In this document: one piece after another, positions 1 to 31,859 of the stretch
Position numbering within the stretch: position 1 is the first letter of the stretch
Layout: each line of letters starts with the position of its first letter
Source: a virus
Reading direction: 5' to 3' (one strand)
IMG/VR virus record: IMGVR_UViG_3300035698_012825
Coordinates: 1-31,859 of that record
DNA length: 31,859 bases
The notes under the pieces: model-generated
Database searches by the model: none
The model's input: only the letters and a program-made list of their open reading frames with translations
What the model was told of the DNA's origin: nothing
Position numbers and translations under genes: made by a program

Positions 1-323
1 CGAATCGTTTGCTCGGCTATATTCGCAATGTTTATTTTGAGGTCGCGTGTTCCGAATACATTTGCGAGCAAAGGCAGCATGCCTTTAGTGCGCTCGTCGT
101 CGGACGGCCAACGGGCATCATTCATGGCGCGGCAGTAAGCAGATAAAGAAGGGTGAACACATTCGGGGGTGTCCGTCCACGGCTCGCCCGCAACCTTTGC
201 TATAAATTCCATCGCGCAGAAGTCCCGACCATCCTTCTGGTGGCTTCCTGACTTCAAAACGCCATCGTCGTGTTCGATCAGGAGTCGTTTCAGTTTCGCG
301 GCGGTGAATTGTTGAACTGTCAT
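1..323 (-). CDS. Conserved phage/plasmid hypothetical protein (3' end outside window)
   Basis: Reading the minus strand from the ATG at 323 gives an open frame with no stop up to the window edge, about 107 residues. The start overlaps the stop of the 24-residue ORF upstream (ATGA), so it is the next member of the leftward operon. It contains the segment FCAMEFIAKVAGEPWTD followed by a conserved-looking ECVHPSLSAYCRAMND stretch. I recall this 'MEAVAYVAGEPWSDxPxCV' pattern from uncharacterised proteins scattered over phages and actinobacteria, but no function is known to me. No membrane segment or catalytic motif is visible. Function is not assigned. Confidence 0.8.
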   Translation of the reverse strand, partial: MTVQQFTAAKLKRLLIEHDDGVLKSGSHQKDGRDFCAMEFIAKVAGEPWTDTPECVHPSLSAYCRAMNDARWPSDDERTKGMLPLLANVFGTRDLKINIANIAEQTI

Positions 324-394
324 GGTGTTTCCTTTATGAGTGCGCGGATTGCGGCTATCGTGAGCCTCTCAATAAGCGCGGTGGGGTCAGTCAT
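320..394 (-). CDS. Micro-gene, 24 residues, between recT-like gene and downstream gene
   Basis: The peptide begins MTDPTALIERLTIAAIRALI and ends KETP. It is too short for ordinary gene calls. It fills the gap exactly: its ATG overlaps the RecT stop (ATGA at 391-394) and its stop overlaps the next ATG (ATGA at 320-323). This is the same junction type as in the rest of the operon. The peptide looks like one amphipathic helix. It may be a real small protein or only a coupling ORF that carries ribosomes to the next gene. Confidence 0.5.
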   Translation of the reverse strand: MTDPTALIERLTIAAIRALIKETP

Positions 395-1431
395 GCGCTT
401 ATAGCCTTTGCAAAAGCCTTTTCCACATCTTCCACATCGTCCTCAAAGCCGTAATTCATCGCCTCCGTGAAATACTTTTGATTGGCTTCACGGATAGCGT
501 TTAGCTGTGGCTTGCGCTTGGCGTTAAGAGCCACCAACCGCAGCAATGCGGCTTTCCATTCCATTATGTTGTCGAATGTCTGGGGCGGCTTACCGCCAGA
601 TTCTATCTGGGCCTTTAGAATAATAGGCGCAGTAGGATCTATTGGCTCGTCTGGCGCAGGAACGATGTCTGTGGGCGCGCCGGTAACGCCGTTGGTAACG
701 TGCAATTTTCCGTCCTGGCCTGGCAGGATGTAGTGAGCCTGGCCGGTTAGATCAAACTGGCTTTCCATTGCGTCGGCCATGACATAGCCGCCCTGCTGGC
801 CGTGGCGAAGTGGCATACCGCGCGCCAGTCTGCGCTTGGCCGTCTTACCGAACATAGCGGGCCTGCCTACTGCGAGATCATTGTACGGGGTGTCTGCCTT
901 CATCTTAACGGCAGGTGACTTATTCATCACGGCCAGCAGATCTGTCATGGGCATGACGACGACCAGCGGCGGCGCTGATAAAGACGACGCAACCGCCCAG
1001 GCATGGGTAATGCGCCCGTCTGCTGATGTCGGCTTATGCTTCACCCATGGGCGAGTCCCCAATTCATAATCGAAGGTGTCGCCTTCTCTTACCACTGTGC
1101 CGTCGATGGTCCGCCCGGCGCGGTCTCCGAGGGTGTTGTAGCCCTTGTATCCGATAACCGGCGTAGCAATCCCGGCGAACGGCAGGATGAACGCCTGGCC
1201 GGTAACGCCGTCTGGCATGAGTCCCAGACCTGCGAACGTGGCCGCGCAGTTCATTAGGCTGGGCGTTGTGCAGGCCAGTATCTTGTTGGCTATCTTAGAT
1301 CGAACGCATTGAGACAGAAGTGCGGCTTTGAAGGACATAGCCGGTAGGCCAGGTGTAGCTTGCAGGATATTGGCGATGTCAGGCATAGCCTGGTCGAGCG
1401 CCCTTTCGATTACCGCGATGTCATTAGCCAT
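391..1431 (-). CDS. recT: RecT-family single-strand annealing recombinase
   Basis: 346 residues. The protein has the RecT layout: a short helical N-terminus, then a segment around residues 50-120 with LACTTPSLMNCAATFAGLGLMPD followed by a fold reading AFILPFAGIATPVIGYKGYNTLGDRAG. RecT proteins have the equivalent 'AxxGLxPxxxxxxAYxIPY...QxGYKG' region. A lysine/arginine-rich patch follows (MFGKTAKRRLARGMPL) and then an acidic C-terminus. RecT binds ssDNA exposed by its partner exonuclease and anneals homologous strands. The start is supported by GGAGG nine bases upstream, inside the end of the exonuclease gene, and the genes overlap as TAAATG. The adjacent YqaJ-type nuclease makes the assignment firm. 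It is slightly longer than lambda-era RecT (about 270 residues) because of the C-terminal tail. Confidence 0.88.
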   Translation of the reverse strand: MANDIAVIERALDQAMPDIANILQATPGLPAMSFKAALLSQCVRSKIANKILACTTPSLMNCAATFAGLGLMPDGVTGQAFILPFAGIATPVIGYKGYNTLGDRAGRTIDGTVVREGDTFDYELGTRPWVKHKPTSADGRITHAWAVASSLSAPPLVVVMPMTDLLAVMNKSPAVKMKADTPYNDLAVGRPAMFGKTAKRRLARGMPLRHGQQGGYVMADAMESQFDLTGQAHYILPGQDGKLHVTNGVTGAPTDIVPAPDEPIDPTAPIILKAQIESGGKPPQTFDNIMEWKAALLRLVALNAKRKPQLNAIREANQKYFTEAMNYGFEDDVEDVEKAFAKAISA

Positions 1432-2475
1432 TTAGCCAGCCTCCAATGTTGAACGATACTCCGGAGGGTCAACCTCGCCCTCGCGGTCTATTACTTTCAT
1501 ACGGTTCTGAACGCCGGGCTTGCGTGTGATCTCGGCCCAGTTCATTGCCGCTTCGACGGACTCACGATCTGCAACGGTTAGCCCTTCGTTGTTCAAAACG
1601 TATTTGAGCCCCTTGCGTATATCCGCTGGCAGCATGACAACGCCGCCCGCAACTGTGGACTTGGACACTTCAACGGTAACTCCGCCCGCAAGTTCAGCGC
1701 GTACAGCATCCTCCATGAATTGAACCAGCTTAGGCTTTAGATCCTTCTCTATTTTGGTGAAGGACGCCTTTTGCTCGCTGGCCCACTTCCACATGCGCGC
1801 CAGTTCCGCGATGTCTATGCGCTCCGAGGCTTCAATAACGCGCCCAGGATCTACCTCTGGATACATGAAGTTCAGAGTTTCCATTTCGACCGGCAGGCCG
1901 AACGCAGAAGGCGGATTCCTGTCCTCTACGCTTTTCATAAACAATTCGGCTTCGGTGATTATTCTCTTTTGAGCGGCTTCTATTGGCTTGCGCTCATAAA
2001 TGATAAGCCTGCCATCGTCGCCTTCGTTGTAGATATAGACCGCCAGCGCGCCCCAAGCATCGCCGCGCACGACCATCTGCGTTTGAAGCTGAACCTCGTA
2101 CATCTTAGGTCCGCCCTTTTCCGTCCAGTTTCGTTGCCAAGAGAACTGGTCGATAGCTTTGGCCTCGATACTCCCCTGGCCGCGCGTCGGGCATAATACG
2201 CGAGCATCGCGCGTACAGCCGAGGGGCAGGGAGTCGTGGCGCAGGTAGTCTTGTTCTGTGTTTGGGATTACTTCGAGATCCAGCCGTTCTGCTGTCATTT
2301 CAAGAATCATACCCTCGAACAGCTTGCCAATCCTCATGCGCCCGTTTTGTTTTTTCTCCGTGGGTATGCGCTCAATAAATTCGTGATACAGCGTCAACCG
2401 CGTTCCCCAGTTAGACTGGTTCAGCATTTCCGGAACCTGGCTGGCCGATACTGTTTTGAAGTCTGGATCAGGCAT
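1432..2475 (-). CDS. YqaJ-type (lambda Exo-like) recombination exonuclease
   Basis: 347 residues from the ATG at 2475, which has GAGAGGA six bases upstream. An open frame extends 43 codons further upstream, but that stretch is arginine-rich and overlaps the previous gene, so the internal start is preferred. PD-(D/E)XK nuclease residues are visible: E54 in KLFEG, D90 in GCTRDAR, and E104-x-K106 in GSIEAKAI. A downstream YEVQLQTQM segment matches the QxQ motif of YqaJ nucleases. The family resects dsDNA 5' to 3' and hands ssDNA to the annealase. It sits directly before recT in the same operon with a one-base stop/start junction. The C-terminal third (about residues 210-347) is less typical and is helix-rich. 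Confidence 0.85.
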   Translation of the reverse strand: MPDPDFKTVSASQVPEMLNQSNWGTRLTLYHEFIERIPTEKKQNGRMRIGKLFEGMILEMTAERLDLEVIPNTEQDYLRHDSLPLGCTRDARVLCPTRGQGSIEAKAIDQFSWQRNWTEKGGPKMYEVQLQTQMVVRGDAWGALAVYIYNEGDDGRLIIYERKPIEAAQKRIITEAELFMKSVEDRNPPSAFGLPVEMETLNFMYPEVDPGRVIEASERIDIAELARMWKWASEQKASFTKIEKDLKPKLVQFMEDAVRAELAGGVTVEVSKSTVAGGVVMLPADIRKGLKYVLNNEGLTVADRESVEAAMNWAEITRKPGVQNRMKVIDREGEVDPPEYRSTLEAG

Positions 2476-2722
2476 GTGGAATCCTCTCGCGGTAGTACCT
2501 GCCGACAGGTCCGCATGGTGGCCTGTCTGAAATATTGGGTCTTGGTTTGCGGCGGTGCTGGTCCGGCTTTGTCTGCACCATGACTCTCTCAAGGCACAGC
2601 GCAAAATGCTCCATTCTGGAGGTGTAAGCAGGGCGGAAACCTAATGCGCGCAGCATTATCCACCAGAAAGGCGGCTTGCCTGGTTTGTAATGTCGGCAAG
2701 TGCGGCAATCGGGATAAAGCAT
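2468..2722 (-). CDS. Small Cys-containing protein, unknown function
   Basis: About 84 residues, starting MLYPDCRTCRHYKPGKPPF. The start is either ATG at 2722 or GTG at 2725; both overlap the upstream stop (GTGATG), with AGGGG just upstream. CRTC and a later cysteine in ALCLERV could form part of a small metal site, but only three cysteines are present. The C-terminus is rich in Arg, Pro and His, and the last codons overlap the exonuclease start and cover its Shine-Dalgarno. No function is recognised. Its place directly before exo/recT suggests a role in early phage functions only by association. Confidence 0.6.
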   Translation of the reverse strand: MLYPDCRTCRHYKPGKPPFWWIMLRALGFRPAYTSRMEHFALCLERVMVQTKPDQHRRKPRPNISDRPPCGPVGRYYRERIPHA

Positions 2723-3186
2723 CACCCGCCCCTGGATGCTTTGCGCGCGAGGTCGGCAGCATCGAGCATGTTGTCGCGGAAGGTCGCCGTCTGATGGCCG
2801 CGCCCAGCGTCGATTAGATCCTGGTCATTTTGCTCTGCGGCTTTCTCGGCTTGGTACGATGCCAAGTGTACCGCCTCCTCTGCGTCGAAACGCTTTTCGC
2901 GGCATGACTCGCACAAGATCATATCTGTATCGCCGTATTTATGCTCGTCGGTGCACTCGCAATCTGGATCTAATTCGTTGTCCACTATCAACTTGCAATC
3001 CAGGCAGCGTAAAAACTGCTTGGGATTACTGAAGGCCAGGGCTTCGAGCATAGGCTGGCTTGTACCGGACTCTACGCAGGACTGACACCAAAAGCCGGTC
3101 TTACCGGGCCTATCGTCCCAGGCTCCCTCCACATCGAAATCCGTGTCGATGTACGCGCAGCAATCCGAACAGGTCATAATTGACAT
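2722..3186 (-). CDS. Cysteine-rich zinc-binding protein, unknown role
   Basis: 154 residues. Several CxxC pairs are visible in order: TCSDCC (5-10), WCQSC (about 34-38), RCLDCK (about 60-65), a CEC pair and LCESCREK (about 91-98). A charged alpha-helical tail follows. The arrangement suggests two zinc ribbons or treble-clef fingers followed by a helical region. Such proteins may bind nucleic acid or act as small adaptors, but no specific family is recognised. The start is supported by AAAGGAGA seven bases before the ATG. The gene overlaps the next one (GTGATG) and is preceded by an 83-base gap, the largest in this operon. Confidence 0.7.
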   Translation of the reverse strand: MSIMTCSDCCAYIDTDFDVEGAWDDRPGKTGFWCQSCVESGTSQPMLEALAFSNPKQFLRCLDCKLIVDNELDPDCECTDEHKYGDTDMILCESCREKRFDAEEAVHLASYQAEKAAEQNDQDLIDAGRGHQTATFRDNMLDAADLARKASRGG

Positions 3187-3269
3187 TCTACTTCTCCTTT
3201 GGCGGCTTGATGGGTCCGCACCTCTTACAAGCGCGCGCGCCAGCCTTGCGTTTGACTTTGCGGTTTGCC

Positions 3270-3707
3270 CTACGGCCTCGCCCCTTGGTCTCTTAATCTC
3301 GCCGCGAGGGCTATTGCGGCGTGAACGGGAACCACCAGCGTACCTATAACCAACTCTCTCGGCGGGCCTTCTGGAACGTGATGGGGATCTGCTGAAATGC
3401 GCGCGTCATGGACTTGTGGGTAACGCTGTTGAAGCGTTCTGATTACATCGTCCAATGGCGAGCGGTCTTGAACTTTGGTGTGAAAATCAAAGCCGTCAAT
3501 GCGGTATATGTGCCGGAGCGGATTCACGACCAGCCGCTTCTCTGCAATGAGTTTGGCTTTAATCAACCGCGCAATCTTGAGTGAGCAATTAAGAACGGTT
3601 TTGGCGGATTGCACTATGTTGGTGGGGCATGACTTCCCCTCTGACTGGATATGTCGGAGCCATAGCGCCAGCTTGTCCGCGCCGCTGTCGATGTTTAACT
3701 GGCCCAT
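3270..3707 (-). CDS. Winged-helix-like protein, early copy of a two-member paralogous family
   Basis: 145 residues. The N-terminal half (about residues 10-70) looks like a helix-turn-helix/winged-helix: KLALWLRHI, then a helix ending in KIARLIKAKLIAEKRLV, then a beta-hairpin ending YRIDGFDF. The C-terminal half has the block RYPQVHDARISADPHHVPEGPP and then ELVIGTL and a helix. The protein at 19457-19873 aligns over the whole length with the same order of blocks (IDGFKF, HFPAVYDARV, SEVMIGSV). The pair are therefore paralogues. DNA binding is inferred, not proven. GGGGAGGA lies just before the ATG, and the gene overlaps the 56-residue gene upstream by 13 bases. Confidence 0.75.
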   Translation of the reverse strand: MGQLNIDSGADKLALWLRHIQSEGKSCPTNIVQSAKTVLNCSLKIARLIKAKLIAEKRLVVNPLRHIYRIDGFDFHTKVQDRSPLDDVIRTLQQRYPQVHDARISADPHHVPEGPPRELVIGTLVVPVHAAIALAARLRDQGARP

Positions 3708-3865
3708 CTGGTCCTCCCCTGTAAATTGTCTCGGCGTTCTTCAGCACGGCGCAAGGCTTGGTCGATGGAGTGCTGAACCTCATGTTGCGCCTCGTCAAAG
3801 CTAAGACCCCCCAGGCGCATTAGGATCTCGCGTTCTTTATCGAACACATCTGGCTTAGTAACCAT
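3695..3865 (-). CDS. Small helical hypothetical protein (56 residues)
   Basis: The peptide begins MVTKPDVFDKEREILMRLGG and continues with a helix containing FDEAQHEVQHSIDQALRRAEERR. The ATG at 3865 has AGGGAGGA eight bases upstream. A 36-codon upstream extension is Arg/Pro-rich and overlaps the previous gene, so it is judged non-coding. The body looks like a single charged amphipathic helix or coiled coil. It overlaps the neighbours on both sides by about ten bases. Function unknown. Confidence 0.6.
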   Translation of the reverse strand: MVTKPDVFDKEREILMRLGGLSFDEAQHEVQHSIDQALRRAEERRDNLQGRTRWAS

Positions 3866-4184
3866 CGGCCCGGTCCTCCCTCCGCAGATCTGCGCGCGCC
3901 TCGGCGGCGGCGTCGATATTGTCCTGTATGTCGCCCTGTGCCGCGCCGCACAGTTCCGTGTACGCGCTCTCATTCAATGCCTCGAAATGGCGCGCGAATA
4001 GTTCGCCTACTGCATCTTCATCATCACCGAGGATCACGGCGCGCGTTATTTCAATCTCGGCAGGTTCAGCCGGTTGCCCGCCGCATGACCACGTTGGCCC
4101 CTGTTCCGGAGAGCCCTTTGTGAACGTGAAATCCACGCGAATTTGCAGAGCGTTCCATTCTACGGTTTCGGTGTGCGTACTCAC
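3855..4184 (-). CDS. Hypothetical protein (109 residues), acidic
   Basis: The start is GTG at 4184, overlapping the upstream stop as GTGA, with AAAGGTGG just upstream. The N-terminal half looks like a beta-rich small domain (VEWNALQIRVDFTF), followed by EIEITRAVILGDDEDAVGEL and a helical acidic C-terminus. There are no cysteines in clusters, no membrane segment and no motif I recognise. It is one of five consecutive small genes at the head of the leftward operon that are probably expressed first after infection. Function not assigned. Confidence 0.65.
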   Translation of the reverse strand: MSTHTETVEWNALQIRVDFTFTKGSPEQGPTWSCGGQPAEPAEIEITRAVILGDDEDAVGELFARHFEALNESAYTELCGAAQGDIQDNIDAAAEARADLRREDRADGY

Positions 4185-4450
4185 TTGACCACCTTTAATC
4201 CCAGCGCGTCGGCGCGCGTTTTAAGGAAACCAGACAACGCGCTGTTGGTGCGCTCGCTGGCCTCTAAGTGACTTGCGACCAGGCGCAGACACTCTGGGAG
4301 CGTTTTGCCTTCAAAGTGAACGGGCTCAGTTACGGTTACGCCGTCAGTGTGGGGCATGATAGATGTAACGAAGGCGACATAGGCCAGAGGCTTCGCGCAG
4401 ATCTGCTTAATTTCGTATGTCGCGCCGGGCGTAATGATTGCTGCGCTCAT
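4181..4450 (-). CDS. Hypothetical protein (89 residues)
   Basis: Begins MSAAIITPGATYEIKQI, has a predicted beta-rich N-terminal half (YVAFVTSIM, GVTVTEPVHFEGKTL) and a helical C-terminal half (ECLRLVASHLEASERTNSAL). The ATG at 4450 overlaps the upstream stop as ATGA; the Shine-Dalgarno is weak, consistent with coupled translation. No family recognised. The size and placement are typical of early accessory proteins that act on the host, but this is only an inference from position. Confidence 0.65.
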   Translation of the reverse strand: MSAAIITPGATYEIKQICAKPLAYVAFVTSIMPHTDGVTVTEPVHFEGKTLPECLRLVASHLEASERTNSALSGFLKTRADALGLKVVK

Positions 4451-4731
4451 GGCGCACCCCGCCGCGCGTTGGTGGCCAGGCGACCGCGCGCGCCTATGCG
4501 CGCCAGTGTCCGGCGTACATAGGTTATGCGGACCTGCTGCGGCTGTGAGCGTTGCTGGAACTCCTTGGTGGAAACGCGGGCGACACTCCCCGTTGTCCAG
4601 TCGAGAAGGCGCGTTGTGCGCCCCTCCACTTGAGCCCAGACCCCGCGCCAGCCGGTGCCAAGGCGGGATGTACCGCCATGGCCCGAACCTGCGCCGCCGT
4701 AGTTGTAATAAGTGAAAAATCCGGAGGTCAT
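4447..4731 (-). CDS. Hypothetical basic protein (94 residues)
   Basis: Begins MTSGFFTYYNYGGAGSGHGG: a Tyr/Gly-rich N-terminus of about 25 residues, probably unstructured. It is followed by a Trp/Arg-containing core (WRGVWAQVEGRTTRLLDW) and a strongly basic C-terminus (RRTLARIGARGR). GGAGGATG lies ten bases before the ATG, which overlaps the previous stop (ATGA). The composition could fit a nucleic-acid-binding or host-targeting protein, but no domain is recognised. Confidence 0.55.
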   Translation of the reverse strand: MTSGFFTYYNYGGAGSGHGGTSRLGTGWRGVWAQVEGRTTRLLDWTTGSVARVSTKEFQQRSQPQQVRITYVRRTLARIGARGRLATNARRGAP

Positions 4732-4937
4732 TTATTCATCCTCCTTATCTTCATTTTCTCGCCCAACTCAGCCTTAGCGGCGAGGAATTTGGACATATCG
4801 CAATCTTCTTCAAGAAACGCATGATCCCCCCGCACATATGAGCAGCTGGATACTTCGATCATAAGCCGTTCGATTTCGGAGATTGTGACCTTGAGCCAGC
4901 CGTGGCCGGGGTCTTGGTAGTATGTGTACTGTGTCAT
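4728..4937 (-). CDS. First gene of the leftward operon, small hypothetical protein (69 residues)
   Basis: Begins MTQYTYYQDPGHGWLKVTI and includes EIERLMIEVSSCSYVRGDHAFLEEDCDM and a helical tail ending in KIRRMNK. The ATG at 4937 is chosen over an upstream in-frame start at 5129. The longer version would run through the structured leader and across the predicted promoter, and its 64 extra residues look non-coding. The Shine-Dalgarno is weak (AAAAGG, about eleven bases away). A compact fold of strand-helix-helix type is likely. Function unknown. As the promoter-proximal gene it should be made early and abundantly. Confidence 0.7.
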   Translation of the reverse strand: MTQYTYYQDPGHGWLKVTISEIERLMIEVSSCSYVRGDHAFLEEDCDMSKFLAAKAELGEKMKIRRMNK

Positions 4938-4970
4938 TTTTTTGGTGCCTTTTCCGTTGTGTGACTGTCC

Positions 4971-5030
4971 TTGTGTGCGGTCCCGAGGGTTGCCCTGTAA
5001 GGGTTCAAGCCCTCGGGGGTAGGCACACAA
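4971..5030 (-). promoter_or_regulatory. Predicted long stem-loop in leftward 5' leader
   Basis: Three stacked helices can be drawn by eye: an outer 8-bp stem (4971-4978 with 5023-5030), an inner 8-bp stem (4982-4989 with 5010-5017) and a small apical stem (4993-4996 with 5000-5003). Only small internal loops separate the first two. On the minus strand the element lies in the untranslated leader of the leftward operon, about 20 bases downstream of the predicted transcription start and 33 bases before the first gene. There is no T-run on either side, so it is not a standard terminator. It could be a regulatory or RNA-stabilising leader, an attenuator or a DNA recognition element. Confidence 0.55.
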
Positions 5031-5031
5031 A

Positions 5032-5048
5032 CCGGGTAATGAGCCCGG
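5032..5048 (-). promoter_or_regulatory. Short hairpin at predicted 5' end of leftward transcript
   Basis: CCGGG (5032-5036) pairs with CCCGG (5044-5048) around a 7-base centre, extendable by one wobble pair. If the leftward promoter below is right, this hairpin would form at the very 5' end of the mRNA, where such hairpins often protect against decay. It could instead be a protein site. Confidence 0.35.
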
Positions 5049-5055
5049 CGCGGCC

Positions 5056-5085
5056 AGTATAAACTCAGGCAGGCGAAGGTTGCAA
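5056..5085 (-). promoter_or_regulatory. Predicted leftward early promoter
   Basis: On the minus strand, -35 TTGCAA (5080-5085) is separated by 18 bases from -10 TATACT (5056-5061). Both match the sigma-70 consensus well in a moderately GC-rich context, and the promoter faces the leftward operon. The -35 box and the adjoining spacer overlap the leftmost of the GCAA-N7-TTGC-like repeats, as expected for a repressible phage early promoter. Confidence 0.5.
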
Positions 5086-5127
5086 GCGGAAAGCAATGGA
5101 GCGTTGCGTCGGCAATCATCTGTTGCC
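5069..5127. promoter_or_regulatory. Tandem operator-like inverted repeats (three)
   Basis: Two sites fit GCAA-N7-TTGC exactly: 5093-5107 and 5112-5126; the latter extends to GGCAA-N7-TTGCC at 5111-5127. A third, GCAG-N7-TTGC at 5069-5083, matches with one mismatch. The centres lie about 24 and 19 bases apart. The outer two overlap the -35 boxes of the predicted leftward and rightward promoters. This resembles the triple operators bound by Cro/CI-type repressors in lambdoid phages. The likely binder is the small helix-turn-helix protein encoded at 5202-5411. Confidence 0.5.
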
Positions 5128-5152
5128 AAGTTCTATATCTTGAGCTTATATC
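5123..5152 (+). promoter_or_regulatory. Predicted rightward early promoter
   Basis: -35 TTGCCA (5123-5128), an 18-base spacer and -10 TATATC (5147-5152) precede the Cro-like gene. The -35 box is part of the rightmost inverted repeat (5111-5127), so repressor binding would block it. Three TATAT-containing words (5134, 5147, 5185) make the exact -10 uncertain. Confidence 0.4.
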
Positions 5153-5201
5153 CTAGAAGGTATCGAATTTAAGTATGCTGCATCTATATTTAGGAGGTCT
5201 T

Positions 5202-5411
5202 ATGGCCAGCAAAACACATATGAAAAGGGCTCTGGCCCGCGCGATTAAGGCTGTGGGCGGCGCGCGCGCATTGGCTGAAACGCTTAAAATCACGCGCCAG
5301 GCCGTCGAGAGGTACGAGACATGTCCGCCGCAGCACGTTTTGACGGTGGAGCGGGTGTCAGAGGTCTCGCGCCATGACTTGCGGCCGGATCTGTACCCGC
5401 GCGAAAGTTAG
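5202..5411 (+). CDS. Cro/YdaS-like helix-turn-helix regulator
   Basis: 69 residues. The helix-turn-helix reads AIKAVGGARALAETLKITRQAVERYE (about residues 14-39), the classic YdaS/Cro-like pattern in which the recognition helix starts at the ITRQAV segment. The C-terminus ends with a SRHDLRPDLYPRE tail typical of this family. Such proteins bind short operators as dimers and repress phage early promoters. The start at 5202 is supported by a perfect AGGAGG at 5192-5197; an in-frame ATG nine codons earlier has none. It is the first gene of the rightward transcript and lies directly next to the inverted-repeat array. No divergent CI-like partner is present, so it may act alone or with a repressor elsewhere. 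Confidence 0.8.
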   Translation: MASKTHMKRALARAIKAVGGARALAETLKITRQAVERYETCPPQHVLTVERVSEVSRHDLRPDLYPRES

Positions 5412-5416
5412 AATTC

Positions 5417-5455
5417 CCGCCGTTTTCCTGGGCTGTCGGCGGTTTATAACAGCCC
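5417..5455 (+). promoter_or_regulatory. Predicted H-type RNA pseudoknot between cro-like gene and next gene
   Basis: Stem 1: CCGCCG (5417-5422) with CGGCGG (5437-5442). Stem 2: GGGCTGT (5430-5436) with ACAGCCC (5449-5455). The strands are interleaved, with connecting loops of 7 bases (5423-5429), 0 bases and 6 bases (5443-5448), which is geometrically suitable for coaxial stacking. The two stems could instead be alternative hairpins that exclude each other. The element lies in the 75-base gap and ends about 18 bases before the GGAGGA of the next gene, so a role in translation or transcript control is plausible. Confidence 0.5.
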
Positions 5456-5486
5456 GATTTCACATAAACCATTGGAGGATGCCGAT

Positions 5487-5939
5487 ATGGCAAGACAACG
5501 ACGGACGAAGGCGCAATCGCCTGAGACCGGCAGCGGATCTAATGCAATTCCTGCCGAGGAATCCAAGGAGATCCAGGAGCTTTTCGCGGATCTGAAGGAC
5601 CAGAAGCTAAAGCGCGATGCGTTCAGCGCCAAAATGAGGGAGCGGCGCGCGGCGGTTGCGGGCCGGTTTAAGGCGTTGGGCTTCAAAATGAGCCATGTAG
5701 ACGTTGAATTTGAGAACTACATGCTGGGCCAGTCCGATGATAAGGACGCGGCTAAGAAGATGTCAGACGACCAGGCATTGCGCCTTGATACCGCGCGCAG
5801 AATCCATGCCGCTTTGAGTGGGGAGCAGCTTAACTTTGTGGATATGCAGGAGCGGGCGGAACAGGCCCGAAAAGATGCCGAGGCAGACGCCGAGGCAGAC
5901 GCCGGCAAGGTTCATGAGCAGGCCGAGGAACAGCTTTAA
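5487..5939 (+). CDS. Charged helical/coiled-coil early protein, unknown function
   Basis: 150 residues from ATG 5487 (GGAGGA seven bases upstream); a TTG five codons earlier lies in the Shine-Dalgarno itself and is rejected. The protein is dominated by long charged helices: KEIQELFADLKDQKLKRDAF, then a central RFKALGFKMSHVDVEFENYML, and a C-terminal helix that holds EADAEADAG, encoded by a perfect tandem 12-bp repeat (5877-5888, 5889-5900). No cysteine clusters, membrane segment or known motif. Its position before the resolvase and replication genes suggests an early DNA-metabolism role, but this is only positional. Confidence 0.7.
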   Translation: MARQRRTKAQSPETGSGSNAIPAEESKEIQELFADLKDQKLKRDAFSAKMRERRAAVAGRFKALGFKMSHVDVEFENYMLGQSDDKDAAKKMSDDQALRLDTARRIHAALSGEQLNFVDMQERAEQARKDAEADAEADAGKVHEQAEEQL

Positions 5940-5942
5940 GCC

Positions 5943-6602
5943 ATGACAGGGACGCCATCCATTCTAGCGATCGACGGCGGCACGACGACCGGCTGGGCGC
6001 TTTGGTATCCTGGGCTAGAAAAGCCTCGGGCTGGAACAATCAAGATGCCGGATACGCAGGATATGGGCATTTGGGGCGATGCCTTTGTTGAATGGTGCGT
6101 CCCGTTCATGGAGTTGAGCGGGGTTAATCACGTACAGATAGAGGCCCCGATTATTGCCCTGCACCGGTCTGAGGGTGGCGCGGTAAAGGCCAATATGAAC
6201 GAGGTCCGCAAACTCCTGTCGATAGTCTCGTTTGCCCAGTACGCGGCTGTATTGCATGGAGCCACGCACGGCCTGACCCCGCGCGGCACGGCTTCAAAGC
6301 ACTTTGGGGGAAAGGGGAATGGCCCGCGCCGTGAGTTGAAGGCCGCTTGTTTCGTCGCCGCGCAGCACAAGGGCTGGAAAGTGACCAGCCAGGACGTTGC
6401 GGACGCGCTGGCGGTCTTAGATCAGTACACCTGGGCTCATAAGGTCTCTGTGCCTTGGGATAATAGGCCGCTTCCAGGGCCATTGTTCACGGCGGCGGCA
6501 CATGGGACGCGAATAGATAGGGACAACAAGCGAGCGGCGAGCGCATTGACGAATAGCGCCCTTTCATTTGACCGGCAGACTTTCCGAGGCGAGGGGAAAT
6601 AA
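5943..6602 (+). CDS. RuvC-like Holliday-junction resolvase / RNase H-fold endonuclease
   Basis: 219 residues. The RNase H-fold acidic residues are in RuvC-like order: D11 in LAIDGGTTTGWAL, E67 in VQIEAPI, and D151 or D154 in SQDVADALAVLDQY. The first motif is the RuvC DxGxxxxG type. The segment NEVRKLLSIVSFAQY matches the helix that follows the glutamate in RuvC-like proteins. The enzyme would cleave four-way or branched DNA made during recombination and replication, clearing concatemers before packaging. The gene starts three bases after the previous stop and overlaps the next by one base (TAATG). It is longer than RuvC (about 170) owing to a C-terminal extension after residue 165 of unknown role. 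Confidence 0.8.
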   Translation: MTGTPSILAIDGGTTTGWALWYPGLEKPRAGTIKMPDTQDMGIWGDAFVEWCVPFMELSGVNHVQIEAPIIALHRSEGGAVKANMNEVRKLLSIVSFAQYAAVLHGATHGLTPRGTASKHFGGKGNGPRRELKAACFVAAQHKGWKVTSQDVADALAVLDQYTWAHKVSVPWDNRPLPGPLFTAAAHGTRIDRDNKRAASALTNSALSFDRQTFRGEGK

Positions 6603-7357
6603 TGCCGCGAAAGTTATCCACAAACAGCATGTCGTCTAGCGGTGTTAATGACCGTTCTATTTGGGACAAATGGTACCCGCGAAATTGGCAAAGTGACCGC
6701 GGAGTGCGTCGGTGTAGTGGGGGTGCTAGGGGCTTATGGATTGAAATCATTAACTTAATGATCCAATCGCCTAAGCGCGGTTTCTTACTCGATTTCACAC
6801 AAACACCCGCGAAAGCGTACACGCCGGAAAACCTATCGAAGGACGTTGAGTTACCTGTGGATGAAGTCGTTAAGTGGCTGGCGGAACTAAAGGAAAACGG
6901 TGTGTATTCTGTGGATAAGTATGGCCGGATATACTGCCGCCGAATAGTGAGGGAACATGAAAAGGCACGAATCGGTAAAATTAACGGAAAGTTGGGGGGT
7001 AATCCGTCCCTTATAGATCAATCACTTAGCGACAAAGGGTTAACCCACCCCTTAACCCCCCGTCCAACCCTTAAAAGAAAGAAGAAAGAAGCTATAAAAG
7101 AAAGAAGGGGGAAAAGTCTTTTTGAAGGGGATTTGGGCAGCAAGTCTAAACCTGCACAGTCTCGATCCGGATCCCCATGGACCTTGCAGCAGAAACGAGA
7201 GTTCGCTCATAAAAAAATCGCAGACGCTTTGGGTGGCGACGAAGATGCATGGTTGATGGTCATGCGAGCAGCCGATGGAGACCAGACAGCAACACGAATT
7301 TGCAAAGCCAAAGCCAAGGAAATCAGCGTCACTTGGTACAGAGGAACCGGCAAGTAA
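6602..7357 (+). CDS. Phage replication protein with winged-helix-like N-terminal domain
   Basis: 251 residues. The N-terminal region has WYPRNWQSDRGVRRCSGGARGLWIEIINLM, then TPENLSKDVELPVDEVVKWLAELKENGVYSV. This fits the winged-helix primosomal/DnaT-O-like replication proteins of phages, in which a 'screen' helix and a helix-turn-helix are followed by a short beta-hairpin ending in IYCRRIVREHE. A lysine-rich linker (about residues 155-175) separates this from a C-terminal helical part, where helicase-loader contact would be expected. It is preceded by the resolvase gene and contains origin-like repeats inside its own coding sequence, as in lambda O. The exact family and the helicase partner are not visible. 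Confidence 0.6.
   Translation: MPRKLSTNSMSSSGVNDRSIWDKWYPRNWQSDRGVRRCSGGARGLWIEIINLMIQSPKRGFLLDFTQTPAKAYTPENLSKDVELPVDEVVKWLAELKENGVYSVDKYGRIYCRRIVREHEKARIGKINGKLGGNPSLIDQSLSDKGLTHPLTPRPTLKRKKKEAIKERRGKSLFEGDLGSKSKPAQSRSGSPWTLQQKREFAHKKIADALGGDEDAWLMVMRAADGDQTATRICKAKAKEISVTWYRGTGK
7037..7107. other. Candidate replication origin inside the replication gene
   Basis: A 10-bp palindrome GGGTTAACCC (7037-7046) is followed by CCCTTAA words at 7049-7055 and 7068-7074. Next comes a purine-rich tract with two 12-bp direct repeats AAAAGAAAGAAG (7073-7084 and 7096-7107, 23 bases apart). The same TTAAGGG word recurs in opposite orientation at 7374-7380, just past the gene. Iterons next to an easily melted purine-rich tract inside an initiator gene are the layout of lambda-type origins. 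No function has been tested. Confidence 0.4.
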
Positions 7358-7454
7358 GCGTTGGGGGAAAGGTTTAAGGGGGGAACTAATTACGTTAAGT
7401 CGAGGCAGATTCACTTGTTGGACAGCTTTAGTTTTACAGAAAAGGACGGAATTC

Positions 7455-7568
7455 ATGGATTTCTTGGGATATGACGCGGGCTCATTTGCGGCCGGGCTGG
7501 CATTGGGCGTAGCGTTTTCAATCGCTGTTGTTTTAACCTGGTTTTCTTTTGGAGGGACTTCAACGTGA
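7455..7568 (+). CDS. Tiny one-pass membrane protein (37 residues)
   Basis: Starts MDFLGYDAGSFAAGLALGV and contains one hydrophobic segment (about residues 12-31: AAGLALGVAFSIAVVLTWF) with a short polar end. AAGGA lies nine bases before the ATG. It overlaps the following GTG start as GTGA, so the two small membrane proteins are probably made together. The size and layout resemble small phage membrane effectors, but the expected lysis partners are not next to it. Confidence 0.55.
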   Translation: MDFLGYDAGSFAAGLALGVAFSIAVVLTWFSFGGTST

Positions 7569-7762
7569 ACTTAAACACCACTGAAATGGTAATATTGTTA
7601 GCTTTTATGCTGTTTATTTTTATTCTTGTCGGCTACGTGGTGGTGCTTGAGAGGCACAAAGTCACCAACCGGCGCGCGGCGTATCAGTCCTGTATCGAAC
7701 TGCCATCGGCAGACCCTCTGGCTTGCGGGATTTCCTCGGGCATGTCCCGTATCGGGAATTAA
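7565..7762 (+). CDS. Small one-pass membrane protein (65 residues)
   Basis: GTG start overlapping the previous stop (GTGA) and preceded by GGAGGG. Begins MNLNTTEMVILLAFMLFIFI and has one strong membrane helix (about residues 8-29) followed by a positively charged segment (ERHKVTNRR) and a soluble tail with two cysteines. An N-out/C-in arrangement is likely by the positive-inside rule. It might form a pair with the 37-residue protein before it, for example in membrane targeting or host exclusion. It does not have the two-TM layout of a class II holin. Confidence 0.6.
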   Translation: MNLNTTEMVILLAFMLFIFILVGYVVVLERHKVTNRRAAYQSCIELPSADPLACGISSGMSRIGN

Positions 7763-7769
7763 TTAGACA

Positions 7770-8099
7770 ATGAGAATCGCGCTGTATGACGGCGACGGCG
7801 AGAAGGCCTTGGCGACCGTGGACTTCTCCGACGATCACCTCAAAACCCCTGCGCCGTGGCGCGTACGTGTCGAGGGCGTTATGCCGCAGACGGTGGTTCT
7901 ACTGCTGCAGGCGTCCCGCGTAACGCTCCCGGCCGCAGACGGGCGTATCGTCCGAACGTGGGTGGCTACGCCTTACAACGAGTTGACAGCCCGCCGCCTC
8001 ACTCAGATATTTGCTGGGGATGAAATTGATGGTGTTCCGCCCCAGCATCGGCCAAGGTTTACGGAAGTCGCCCTAGAACTGTTGAAATCGAAGGGATAA
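7770..8099 (+). CDS. Hypothetical protein (109 residues)
   Basis: Begins MRIALYDGDGEKALATVDF. The first 80 residues alternate short beta-like segments (WRVRVEGVM, QTVVLLLQASRVTLPA, RIVRTWVATPYNEL); the C-terminus is a helical segment with HRPRFTEVALELLKSKG. No catalytic motif or Cys cluster is visible. The gene follows the membrane-protein pair by seven bases and precedes the next gene by four. Function unknown; the even spacing suggests a single rightward early operon. Confidence 0.65.
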   Translation: MRIALYDGDGEKALATVDFSDDHLKTPAPWRVRVEGVMPQTVVLLLQASRVTLPAADGRIVRTWVATPYNELTARRLTQIFAGDEIDGVPPQHRPRFTEVALELLKSKG

Positions 8100-8103
8100 G
8101 ATC

Positions 8104-8481
8104 GTGCACAAGAAGCGCAAAGCCGAGCCAAAAGAACTTACCGAGGCTGAAATTATTGTGAAGATGGACGGCCTCCTGGTTGAAGCGCATGACCTCGCCG
8201 AAAAGATCTCGTCAGAAAGACCCAATCTGTTGAGGCTATCGCATGAGATCTGCGCCGCGACCACATACAGAGGCCGGACAACGGCGGCTGAGTTCAAGGC
8301 TGGCGGCGAATTGTGCCTGGCGCTCAAGGCCGAGTATCAGCCGATCTTCGACAACGTGGTGAGAATGGACCGTAAGCGGAAGGCAAATTTCGCCCACGCC
8401 AGGGATCTCAAGGAATCCCTTGGCCGTATCAAGCTGCGCCCGCCGAAGATCGAACCGCTTATTGTGGCGCCAGGGCATTAG
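8104..8481 (+). CDS. Hypothetical helical protein (125 residues)
   Basis: GTG start four bases after the previous stop, with GGGA in the stop region. Starts MHKKRKAEPKELTEAEIIVK, with long charged helices throughout, including a segment HEICAATTYRGRTTAAEFKAGG and AHARDLKESLGRIKLRPPK. The basic N- and C-termini could contact nucleic acid, but no known domain is recognised. It ends five bases before the next start. Confidence 0.6.
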   Translation: MHKKRKAEPKELTEAEIIVKMDGLLVEAHDLAEKISSERPNLLRLSHEICAATTYRGRTTAAEFKAGGELCLALKAEYQPIFDNVVRMDRKRKANFAHARDLKESLGRIKLRPPKIEPLIVAPGH

Positions 8482-8485
8482 GTCC

Positions 8486-8761
8486 GTGACCCAGGCTGAC
8501 ATCCAGGCGCGCTACGATCTGGGGCAGGCCGTCGCCGATGATATCCGCTACTGGACGATACGCGGCGAGTTGGCCAGCGGGCGGCGGCGGTATCACACCG
8601 CCATACTCAGCTGCGCCAATTACGAGGCTCTGGTGCATTACCTGGACATAACCGAGGATGATGTGAACGTGGTAAAATACAACGATGGCCAGGAGTTCCG
8701 CCTGTTTCATGGCGTCGAGTTGCATCCCTTCGCCGCGAGTGGCTGGAACCTGCTGATATGA
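8486..8761 (+). CDS. Hypothetical protein (91 residues)
   Basis: Start taken as GTG at 8486, five bases after the previous stop. An ATG 22 codons upstream would overlap the previous gene by more than 60 bases and reads as Arg-rich shadow. The peptide contains QARYDLGQAVADDIRYW, HTAILSCANYEALVHYLD, then EDDVNVVKYNDGQEFRLFHG. The middle part looks like an alpha/beta fold. The stop overlaps the next ATG (ATGA). Function not recognised. Confidence 0.55.
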   Translation: MTQADIQARYDLGQAVADDIRYWTIRGELASGRRRYHTAILSCANYEALVHYLDITEDDVNVVKYNDGQEFRLFHGVELHPFAASGWNLLI

Positions 8762-8850
8762 TTGCCGCCCTCGCCATTGCCGGCCTTGTCGTCGGCCTAG
8801 TCTGGTCGCTGGCCGATCTCAAAGAACGGATGAAAGGGCCGCGATATTGA
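8758..8850 (+). CDS. Micro-gene: 30-residue one-pass membrane peptide
   Basis: The peptide begins MIAALAIAGLVVGLVWSLAD and ends with a basic stretch (LKERMKGPRY). One hydrophobic helix of about 17 residues is followed by positive charges. Its ATG overlaps the previous stop (ATGA) and its stop overlaps the next TTG start. The exact fit between two genes argues for a real gene. Function unknown. Confidence 0.5.
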   Translation: MIAALAIAGLVVGLVWSLADLKERMKGPRY

Positions 8851-9236
8851 AGATAATCAACGGTTTCCCACCCAATTACCGCGCGCTCAACGCCCGATTC
8901 AACATCAGGGGCAAGCCTGTATTCATCACCTACGGCGAAATGGTCTATGTCACCAAGCCAGGCGTGAAGCTACAGCCCCAGGATCTCGCCCATGAGGCCG
9001 TCCACTCTGCCCGGCAATGCGCCATGGGCGTGAACGATTGGTGGGCGCTGTACCTCAAAGACAGCCAGTTCCGCTTAGACGAGGAGGTTCTGGGCCATCG
9101 CGCCGAGGTCCGCGCGCTGAAGGACAAGCAGTTGGCCACGCCGGAGCATATCAAACTCATTGCCCAAAGGCTGTCCTCGGACCTATATGGATCTATGGTC
9201 ACGTTCGAGCGGGCCTTGAAGTTGATTGGGGGGTAG
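8847..9236 (+). CDS. HExxH-motif protein, putative small zinc metallopeptidase
   Basis: 129 residues from a TTG that overlaps the previous stop (TTGA). The motif HEAVH is at residues 49-53 (LAHEAVHSARQ), followed about 25-35 residues later by a helix with DEEVLGHRAEVRAL, where E79/E80 or H84/E87 could supply a third metal ligand. An N-terminal strand pair (KPVFITYGEMVYVT) precedes the motif, as in minimal zincin folds. Phages often encode such small proteins, whose roles are not known; protein cleavage or a non-catalytic metal site are both possible. A role in head maturation is less likely from its early position. Confidence 0.6.
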   Translation: MKIINGFPPNYRALNARFNIRGKPVFITYGEMVYVTKPGVKLQPQDLAHEAVHSARQCAMGVNDWWALYLKDSQFRLDEEVLGHRAEVRALKDKQLATPEHIKLIAQRLSSDLYGSMVTFERALKLIGG

Positions 9237-9237
9237 T

Positions 9238-9303
9238 GTGGCCAAGCGCGAGACCGAAAAACGCTACGACCGCCACGGGAGCCGTAACGGGATGTGCATA
9301 TGA
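9238..9303 (+). CDS. Possible micro-ORF (21 residues, basic)
   Basis: GTG start two bases after the previous stop; the peptide is VAKRETEKRYDRHGSRNG plus three residues. Its stop overlaps the ATG of the next gene (ATGA). It fills the gap exactly but has no further support and may serve only to couple translation. Confidence 0.3.
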   Translation: MAKRETEKRYDRHGSRNGMCI

Positions 9304-9545
9304 CCGGCGAGTATGTCGATGGCCTGGTTCCCCTGCGTATCCGGAACAGCGAGCCCAAAGCCTGCGCCGTATGTGGTCAGGTCGCTGCCGCCAATATCCT
9401 GCTGATCTGTCAGTCGCCCGCTTGCCCCGGCCATGAAGCCTTGAAGGGTAACGGCCCTATGATCGAATCCTTGGAACTGCCCGATGGTGTGCCGGTGGAT
9501 GCGAAGTCGATCTTCGACCACCTGCGCGATAAGGTGCGGAAATGA
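9300..9545 (+). CDS. Small zinc-ribbon-like protein
   Basis: 81 residues from ATG 9300 (a GTG two codons earlier is an alternative). A CAVCG pair at about residues 23-27 and a CQSPAC pair at about 37-42 form a likely zinc knuckle. The C-terminus (SLELPDGVPVDAKSIFDHLRDK) looks like a short strand plus helix. It overlaps the WbqC-like gene by four bases (ATGA), so it may be co-regulated with the sugar cassette. Function unknown. Confidence 0.6.
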   Translation: MTGEYVDGLVPLRIRNSEPKACAVCGQVAAANILLICQSPACPGHEALKGNGPMIESLELPDGVPVDAKSIFDHLRDKVRK

Positions 9546-10267
9546 GCGTTACCATCGCCATCGTTCAGCCAAACTACCTGCCGTGGCTTGGGTACTTCGA
9601 CCAGATGCGGCGGGCTGATCTGTTTGTTTTCTATGACGATGAACAGTTTGTCCGCAAAAGCTGGGCCAGCCGTAACCGTGTACGTGGCCACGATGGCCAG
9701 CCGACCTGGCTATCTGTCGCCGTATCTCATGGTGCTGGCCAGTCCGACGCGCGATACCTTCCCAGTTTCCCTATGCTGAACAAGGCTCCGATAGATCAAT
9801 ACTGGGCAAAGCGCACTGGTCACGCCCAGAAGATGCGCCAATGGTATCGGGACGCCAGGTACACCGCCGAGATCCTTGACGAGTTCGAGCAGGTCGCCCA
9901 CCAGCCCTACGAAAATCTTGCGGATCTGAACATAGCGGTGATCGAATGGATGGCCGCGCGCCTCGGTATTCATACGCCGACCACCCGTTCCTCGCTGTTG
10001 GATATATCGCTAGATCTGGACACGACCGCGAGACCACTCGCTATATGTCGCCACTTCGGAGCCAATAATTTCTTGTGCGGACCAACGGCGCGAGCCTATA
10101 TCCTTGAGAGTGAGTTCACGCGAGTAGGGGTAGAAATCGAATGGCACGATTTCATCAACCACCATCCGACCTATACGCAACACCGTGAGCCGTTCATGCC
10201 GAACCTTTCGGCAATGGATTACCTTCTCTGCAATGGGGCAGGCTGGCCTACACAGGCCGATAACTAA
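9542..10267 (+). CDS. WbqC-like family protein
   Basis: 241 residues. The N-terminus (VQPNYLPWLGYFDQMRRAD at residues 8-26, then FVFYDDEQFVRKSWASRNRV) is the signature of the WbqC-like family (Pfam PF08889). The rest of the family pattern is also present: a mid region with YPRW-like helices and a C-terminal IEWHDFINHHPTYTQHRE...MDYLLCNG segment. Family members lie in O-antigen and other surface-glycan clusters and in clusters with aminotransferases; their biochemistry is not settled, although a transferase role is suspected. Here it opens the sugar cassette. Start ATG overlaps the previous stop. The length is as usual for the family. Confidence 0.85.
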   Translation: MSVTIAIVQPNYLPWLGYFDQMRRADLFVFYDDEQFVRKSWASRNRVRGHDGQPTWLSVAVSHGAGQSDARYLPSFPMLNKAPIDQYWAKRTGHAQKMRQWYRDARYTAEILDEFEQVAHQPYENLADLNIAVIEWMAARLGIHTPTTRSSLLDISLDLDTTARPLAICRHFGANNFLCGPTARAYILESEFTRVGVEIEWHDFINHHPTYTQHREPFMPNLSAMDYLLCNGAGWPTQADN

Positions 10268-10284
10268 AACAGGGGAACTACCAA

Positions 10285-10944
10285 ATGGCAAAGCTACGCC
10301 CGACTGAGCCAGATCCAGCGGTTTTGGACATCTACCGCGAACGCCTGGACCGCTACGGCGCGACAAAAGAGGCAATGGGCTGGTATGACAACAAGCTGGC
10401 GCTCCGATACAAGGCGCTAACCCGTCACATACCCCTCGCCGCCCGCGTTCAAGTTCTGGACTTCGGATGTGGTGTGGGCTTCCTGCGCGATTGGCTCAAG
10501 AAGAACCGCCCTGCCGCTGTCTATGTCGGGATAGATCCGTGCAAGGAAATGATCCAGCAGGCCAACAGCCGGACCCGCGAGGCGCTATTCTCCCACCTGG
10601 ACGACCTGGACGAACTTGGCACCCAGTTCGACCATATCGTTTGCTGCGGGATATTCACCCAAGTAGGCGACCGGGGAAAGCGCGAGCAGGAGAACCATGT
10701 TGTCGAGACCCTGTTCAAGCTGTGCGAGTCTGCCCGCGTTTCAGTCAGTGTCGATTTCCTAGACGCCTCGGTATGCGATGCGCCGGAGGAAGGGCTGTAT
10801 TACGCCGATCCCTCAAGCGTTGTGCGGTTTAGACGCCGCGCCACCATCGACCGATCATACCTGCCCTTTGAGTTCTGCGCCCACTTCTTCACCGCCTCCG
10901 AGATCGACCACATGACCAACCGATACATGCAGGTGGTTCTATGA
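10285..10944 (+). CDS. Class I SAM-dependent methyltransferase
   Basis: 219 residues, ATG preceded by AGGGGA. Motif I is VLDFGCGVG at residues 57-65, with the acidic residue ending strand 2 at D84 (YVGIDPCKEM). Motif post-I and a DHIVCCGIF-type motif IV (about 115-122) follow in the right order. The N-terminal 50 residues form a helical cap (PAVLDIYRERLDRYGATKEA, WYDNKLALRY) resembling sugar or small-molecule methyltransferases. The acceptor cannot be read from the sequence, but its place between the WbqC-like and FAD genes suggests a sugar or sugar nucleotide. Confidence 0.8.
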   Translation: MAKLRPTEPDPAVLDIYRERLDRYGATKEAMGWYDNKLALRYKALTRHIPLAARVQVLDFGCGVGFLRDWLKKNRPAAVYVGIDPCKEMIQQANSRTREALFSHLDDLDELGTQFDHIVCCGIFTQVGDRGKREQENHVVETLFKLCESARVSVSVDFLDASVCDAPEEGLYYADPSSVVRFRRRATIDRSYLPFEFCAHFFTASEIDHMTNRYMQVVL

Positions 10945-11156
10945 GCCGGTTCATGCCCAAGTGGGGCGATTTCAAGAACGTGAACGTGACGGCTGGGCTT
11001 GTCGTTGTCGGTGATGCGCTCTGCGTTCAGCTTGTCGTCGCCGCGAATACGCCAGACGGGCCTCGGGTTAAGTCCACCCAGCACGTAAGCCTCACGCCGT
11101 TCTTCGATAAAGCAGTTCCCCCGGCCGGGGAAGAACCGCCGCCAGCCAAGGAGTAG
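10941..11156 (+). CDS. Small hypothetical protein in sugar cassette (71 residues)
   Basis: ATG overlapping the previous stop (ATGA). Begins MSRFMPKWGDFKNVNVTAGL, a beta-rich core (VVVGDALCVQLVVAANT) and a Pro/Glu-rich C-terminus. No enzyme motif is visible. Its placement inside a run of sugar enzymes makes a subunit or chaperone role possible but unsupported. Confidence 0.6.
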   Translation: MSRFMPKWGDFKNVNVTAGLVVVGDALCVQLVVAANTPDGPRVKSTQHVSLTPFFDKAVPPAGEEPPPAKE

Positions 11157-11160
11157 CGCC

Positions 11161-12288
11161 ATGATTACTGTTGTCGGCACCGGCCCAGCCGGGATTACCG
11201 CCGCCTACCTCCTGGCCAAAGCGGGCGAGAAGGTTCAGTTGATCGACGCCGCCGAGAAGCCAGGCGGACTGTGGCGCGGGTTTGATTACGATGTGAAAGA
11301 CAAGACCGATCCGATGGGGCGACGGCCTGTCCACTTCGAGACCGGGATGCACTGGTACACCGATTGCGGCATACCCGAGATAGATACCTGGTGGCGCGAC
11401 CTTCTGCCGAACGCCCAAACCGAGATCCCCCGCGAGATCGCAGGCTGCTACTGGACTGGCCAGCTTCAGACCAACAGCCCATATCCGGACCTACGCAATG
11501 GCGGCACGTTTGAAAACCGGCCAATCCTTGAGAAGATCTGGGGCGTTCCACTCGATACCCTGGCGCCAAGCTGCGAGCGTATCGTCAAGATCGACCGCGT
11601 TGTTGGTTATGGCGAGGAAAACACCCGCGAAGCCTACGATCGAGATCCTCGCCTGCGCTCTAAGTTCGCCTGGCCAGATCAACGTAGACTCCCCACTGAG
11701 TATCAGTCCGGCAGATCCAGCATGTACCCGCACGGCGGGCTTGGCGTCCTGGTTCTGGCTGCTTTGACCGAGTTATCGAACATGGGGGTAGAGATCAAAC
11801 TGGGCAGACCGCCCGCGGACACGGCAAGGGATTCCGCTATGTTCTGGGCGGCTGGCGTCCGAGGTGCGGCGAAGTGGACGAGCATACCCTGGCCCGGCGA
11901 TATGACGCCGCCGAGGGAATTGACCGTTATCAACGCCCTTTCCGCCACACCGCCCGCCCACGATCTCCACTACGCCTTCAGCTATGAAAGCGGTTCACAA
12001 CTGTTCCGCGTGACCTGGTATCGCAACTTCACTCAATATCCCGCAGACCGGCGCGTGACCTACGAGTTTCTAGGCGATGTCCCGACCGGGCTCATTACCG
12101 GAGCGGTTGGCGTTCACAACCTCGGCCCGGTCCTGCCGGTCCCGACGATAACAAACGAGGCCAGACTTGAGGAATTGCGCTACCAAATCGGGCGCACACC
12201 GAACTTTAAGATGATTGGGTCCGGCGCAACCAAGGGGCTGTTCTTTCAGCCAGAGGTGCTGCGCCATGTTTGGGATGCCTGCCAGTGA
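11161..12288 (+). CDS. FAD/NAD(P)-binding oxidoreductase, UDP-galactopyranose mutase-like
   Basis: 375 residues, four bases after the previous gene. The dinucleotide-binding motif GTGPAG is at residues 6-11 with D29 ending strand 2 (VQLIDAAEKPGG), and GGLW at 35-38 is the second FAD motif seen in amine-oxidase and UDP-galactopyranose-mutase-like proteins. A C-terminal MIGSGATKGLFFQPEVLRHVW segment takes the place of the FAD-binding C-terminal loop. Likely roles are ring contraction or oxidation of a nucleotide sugar. It is similar in length to UGM (about 380). The substrate cannot be read from the sequence; the assignment to UGM rather than another flavin oxidoreductase is an inference. Confidence 0.7.
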   Translation: MITVVGTGPAGITAAYLLAKAGEKVQLIDAAEKPGGLWRGFDYDVKDKTDPMGRRPVHFETGMHWYTDCGIPEIDTWWRDLLPNAQTEIPREIAGCYWTGQLQTNSPYPDLRNGGTFENRPILEKIWGVPLDTLAPSCERIVKIDRVVGYGEENTREAYDRDPRLRSKFAWPDQRRLPTEYQSGRSSMYPHGGLGVLVLAALTELSNMGVEIKLGRPPADTARDSAMFWAAGVRGAAKWTSIPWPGDMTPPRELTVINALSATPPAHDLHYAFSYESGSQLFRVTWYRNFTQYPADRRVTYEFLGDVPTGLITGAVGVHNLGPVLPVPTITNEARLEELRYQIGRTPNFKMIGSGATKGLFFQPEVLRHVWDACQ

Positions 12289-13373
12289 TCCCCTTTCACA
12301 AACCGCAGATGTCTAACCTTGAGTTCGATGCCGTGAGGGGTTCGATGGAAGGCGGCTGGCTCACCACCGGCCCGAAGGTCACGGAGTTTGAACAAGCCTT
12401 CGCGCGGGCCTGCGGACATCAGGATACATCGCCCGTTTATGCCGTGGCTGTCTCGTCGGCTACTGCCGGCCTGCACCTGGCGCTGCTCGCTGACAATGGC
12501 ATTAGCGAACATTGCCGTGTCGCCGTGCCTACCTGGACTTTCTCGGCTTCGGCGGCGGCTATCGAAATGGCGGGCTGTACGCCTGTGATCTGTGACATTG
12601 ACCCATACACGCTATTCCTCACGGACCAGTCCTGGGAAAAACATCAGAATTCACCCCCATACCTGGCTGGCTTCATGCCCGTTCATATGGCTGGCCTTCG
12701 CTGTAAGTCGCCGTATGGCAACAGCCGGTCTGTTATCGAGGACGCGGCCCATATGCTGCCCTACGATCCAGGCCAAGGGCGCACGGCCGTATTCAGCTTC
12801 TACGCCACCAAGCCCATTGCCTGCGGCGAGGGTGGAATGGTGGTCACGCGGGACGAGTATATCGCTGACCGTGTGCGCGGCCTGCGTTGCCACGGCTTCG
12901 GGGACGAGGTGTTTGACCGCCACCAAACCGGCCACCGCACCCATGAGGTTGTCCGCGCCGGGTTCAAATACAACATGCCCGACCTTATGGCGGCTATCGG
13001 CCTGGTTCAGCTTAATAGATCCGAGGACATGCTGGCCCAGCGCAGGTACCTGGCCTACCGATACCGCGAACACCTGCGCGGCTGTATGCTGCCGCCGTGT
13101 GGCAATGAGTCTGAGCATCTATTCATAATCCGAGTTCCTGCCGCCCTACCGTTCATCGAACGGATGCGGAAAGACTACGGGATCGCCTGCGGTCTCCACT
13201 ACAAGCCGCTGCACCAGCACAAATACTGGCGCGAGAAGTACAGCCTCTTGGCCAGGGACTTCCCGAACGCCGAGGCTGCGAGCAAGAACGCCGTATCCCT
13301 GCCGATCTACGCAGGCTTGAGCGAGGCCGACCAGGACAGGATCATCAAAGCCGTGGAGGAAATCCTCTGTTGA
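12285..13373 (+). CDS. PLP-dependent sugar aminotransferase (DegT/DnrJ/EryC1/StrS family)
   Basis: 362 residues. Starting at the GTG at 12285 (GTGA overlap) gives MIPFHKPQMSNLEFDAV; the family begins with this 'IPfxkPxxxxxE' pattern. PLP-site features are the phosphate loop VSSATAGLHLALL, IEDAAH with the conserved Asp near 153, and the Schiff-base lysine near 176 in FSFYATKPIACGEGGM. The C-terminal HLFIIRVP and HYKPLHQHKYW segments are also family-typical. It transfers an amino group, normally from glutamate, to a keto nucleotide sugar, which fits the dehydratase-like gene downstream. A TTG five codons upstream is an alternative start but lacks a better Shine-Dalgarno. Confidence 0.9.
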   Translation: MIPFHKPQMSNLEFDAVRGSMEGGWLTTGPKVTEFEQAFARACGHQDTSPVYAVAVSSATAGLHLALLADNGISEHCRVAVPTWTFSASAAAIEMAGCTPVICDIDPYTLFLTDQSWEKHQNSPPYLAGFMPVHMAGLRCKSPYGNSRSVIEDAAHMLPYDPGQGRTAVFSFYATKPIACGEGGMVVTRDEYIADRVRGLRCHGFGDEVFDRHQTGHRTHEVVRAGFKYNMPDLMAAIGLVQLNRSEDMLAQRRYLAYRYREHLRGCMLPPCGNESEHLFIIRVPAALPFIERMRKDYGIACGLHYKPLHQHKYWREKYSLLARDFPNAEAASKNAVSLPIYAGLSEADQDRIIKAVEEILC

Positions 13374-14446
13374 TACGCGACCTTCCATTCGTATGGCGTC
13401 TAACACCCAGCGACGACTGCCCGCGCCCCGACAATATCCCCGCGCGCATGGACTTCGTATTCGATTGGGATGCAGACCTGGGCTTGCTGAAGCAGAAGCA
13501 GACCCCCGAACTTATGGCCGCGCTCGATGCCGTGTACGCGGCTGGATCAGAGAACCTGGGCGCGACCGAGGAATACGGCGAGGACTTCTTCCGCTTTGTT
13601 GCTTCCATTTCCTACGGGCGCTTTGCAGACAAGCCGAAGGCAACGCGATCATCACTTGAAATTAGTCCAGGCACCGGCTGGCTTTCTGAGAAGCTGGGCG
13701 ACCTTCCGGTTCAAACCTTTACCCACACCAACGCCGAGGATGGTCCGTTCCCTCCCGGCGATAGTTTCTATGCCTTCGGTGATTACAGGAAGATGGACGG
13801 ATTCGATATGGTTATCGCCCATTACGTCCTTGAGCATGTACCTAGCCCTGTCGAGTTCCTGCGCGCTATGGGAGACAAGCTAGGTGATGACGGGATCGCT
13901 TTCGGCGCGGTTCCCGACTGTTCGCTTGAGGTAAGGCTGGGCGATGTGTCGATGGCGACAAGCCAGCACCTCAGTTATTTCACGGAGCAAAGCCTGACCA
14001 AATGCCTTTTGGTTGCTGGGTTCAAGTATGGGTCTGTTTTTCATGTTTATGGCTCGCTGTTCTTTTGGGCGAGCAGGGACGCTGGGCGTTACGGCGATGA
14101 TCTAGCCAGCTTACATAATACCGATTCCTACGGGCGTTTCTTGGCCAATGCTGTCTTGAATATGGAACGTGTAGAGAAGATCGCCGTGGCTGTCGGCATT
14201 CCCGCCGCCGTCTGCCCTATGCGCGCCTTCCCATATAATCAGGATAACTTCTCCGTGATGTACGACGATGGCATGGCCGGGAAGTATCTCGATGGCTACG
14301 CCCAGCAAATCCGTCCGCTTATGGAAATAGATGCAGACCGGGTGGCGCTTGTTTTCTCATGGACCTATGGGCAAATGATTGAGGATAAGCTGCGTAGGCA
14401 AGGTGTTCGCCGGATCATAACTCTGAGGGAAATGCTCGATGTTTGA
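13370..14446 (+). CDS. SAM-dependent methyltransferase, possibly sugar C-methyltransferase
   Basis: 358 residues from TTG (TTGA overlap) with GGAGGA nine bases upstream. The SAM motif I is a variant EISPGTGWLS (residues 97-106), and HYVLEHVPSP (about 151-160) with a following AMGDKLGDDGIAFGAVPD is the motif IV-V region of type-11/12 methyltransferases. The 150-residue C-terminal region (after residue 200) resembles the extra domain in deoxysugar C-methyltransferases, but the usual N-terminal zinc-binding CxxC part is absent. Substrate by context is a nucleotide sugar. Only the methyltransferase fold is firm. Confidence 0.7.
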   Translation: MIRDLPFVWRLTPSDDCPRPDNIPARMDFVFDWDADLGLLKQKQTPELMAALDAVYAAGSENLGATEEYGEDFFRFVASISYGRFADKPKATRSSLEISPGTGWLSEKLGDLPVQTFTHTNAEDGPFPPGDSFYAFGDYRKMDGFDMVIAHYVLEHVPSPVEFLRAMGDKLGDDGIAFGAVPDCSLEVRLGDVSMATSQHLSYFTEQSLTKCLLVAGFKYGSVFHVYGSLFFWASRDAGRYGDDLASLHNTDSYGRFLANAVLNMERVEKIAVAVGIPAAVCPMRAFPYNQDNFSVMYDDGMAGKYLDGYAQQIRPLMEIDADRVALVFSWTYGQMIEDKLRRQGVRRIITLREMLDV

Positions 14447-15110
14447 TATTTGCACCTACGACCTGTCGAAACTCTTTTGGCAGCGCCTCATACGCCTCCA
14501 CGCCTGGGATCTCGATTTCGTCGGTAAGCTGCTGCGCGCTGGCCGCGAGTGTGAGACTCACCGGCCAGGCATGGCAAATCAGACCGGATCTATTCCGCTA
14601 TCGACCGCCCTGTACTTGACCCTGCTTGCAAAGCACATGGGCGCGCGTAACGTGGTGGAAGTCGGGACGTTCATCGGCAAGTCCACCATGGCGCTTGCTG
14701 CTGGGATGCAGACCGGGACCATATCGACCTGCGATGCCACCAACGATGCGCCCGCCTTCGGGGAAATGCCTGTGAAGATTAACTTCAATCCCAAGACGAC
14801 ATCGACCGCCATGCTGCGGAATCTTCTCAAAACGCCCGGCCACGAAGCGGATCTATTCTTCTTCGATGGTCGCCTGCCGCCCGAGGATGCCGAACTGGTC
14901 AAAGCCTTGTCCGGCCCGCGCACCGTGTACGCCTTCGATGATTACGAGGGGATCGAGAAGGGGGTTTCCAACGCCGCCATGCTGCGCCACAAGGGGCTCG
15001 CCGTGATCTACCCGCCCGAACAGGAGTTGCTGCACCCTTACGGCGTTGCTGATAGATCCACGCTGGGGCTGCTTGTTCCCGTCCACTTGTTCCAGTTCAC
15101 CGCGCAATGA
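14439..15110 (+). CDS. SAM-dependent methyltransferase, O-methyltransferase-like
   Basis: 223 residues; overlaps the previous gene by eight bases. Motif I NVVEVGTFIGKST is at 71-83, the acidic loop is at STCDA (D99), and LFFFDGRLPPEDAELV is the Asp-containing motif IV that in O-methyltransferases binds a metal and substrate. VYAFDDYEGIEKGV is a second acidic block. The order fits a Rossmann-type catechol/sugar O-methyltransferase-like protein. It is one of three methyltransferases in this cassette. The acceptor is unknown. Confidence 0.7.
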   Translation: MFDICTYDLSKLFWQRLIRLHAWDLDFVGKLLRAGRECETHRPGMANQTGSIPLSTALYLTLLAKHMGARNVVEVGTFIGKSTMALAAGMQTGTISTCDATNDAPAFGEMPVKINFNPKTTSTAMLRNLLKTPGHEADLFFFDGRLPPEDAELVKALSGPRTVYAFDDYEGIEKGVSNAAMLRHKGLAVIYPPEQELLHPYGVADRSTLGLLVPVHLFQFTAQ

Positions 15111-16072
15111 GGCTGCTTGTCACCGGAGGGGCGGGGTTTATCGGCTCCAACTTTGTACGCACCGCGCTTGATACTTTCGATGTAACCGTTCTGGATTGCC
15201 TCACCTACGCAGGCGCTATCGAGAACCTGCCGACCGACGCGGAGAACTTGGAGTTTGTTTATGGAAGCGTCTGCGATGTGGCCCTGGTTGATGAATATGT
15301 GGCTAAAGCCGATTACGTTATCCACTTCGCCGCCGAAACCCACGTTGCCCGGTCAATCGTCAACAACCGCGTGTTCTTCGAGACAGACGTTATCGGCACC
15401 CAGACCATTGCCCAAGCCTGCCTAAAACACGACAAGCCCCTGCTGCACTTCTCGACATCTGAGGTGTACGGAACCGCCATAGATCCTGCGGGCTCCATGG
15501 ACGAGGATCACCCGCTTAATCCCATGAGCCCCTACGCCGCCGCCAAGTGTGGCGCTGACAGATTGGTGTATTCGTACTTCAAGACCTACGGCCTGCGCGC
15601 TGTGATCGCCCGTAGCTTCAACGTGTACGGTCCCAGGCAGCACCCAGAGAAACTTATCCCGAGGTTTATCACCAACGCCCTGCGCCAAAGGCCCATGACA
15701 ATCCACGGCGACGGCGAGGCCAAGCGGGACTTCGTTCACGTTTCCGATGTCTGCCGGGCTATCACAATGCTCATGGCCAGTAACAGTCACTACGGGGAGG
15801 TGTTCAATATCGGCACCGGAAATGCTTATTCCGTGAATGAAATTAGTGCCAGGGTCCGCAAGGTTATGGACCCCGCCCTACCATCGCAACACACCAAGGA
15901 CCGGCCGGGCCAGGTCTCCGTGCATCGCTGCGATTATATAAAAATCTATCAGGCACTCGGATGGTTTCCTGAGATCTCTTTTTATACCGGACTTGCTGAG
16001 ACAGCGACCTGGTACTCAAACAATCCCCAATGGCAGAGGCAACTGCACATGGCCGAGGATGCAGAGCGGTGA
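15107..16072 (+). CDS. Extended SDR nucleotide-sugar dehydratase/epimerase
   Basis: 321 residues. The NAD motif GGAGFIG is at 7-13, D30 follows strand 2, and AAETHVARSI is at 75-84. The active-site strand TSEVYG is at 117-122 and Y143-x3-K147 lies in SPYAAAK. The FNVYGPRQHPEKLIPRFI and YGEVFNIGTGN segments are typical of dTDP-glucose-4,6-dehydratase-like enzymes. RmlB has TDEVYG; the Asp-to-Ser change here (glutamate kept) is seen in LegB-like amino-sugar dehydratases and in decarboxylases/epimerases. I therefore call 4,6-dehydratase or a related epimerase/decarboxylase and not RmlB itself. Its keto product would suit the aminotransferase upstream. Confidence 0.85.
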   Translation: MRLLVTGGAGFIGSNFVRTALDTFDVTVLDCLTYAGAIENLPTDAENLEFVYGSVCDVALVDEYVAKADYVIHFAAETHVARSIVNNRVFFETDVIGTQTIAQACLKHDKPLLHFSTSEVYGTAIDPAGSMDEDHPLNPMSPYAAAKCGADRLVYSYFKTYGLRAVIARSFNVYGPRQHPEKLIPRFITNALRQRPMTIHGDGEAKRDFVHVSDVCRAITMLMASNSHYGEVFNIGTGNAYSVNEISARVRKVMDPALPSQHTKDRPGQVSVHRCDYIKIYQALGWFPEISFYTGLAETATWYSNNPQWQRQLHMAEDAER

Positions 16073-17313
16073 GCGATACCGAAGCCAATAACGCCTTGCT
16101 GCTTGAGGCGCAGACTTGCGGGATGGCCAAACAGCCGGACACGCCCGAACAGTTCCAGTTCTACTGGCAGACCATGGCCCCGCTTATGACGATGGCCGGC
16201 GCGAGCGTTGCGGAGCCCTGGCGCCGTAAAAAGACGCGCGGCCAAACTACGGTTGGCTTCTTCATGCCCACCGGAACCATGCTGGCCCATTCCGTCAACC
16301 TGCTGACCTACCTAAACGCCAACTCCAATTCGCCGGGCTCCGAGATCGAGCCTGTGATTTTCATAGGCGGGAAAGACGGATCTCCGGAGTTCAAGGAAGC
16401 CTATGCCCTGCACACCGTTGTCTATTGCGGCAAGGAGTCTCACCTTGCGACCTGGAAAGAAGTTCGCCGCGTTGCCCGCTTAAAGAATATCGCCGCTATG
16501 GTGTTTGTATCCGTGGTGCAGGGTATGGCCTTCGCCGTTGCCATGGGGGTCGCGCCCAAAACAATCTGGTGGGCGCATAAGTGGCACGGTCTCCAGGACA
16601 TCGGCCTTGATGGCTACCTGGACGCTTGCCACCCGTTCCGCGAAGCGGCCCTTATCGGGAACTACACCTGGCAATGCACCTACACCGCCCTGCCGGATCT
16701 ATTCGAGCCCAAACACGCCGCCGAGGCGGGCGAAATTCGGCAAGGAATGGATGTAGGCGTAGTATTTGGCTGGATGGGCCGGAGCGAGAAGATAACCGTT
16801 CAGTACCTCGATTGCGTTGTGCAGATCCTCCGGCGCGTTCCCGATTCCATTTACGTTTACACCGGGCGCGAGGAAATCTCCGAGATCGAGCATCTATTCC
16901 AGCAAGCCGGGCTGGGTGATCGCATAGCCTTCCTGGGCTGGGTTGATACACGGCTATGGGCGCAGGTGATCGACGTTTACCTGGATACATTCCCATTTCA
17001 GTCCGGCCATTGCGCCTATGAGGCGATGGCGGCAAGCAAGCCTGTCGTCTGGCTGCATGATTATCGAACCGCTGAGGAACAATCCGCGAGTGGGCTTATC
17101 ATTGATAACTGGGACAACCGCGCAGACGACCTGTTCGGGTATGAGCCATGGGCGAGATCTCCGGAGGCTTACGTGAGCCTGGCGGTGATACTGGCCACGG
17201 TGAATTACGATCATGGCTCAAGGTATCGGTCATTCCTCGAAGCCTACATGATGGATGCGCCGCGCATGGCCAGAAGCGTCAATGCGGGGATTCTTGAGGT
17301 TCTTAATGGTTGA
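16069..17313 (+). CDS. Glycosyltransferase, GT-B fold
   Basis: 414 residues from GTG 16069 (GTGA overlap, GAGGA upstream); an ATG 13 codons earlier reads into the previous gene. N-terminal half (about 60-240): a Rossmann-like acceptor domain starting TTVGFFMPTG. C-terminal half (about 240-414): donor domain with FGWMGRSEKIT, VYTGREEISEIEHLFQQAG, RIAFLGWVD and an LDTFPF...AYEAMAASKPVVWL segment. This last block is the donor-site pattern of GT41/GT4-like glycosyltransferases. No membrane helix is visible, so a soluble or peripheral enzyme is likely. It is the last gene of the cassette and touches the terminase. Acceptor (virion protein, DNA or host glycan) cannot be told. Confidence 0.75.
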   Translation: MSDTEANNALLLEAQTCGMAKQPDTPEQFQFYWQTMAPLMTMAGASVAEPWRRKKTRGQTTVGFFMPTGTMLAHSVNLLTYLNANSNSPGSEIEPVIFIGGKDGSPEFKEAYALHTVVYCGKESHLATWKEVRRVARLKNIAAMVFVSVVQGMAFAVAMGVAPKTIWWAHKWHGLQDIGLDGYLDACHPFREAALIGNYTWQCTYTALPDLFEPKHAAEAGEIRQGMDVGVVFGWMGRSEKITVQYLDCVVQILRRVPDSIYVYTGREEISEIEHLFQQAGLGDRIAFLGWVDTRLWAQVIDVYLDTFPFQSGHCAYEAMAASKPVVWLHDYRTAEEQSASGLIIDNWDNRADDLFGYEPWARSPEAYVSLAVILATVNYDHGSRYRSFLEAYMMDAPRMARSVNAGILEVLNG

Positions 17314-17981
17314 GTGTATATTCTGGCGCCATGAGCAAGGCCATAAAGCCACCGCGCAAGAAAGACGAGGACGGACTGACGCCGATAGAACGGCGCTTGG
17401 CCCTGGAGTACATGGTTCACCTCAATGCCGCCGCCGCCTCCCGCGCCTGCTCCAAAACTGCGATGGTTGGGTGGCAAGTGTTGCAGCGCCCGCATGTTCA
17501 AGCCTTCATCCACAAAGAAAACCTCAAGCGCGCAGATCGACTGAACATCACCGCGGATTCAATCAAAGAGGAAATGGCCAAGATCGCCTTTGCCAACATG
17601 GGCGACTTCATCACGATAGACGAGAACGGCGCGCTGTCCTGGGACTTCTCGCGCATGACCAGGGCTCAAATGGCCGCTATCGCGGAGATCTCCGTGGAAC
17701 CGGGCAGGGATGGCCAGCCCAAGATTATGAAATTCAAGCTATTGGACAAGAAGGGCGCTCTGGCGGACCTGGCAAAAACCCTTGGCCTGTTCAATACCGT
17801 GCGCCCCGCGAAAGACGCTGCGTTGACTGGCGCGCCTCGGCACAACAGGGGAATGACTGAAGATGAAATCGACCAGCGACTCGATGACATACACAGATCA
17901 ATTAAACGAGGCCGAGAGCCTAATGCTGGAGAAGGAAAGGCTGTTAGCGGCAAAGACGTTTCAAAGCTACGCCCCAACTAA
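17310..17981 (+). CDS. terS: Terminase small subunit
   Basis: 223 residues from TTG 17310 (overlapping the previous stop and preceded by GAGG); ATG at 17331 is an alternative giving seven fewer residues. The N-terminal region has the Terminase_2 pattern: LTPIERRLALEYMVHLNAAAASRACSKTA and LQRPHVQAFI. It is followed by a segment FANMGDFITIDENGALSWDFSRMTR that is typical of phage small subunits. It binds the packaging start site and activates the large subunit next to it. The C-terminal 60 residues are charged. The end overlaps the start of the large subunit by up to 119 bases. Confidence 0.85.
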   Translation: MSVYSGAMSKAIKPPRKKDEDGLTPIERRLALEYMVHLNAAAASRACSKTAMVGWQVLQRPHVQAFIHKENLKRADRLNITADSIKEEMAKIAFANMGDFITIDENGALSWDFSRMTRAQMAAIAEISVEPGRDGQPKIMKFKLLDKKGALADLAKTLGLFNTVRPAKDAALTGAPRHNRGMTEDEIDQRLDDIHRSIKRGREPNAGEGKAVSGKDVSKLRPN

Positions 17982-19455
17982 CCTGCATATCCGCACCGAG
18001 TCCGAGGGCGTTAAACCGTTTCGCCTTAACTCGGTCCAACTCTATATTCACGAAAAGCTAGAAGAACAACTCGAACGCCTCGGTTATGTCCGCGCCCTAA
18101 TCCTCAAGGGCCGCAAGCAAGGCTGTTCAACCTACGTTGCTGGCCGCTTCTACTATAAGACGACCCACAACAAGGGTATCCAGACTACGATCATGGCGCA
18201 TGAGCAAAAGGCGTCTGAAACCCTGTTCGGTATCGTGGATCTGTTCCACGCCGAAGATCCCCACGCCATACGCACCGCCACCGCCAACTCGAAAGAACTG
18301 AACTTCGCAGACATCTACTCGGGGTATTCGGTTCTTACAGCTGGCAGCAAGGCGACCGGGCGTTCATCGACACCGCAGCTACTCCATGGCTCTGAGTTTG
18401 CCTTCTGGCCCAATGCGGCCGGGCATATGGCCGGGATTATCCAGGCGGTTCCGGAAGCGCCAGGCACGGAGATTATTCTGGAATCTACCGCGTTCGGTAT
18501 GGGCAATGCCTTCCATACGATGTGGCAGACAGCCGAGTCCGGTAATAGCGATTACATCCCCATATTTATTCCCTGGTTCTGGACAAGCCACTATCAGCGC
18601 CCGGTTCCCAATGACTTCGTGCTGTCCGAGGAAGAAGAACAATACAAGGCGATGTATAGCCTCACGAACGCGCAAATGGCCTGGAAGCGAAACAAGGAAA
18701 GCATCCCAGACGGCAAAAACATATTTCGCCAAGAGTATCCAGCCACCGCCGCCGAAGCCTTCGAGCAAGCGGAAACAGATAGCTACATCCCCGGCAAACT
18801 CATTGCCCCGGCCCGAAAGAACCAGCGTACAGGCGTCGGCCCGTTGATTATCGGCGCAGACCCAGCGCGCTACGGCAAAGACCGCTTCTCGATTATCCGC
18901 CGCCAGGGTCGCCGCGCGTTCAAGCTGGAAAGCAAACTCAAGGTGAACGTGGTTGTCGGCGCGAACTGGATCAAAGGCGTGATCGACCGAGAGAAGCCAT
19001 CCCGAGTATTCATAGATCTAGGCGGCGTTGGCGCCGGGACGTTCGATATTCTTCAGTCCTGGGGCGAGCCGTACATGAGCATCGTCAAGGGCGTGAACTT
19101 TGGTAGCCCGCCGATGGAAGAAGAAGAACACCTGCCCAATGGGGATATTCGCCCCGGCCCGCTGAACCGCAGATCCGAAATGTGGAAGCGGTCTAAGGAA
19201 TGGCTCGAACAGGAAGGTGGCGTAGAAGTCCCAGACCAGGACAGCCTGCAATCCGATGGCTCCGGCCCGAACTACAAATACGATATGAAGCAGCGCCTCC
19301 AACTGGAAAAGAAGGAGGATATGATGAAACGGGGTATCCGAAGCCCCGACGAATGGGACGCCCTGGCCCTGACTTTCGCAGAGCCGGTTCACGACATCCA
19401 AACCAGCAAGCCCCTCGTTAAGAAGCGCGGGCGCGATGAAACCGTGGGGGTTTAG
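17863..19455 (+). CDS. terL: Terminase large subunit (packaging ATPase/nuclease)
   Basis: 530 residues. The P-loop is a K-G-R-K-Q-G-C-S-T variant at 82-90, like the 'KARQQGxST' of this terminase group. HGSEFAFW (175-182) holds the Walker B glutamate. The nuclease domain has D333 in GADPARYGKD, D385 in VFIDLGG and a C-terminal DEWDALALTFAEP. This order is the ATPase-then-RNase H-like nuclease order of phage large terminases. It packages DNA into the prohead and cuts it. ATG 17863 has AGGGGA ten bases before it but gives a 119-base overlap with terS; ATG 17884 or 17923 would be shorter. The start is thus uncertain. Confidence 0.9.
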   Translation: MKSTSDSMTYTDQLNEAESLMLEKERLLAAKTFQSYAPTNLHIRTESEGVKPFRLNSVQLYIHEKLEEQLERLGYVRALILKGRKQGCSTYVAGRFYYKTTHNKGIQTTIMAHEQKASETLFGIVDLFHAEDPHAIRTATANSKELNFADIYSGYSVLTAGSKATGRSSTPQLLHGSEFAFWPNAAGHMAGIIQAVPEAPGTEIILESTAFGMGNAFHTMWQTAESGNSDYIPIFIPWFWTSHYQRPVPNDFVLSEEEEQYKAMYSLTNAQMAWKRNKESIPDGKNIFRQEYPATAAEAFEQAETDSYIPGKLIAPARKNQRTGVGPLIIGADPARYGKDRFSIIRRQGRRAFKLESKLKVNVVVGANWIKGVIDREKPSRVFIDLGGVGAGTFDILQSWGEPYMSIVKGVNFGSPPMEEEEHLPNGDIRPGPLNRRSEMWKRSKEWLEQEGGVEVPDQDSLQSDGSGPNYKYDMKQRLQLEKKEDMMKRGIRSPDEWDALALTFAEPVHDIQTSKPLVKKRGRDETVGV

Positions 19456-19456
19456 C

Positions 19457-19873
19457 ATGAAAGATCCAGTCGAAAAGCTGGCTTCGTACTTACGCACAAC
19501 GGCGCAACACGGCGGCGGGGTCTCCGGCAATACCAGGTCGCTCGCCATGTTCCTCGGTCTATCCATGCGGCAGGTCTCCGACGCCCGCGAGTATCTGGTG
19601 GCAACGGGTAGGCTGATACGCCGCGAGAAGATCTATGTCTCAATAGATGGATTCAAGTTCGGAGCCGATGGCCAGCGCCATGAAGATCCAGACCGGCTAT
19701 TCATGTACCTGCGTAAGCATTTCCCGGCCGTCTATGATGCGAGAGTGGGCGACGAGCCTAACCGTGTCGCCCGCGGAATCCCCAGCGAGGTTATGATTGG
19801 CTCTGTCCGGACGGGCATAGGCTTCGCCGCCGCGCTTGTCCTGTGCGCGCCAGGCTCAAGGATCTCGATATGA
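19457..19873 (+). CDS. Winged-helix-like protein, late copy of the paralogous family
   Basis: 138 residues from ATG 19457 (an ATG seven codons earlier lies inside the terminase gene). Residues 5-65 look like a winged helix: EKLASYLRTT, a clear helix-turn-helix SLAMFLGLSMRQVSDAREYL, then RLIRREKIYVSIDGFKF. The C-terminal half (HFPAVYDARVGDEP, EVMIGSV, then a hydrophobic helix) aligns with 3270-3707. Its location right after the large terminase gene is unusual for a regulator; it may control late transcription or be part of the packaging complex. Function not known. Confidence 0.75.
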   Translation: MKDPVEKLASYLRTTAQHGGGVSGNTRSLAMFLGLSMRQVSDAREYLVATGRLIRREKIYVSIDGFKFGADGQRHEDPDRLFMYLRKHFPAVYDARVGDEPNRVARGIPSEVMIGSVRTGIGFAAALVLCAPGSRISI

Positions 19874-19998
19874 GCCAGGAAGCCGCAACCTGGTTGGTGA
19901 TCGCCATTGTTGTCCTATCGTTATTCCTCGTTCTGTCGCGCGCTACATCGCACAGCTATTCTGAAACGGACGGGTATCTACTGGAAACCATGCCATGA
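19870..19998 (+). CDS. Tiny one-pass membrane protein (42 residues)
   Basis: Begins MSQEAATWLVIAIVVLSLFL, so one membrane helix (about residues 7-23) is followed by a Ser/Thr/Asp-rich tail with SETDGYLLETMP. ATG overlaps the previous stop (ATGA) and its stop overlaps the next ATG (ATGA). This tight fit supports a real gene. Function unknown. Confidence 0.5.
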   Translation: MSQEAATWLVIAIVVLSLFLVLSRATSHSYSETDGYLLETMP

Positions 19999-20402
19999 CA
20001 AAACGACCACTCCCCCCTTTCCCCCCTGCCGGCCCGAACTGGAAAAAGGCATGTCTGCGCGCCGGAACATCCCGGCGCGCCATGCAGCAGAAAACCCGTG
20101 ACGCCATGGATAAGGACGCTGCCCTAGAAGATAAATACGGGCAACGCCAGTCAGAGGCCCAGCTTGTGCAGCTTGACCAGGCCGCGCTCGAAGGCTTTGA
20201 CCGCATGGTGATCTTGGACGGTATCCGCAAGGACCAAGGCTGTCTCCTGGTCGCGCGTTTCGCCAAGTGTACGCTTGAGGAAGCCGCTGAACGTATCCTA
20301 TGGCTTGTCGGTGAGGGGTTTATGACCATTGGTATCCACGAAGGCAAGATCCGGACGGGTATCACCCGCAACGGCTGGGTTAAGCTATCTAGATTTACAT
20401 GA
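19995..20402 (+). CDS. Hypothetical protein (135 residues), possible winged helix at C-terminus
   Basis: The N-terminus is Pro/Arg-rich (MTKRPLPPFPPAGPNWKKA) and probably flexible. The middle and C-terminal part (KCTLEEAAERILWLVGEGFM, then TIGIHEGKIRTGITRNGWVKL) fit helix-helix plus beta-hairpin. This could be a winged-helix, but the match is weak. It overlaps the next gene by four bases. Function not recognised. Confidence 0.6.
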   Translation: MTKRPLPPFPPAGPNWKKACLRAGTSRRAMQQKTRDAMDKDAALEDKYGQRQSEAQLVQLDQAALEGFDRMVILDGIRKDQGCLLVARFAKCTLEEAAERILWLVGEGFMTIGIHEGKIRTGITRNGWVKLSRFT

Positions 20403-20755
20403 GCCAGGAGGTTCTAGCCCCAGGTGGCCAAATAGAGGCACACCGCCATACCACGCCGCCAGTCGGCCAGCCGGTTATGTCAGGGCATTGGTGGGCCTAC
20501 ATAGATGGGATTGGCTGGCAAACCGTTATGGCCAACGACAAGGAACTGTATTTCCCAATGGGGGTTTGGTTTGTCACGCCCGATAATCATTTCCATACAA
20601 TGCGCGAGTCCGATTTACGTATGACCTGGATCGACGGCAACGAGATCCACGGAAAAGTAATAGAAGGGCCGCTCAATAATATCTCGTCGCGGATTATTGG
20701 CAGCGACGATATTGCCCCGCCGGAGGATGTCCGGCAGATCGAAAACGGAGGATGA
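20399..20755 (+). CDS. Hypothetical beta-rich protein (118 residues)
   Basis: ATG overlapping the previous stop (ATGA). Trp- and His-rich beta-strand pattern: HWWAYIDGIGWQTVM, then ELYFPMGVWFVTPDNHFHTM, then LRMTWIDGNEIHGKVI. It could be a small virion or receptor-like domain, but nothing specific is recognised. The gene lies between the terminase and portal genes. Confidence 0.6.
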   Translation: MSQEVLAPGGQIEAHRHTTPPVGQPVMSGHWWAYIDGIGWQTVMANDKELYFPMGVWFVTPDNHFHTMRESDLRMTWIDGNEIHGKVIEGPLNNISSRIIGSDDIAPPEDVRQIENGG

Positions 20756-20756
20756 T

Positions 20757-21098
20757 ATGAGCGATAGATCGGGACCAGCTACCGCAGGCCAGTTTATTCA
20801 GCAGGAAAAGATGAGAAGCGCAGAAGTCTCGCCGCCGCGCGATACCACGCTGGCGCAAGACATTGGTACGGAGGCGCAGGAAGTCAGTTCGGTATATGAA
20901 GATCTTTTGCGTCGTATCCTCGCACTAAGCGACCGGCTGGGGATTGGTGAACCTGATAGCAACGAAACCAAGCCTGGAAGCTTATGCGCTATACGGCTCG
21001 GCGGTGTACTTGCCGAAGTGTCAGAGCAGCAACGCCGTCAGAAAGATATTTGCAGACGCTCGCATCAGATGATGGGCTTGATTGAGGATATTATTTAG
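20757..21098 (+). CDS. Hypothetical helical protein (113 residues)
   Basis: Starts at ATG 20757 with GGAGG eight bases before; a 20-codon upstream extension is in the previous gene and is rejected. The sequence has QAEEVSSVYEDLL-type helix content: EVSSVYEDLLRRILALSDRLGI and EVSEQQRRQKDICRRSHQMM. Such short helical proteins often sit between terminase and portal in phages. Function unknown. It is followed by a 117-base non-coding gap that contains a hairpin. Confidence 0.6.
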   Translation: MSDRSGPATAGQFIQQEKMRSAEVSPPRDTTLAQDIGTEAQEVSSVYEDLLRRILALSDRLGIGEPDSNETKPGSLCAIRLGGVLAEVSEQQRRQKDICRRSHQMMGLIEDII

Positions 21099-21139
21099 CT
21101 TTATCATCACCACTTGCTCTGACGGGCTCGACTTAGGCG

Positions 21140-21177
21140 CGGCGGACTTTCAGAAATGGGGTCCGCCGTTTCCATTT
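21140..21177 (+). terminator. GC-rich hairpin/possible pseudoknot before the portal gene
   Basis: CGGCGGAC (21140-21147) pairs with GTCCGCCG (21161-21168). AAATGG (21154-21159) inside the loop can also pair with CCATTT (21172-21177), giving an interleaved fold like that at 5417-5455, although the 3-base connecting loop is tight for an 8-bp stem. Only a short T-run (TTTCC) follows the first stem, so a weak terminator or a control structure for the portal mRNA are both possible. The gap of 117 bases holds no gene. Confidence 0.4.
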
Positions 21178-21215
21178 GATTGACACGCCGCTCGCAATTC
21201 TACCTGTTCAAGCGC

Positions 21216-23495
21216 ATGGCCGTGAACGACACCATCCCCGAACCCCCAATCATCGAACTGCTTATCGAGCAGATCGAGGCGATGTCACCCGAGGACAGAC
21301 GCCGGGTAAACGAAGCTGCCGAGGCAATCTGTAACGACAAAGAGAAGCTGGCGCTTGAGCAGGTTTCCAAGAAATCCACCATCGAAAGCCGCGCCCTGGA
21401 CGATATGCGCCAATACCACGGCCGCTATCCGACCAAGACGGAAAGCCAGCTAGACGCCGCGAACCAATCCAAAGTGTTCGCCAATCTCACCCGCCCCAAG
21501 ACGAACGCCTGGTCCGCCCGAATAGGCGACATCCTGTTTCCGACCGATGATAAGAACTGGTCCATAGGTCCGACGCCCGTTCCCGAGATCAGCAACAAGC
21601 TACAAGATTCCAGGTTCGACGCGCGCCGCCTGGCCAAGCAGGCTTCGATGTATGGCCTATTGGCCTTCCAGGCGACCGACGCTGTTTACAAGGCGGAAAT
21701 GACCGCCAAGGAGCAAGAGGCCGCGAGACAGGCCCAGCCCCTCGCTCAAACAGCCGTGGAACTTCAAGGGATTGTGGACGAAGCCAAGGCCAAGGCCGAG
21801 GCGATGCAGGACGAGATAGACGACCAGCTTACCGAGGCAAAGTACGGGGAAAAGGCCCGTATGAGCATCAAGGAAATGTGCAAGCTGGGTACGGCTATTA
21901 TGAAGGCTCCGCTATCCAAAACCAGGGTGCGCGGTAAGTGGCAAGTTATTGATAATGAATGGGATTTAGACTTAGAGACAGATCCTCGCCCCGACGCCCA
22001 GCGCGTTGATTTTTGGGACTTCTTCCCAGATATGAACGCCCGAACGGTCGATGAAGCCGAGTTTTTCTTTGAGCGCCACCTAATGACCAAGCGCGATATG
22101 CGGACCCTGGCCAAGAAACCAGGATTCAATCGCTCCATTATCTCCCAGCTTCTCAGAACAGAGCCGAAGTCTCAGGCACCTAACTACCTGCAAAACATAA
22201 GAGAAATCACTGGAAACCAGAATGTAACCCTGGAAAACAGGTACATTGTCTGGGAGTATTCCGGTGCTTTGACCGGCCAGGAGATCGACTCCCTCGCCCG
22301 CGCTATGCTTGACCCGAAGCAGGCCGCAGAGGTTATCGAGGCGACCCACGACGAAGATCCCCTACGCGAACAAATGGTTGTCCTGTGGTTCTGCGATGGG
22401 AAGCCCCTCAAAATCGGCCCGCACCCGCTGGACTCGGGCGAGCCAGTGTATTCGGTTTCCTGCTTCGTGGACGATCCGACCAGTATCTTTGGCTTCGGTG
22501 TTCCCTACCTGGCCCGCAATGCTCAAGCCATTATCAACGCCGCCTGGCGTCTAATGATGGACAACGCCGATATGAGCGTTGGCCCGCAGGTGGTTATCAA
22601 TCGGAACGTGCTTGAGCCGGCAGACGGCGACTGGAACCTTCATGGCTTCAAGGAATGGCTCTGGCAGCTAGGGAAAACCCTGCCGCCCGGTAGCCCAGAC
22701 CCCTTCCAGATCTATCAAACAAACTCGAATCTCCAATACTTGTTGGAGGTTATCCGCCTAGCCATGGTGTTCTTGGACGAGGAAATCAGCCTCCCACTGG
22801 TCGCCCAAGGCGAGCAGGGCGCGCATATCGAGACCGCCGAAGGGCGCGGTATGCTTATGAACGCCGCCAACGTGATCTTCCGCGATGCTGTCCGAAACTG
22901 GGATGATCGCATAACCGTTCCGGTCCTAACTCGTTATTATGATTGGAATATGCAACATTCCGGCAAGGAGCATATCAAGGGTGATATGGAGGTTAAGGCG
23001 CGAGGATCTTCGGTTCTCCTGGTCCGTGACCAACAGACCGCGAACTTGCAGCTATTCCTTACGCAGTTTGGCGAAAGCCAGATCTACGGGCCGTACATCA
23101 AGCATGTGGACGGGCTGCGCGAGGTCTCCAAGACCATGATGCTCGAACACTCCAAACTGGTGAAATCGGACGAGGACATCGACGCCGAGGAAGAAGAACG
23201 CCAGAACCAGCCGCAGACGCCAAGCCCAGAAGAAATCAAATTGCAGATCGCCACGATGCAGGCCCAGAGCGCCCAGGCTGTTGCCCAGGCGAACCTGCAA
23301 GGTAAGATGATCGACATAGCGACAAAATCGAATGTCACGCTTGAGAAGGTTGGTGCAGACTTGACGGCGGCGATGGAGAAAATTAAATCAGCAGAACGCC
23401 TCGCCGCGGTCGATGCTGCGCTGACACAAAGGCAAATAACCATCAAAGCCTCAGAGCCTCACCCGAACATTTCCACGACCGGGACAACGCAATGA
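21216..23495 (+). CDS. Portal protein
   Basis: 759 residues from ATG 21216; a TTG 12 codons upstream is possible, and neither has a good Shine-Dalgarno. The middle holds a long conserved region: GFGVPYLARNAQAIINAAWRLMMDN, then LQYLLEVIRLAMVFLDEEISLP and AHIETAEGRGMLMNAANVIFRDAV. This pattern is characteristic of the large portals of N4-gp56-capsid podoviruses. Twelve copies form the channel for DNA entry at one vertex. The C-terminal 100 residues are helical and Gln/Ala-rich (QIATMQAQSAQAVAQANLQ), a coiled-coil/barrel-like extension. It lies between terminase and scaffold as expected. Confidence 0.85.
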   Translation: MAVNDTIPEPPIIELLIEQIEAMSPEDRRRVNEAAEAICNDKEKLALEQVSKKSTIESRALDDMRQYHGRYPTKTESQLDAANQSKVFANLTRPKTNAWSARIGDILFPTDDKNWSIGPTPVPEISNKLQDSRFDARRLAKQASMYGLLAFQATDAVYKAEMTAKEQEAARQAQPLAQTAVELQGIVDEAKAKAEAMQDEIDDQLTEAKYGEKARMSIKEMCKLGTAIMKAPLSKTRVRGKWQVIDNEWDLDLETDPRPDAQRVDFWDFFPDMNARTVDEAEFFFERHLMTKRDMRTLAKKPGFNRSIISQLLRTEPKSQAPNYLQNIREITGNQNVTLENRYIVWEYSGALTGQEIDSLARAMLDPKQAAEVIEATHDEDPLREQMVVLWFCDGKPLKIGPHPLDSGEPVYSVSCFVDDPTSIFGFGVPYLARNAQAIINAAWRLMMDNADMSVGPQVVINRNVLEPADGDWNLHGFKEWLWQLGKTLPPGSPDPFQIYQTNSNLQYLLEVIRLAMVFLDEEISLPLVAQGEQGAHIETAEGRGMLMNAANVIFRDAVRNWDDRITVPVLTRYYDWNMQHSGKEHIKGDMEVKARGSSVLLVRDQQTANLQLFLTQFGESQIYGPYIKHVDGLREVSKTMMLEHSKLVKSDEDIDAEEEERQNQPQTPSPEEIKLQIATMQAQSAQAVAQANLQGKMIDIATKSNVTLEKVGADLTAAMEKIKSAERLAAVDAALTQRQITIKASEPHPNISTTGTTQ

Positions 23496-23704
23496 TCGAC
23501 TTCAATTCCCTAACCTGGCTCACGATAAAAGACTGGGCTGAAAAGGAAATTGCAGAAGCGCAGAGCCAGTTTGAGAACCTGCCTGGACACGAAGCAGAGC
23601 AGCGCGCCCGTATCAAAACCTTCCGAGATTTGTTGTCTTTGAAGCCCAGCGAGATAAAGCCGATGGTCGCGCCGCGCGCACCACGGCCCGACAAAGACCT
23701 ATAA
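23492..23704 (+). CDS. Small hypothetical head-module protein (70 residues)
   Basis: ATG overlapping the portal stop (ATGA). Begins MIDFNSLTWLTIKDWAEKEI and has two amphipathic helices followed by a Pro/Arg-rich tail. Small helical proteins in this slot occur in many podovirus head modules; the role is not known. Confidence 0.6.
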   Translation: MIDFNSLTWLTIKDWAEKEIAEAQSQFENLPGHEAEQRARIKTFRDLLSLKPSEIKPMVAPRAPRPDKDL

Positions 23705-23783
23705 CCCTCCCTTGACAGATATTTTTTAATTCTACCTGGTTGGCCTCTTAGCCGGATAAATCCGCCTATGTAGGAGACCGCAC
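23705..23783 (+). promoter_or_regulatory. Intergenic gap with short inverted repeats before scaffold gene
   Basis: The gap has an AT-rich part (23712-23734) starting with a perfect TTGACA (23712-23717) but no good -10 at 16-18 bases, a GGC-N6-GCC repeat, and CGGAT-AA-ATCCG (23753-23764). It ends with AGGAGA before the TTG start. A promoter is possible but not convincing. Confidence 0.25.
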
Positions 23784-24953
23784 TTGTCTAAATCTGTTGG
23801 AAAACCCGAGGGTGAAGAAGAAGCCAAACCAGCCGCACCTGCGCCTGGGGCTGCTTCACAAACCGAGGACACGACTGACTATTGGGCTCAATTTGCATCA
23901 CGCCACGCGGACCCAAATGGCTCCGGCGCCGCAAGCGAGGACCAGTCAGACGACGACACAGGGGAGGGCGATTCCGCAAGTTCCAATCAGGAGCCCAGGG
24001 AAACGACGACCCAGGCAGACGCGGAAAAAGTTACACAGTCCAAAAACCAGCCATCCACTGAAGCCTCCAAGCCTGCCGCGTCCGCGCCGGGTAAGGACGA
24101 CGAGCCAGGGGATGATGATATTTGGGCTAGGGCCGACAAAGACCCAAGAACCAAGGCTCTGAAAGATGCCTTTGATGCTGCGCCCAGTGATACTGCGCGC
24201 CAGGCTATCGAGGATACTCAGCGCCGTTTGCTTACGAATGGGCAGGAGATCGCCCGCCTTCGTTCCGAAAGATCCTCACTCAAAAAGCCTGCCGCGAGCG
24301 CCGCGCCGGGTAAGACGGAAACCGCAGAACCAGACTTTGACATCACCAAAGATCCCGATTGGATCGCTACTAGAGATGAATACCCCGAGGCATTGGGCGC
24401 GGTCCAAAAGATCCTGCAAAAAGTCATGGGCAGTACATTCTCGAAAGTTGAAAAGCAGATAAAGCCTCTTGCTGAATCTTCCACGGCTGCGATAGCCCTG
24501 GTGGAGAGAGAGGCGCTTGGCGAGCAAAATAGATTGATCCATTCAATGCACGATGATTATTCGGATGTGGTGACATCCAAAGGTTTTCCGGAGACCTTCA
24601 AGGAGTGGTATGACGGCCAGCCGCCTAAGATACAGGAAATGGCCGACAATAACTGGGATAAGGTTCGGGACGCATCAGAGGCGGGTACGGTTTTCACGCT
24701 GTTCAAAGCGCAGACACGGTTCGGGGTTGGAGTGGCAAGAGATAAGCCGGCCGGGGAAAATTCTCCGGCTAAATCAGAAACCGACCCTTCTAAATCAGCT
24801 AAACGCCGCCAGCAGCTTGCAGCCTCTACTGCCGTTTCTCAACGCGGACCAGGTGTTTCCTCTAATCCGGATGTGGACGACGAGGAGTATTGGAGAAAAC
24901 ACTGGGCCGACAAAAAGACGGCTCAACTGCAAGCCGAAGGCGCCATTCACTGA
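23784..24953 (+). CDS. Scaffolding protein
   Basis: 389 residues from TTG 23784, supported by AGGAGA about eight bases upstream. Strongly acidic, Pro/Ala/Ser-rich N-terminal half (EGEEEAKPAAPAPG, DQSDDDTGEGDSASS, EPGDDDIWARADKDP) followed by helical segments (QKILQKVMGSTFSKVEKQIK) and a C-terminal RRQQLAASTAV region ending with a charged helix. The composition and position directly before the capsid gene are those of phage scaffolds, which guide capsid assembly and then leave. Two stretches encode KPAAS(A)APGK-type repeats near residues 97 and 167. Confidence 0.75.
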   Translation: MSKSVGKPEGEEEAKPAAPAPGAASQTEDTTDYWAQFASRHADPNGSGAASEDQSDDDTGEGDSASSNQEPRETTTQADAEKVTQSKNQPSTEASKPAASAPGKDDEPGDDDIWARADKDPRTKALKDAFDAAPSDTARQAIEDTQRRLLTNGQEIARLRSERSSLKKPAASAAPGKTETAEPDFDITKDPDWIATRDEYPEALGAVQKILQKVMGSTFSKVEKQIKPLAESSTAAIALVEREALGEQNRLIHSMHDDYSDVVTSKGFPETFKEWYDGQPPKIQEMADNNWDKVRDASEAGTVFTLFKAQTRFGVGVARDKPAGENSPAKSETDPSKSAKRRQQLAASTAVSQRGPGVSSNPDVDDEEYWRKHWADKKTAQLQAEGAIH

Positions 24954-24962
24954 TCTGAGAAG

Positions 24963-24984
24963 GGCTTGAACTAAGGATCAAGCC
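24963..24984 (+). promoter_or_regulatory. Hairpin displaying the capsid gene Shine-Dalgarno in its loop
   Basis: GGCTTGA (24963-24969) pairs perfectly with TCAAGCC (24978-24984); the 8-base loop ACTAAGGA holds the AAGGA Shine-Dalgarno. The GTG start of the capsid gene follows directly at 24985. This is a 7-bp stem in the 31-base gap. It could expose the ribosome site, or be a target for a protein or antisense control that sets capsid output. Confidence 0.55.
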
Positions 24985-25992
24985 GTGACCCAGACTACTA
25001 GCACTCTGATCGACCAACGTACCAACACCTATGCCGAGGTAGAAATGCTCGCCTGGGCGCAGGCTGTCGTTGTTCTCGGGAAGTTTGGTAAGACCAAACC
25101 CCTGCCACCCAACAAGGCGGATAACGTAACCTTCCGCCGTATCGTTCCTTTCGACGCGGCCACCACGCCGCTGGTTGAAGGTGTTACCCCCACGCCGCAG
25201 CAGTTCTCATACGAGGACGTAACGGCGACCATGAAACAGTATGGCGTCCTGGTCGAATTTACTGACTGGGTTGCTGATCTTGTGGAAGATCCCGTTTTCA
25301 ATGACTGTCTCATGGCCGTTGCAGACCAGATGGCGAAAACCATCGAAGCTGTAACCTGGGGCGTTGTTCGCGCCGGAACGAACGTGTACCGCGCCAATGG
25401 TACGCAGCGCACGGACATCAACACTCCACTCGACCAAACCCAGCAACGCGCTATCACTCGCTTCTTGAACCGGCAGAAAGCTAAGAAGATCTCCCGTATC
25501 CAAGACGCGAGCCCGAACTATGCGACCCGCGCCGTGTGGGCCGCTTACGTTGCCTGCGCGCATACGGATATGGAGCATGATTTGCTGGAAATGCCGTCCT
25601 TTATTCCGGTGGCTGAGTACGGCACTCGCAAGACGCTTTGCGACGAGGAAATTGGGGCTTGCGAGAATGTTCGCTACGTCCTGTCTCCGGATCTCGCGCC
25701 TTGGGAAGATGCTGGCGGCACATACGACCAGACCATTGATACGGTCTCGGCCAGTGGCGCCAACTCGGACGTTTACCCTGTGATGTACTTCGGCAAGGAC
25801 AGCTACGGCGTTGTTCCGCTGAAGGGTAAGGGGTCTGTGGAAACAATCCTAATTCCTGTCAACAACGGCAAAGACAAAGCCGACCCGCTGAACCAGCGCG
25901 GTTATGTCGGAGCCAAGCATTACTTTACCTCTGTCCGCCTCAATGAGTCGTGGATGGCCCGCGGTGAGTGTGCTGCAAGCGCGATTTCGTAA
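24985..25992 (+). CDS. Major capsid protein, N4-gp56 family
   Basis: 335 residues from GTG 24985. The N-terminus (TYAEVEMLAWAQAVVVLGKF, then KADNVTFRRIVPFD) and ATTPLVEGVTPTPQQFSYEDV and KQYGVLVEFTDWVADLVEDPV reproduce the pattern of the N4-gp56 family of HK97-fold capsid proteins. The rest includes the region KKISRIQDASPNYATRAVWAAYVACAHTD. It forms the capsid shell. It is preceded by scaffold and followed by small structural genes. It is somewhat shorter than N4 gp56 (about 400 residues) but normal for relatives. Confidence 0.85.
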   Translation: MTQTTSTLIDQRTNTYAEVEMLAWAQAVVVLGKFGKTKPLPPNKADNVTFRRIVPFDAATTPLVEGVTPTPQQFSYEDVTATMKQYGVLVEFTDWVADLVEDPVFNDCLMAVADQMAKTIEAVTWGVVRAGTNVYRANGTQRTDINTPLDQTQQRAITRFLNRQKAKKISRIQDASPNYATRAVWAAYVACAHTDMEHDLLEMPSFIPVAEYGTRKTLCDEEIGACENVRYVLSPDLAPWEDAGGTYDQTIDTVSASGANSDVYPVMYFGKDSYGVVPLKGKGSVETILIPVNNGKDKADPLNQRGYVGAKHYFTSVRLNESWMARGECAASAIS

Positions 25993-26000
25993 TTCATAGG

Positions 26001-26030
26001 GTGGTAGGGGCTCCGGCCCCTGCCGCCACT
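26001..26030 (+). terminator. Strong hairpin after the major capsid gene
   Basis: AGGGGC (26006-26011) and GCCCCT (26016-26021) pair around a TCCG tetraloop; GTGG (26001-26004) and CCAC (26026-26029) can extend the stem. No T-run follows, so it is not a classical terminator; it may be an attenuator or 3'-end stabiliser that raises capsid mRNA over downstream genes. Confidence 0.45.
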
Positions 26031-26077
26031 TGAAGGCCCGAGATCTAAGCAGGAATCAAAACAGGAGACCTTGAGAA

Positions 26078-26383
26078 ATGAAACAAATTCAAATCGGCAC
26101 GTACACCGGCAATGGCAGCAATCAGAGCGTCATTATCGGTTTTGCGCCCGACAAAATCGAAGCCTTCAACAACACCGAACTGGCCAAGTGGCAAAGTCCG
26201 ATGTCCTCCGGTGCGGCTATCCTTATTCGCGGCGCAACCGGTTCGATGCTTCGGATTGAGTCTCTGGGCTTTGCTCAGTTGACCACGGCTGAATATCCAA
26301 CTGGTAACGGCTTCCGCGCTGGCGAGTCGGTCAACCAGTCCGGAAACAGCTACTACTACGAGGCGTCCCGCAACGCGAACTAA
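26078..26383 (+). CDS. Small structural (decoration-like) protein, 101 residues
   Basis: Begins MKQIQIGTYTGNGSNQSVIIG and contains GFAPDKIEAFNN, then beta-rich, Gly/Ser-rich sequence ending in NSYYYEASRNAN. The 'GxYxGNGxxxxxVxxGFxPDxV' pattern occurs in phage virion surface/decoration modules. AGGAGA lies ten bases upstream of the ATG. It is close to the capsid gene as expected for head proteins. The downstream gene has a weaker version of the same pattern. Exact role unknown. Confidence 0.6.
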   Translation: MKQIQIGTYTGNGSNQSVIIGFAPDKIEAFNNTELAKWQSPMSSGAAILIRGATGSMLRIESLGFAQLTTAEYPTGNGFRAGESVNQSGNSYYYEASRNAN

Positions 26384-26410
26384 CGCGGTGCGCTGCCTTG
26401 TTGCGAGTTA

Positions 26411-26460
26411 GAGGGGCGGGGAGGCTTTGACCAGCCTATCCCCGCCTCCGATAACCCCTC
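26411..26460 (+). other. Long GC-rich inverted repeat between structural genes
   Basis: GGCGGGGA (26415-26422) pairs with TCCCCGCC (26439-26446), with GGC (26423-26425) pairing GCC (26434-26436) in the centre; GAGG (26411-26414) and CCTC (26457-26460) can close it from outside. It lies in the 95-base gap upstream of the next gene and lacks a T-run. It resembles the hairpin after the capsid gene and may be a transcript-processing or pause element. Confidence 0.4.
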
Positions 26461-26478
26461 AAACAATGGAGTTGGTCA

Positions 26479-26919
26479 ATGTCAGACAGTGTTTTAATCG
26501 GCACCAAAAAAGGTAGCCAAGCAGCCAATATGGTTGGACGCGGTAGCAACAAAGCTGCCGCAGATATGATTCGGCAACTTCTCGGTAATGCGCGCGGATT
26601 GCAGCAGGTCGCTATCGGCAGCATTGACGGGACCGGATCAAGCGCGAACGAGGTGATCCAGACAAACTGGCGACCCGACGCGGTTGTTTTGTTCCGCGCT
26701 CTCGGTAGCGGCGTTTATGTTGGTCACGATACTCTTGGTGACGGCAAGGCGTTCTACATTCGCGGCAATGCTTCTGTGCCTTCGTCCATGGGCTTGATTG
26801 CCTCGCTTGGTATTTACATGCAATCGAATGGCTTTGGCCTTGGCTCCGTCCTTTCTGTGTCGGGCAAGTCCTATGGGTACATCGCCTATCGAAACATGCC
26901 CAGCCAGGCGGCGGATTAA
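26479..26919 (+). CDS. Structural protein, related to the gene upstream (146 residues)
   Basis: Begins MSDSVLIGTKKGSQAANMVG; its middle has IGSIDGTGSSANEVIQTNWRPDAVVLF, which repeats in order the G-x-G-x-N...V...xPDxV pattern of the protein at 26078-26383. The rest is Gly/Ser-rich beta-strand-like sequence (GSGVYVGHDTLGDGKAF, SSMGLIASLGIYM). It may be a duplicated decoration or virion-surface protein. GGAG lies ten bases before the ATG. The similarity is by eye only and covers about 40 residues. Confidence 0.6.
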   Translation: MSDSVLIGTKKGSQAANMVGRGSNKAAADMIRQLLGNARGLQQVAIGSIDGTGSSANEVIQTNWRPDAVVLFRALGSGVYVGHDTLGDGKAFYIRGNASVPSSMGLIASLGIYMQSNGFGLGSVLSVSGKSYGYIAYRNMPSQAAD

Positions 26920-26947
26920 CTCACAACTTAACTGAGGTATTGCGCCC

Positions 26948-27289
26948 ATGTCGCAGAACAAACCCCTGCTACCGACAGATGCCAACTCGCGGACGATCCA
27001 TATACCGTTCCGTCCGAAGCAGGCTATGGCGGGCGTTCCGTTCTCGACGGCATCGGGCGCAATGACCTCTACTCTTCCGAAAAACGCGATTGTCCGTATC
27101 GTTGCCACCCAGCCATGCCACTACAAACTCGTTTCATCGAGTGGCAATGCGGCTGTAACGGACCACTACATGCCGGCCAATGAGCCCTACGATGTAATCC
27201 TTCATGGCACAGAGGATAAAATTGGCGTCGTCGGGCTCTCTGGAACGGCTGGAACTTTATACGCCTCCATTCGCGGCGGCGGACCATAA
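26948..27289 (+). CDS. Small structural protein, unknown role (113 residues)
   Basis: Begins MSQNKPLLPTDANSRTIHIP; the rest has a beta-rich domain (IVRIVATQPCHYKLVSSSGNAAVTDHYMPANEPYD-like region, then IGVVGLSGTAGTLYASI). That is a pattern seen in small phage virion proteins encoded between capsid and adaptor. GAGG lies eleven bases before the ATG. Its partner and place in the particle cannot be read from the sequence. Confidence 0.6.
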   Translation: MSQNKPLLPTDANSRTIHIPFRPKQAMAGVPFSTASGAMTSTLPKNAIVRIVATQPCHYKLVSSSGNAAVTDHYMPANEPYDVILHGTEDKIGVVGLSGTAGTLYASIRGGGP

Positions 27290-27305
27290 ACAGAGGGAAA
27301 CCAAA

Positions 27306-27941
27306 ATGAGAGTATCACTCGATAAAGCTACCCAGGCCCAACTTCTCCGCTTTGCTCAAGTCCGGCTTGGTCTCAAGAACATTCACCCGAAAACTGGCGC
27401 GGATAAGTTAGTCGCCAAGATCCGCGAACTGTATTCGGAAGATACAATCGAGGTCGATGCACATGCGCCCGATGGCGGCGATGCAGGCCCGCAAGCCCAG
27501 CGCGGTGGATACGTGAACCCGCCTGCGACTAAGCGGCAGCTTGACCCCTTAAAGTTCGGCTACATGGACCCCTTGGTAGGTATTCGGATTCACCCGCAGA
27601 ACGGCAAGGGCGGCAATCGCAACGTCGAGACCCATTTGAACGGCGTCGAATACTTCATCCCACGCGGCCAGGACGTTGAGATCCCGTATCGTTATTACAA
27701 GGTTCTGACCGAGGCTGTCGGTGATGTCCACGAAGGCTGGGACGATAAGACAAACCAGAACTCGCCGCCGAGGGAATCGCAATCTTACACGTACACGGTT
27801 AATCACATGCCCTCGCGCGCTGAGATCGAATCCTTCAACGAGAAGATGGAACCCTTCCTCGCAAAGCAGCGCGCCCAGAAACGATCCCGCATTATGGCTT
27901 CTCGGCGCATTCGTGAAGAACGCGACGGGATAGCTGCCTAG
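27306..27941 (+). CDS. Hypothetical head-module protein (211 residues)
   Basis: ATG 27306 with GAGGGA eight bases upstream; a longer in-frame ORF begins in the previous gene and is not used. N-terminal helix (SLDKATQAQLLRFAQVRLG), a linker rich in Gly/Asp/Ala, then a core with DPLVGIRIHPQNGKGGNRNV and GVEYFIPRGQDVEIPYRYYKVL. It ends with a basic helix (KRSRIMASRRIREERDG). The core resembles hypothetical podovirus proteins encoded between capsid and adaptor; the function is not known to me. Confidence 0.65.
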   Translation: MRVSLDKATQAQLLRFAQVRLGLKNIHPKTGADKLVAKIRELYSEDTIEVDAHAPDGGDAGPQAQRGGYVNPPATKRQLDPLKFGYMDPLVGIRIHPQNGKGGNRNVETHLNGVEYFIPRGQDVEIPYRYYKVLTEAVGDVHEGWDDKTNQNSPPRESQSYTYTVNHMPSRAEIESFNEKMEPFLAKQRAQKRSRIMASRRIREERDGIAA

Positions 27942-27965
27942 CTATTTACCAAATGAGGATGTTAG

Positions 27966-28682
27966 GTGAATTTCCTTGCTCTCGCAGAAAAGACGCGCAA
28001 ATGGTCTGGAACGTCTAGTACGACAATCGCCAATGTCGCAAGCCAGACGGGCCAGACCGCGCTTATTATTGATGCTGTGGGCCAGGCTTGGGAGTTAATC
28101 CAAACCAAGCACCTCACCTGGAATTGGCTGCGCTCTGAATTTGAGATCGACCTTACGGCCGTAACCCCGCCATCCGAGGCCAGGTACACACCTTCCGCGC
28201 TGGGCATTACCCGGTTTTCCGACTGGTATCACGACCGCAAAAAAGGCGCGAACCCCTACCGGGCGTTCACGCTTTACCTAACTGCGACCGGGCGCGCGGA
28301 CGAGGGTATCCTTGACGAAATTAGCTTCGATACCTGGAAAGTAAAATACGGGCGCGGAGTCGTGTCCGCAGACCGCCCGACAGAATGGGCGATGGCTCCG
28401 GATTGCCGCCTGTGCCTTGGCAAGCCACCCAGCGCGCCCTACACGCTCAAGGGTGAGTTTTGGAAGGGACCGCAGACCATGGCGGTCAATGATGACGTTC
28501 CGGAAATGCCGGAGCGTTTCCATATGGCCATCGTTCACCGCGCCGCCCTTCTGCTGCATGAAAAGGACGAGGCCGATAACAGCGTCTTTGCCAGAAATGA
28601 GGCCAAGTACACCGAGATCATGGCCCAGCTTGAGCGGGACCAATTACCGCCTGTCACCATCGCGGGGAATCCACTCGCATGA
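27966..28682 (+). CDS. Head-tail adaptor-like protein
   Basis: 238 residues from GTG 27966 with GAGG nine bases upstream. The sequence has the helical layout of head-completion/adaptor proteins: a first region ALIIDAVGQAWELIQTKHLTWNWLRSEF, a middle with YTLKGEFWKGPQTMAVNDDVP and a C-terminal helix pair (RFHMAIVHRAALLLHEKDE, FARNEAKYTEIMAQL). Such proteins bind under the portal and join it to the tail. It precedes the large tail gene as expected and overlaps it by four bases. Confidence 0.7.
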   Translation: MNFLALAEKTRKWSGTSSTTIANVASQTGQTALIIDAVGQAWELIQTKHLTWNWLRSEFEIDLTAVTPPSEARYTPSALGITRFSDWYHDRKKGANPYRAFTLYLTATGRADEGILDEISFDTWKVKYGRGVVSADRPTEWAMAPDCRLCLGKPPSAPYTLKGEFWKGPQTMAVNDDVPEMPERFHMAIVHRAALLLHEKDEADNSVFARNEAKYTEIMAQLERDQLPPVTIAGNPLA

Positions 28683-30790
28683 GACCGGGACCATTCACGC
28701 CGATTGAAGCTACTCTGGATCTGGTCACGCCTCCGGATATGATCCGGCCTGGCCGCGCCATAGCCGCGAAGAACTATGAGCCGCTGAATGGTGGCGCTGG
28801 GAGATTCCCTGGTTACGAGCGTTTCGATGGCCAGCCAAAACCATCTGACCAGTCTTATTGGATCTTGGACTTTGACCAATCTGATACGGAGGTATCGGCG
28901 GGCGACACAGTGACCGGCGTAGGCTCTGGCGAAACTGGCATTGCTGTGATCGACGGTGTTCTCGAAAGTGGATCTTATGCCGGTAGCGATGCTGCTGGAT
29001 ACCTGGTGTTGCGCGAAGTCGGGACGACCGGGTTTAACGACGACGAGAACCTTCAAGTTTCAGCCGCGACCGTGGCCGTGGCCAATGGCACAGAACGGCA
29101 GAGGGGCGGCGATACAACGGCCTTGGATACAACATACCTGAGAGCCGCTATCGAAGCCGCGCGCGCGCTGATTGCCAAGCCGACCGGATCTGGTGGGATT
29201 CTCGGCGTTTGGAAGTTTAAGGGCGTTCGCTACTCCTTCCGCAACAACGCGGGCGGAACCGCGGCGTTGATGTATAAGTCAACTGCGGCCGGCTGGGTGC
29301 AAGTGGATCTCGGATACCGCGTAGCCTTTACCTCTGGATCTACTGAAATTGCAGAGGGGGATACCCTGACCGGCGCGACAAGCAGTTCTACGGCGGTGGC
29401 GCGCAGGATTATCGTAACTTCTGGCGCCTGGGACTCCGGCGATGCTGCTGGCTTTCTGATCTTGTATTCCAAGTCAGGGGCGATGCAGGCCGAGGATCTG
29501 GACAACACCACGCAAGCCGCCTCGAATGTTTGTTCTATCGCCGCCGACTCAATAGCGCAGGAATTGGCTGCTGGCGGTCGCTATCGTTTCCGCACCCATA
29601 ACTTCTACGGTGCGACGAACCTCACGCGCATGTACGGCGTGAACGGTGTTAACCAGGCGTTCGAGTTTGACGGAAGCTACTTCGTCCTGATTTCAACGGG
29701 CATGACATCTGATCTCCCGAAATTCATAGGGATATACAAGAACCAACTTATCCTGGCCTTCGCCGGAGGATCTGTTCAGACATCGAGCATTGGTGAGCCA
29801 TTGCTGTTTAATGTCCTGCTGGGCGCTTCTGAAATTGGCGTCGGCGCTGAAGTCACCAACCTTCTGAACCAGTGGAACGACTCCCTGGTTATATCTGCTC
29901 GCACCCAGATCAAAGTTCTGTACGGCAATGACTCTGATGATTTTGTGCTGGACGAAAGCAACGGCTACGCGGGCGCGTATGCGGACTCCATGATTCTTGT
30001 CGGCGTTCCTATTTACTGCGACGACACAGGGATACGGAAACTCACCCAAGGCCAGGTCGAGTTCGGAAACTTTGAACTTGAAACATTATCCTGGCTTGTG
30101 GAGCCATTCCTTGAAGCCAAGCGGAAAAATGGCGTTTCGATAACGTGTTCGATAGATTCAAAGCGCAAAGGGCAGTACCGCCTATTCTTCGATGATAATA
30201 GCGCGCTGTTTTTGTACTTCGGGCAACTGACGAAAGAAGGCTACCCGCGCATACTTCCTATTGAAATGGATCATGTTGTTTCCTGCATTTGCGGAGAAAT
30301 ATGCCAGACCGGGGAAGATGCGAACGAAGAAGTGATCCTGTTCGGATCTGACGATGGCATGGTCTATGAGATGGATGTCGGGACCAGTTTCGACGGAGAT
30401 ACCTTGCAGGCCCATTACCGTCTGCCGTGGGATAACCAGCAGCACCCGAATTGGAATAAGAAATTTCAGAAGTCTGTCGTAAAGCTAACAGCCAATCCAA
30501 TCGCCAGCATTGTCGCCTCGGCTGATTTTAGCGGCGGCGATCCAGATAGACCTTCCGTTCCTGAGACATCTTACGCGGTCGATGGCGGCGGGGGGATCTG
30601 GAACAAAGACAACTGGAATGACTTTTTATGGTCAAGCCGTGCTGTAGGCCAGGCTGTTGTGCGCGCTGAAGGTGTGGGAACTGATATTAGTTTGTCGGTG
30701 ATCTCAGAATCTATCTACGAGAAGCCGCACATCCTCCATTCGGTGCAGCATTTCTATTCCCAGCGCGGACTTGTGAGAGGTGCTGTCTAA
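28679..30790 (+). CDS. Large tail hub/nozzle-like structural protein
   Basis: 703 residues. N-terminus APFTP-like (RPGPFTPIEATLDLVTPPDM) followed by a beta-rich chain with repeated 'xGxxRxxxFxGxxxxF' blocks (RYRFRTHNFYGATNLTRMYG, NQAFEFDGSYFVLISTGM, IYKNQLILAFAGGSVQ). These suggest a beta-propeller such as those of podovirus nozzle or stopper proteins. Two copies of an inserted domain of about 67 residues lie at 71-137 and 222-289. The C-terminal region (NWNKKFQKSVVKLTAN, VGTDISLSVISESIYEK) resembles other tail nozzle proteins. Position after the adaptor supports this. Function assigned by context and general pattern. Confidence 0.6.
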   Translation: MRPGPFTPIEATLDLVTPPDMIRPGRAIAAKNYEPLNGGAGRFPGYERFDGQPKPSDQSYWILDFDQSDTEVSAGDTVTGVGSGETGIAVIDGVLESGSYAGSDAAGYLVLREVGTTGFNDDENLQVSAATVAVANGTERQRGGDTTALDTTYLRAAIEAARALIAKPTGSGGILGVWKFKGVRYSFRNNAGGTAALMYKSTAAGWVQVDLGYRVAFTSGSTEIAEGDTLTGATSSSTAVARRIIVTSGAWDSGDAAGFLILYSKSGAMQAEDLDNTTQAASNVCSIAADSIAQELAAGGRYRFRTHNFYGATNLTRMYGVNGVNQAFEFDGSYFVLISTGMTSDLPKFIGIYKNQLILAFAGGSVQTSSIGEPLLFNVLLGASEIGVGAEVTNLLNQWNDSLVISARTQIKVLYGNDSDDFVLDESNGYAGAYADSMILVGVPIYCDDTGIRKLTQGQVEFGNFELETLSWLVEPFLEAKRKNGVSITCSIDSKRKGQYRLFFDDNSALFLYFGQLTKEGYPRILPIEMDHVVSCICGEICQTGEDANEEVILFGSDDGMVYEMDVGTSFDGDTLQAHYRLPWDNQQHPNWNKKFQKSVVKLTANPIASIVASADFSGGDPDRPSVPETSYAVDGGGGIWNKDNWNDFLWSSRAVGQAVVRAEGVGTDISLSVISESIYEKPHILHSVQHFYSQRGLVRGAV
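28889..29089 (+). repeat. First copy of a duplicated domain in the tail protein
   Basis: Encodes about residues 71-137 of the 703-residue protein. Conserved points shared with the second copy: (V/I)(S/A)xGDT(V/L)TG, then a hydrophobic strand, SGxxxSxDAAG(Y/F)L(V/I)L, and a run of D/E followed by AATVxxxxN-type sequence. Confidence 0.6.
29342..29545 (+). repeat. Second copy of the duplicated domain in the tail protein
   Basis: Encodes about residues 222-289. The offset from copy one is 151 residues. Copies share EGDTLTG / AGDTVTG and DSGDAAGFLIL / AGSDAAGYLVL, and the same length. The DNA is diverged, so the duplication is old. Confidence 0.6.
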
Positions 30791-31812
30791 TGTCCAATGA
30801 TTATATGGATAGCGGCGATTATTCAGAACTGGCCAGGCTGACACTGGCCAAGGCCGAGGACATAAATACTTTTATGTCCACAATCGTTGCGGGCTTCGAC
30901 AGGCTTCCTGGTGAATTGCCACTAAAGCAGGACCGGGTAGGTTTTATCGCGGCGGACAGTGGCGCTATTAACGCCCACATCATCACGCCAACTAATCTGC
31001 CTGCTGCTTATGTAGATGGCATGAAGTACACGTTTCGCGCCGCGACCACGAACACAGGTGCGGCCACGGTTGATACCTACGGGACTGGATCTGTTCTGCT
31101 TGGTGTGAAGGCCATCCGGAGTTATGCGGGTGTTGCCCTGGCCGGCGGTGAGATTATTGAAAACGCCTTTGTTACCATCGCCTATGACGGTACGAACGGG
31201 TACTGGCGCATAGTCAATCAGGCCGTCGCTATCGCCTCGGTTAGCATTACGAATTTCGACATCGACATCCTGCCAGCAGATACCGCGCCCGCAGATGCTG
31301 ATACCGTTGCCAAGCATGATGCCGTCGATGGAGTGAAGAACAAGGTCACATTGGCGAATCTTCTTGTTGCCGGCTGGAGCGCAATCACCACCCTGGCCTC
31401 AACGGACACGATCACCGGACTTCAGGCCAGTAGTGGGCTTATCAAGAAATTCACGCTGGCGAGCCTGGTTTCATTTATCTTCAGCCAGGAAGAAGTGCTT
31501 GCGCGGGATGGCAAGATAACGGCTACGCTTTCGAGCAGCACTACGGCTATGACCGCGAACCGGCGCTACCGCATTAGCGGAACAGCCACGGGAACATTAC
31601 CGACATTCACGGCAGGGCAATGGTGCATTGTTGAATTCACGGTTGGCTCGGGCGTTACTGGAACCGTTGGCCGCAATTCACAAACCATTGATGGCGTTGC
31701 GGGCGACGATACTTACACAGGCACGGGCGGCACGACCGGCCCCGTGTGGCGCTATTACTGCGATAGTGCGGGTGTTGTTGTCACGAAACTTATTGAATCG
31801 GTGTCATTATGA
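30790..31812 (+). CDS. Tail-fibre-like protein
   Basis: 340 residues; the ATG overlaps the previous stop (TAATG). N-terminal helical anchor (about 1-45) then beta-rich segments typical of phage fibres: YTFRAATTNTGAATVDTYGTG, AYDGTNGYWRIVN, and a C-terminal GQWCIVEFTVGSGVTGTVGRNSQTIDG block ending near VWRYYCDSAG. The last block recurs in many virion fibre/spike proteins. It is likely part of the host-recognition structure. Length is short for a fibre; it may be an adaptor to a longer fibre encoded beyond the window. Confidence 0.65.
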   Translation: MSNDYMDSGDYSELARLTLAKAEDINTFMSTIVAGFDRLPGELPLKQDRVGFIAADSGAINAHIITPTNLPAAYVDGMKYTFRAATTNTGAATVDTYGTGSVLLGVKAIRSYAGVALAGGEIIENAFVTIAYDGTNGYWRIVNQAVAIASVSITNFDIDILPADTAPADADTVAKHDAVDGVKNKVTLANLLVAGWSAITTLASTDTITGLQASSGLIKKFTLASLVSFIFSQEEVLARDGKITATLSSSTTAMTANRRYRISGTATGTLPTFTAGQWCIVEFTVGSGVTGTVGRNSQTIDGVAGDDTYTGTGGTTGPVWRYYCDSAGVVVTKLIESVSL

Positions 31813-31859
31813 GTGATCTAGCAACGAAGTTTGGCCTTGGCCTTGGCGGCGGCGGTTCC
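31809..31859 (+). CDS. Start of next gene (truncated by the window)
   Basis: ATG overlapping the previous stop (ATGA). Reads MSDLATKFGLGLGGGGS before the window ends. The Gly-rich N-terminus is common in phage tail or internal virion proteins, but nothing more can be said. Confidence 0.5.
   Translation, partial: MSDLATKFGLGLGGGGS

Follow-up and report, generated by a model that had tools for sequence, protein, structure and literature searches.

The window analyzed here, an entire IMG/VR record, is a linear stretch of 31,859 bp from a small, uncultivated, podovirus-like phage. This 31.9-kb record is probably a fragment with part of the phage genome missing, so that its tail fibre genes, and additional sugar genes if there are any, would lie out of view. 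Positions 9542–17313 hold a cassette of nine open reading frames, all on the plus strand and free of internal stop codons, which begins at the ATG of a WbqC-like gene and ends on the final base of a glycosyltransferase stop codon. A sequence-only reading of this DNA had proposed a co-directional run of sugar and methylation genes with exactly these boundaries, and gene calls by Pfam, NCBIfam and PHROGs agree with the classes it assigned: a WbqC-like protein, three SAM methyltransferases, a flavoprotein, a PLP aminotransferase, an extended SDR, a GT-B glycosyltransferase and one gene of no recognized class.

The first gene (9542..10267; plus strand, as are all those that follow here) encodes a WbqC-like protein of 241 residues (PF08889, Pfam 3.8e-55). 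Next are MT1, a class I SAM methyltransferase of 219 residues (10285..10944; Methyltransf_12, 2.1e-10), a 71-residue ORF with no family in Pfam, NCBIfam or PHROGs (10941..11156), and a FAD/NAD-binding flavoprotein of 375 residues (11161..12288), in which the NAD_binding_8 match (7.7e-12) covers the N-terminal dinucleotide motif only. They are followed by a DegT/DnrJ/EryC1/StrS (ArnB-like) PLP aminotransferase (12285..13373; DegT_DnrJ_EryC1, PF01041, 2.3e-75), the 358-residue SAM methyltransferase MT2 (13370..14446; Methyltransf_23, 5.3e-14), the 223-residue O-methyltransferase-like MT3 (14439..15110; Methyltransf_3, 3.4e-06), an extended, RmlB-related SDR (15107..16072; GDP_Man_Dehyd, 3.6e-64) and the GT-B glycosyltransferase (16069..17313; Glyco_trans_1_4, 2.6e-06, 28.2 bits against a cut-off of 27). 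At most junctions within the cassette start and stop overlap by 4–8 bp. The aminotransferase probably starts at GTG 12285 rather than at TTG 12270 of the ORF list, and the glycosyltransferase probably at GTG 16069 rather than at ATG 16030; each of these starts forms a GTGA overlap with the preceding gene.

The run leads directly into the terminase genes. The small subunit, TerS (17310..17981; Terminase_2, 4.4e-17), shares a TTGA overlap with the glycosyltransferase stop, and the large subunit, TerL (17863..19455), has homology to 524 phage records, several of them annotated as TerL. The other phage genes are RecT and a RecE-like gene on the minus strand, a RuvC-like resolvase, an SU10-type portal with its adaptor, capsid and tail genes, so that phage genes flank the cassette on both sides. 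The description of the cassette as lying between replication and packaging genes holds downstream, where TerS and TerL follow, but upstream there are only the RuvC-like gene and genes of no assigned function, with the recombinases on the opposite strand. Promoter-like and terminator-like sites across the cassette stretch showed no excess over shuffled sequence. Recent import of the cassette from a foreign source is not favoured by its codon usage, which correlates at 0.92 with that of the structural genes.

The junction between the glycosyltransferase and TerS recurs in a contig from another sample (L002; 99.98% over 4,076 bp), and the portal-capsid part recurs in a further contig (L032; 99.7%). 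Because these independent contigs match, the assembly is not chimeric at either place. Several intact NDP-sugar enzymes and a glycosyltransferase are thus contiguous inside a phage genome, as expected for a phage-borne sugar-biosynthesis/glycosylation cassette.

A diverged phage retains all eight enzymes with gene order conserved

Comparative genomics, which the sequence-only reading had called for, located the same gene set in a second phage. A scan with the SDR alignment identified a locus (L242) that is part of the 57,892-bp IMG/VR contig G063. All eight enzymes are present there in the same order and in the same slot, at 33–56% amino acid identity: WbqC 53%, MT1 33%, the flavoprotein 45% over its full length, the aminotransferase 49%, MT2 39%, MT3 52%, the SDR 56% and the glycosyltransferase 51%. 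The two phages also share the backbone (TerS 38%, TerL 56%, portal 66%, major capsid protein 79%). The 71-residue ORF is not conserved, two other small genes taking its place in G063. The portal-capsid part of G063 recurs in a second sample (L057; 99.7%). The cassette was seen in these two phages only, both of them uncultivated contigs.

At the DNA level the two cassette phages are alike only in scattered blocks of 64–81% identity. In every cassette gene, divergence from G063 is lowest at the second codon position, intermediate at the first and highest at the third, and 55–76% of fourfold-like sites have changed, much as in TerL and portal. This pattern indicates that selection holds the cassette proteins. 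Most simply, the cassette would descend together with the virion genes under purifying selection, in keeping with the earlier suggestion of a working cassette and not with a decayed remnant.

These observations bear on the proposal that the cassette is cargo or headful 'stuffer' DNA, carried by chance and of no function to the phage. Its lack in nearly all relatives would fit such cargo, and 'stuffer DNA' was left open by the authors who described the LPS clusters of cyanomyoviruses (PMC3037559). However, the two phages, at 56–79% identity in TerL, portal and capsid proteins, both have all eight enzymes intact and in collinear order, and the proteins are conserved despite heavy change at synonymous sites. 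Since stuffer DNA would have decayed over such divergence, this proposal is largely refuted, and we regard it as very improbable.

The cassette is dispensable for this virion type

A search with the portal recovered relatives in the hundreds, and lengths of 50–59 kb are frequent among the longest records; the named relatives are HMO-2011-type podoviruses and others, at 24–34% identity. Across 79 portal loci, many of which stop short of the slot, none of the cassette proteins had a relative at E 1e-3. Whole-record searches of relatives, several of them partial records, gave no DegT in 20, no SDR in 50 and no Methyltransf_23 in 50, with the positive controls detected. No decayed copies of the cassette were seen among the relatives; decayed remnants there were what the sequence-only reading had named as counting against it. 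Since most relatives do without the cassette, a virion of this type does not require it. Lysis genes lie upstream of terminase in HMO-2011 and in Pseudoalteromonas phage vB_Pun_Y3, and the slot in HMO-2011 also has an accessory methanesulfonate monooxygenase gene, so the terminase-upstream side can hold accessory genes.

WbqC, SDR and aminotransferase as a module shared with bacteria

The aminotransferase has ArnB (1mdo) as its best solved relative (1.3e-64). It belongs to the DegT family and carries the PLP lysine in the motif SFYATKP (SFNATKP in G063, with ATKP conserved), as expected of an ArnB/PseC-type aminotransferase. Its scores fall short of both curated equivalogs, with 252 bits against a cut-off of 631 for ArnB and 219 bits against 423.5 for PseC. 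The SDR likewise scores below the curated NCBIfam equivalog for RmlB (TIGR01181; 310 bits against 365). In alignment, its active site reads STSE, where DesIV has STDE, so that the Asp-Glu pair of RmlB is not present.

STDE is found in 143 of 161 aligned SDRs, whereas STSE is found in the cassette SDR, the G063 SDR and their clade. In a tree of the 161 proteins, the cassette SDR falls into a clade of 13 tips (support 0.996) whose members have Ser in place of the active-site Asp of RmlB. Six of the seven other SDRs encoded next to WbqC fall inside this STSE clade (hypergeometric 1.5e-7, a value that ignores relatedness and similarity-based sampling).

Contigs were scanned for WbqC with a degenerate DNA pattern. 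WbqC, SDR and aminotransferase genes are adjacent in Nitrospiraceae, Nitrospira, a betaproteobacterium, a Patescibacteria MAG and the IMG/VR contig G062; three of the eight cassette enzymes therefore make up a module that bacteria have as well. In Nitrospira, the betaproteobacterium and Patescibacteria, the SDR is 50–54% identical to that of the cassette and has the same Ser-Glu motif. These modules differ from the cassette in lying in cellular genomes, and relatives of the flavoprotein, MT2 and MT3 were not detected beside them. On plasmids, WbqC genes sit amid DegT, methyltransferase and glycosyltransferase genes, and relatives of MT1 (27–28% identity) lie two genes past WbqC on Azospirillum and Peteryoungia plasmids. 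Three WbqC-bearing IMG/VR contigs (G053, G056 and G062) were considered as possible parallel phage cassettes. Ten G062 proteins included no structural PHROG and there was no Terminase_6C match, so these contigs serve as gene-neighbourhood evidence only.

No literature on WbqC function was found. The AF2 model of the cassette protein has a pLDDT of 91.3 and no significant fold match in the PDB. A nucleotidylyltransferase of the CTP_transf_like type, suggested by a Foldseek lead (2b7l, probability 0.91, E value 0.056), is not supported, as profile comparison with 17 PF01467-type sequences did no better than an unrelated control.

The flavoprotein aligns to known flavoproteins over only about its first 80 residues, and no full-length match extends past the dinucleotide motif to support a UDP-galactopyranose mutase or amine oxidase. 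Single-sequence scans of viral contigs, genomes, phages and plasmids gave no match, a two-sequence profile recovered only G063, and that profile found nothing full-length in 398 Pseudomonadota and 11 other genomes, in a search run without a positive control. Within what was searched, the protein appears to have no full-length relative beyond the two cassette phages. Its AF2 model has a pLDDT of 34.6.

The cassette as a candidate pathway for a modified amino sugar

From these enzyme classes, the cassette probably makes a modified amino sugar. In the pathway that we infer, the SDR would take an NDP-hexose supplied by the host and oxidise or dehydrate it to a 4-keto sugar, to which the PLP aminotransferase would then add an amino group. 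WbqC may take part in the same module, the flavoprotein may contribute a single redox reaction, and as many as three SAM methyltransferases would attach methyl groups, before the GT-B enzyme would transfer the finished sugar. A sugar nucleotidyltransferase (PF00483) is absent from the 31.9-kb record and from the 57.9-kb G063, which makes an NDP-sugar from the host the probable input, as the sequence-only reading had anticipated.

The product might instead be a small sugar-derived metabolite and not a glycan building block. Three methyltransferases, a flavoprotein with no relatives and WbqC exceed the needs of a simple amino sugar, and a Streptomyces plasmid has WbqC in the neighbourhood of DegT and of a flavoprotein, UDP-galactopyranose mutase. 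Against this, the run has no gene recognized as coding for a carrier, a synthetase or export, and a diffusible product would presumably be of little gain to the phage; we consider a metabolite quite unlikely.

For the acceptor, a virion protein is the likeliest candidate, because the terminase, portal and capsid genes follow directly on the run and share its inheritance; from gene context, we would place its chances somewhat short of even. A host surface glycan would be a less probable acceptor, some other acceptor slightly less probable again, and DNA would be very improbable. No acceptor motif was found. According to Freeman 2023, as cited in PMC12619734, capsid and tail proteins of mycobacteriophages are glycosylated, which gives a precedent for the proposed virion acceptor. 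By gene order the run adjoins late genes, and late expression is not implied by that order alone.

Remodelling of the host surface, in which the sugar would be added to LPS or exopolysaccharide of the infected cell and would block superinfection or alter a receptor, is a possibility to which we give rather low odds. Bacterial polysaccharide loci use the same enzyme families as the cassette, seroconversion by phage glycosyltransferases is an established role (PMC12619734), and in G062 a GtrB-like gene (PHROG 841) lies a few genes upstream of WbqC-SDR-AT. However, no GtrA/GtrB-type membrane protein, flippase or polymerase is among the family hits of the record or of G063, and the cassette leads into packaging and capsid genes, not early takeover genes. 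The family hits of both lack the GtrA flippase and GtrB bactoprenol glucosyltransferase that mark a Gtr-type seroconversion cluster, the record itself being probably incomplete.

DNA, which the sequence-only reading had listed among the acceptors, fared worst. Phage glycosyltransferases that modify DNA exist, according to PMC12619734 citing Pyle 2024, and a sugar on phage DNA would act against restriction. Yet no thymidylate-synthase-type, hydroxymethylase, TET/JBP or 7-deazaguanine gene is among the Pfam hits of the record or of the 57.9-kb G063, and the glycosyltransferase matches the general GT-B family only. Hypermodification of DNA is therefore highly unlikely.

Comparison with known phage sugar clusters

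The sequence-only reading had called the pattern undescribed. This holds for the gene set, which differs from those known, but not for phage sugar clusters as such. The T4-like cyanomyoviruses P-SSM2, S-SSM7 and S-SM2 carry larger LPS/sugar clusters of unknown function (PMC3037559). Cyanomyovirus clusters, including that of Synechococcus phage ACG-2014f, resemble the cassette as phage-borne multi-gene runs of SDRs, DegT, glycosyltransferases and a methyltransferase. They differ in belonging to large phages (ACG-2014f 228 kb, P-SSM2 252 kb) and in lying near hli03/phoH or tRNAs, not terminase. In ACG-2014f, identity to the cassette is only 25–30% for the aminotransferase and SDRs, and no relative of the cassette WbqC or flavoprotein was detected in the stretch compared.

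The slot itself has a deposited parallel in the uncultivated podovirus ct7QV12 (MW202713.1), where a smaller, annotated glycosyltransferase/methyltransferase/DegT run lies directly upstream of terminase and overlaps TerL. Its DegT is 31% identical to the cassette aminotransferase and its capsid protein is homologous to that of the record (28%, 8e-19), whereas it has one methyltransferase only, no relative of the SDR, WbqC or flavoprotein was seen, and its TerL is not recognisably related to that of the record by tblastn. Because the genes differ, ct7QV12 probably represents an independent use of the slot. The RmlABCD (dTDP-rhamnose) cassette of Phapecoctavirus also combines phage NDP-sugar genes with an RmlB-related SDR (38%). 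However, it has its own thymidylyltransferase and an Rml set for a plain deoxysugar, and no aminotransferase, methyltransferases or glycosyltransferase are annotated in the run shown. What sets the present cassette apart from known phage sugar clusters is its gene set, the flavoprotein, the STSE SDR and the direct evidence of selection.

Implications

Taken as a whole, we favour, at slightly less than even confidence, a working glycosylation cassette that selection has maintained in a single lineage of phages, with a virion protein as the most likely destination of the finished sugar. The fuller scenario is more speculative and rather doubtful: in a compact podovirus lineage, an STSE-type SDR, an aminotransferase, WbqC, a flavoenzyme so far seen only in these phages and three methyltransferases would make a non-host sugar, which the glycosyltransferase would put on the assembling virion.

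The question whether phage polysaccharide genes are functional or filler was not settled for the cyanophage clusters (PMC3037559). The eight-enzyme set makes it testable with few genes, because the cassette is short, collinear in two diverged phages, absent from other relatives and under purifying selection. Through the cassette, the uncharacterised WbqC family is linked with an aminotransferase and with one particular SDR clade. The set also provides in STSE a diagnostic active-site change for that clade, and offers a flavoenzyme family without known close relatives.

Genes of the phage and of other contigs

Two genes in the window encode paralogous proteins of about 145 amino acids with an identity of about 30%, one lying among the early genes (3270-3707, minus strand) and the other directly after TerL (19436-19873, plus strand). 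Both paralogues match one and the same gene of G063, the 57,892-bp contig of a diverged relative phage. On the reverse complement of G063, positions 6259-17406 form one ORF of 3,715 amino acids; a Pfam scan of an ORF set including this ORF listed LPD38 and helicase domains, the matches being pooled across the set rather than tied to individual ORFs.

WbqC also occurs in gene runs on other IMG/VR contigs. At one end of the putatively viral contig G062 (locus L158, 14545-19916), a single run comprises a GNAT acetyltransferase, two radical-SAM/SPASM proteins, WbqC, an STSE-type SDR and an aminotransferase. The 64.7-kb contig G053 (locus L160, 1864-15010) carries a long sugar run with two SDRs, DegT, WbqC, a PIG-L deacetylase, GT8 and GT2.

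In the relative phage locus L014, the TerL gene (338-2776) is a single frame of 812 amino acids with an insertion of about 250 residues, which begins CLSP and ends VSHNS and looks like an intein. At 13090-14643 of another relative, L082, about 730 bp interrupts the major capsid gene; this segment has in-frame stops, holds an ORF containing YLAGVIDSDG, and resembles an intron that carries a homing endonuclease of the LAGLIDADG type. Among the ORFs upstream in records matched through the window's portal protein, two match TROVE/Ro60-type domains, which are unusual for phages.
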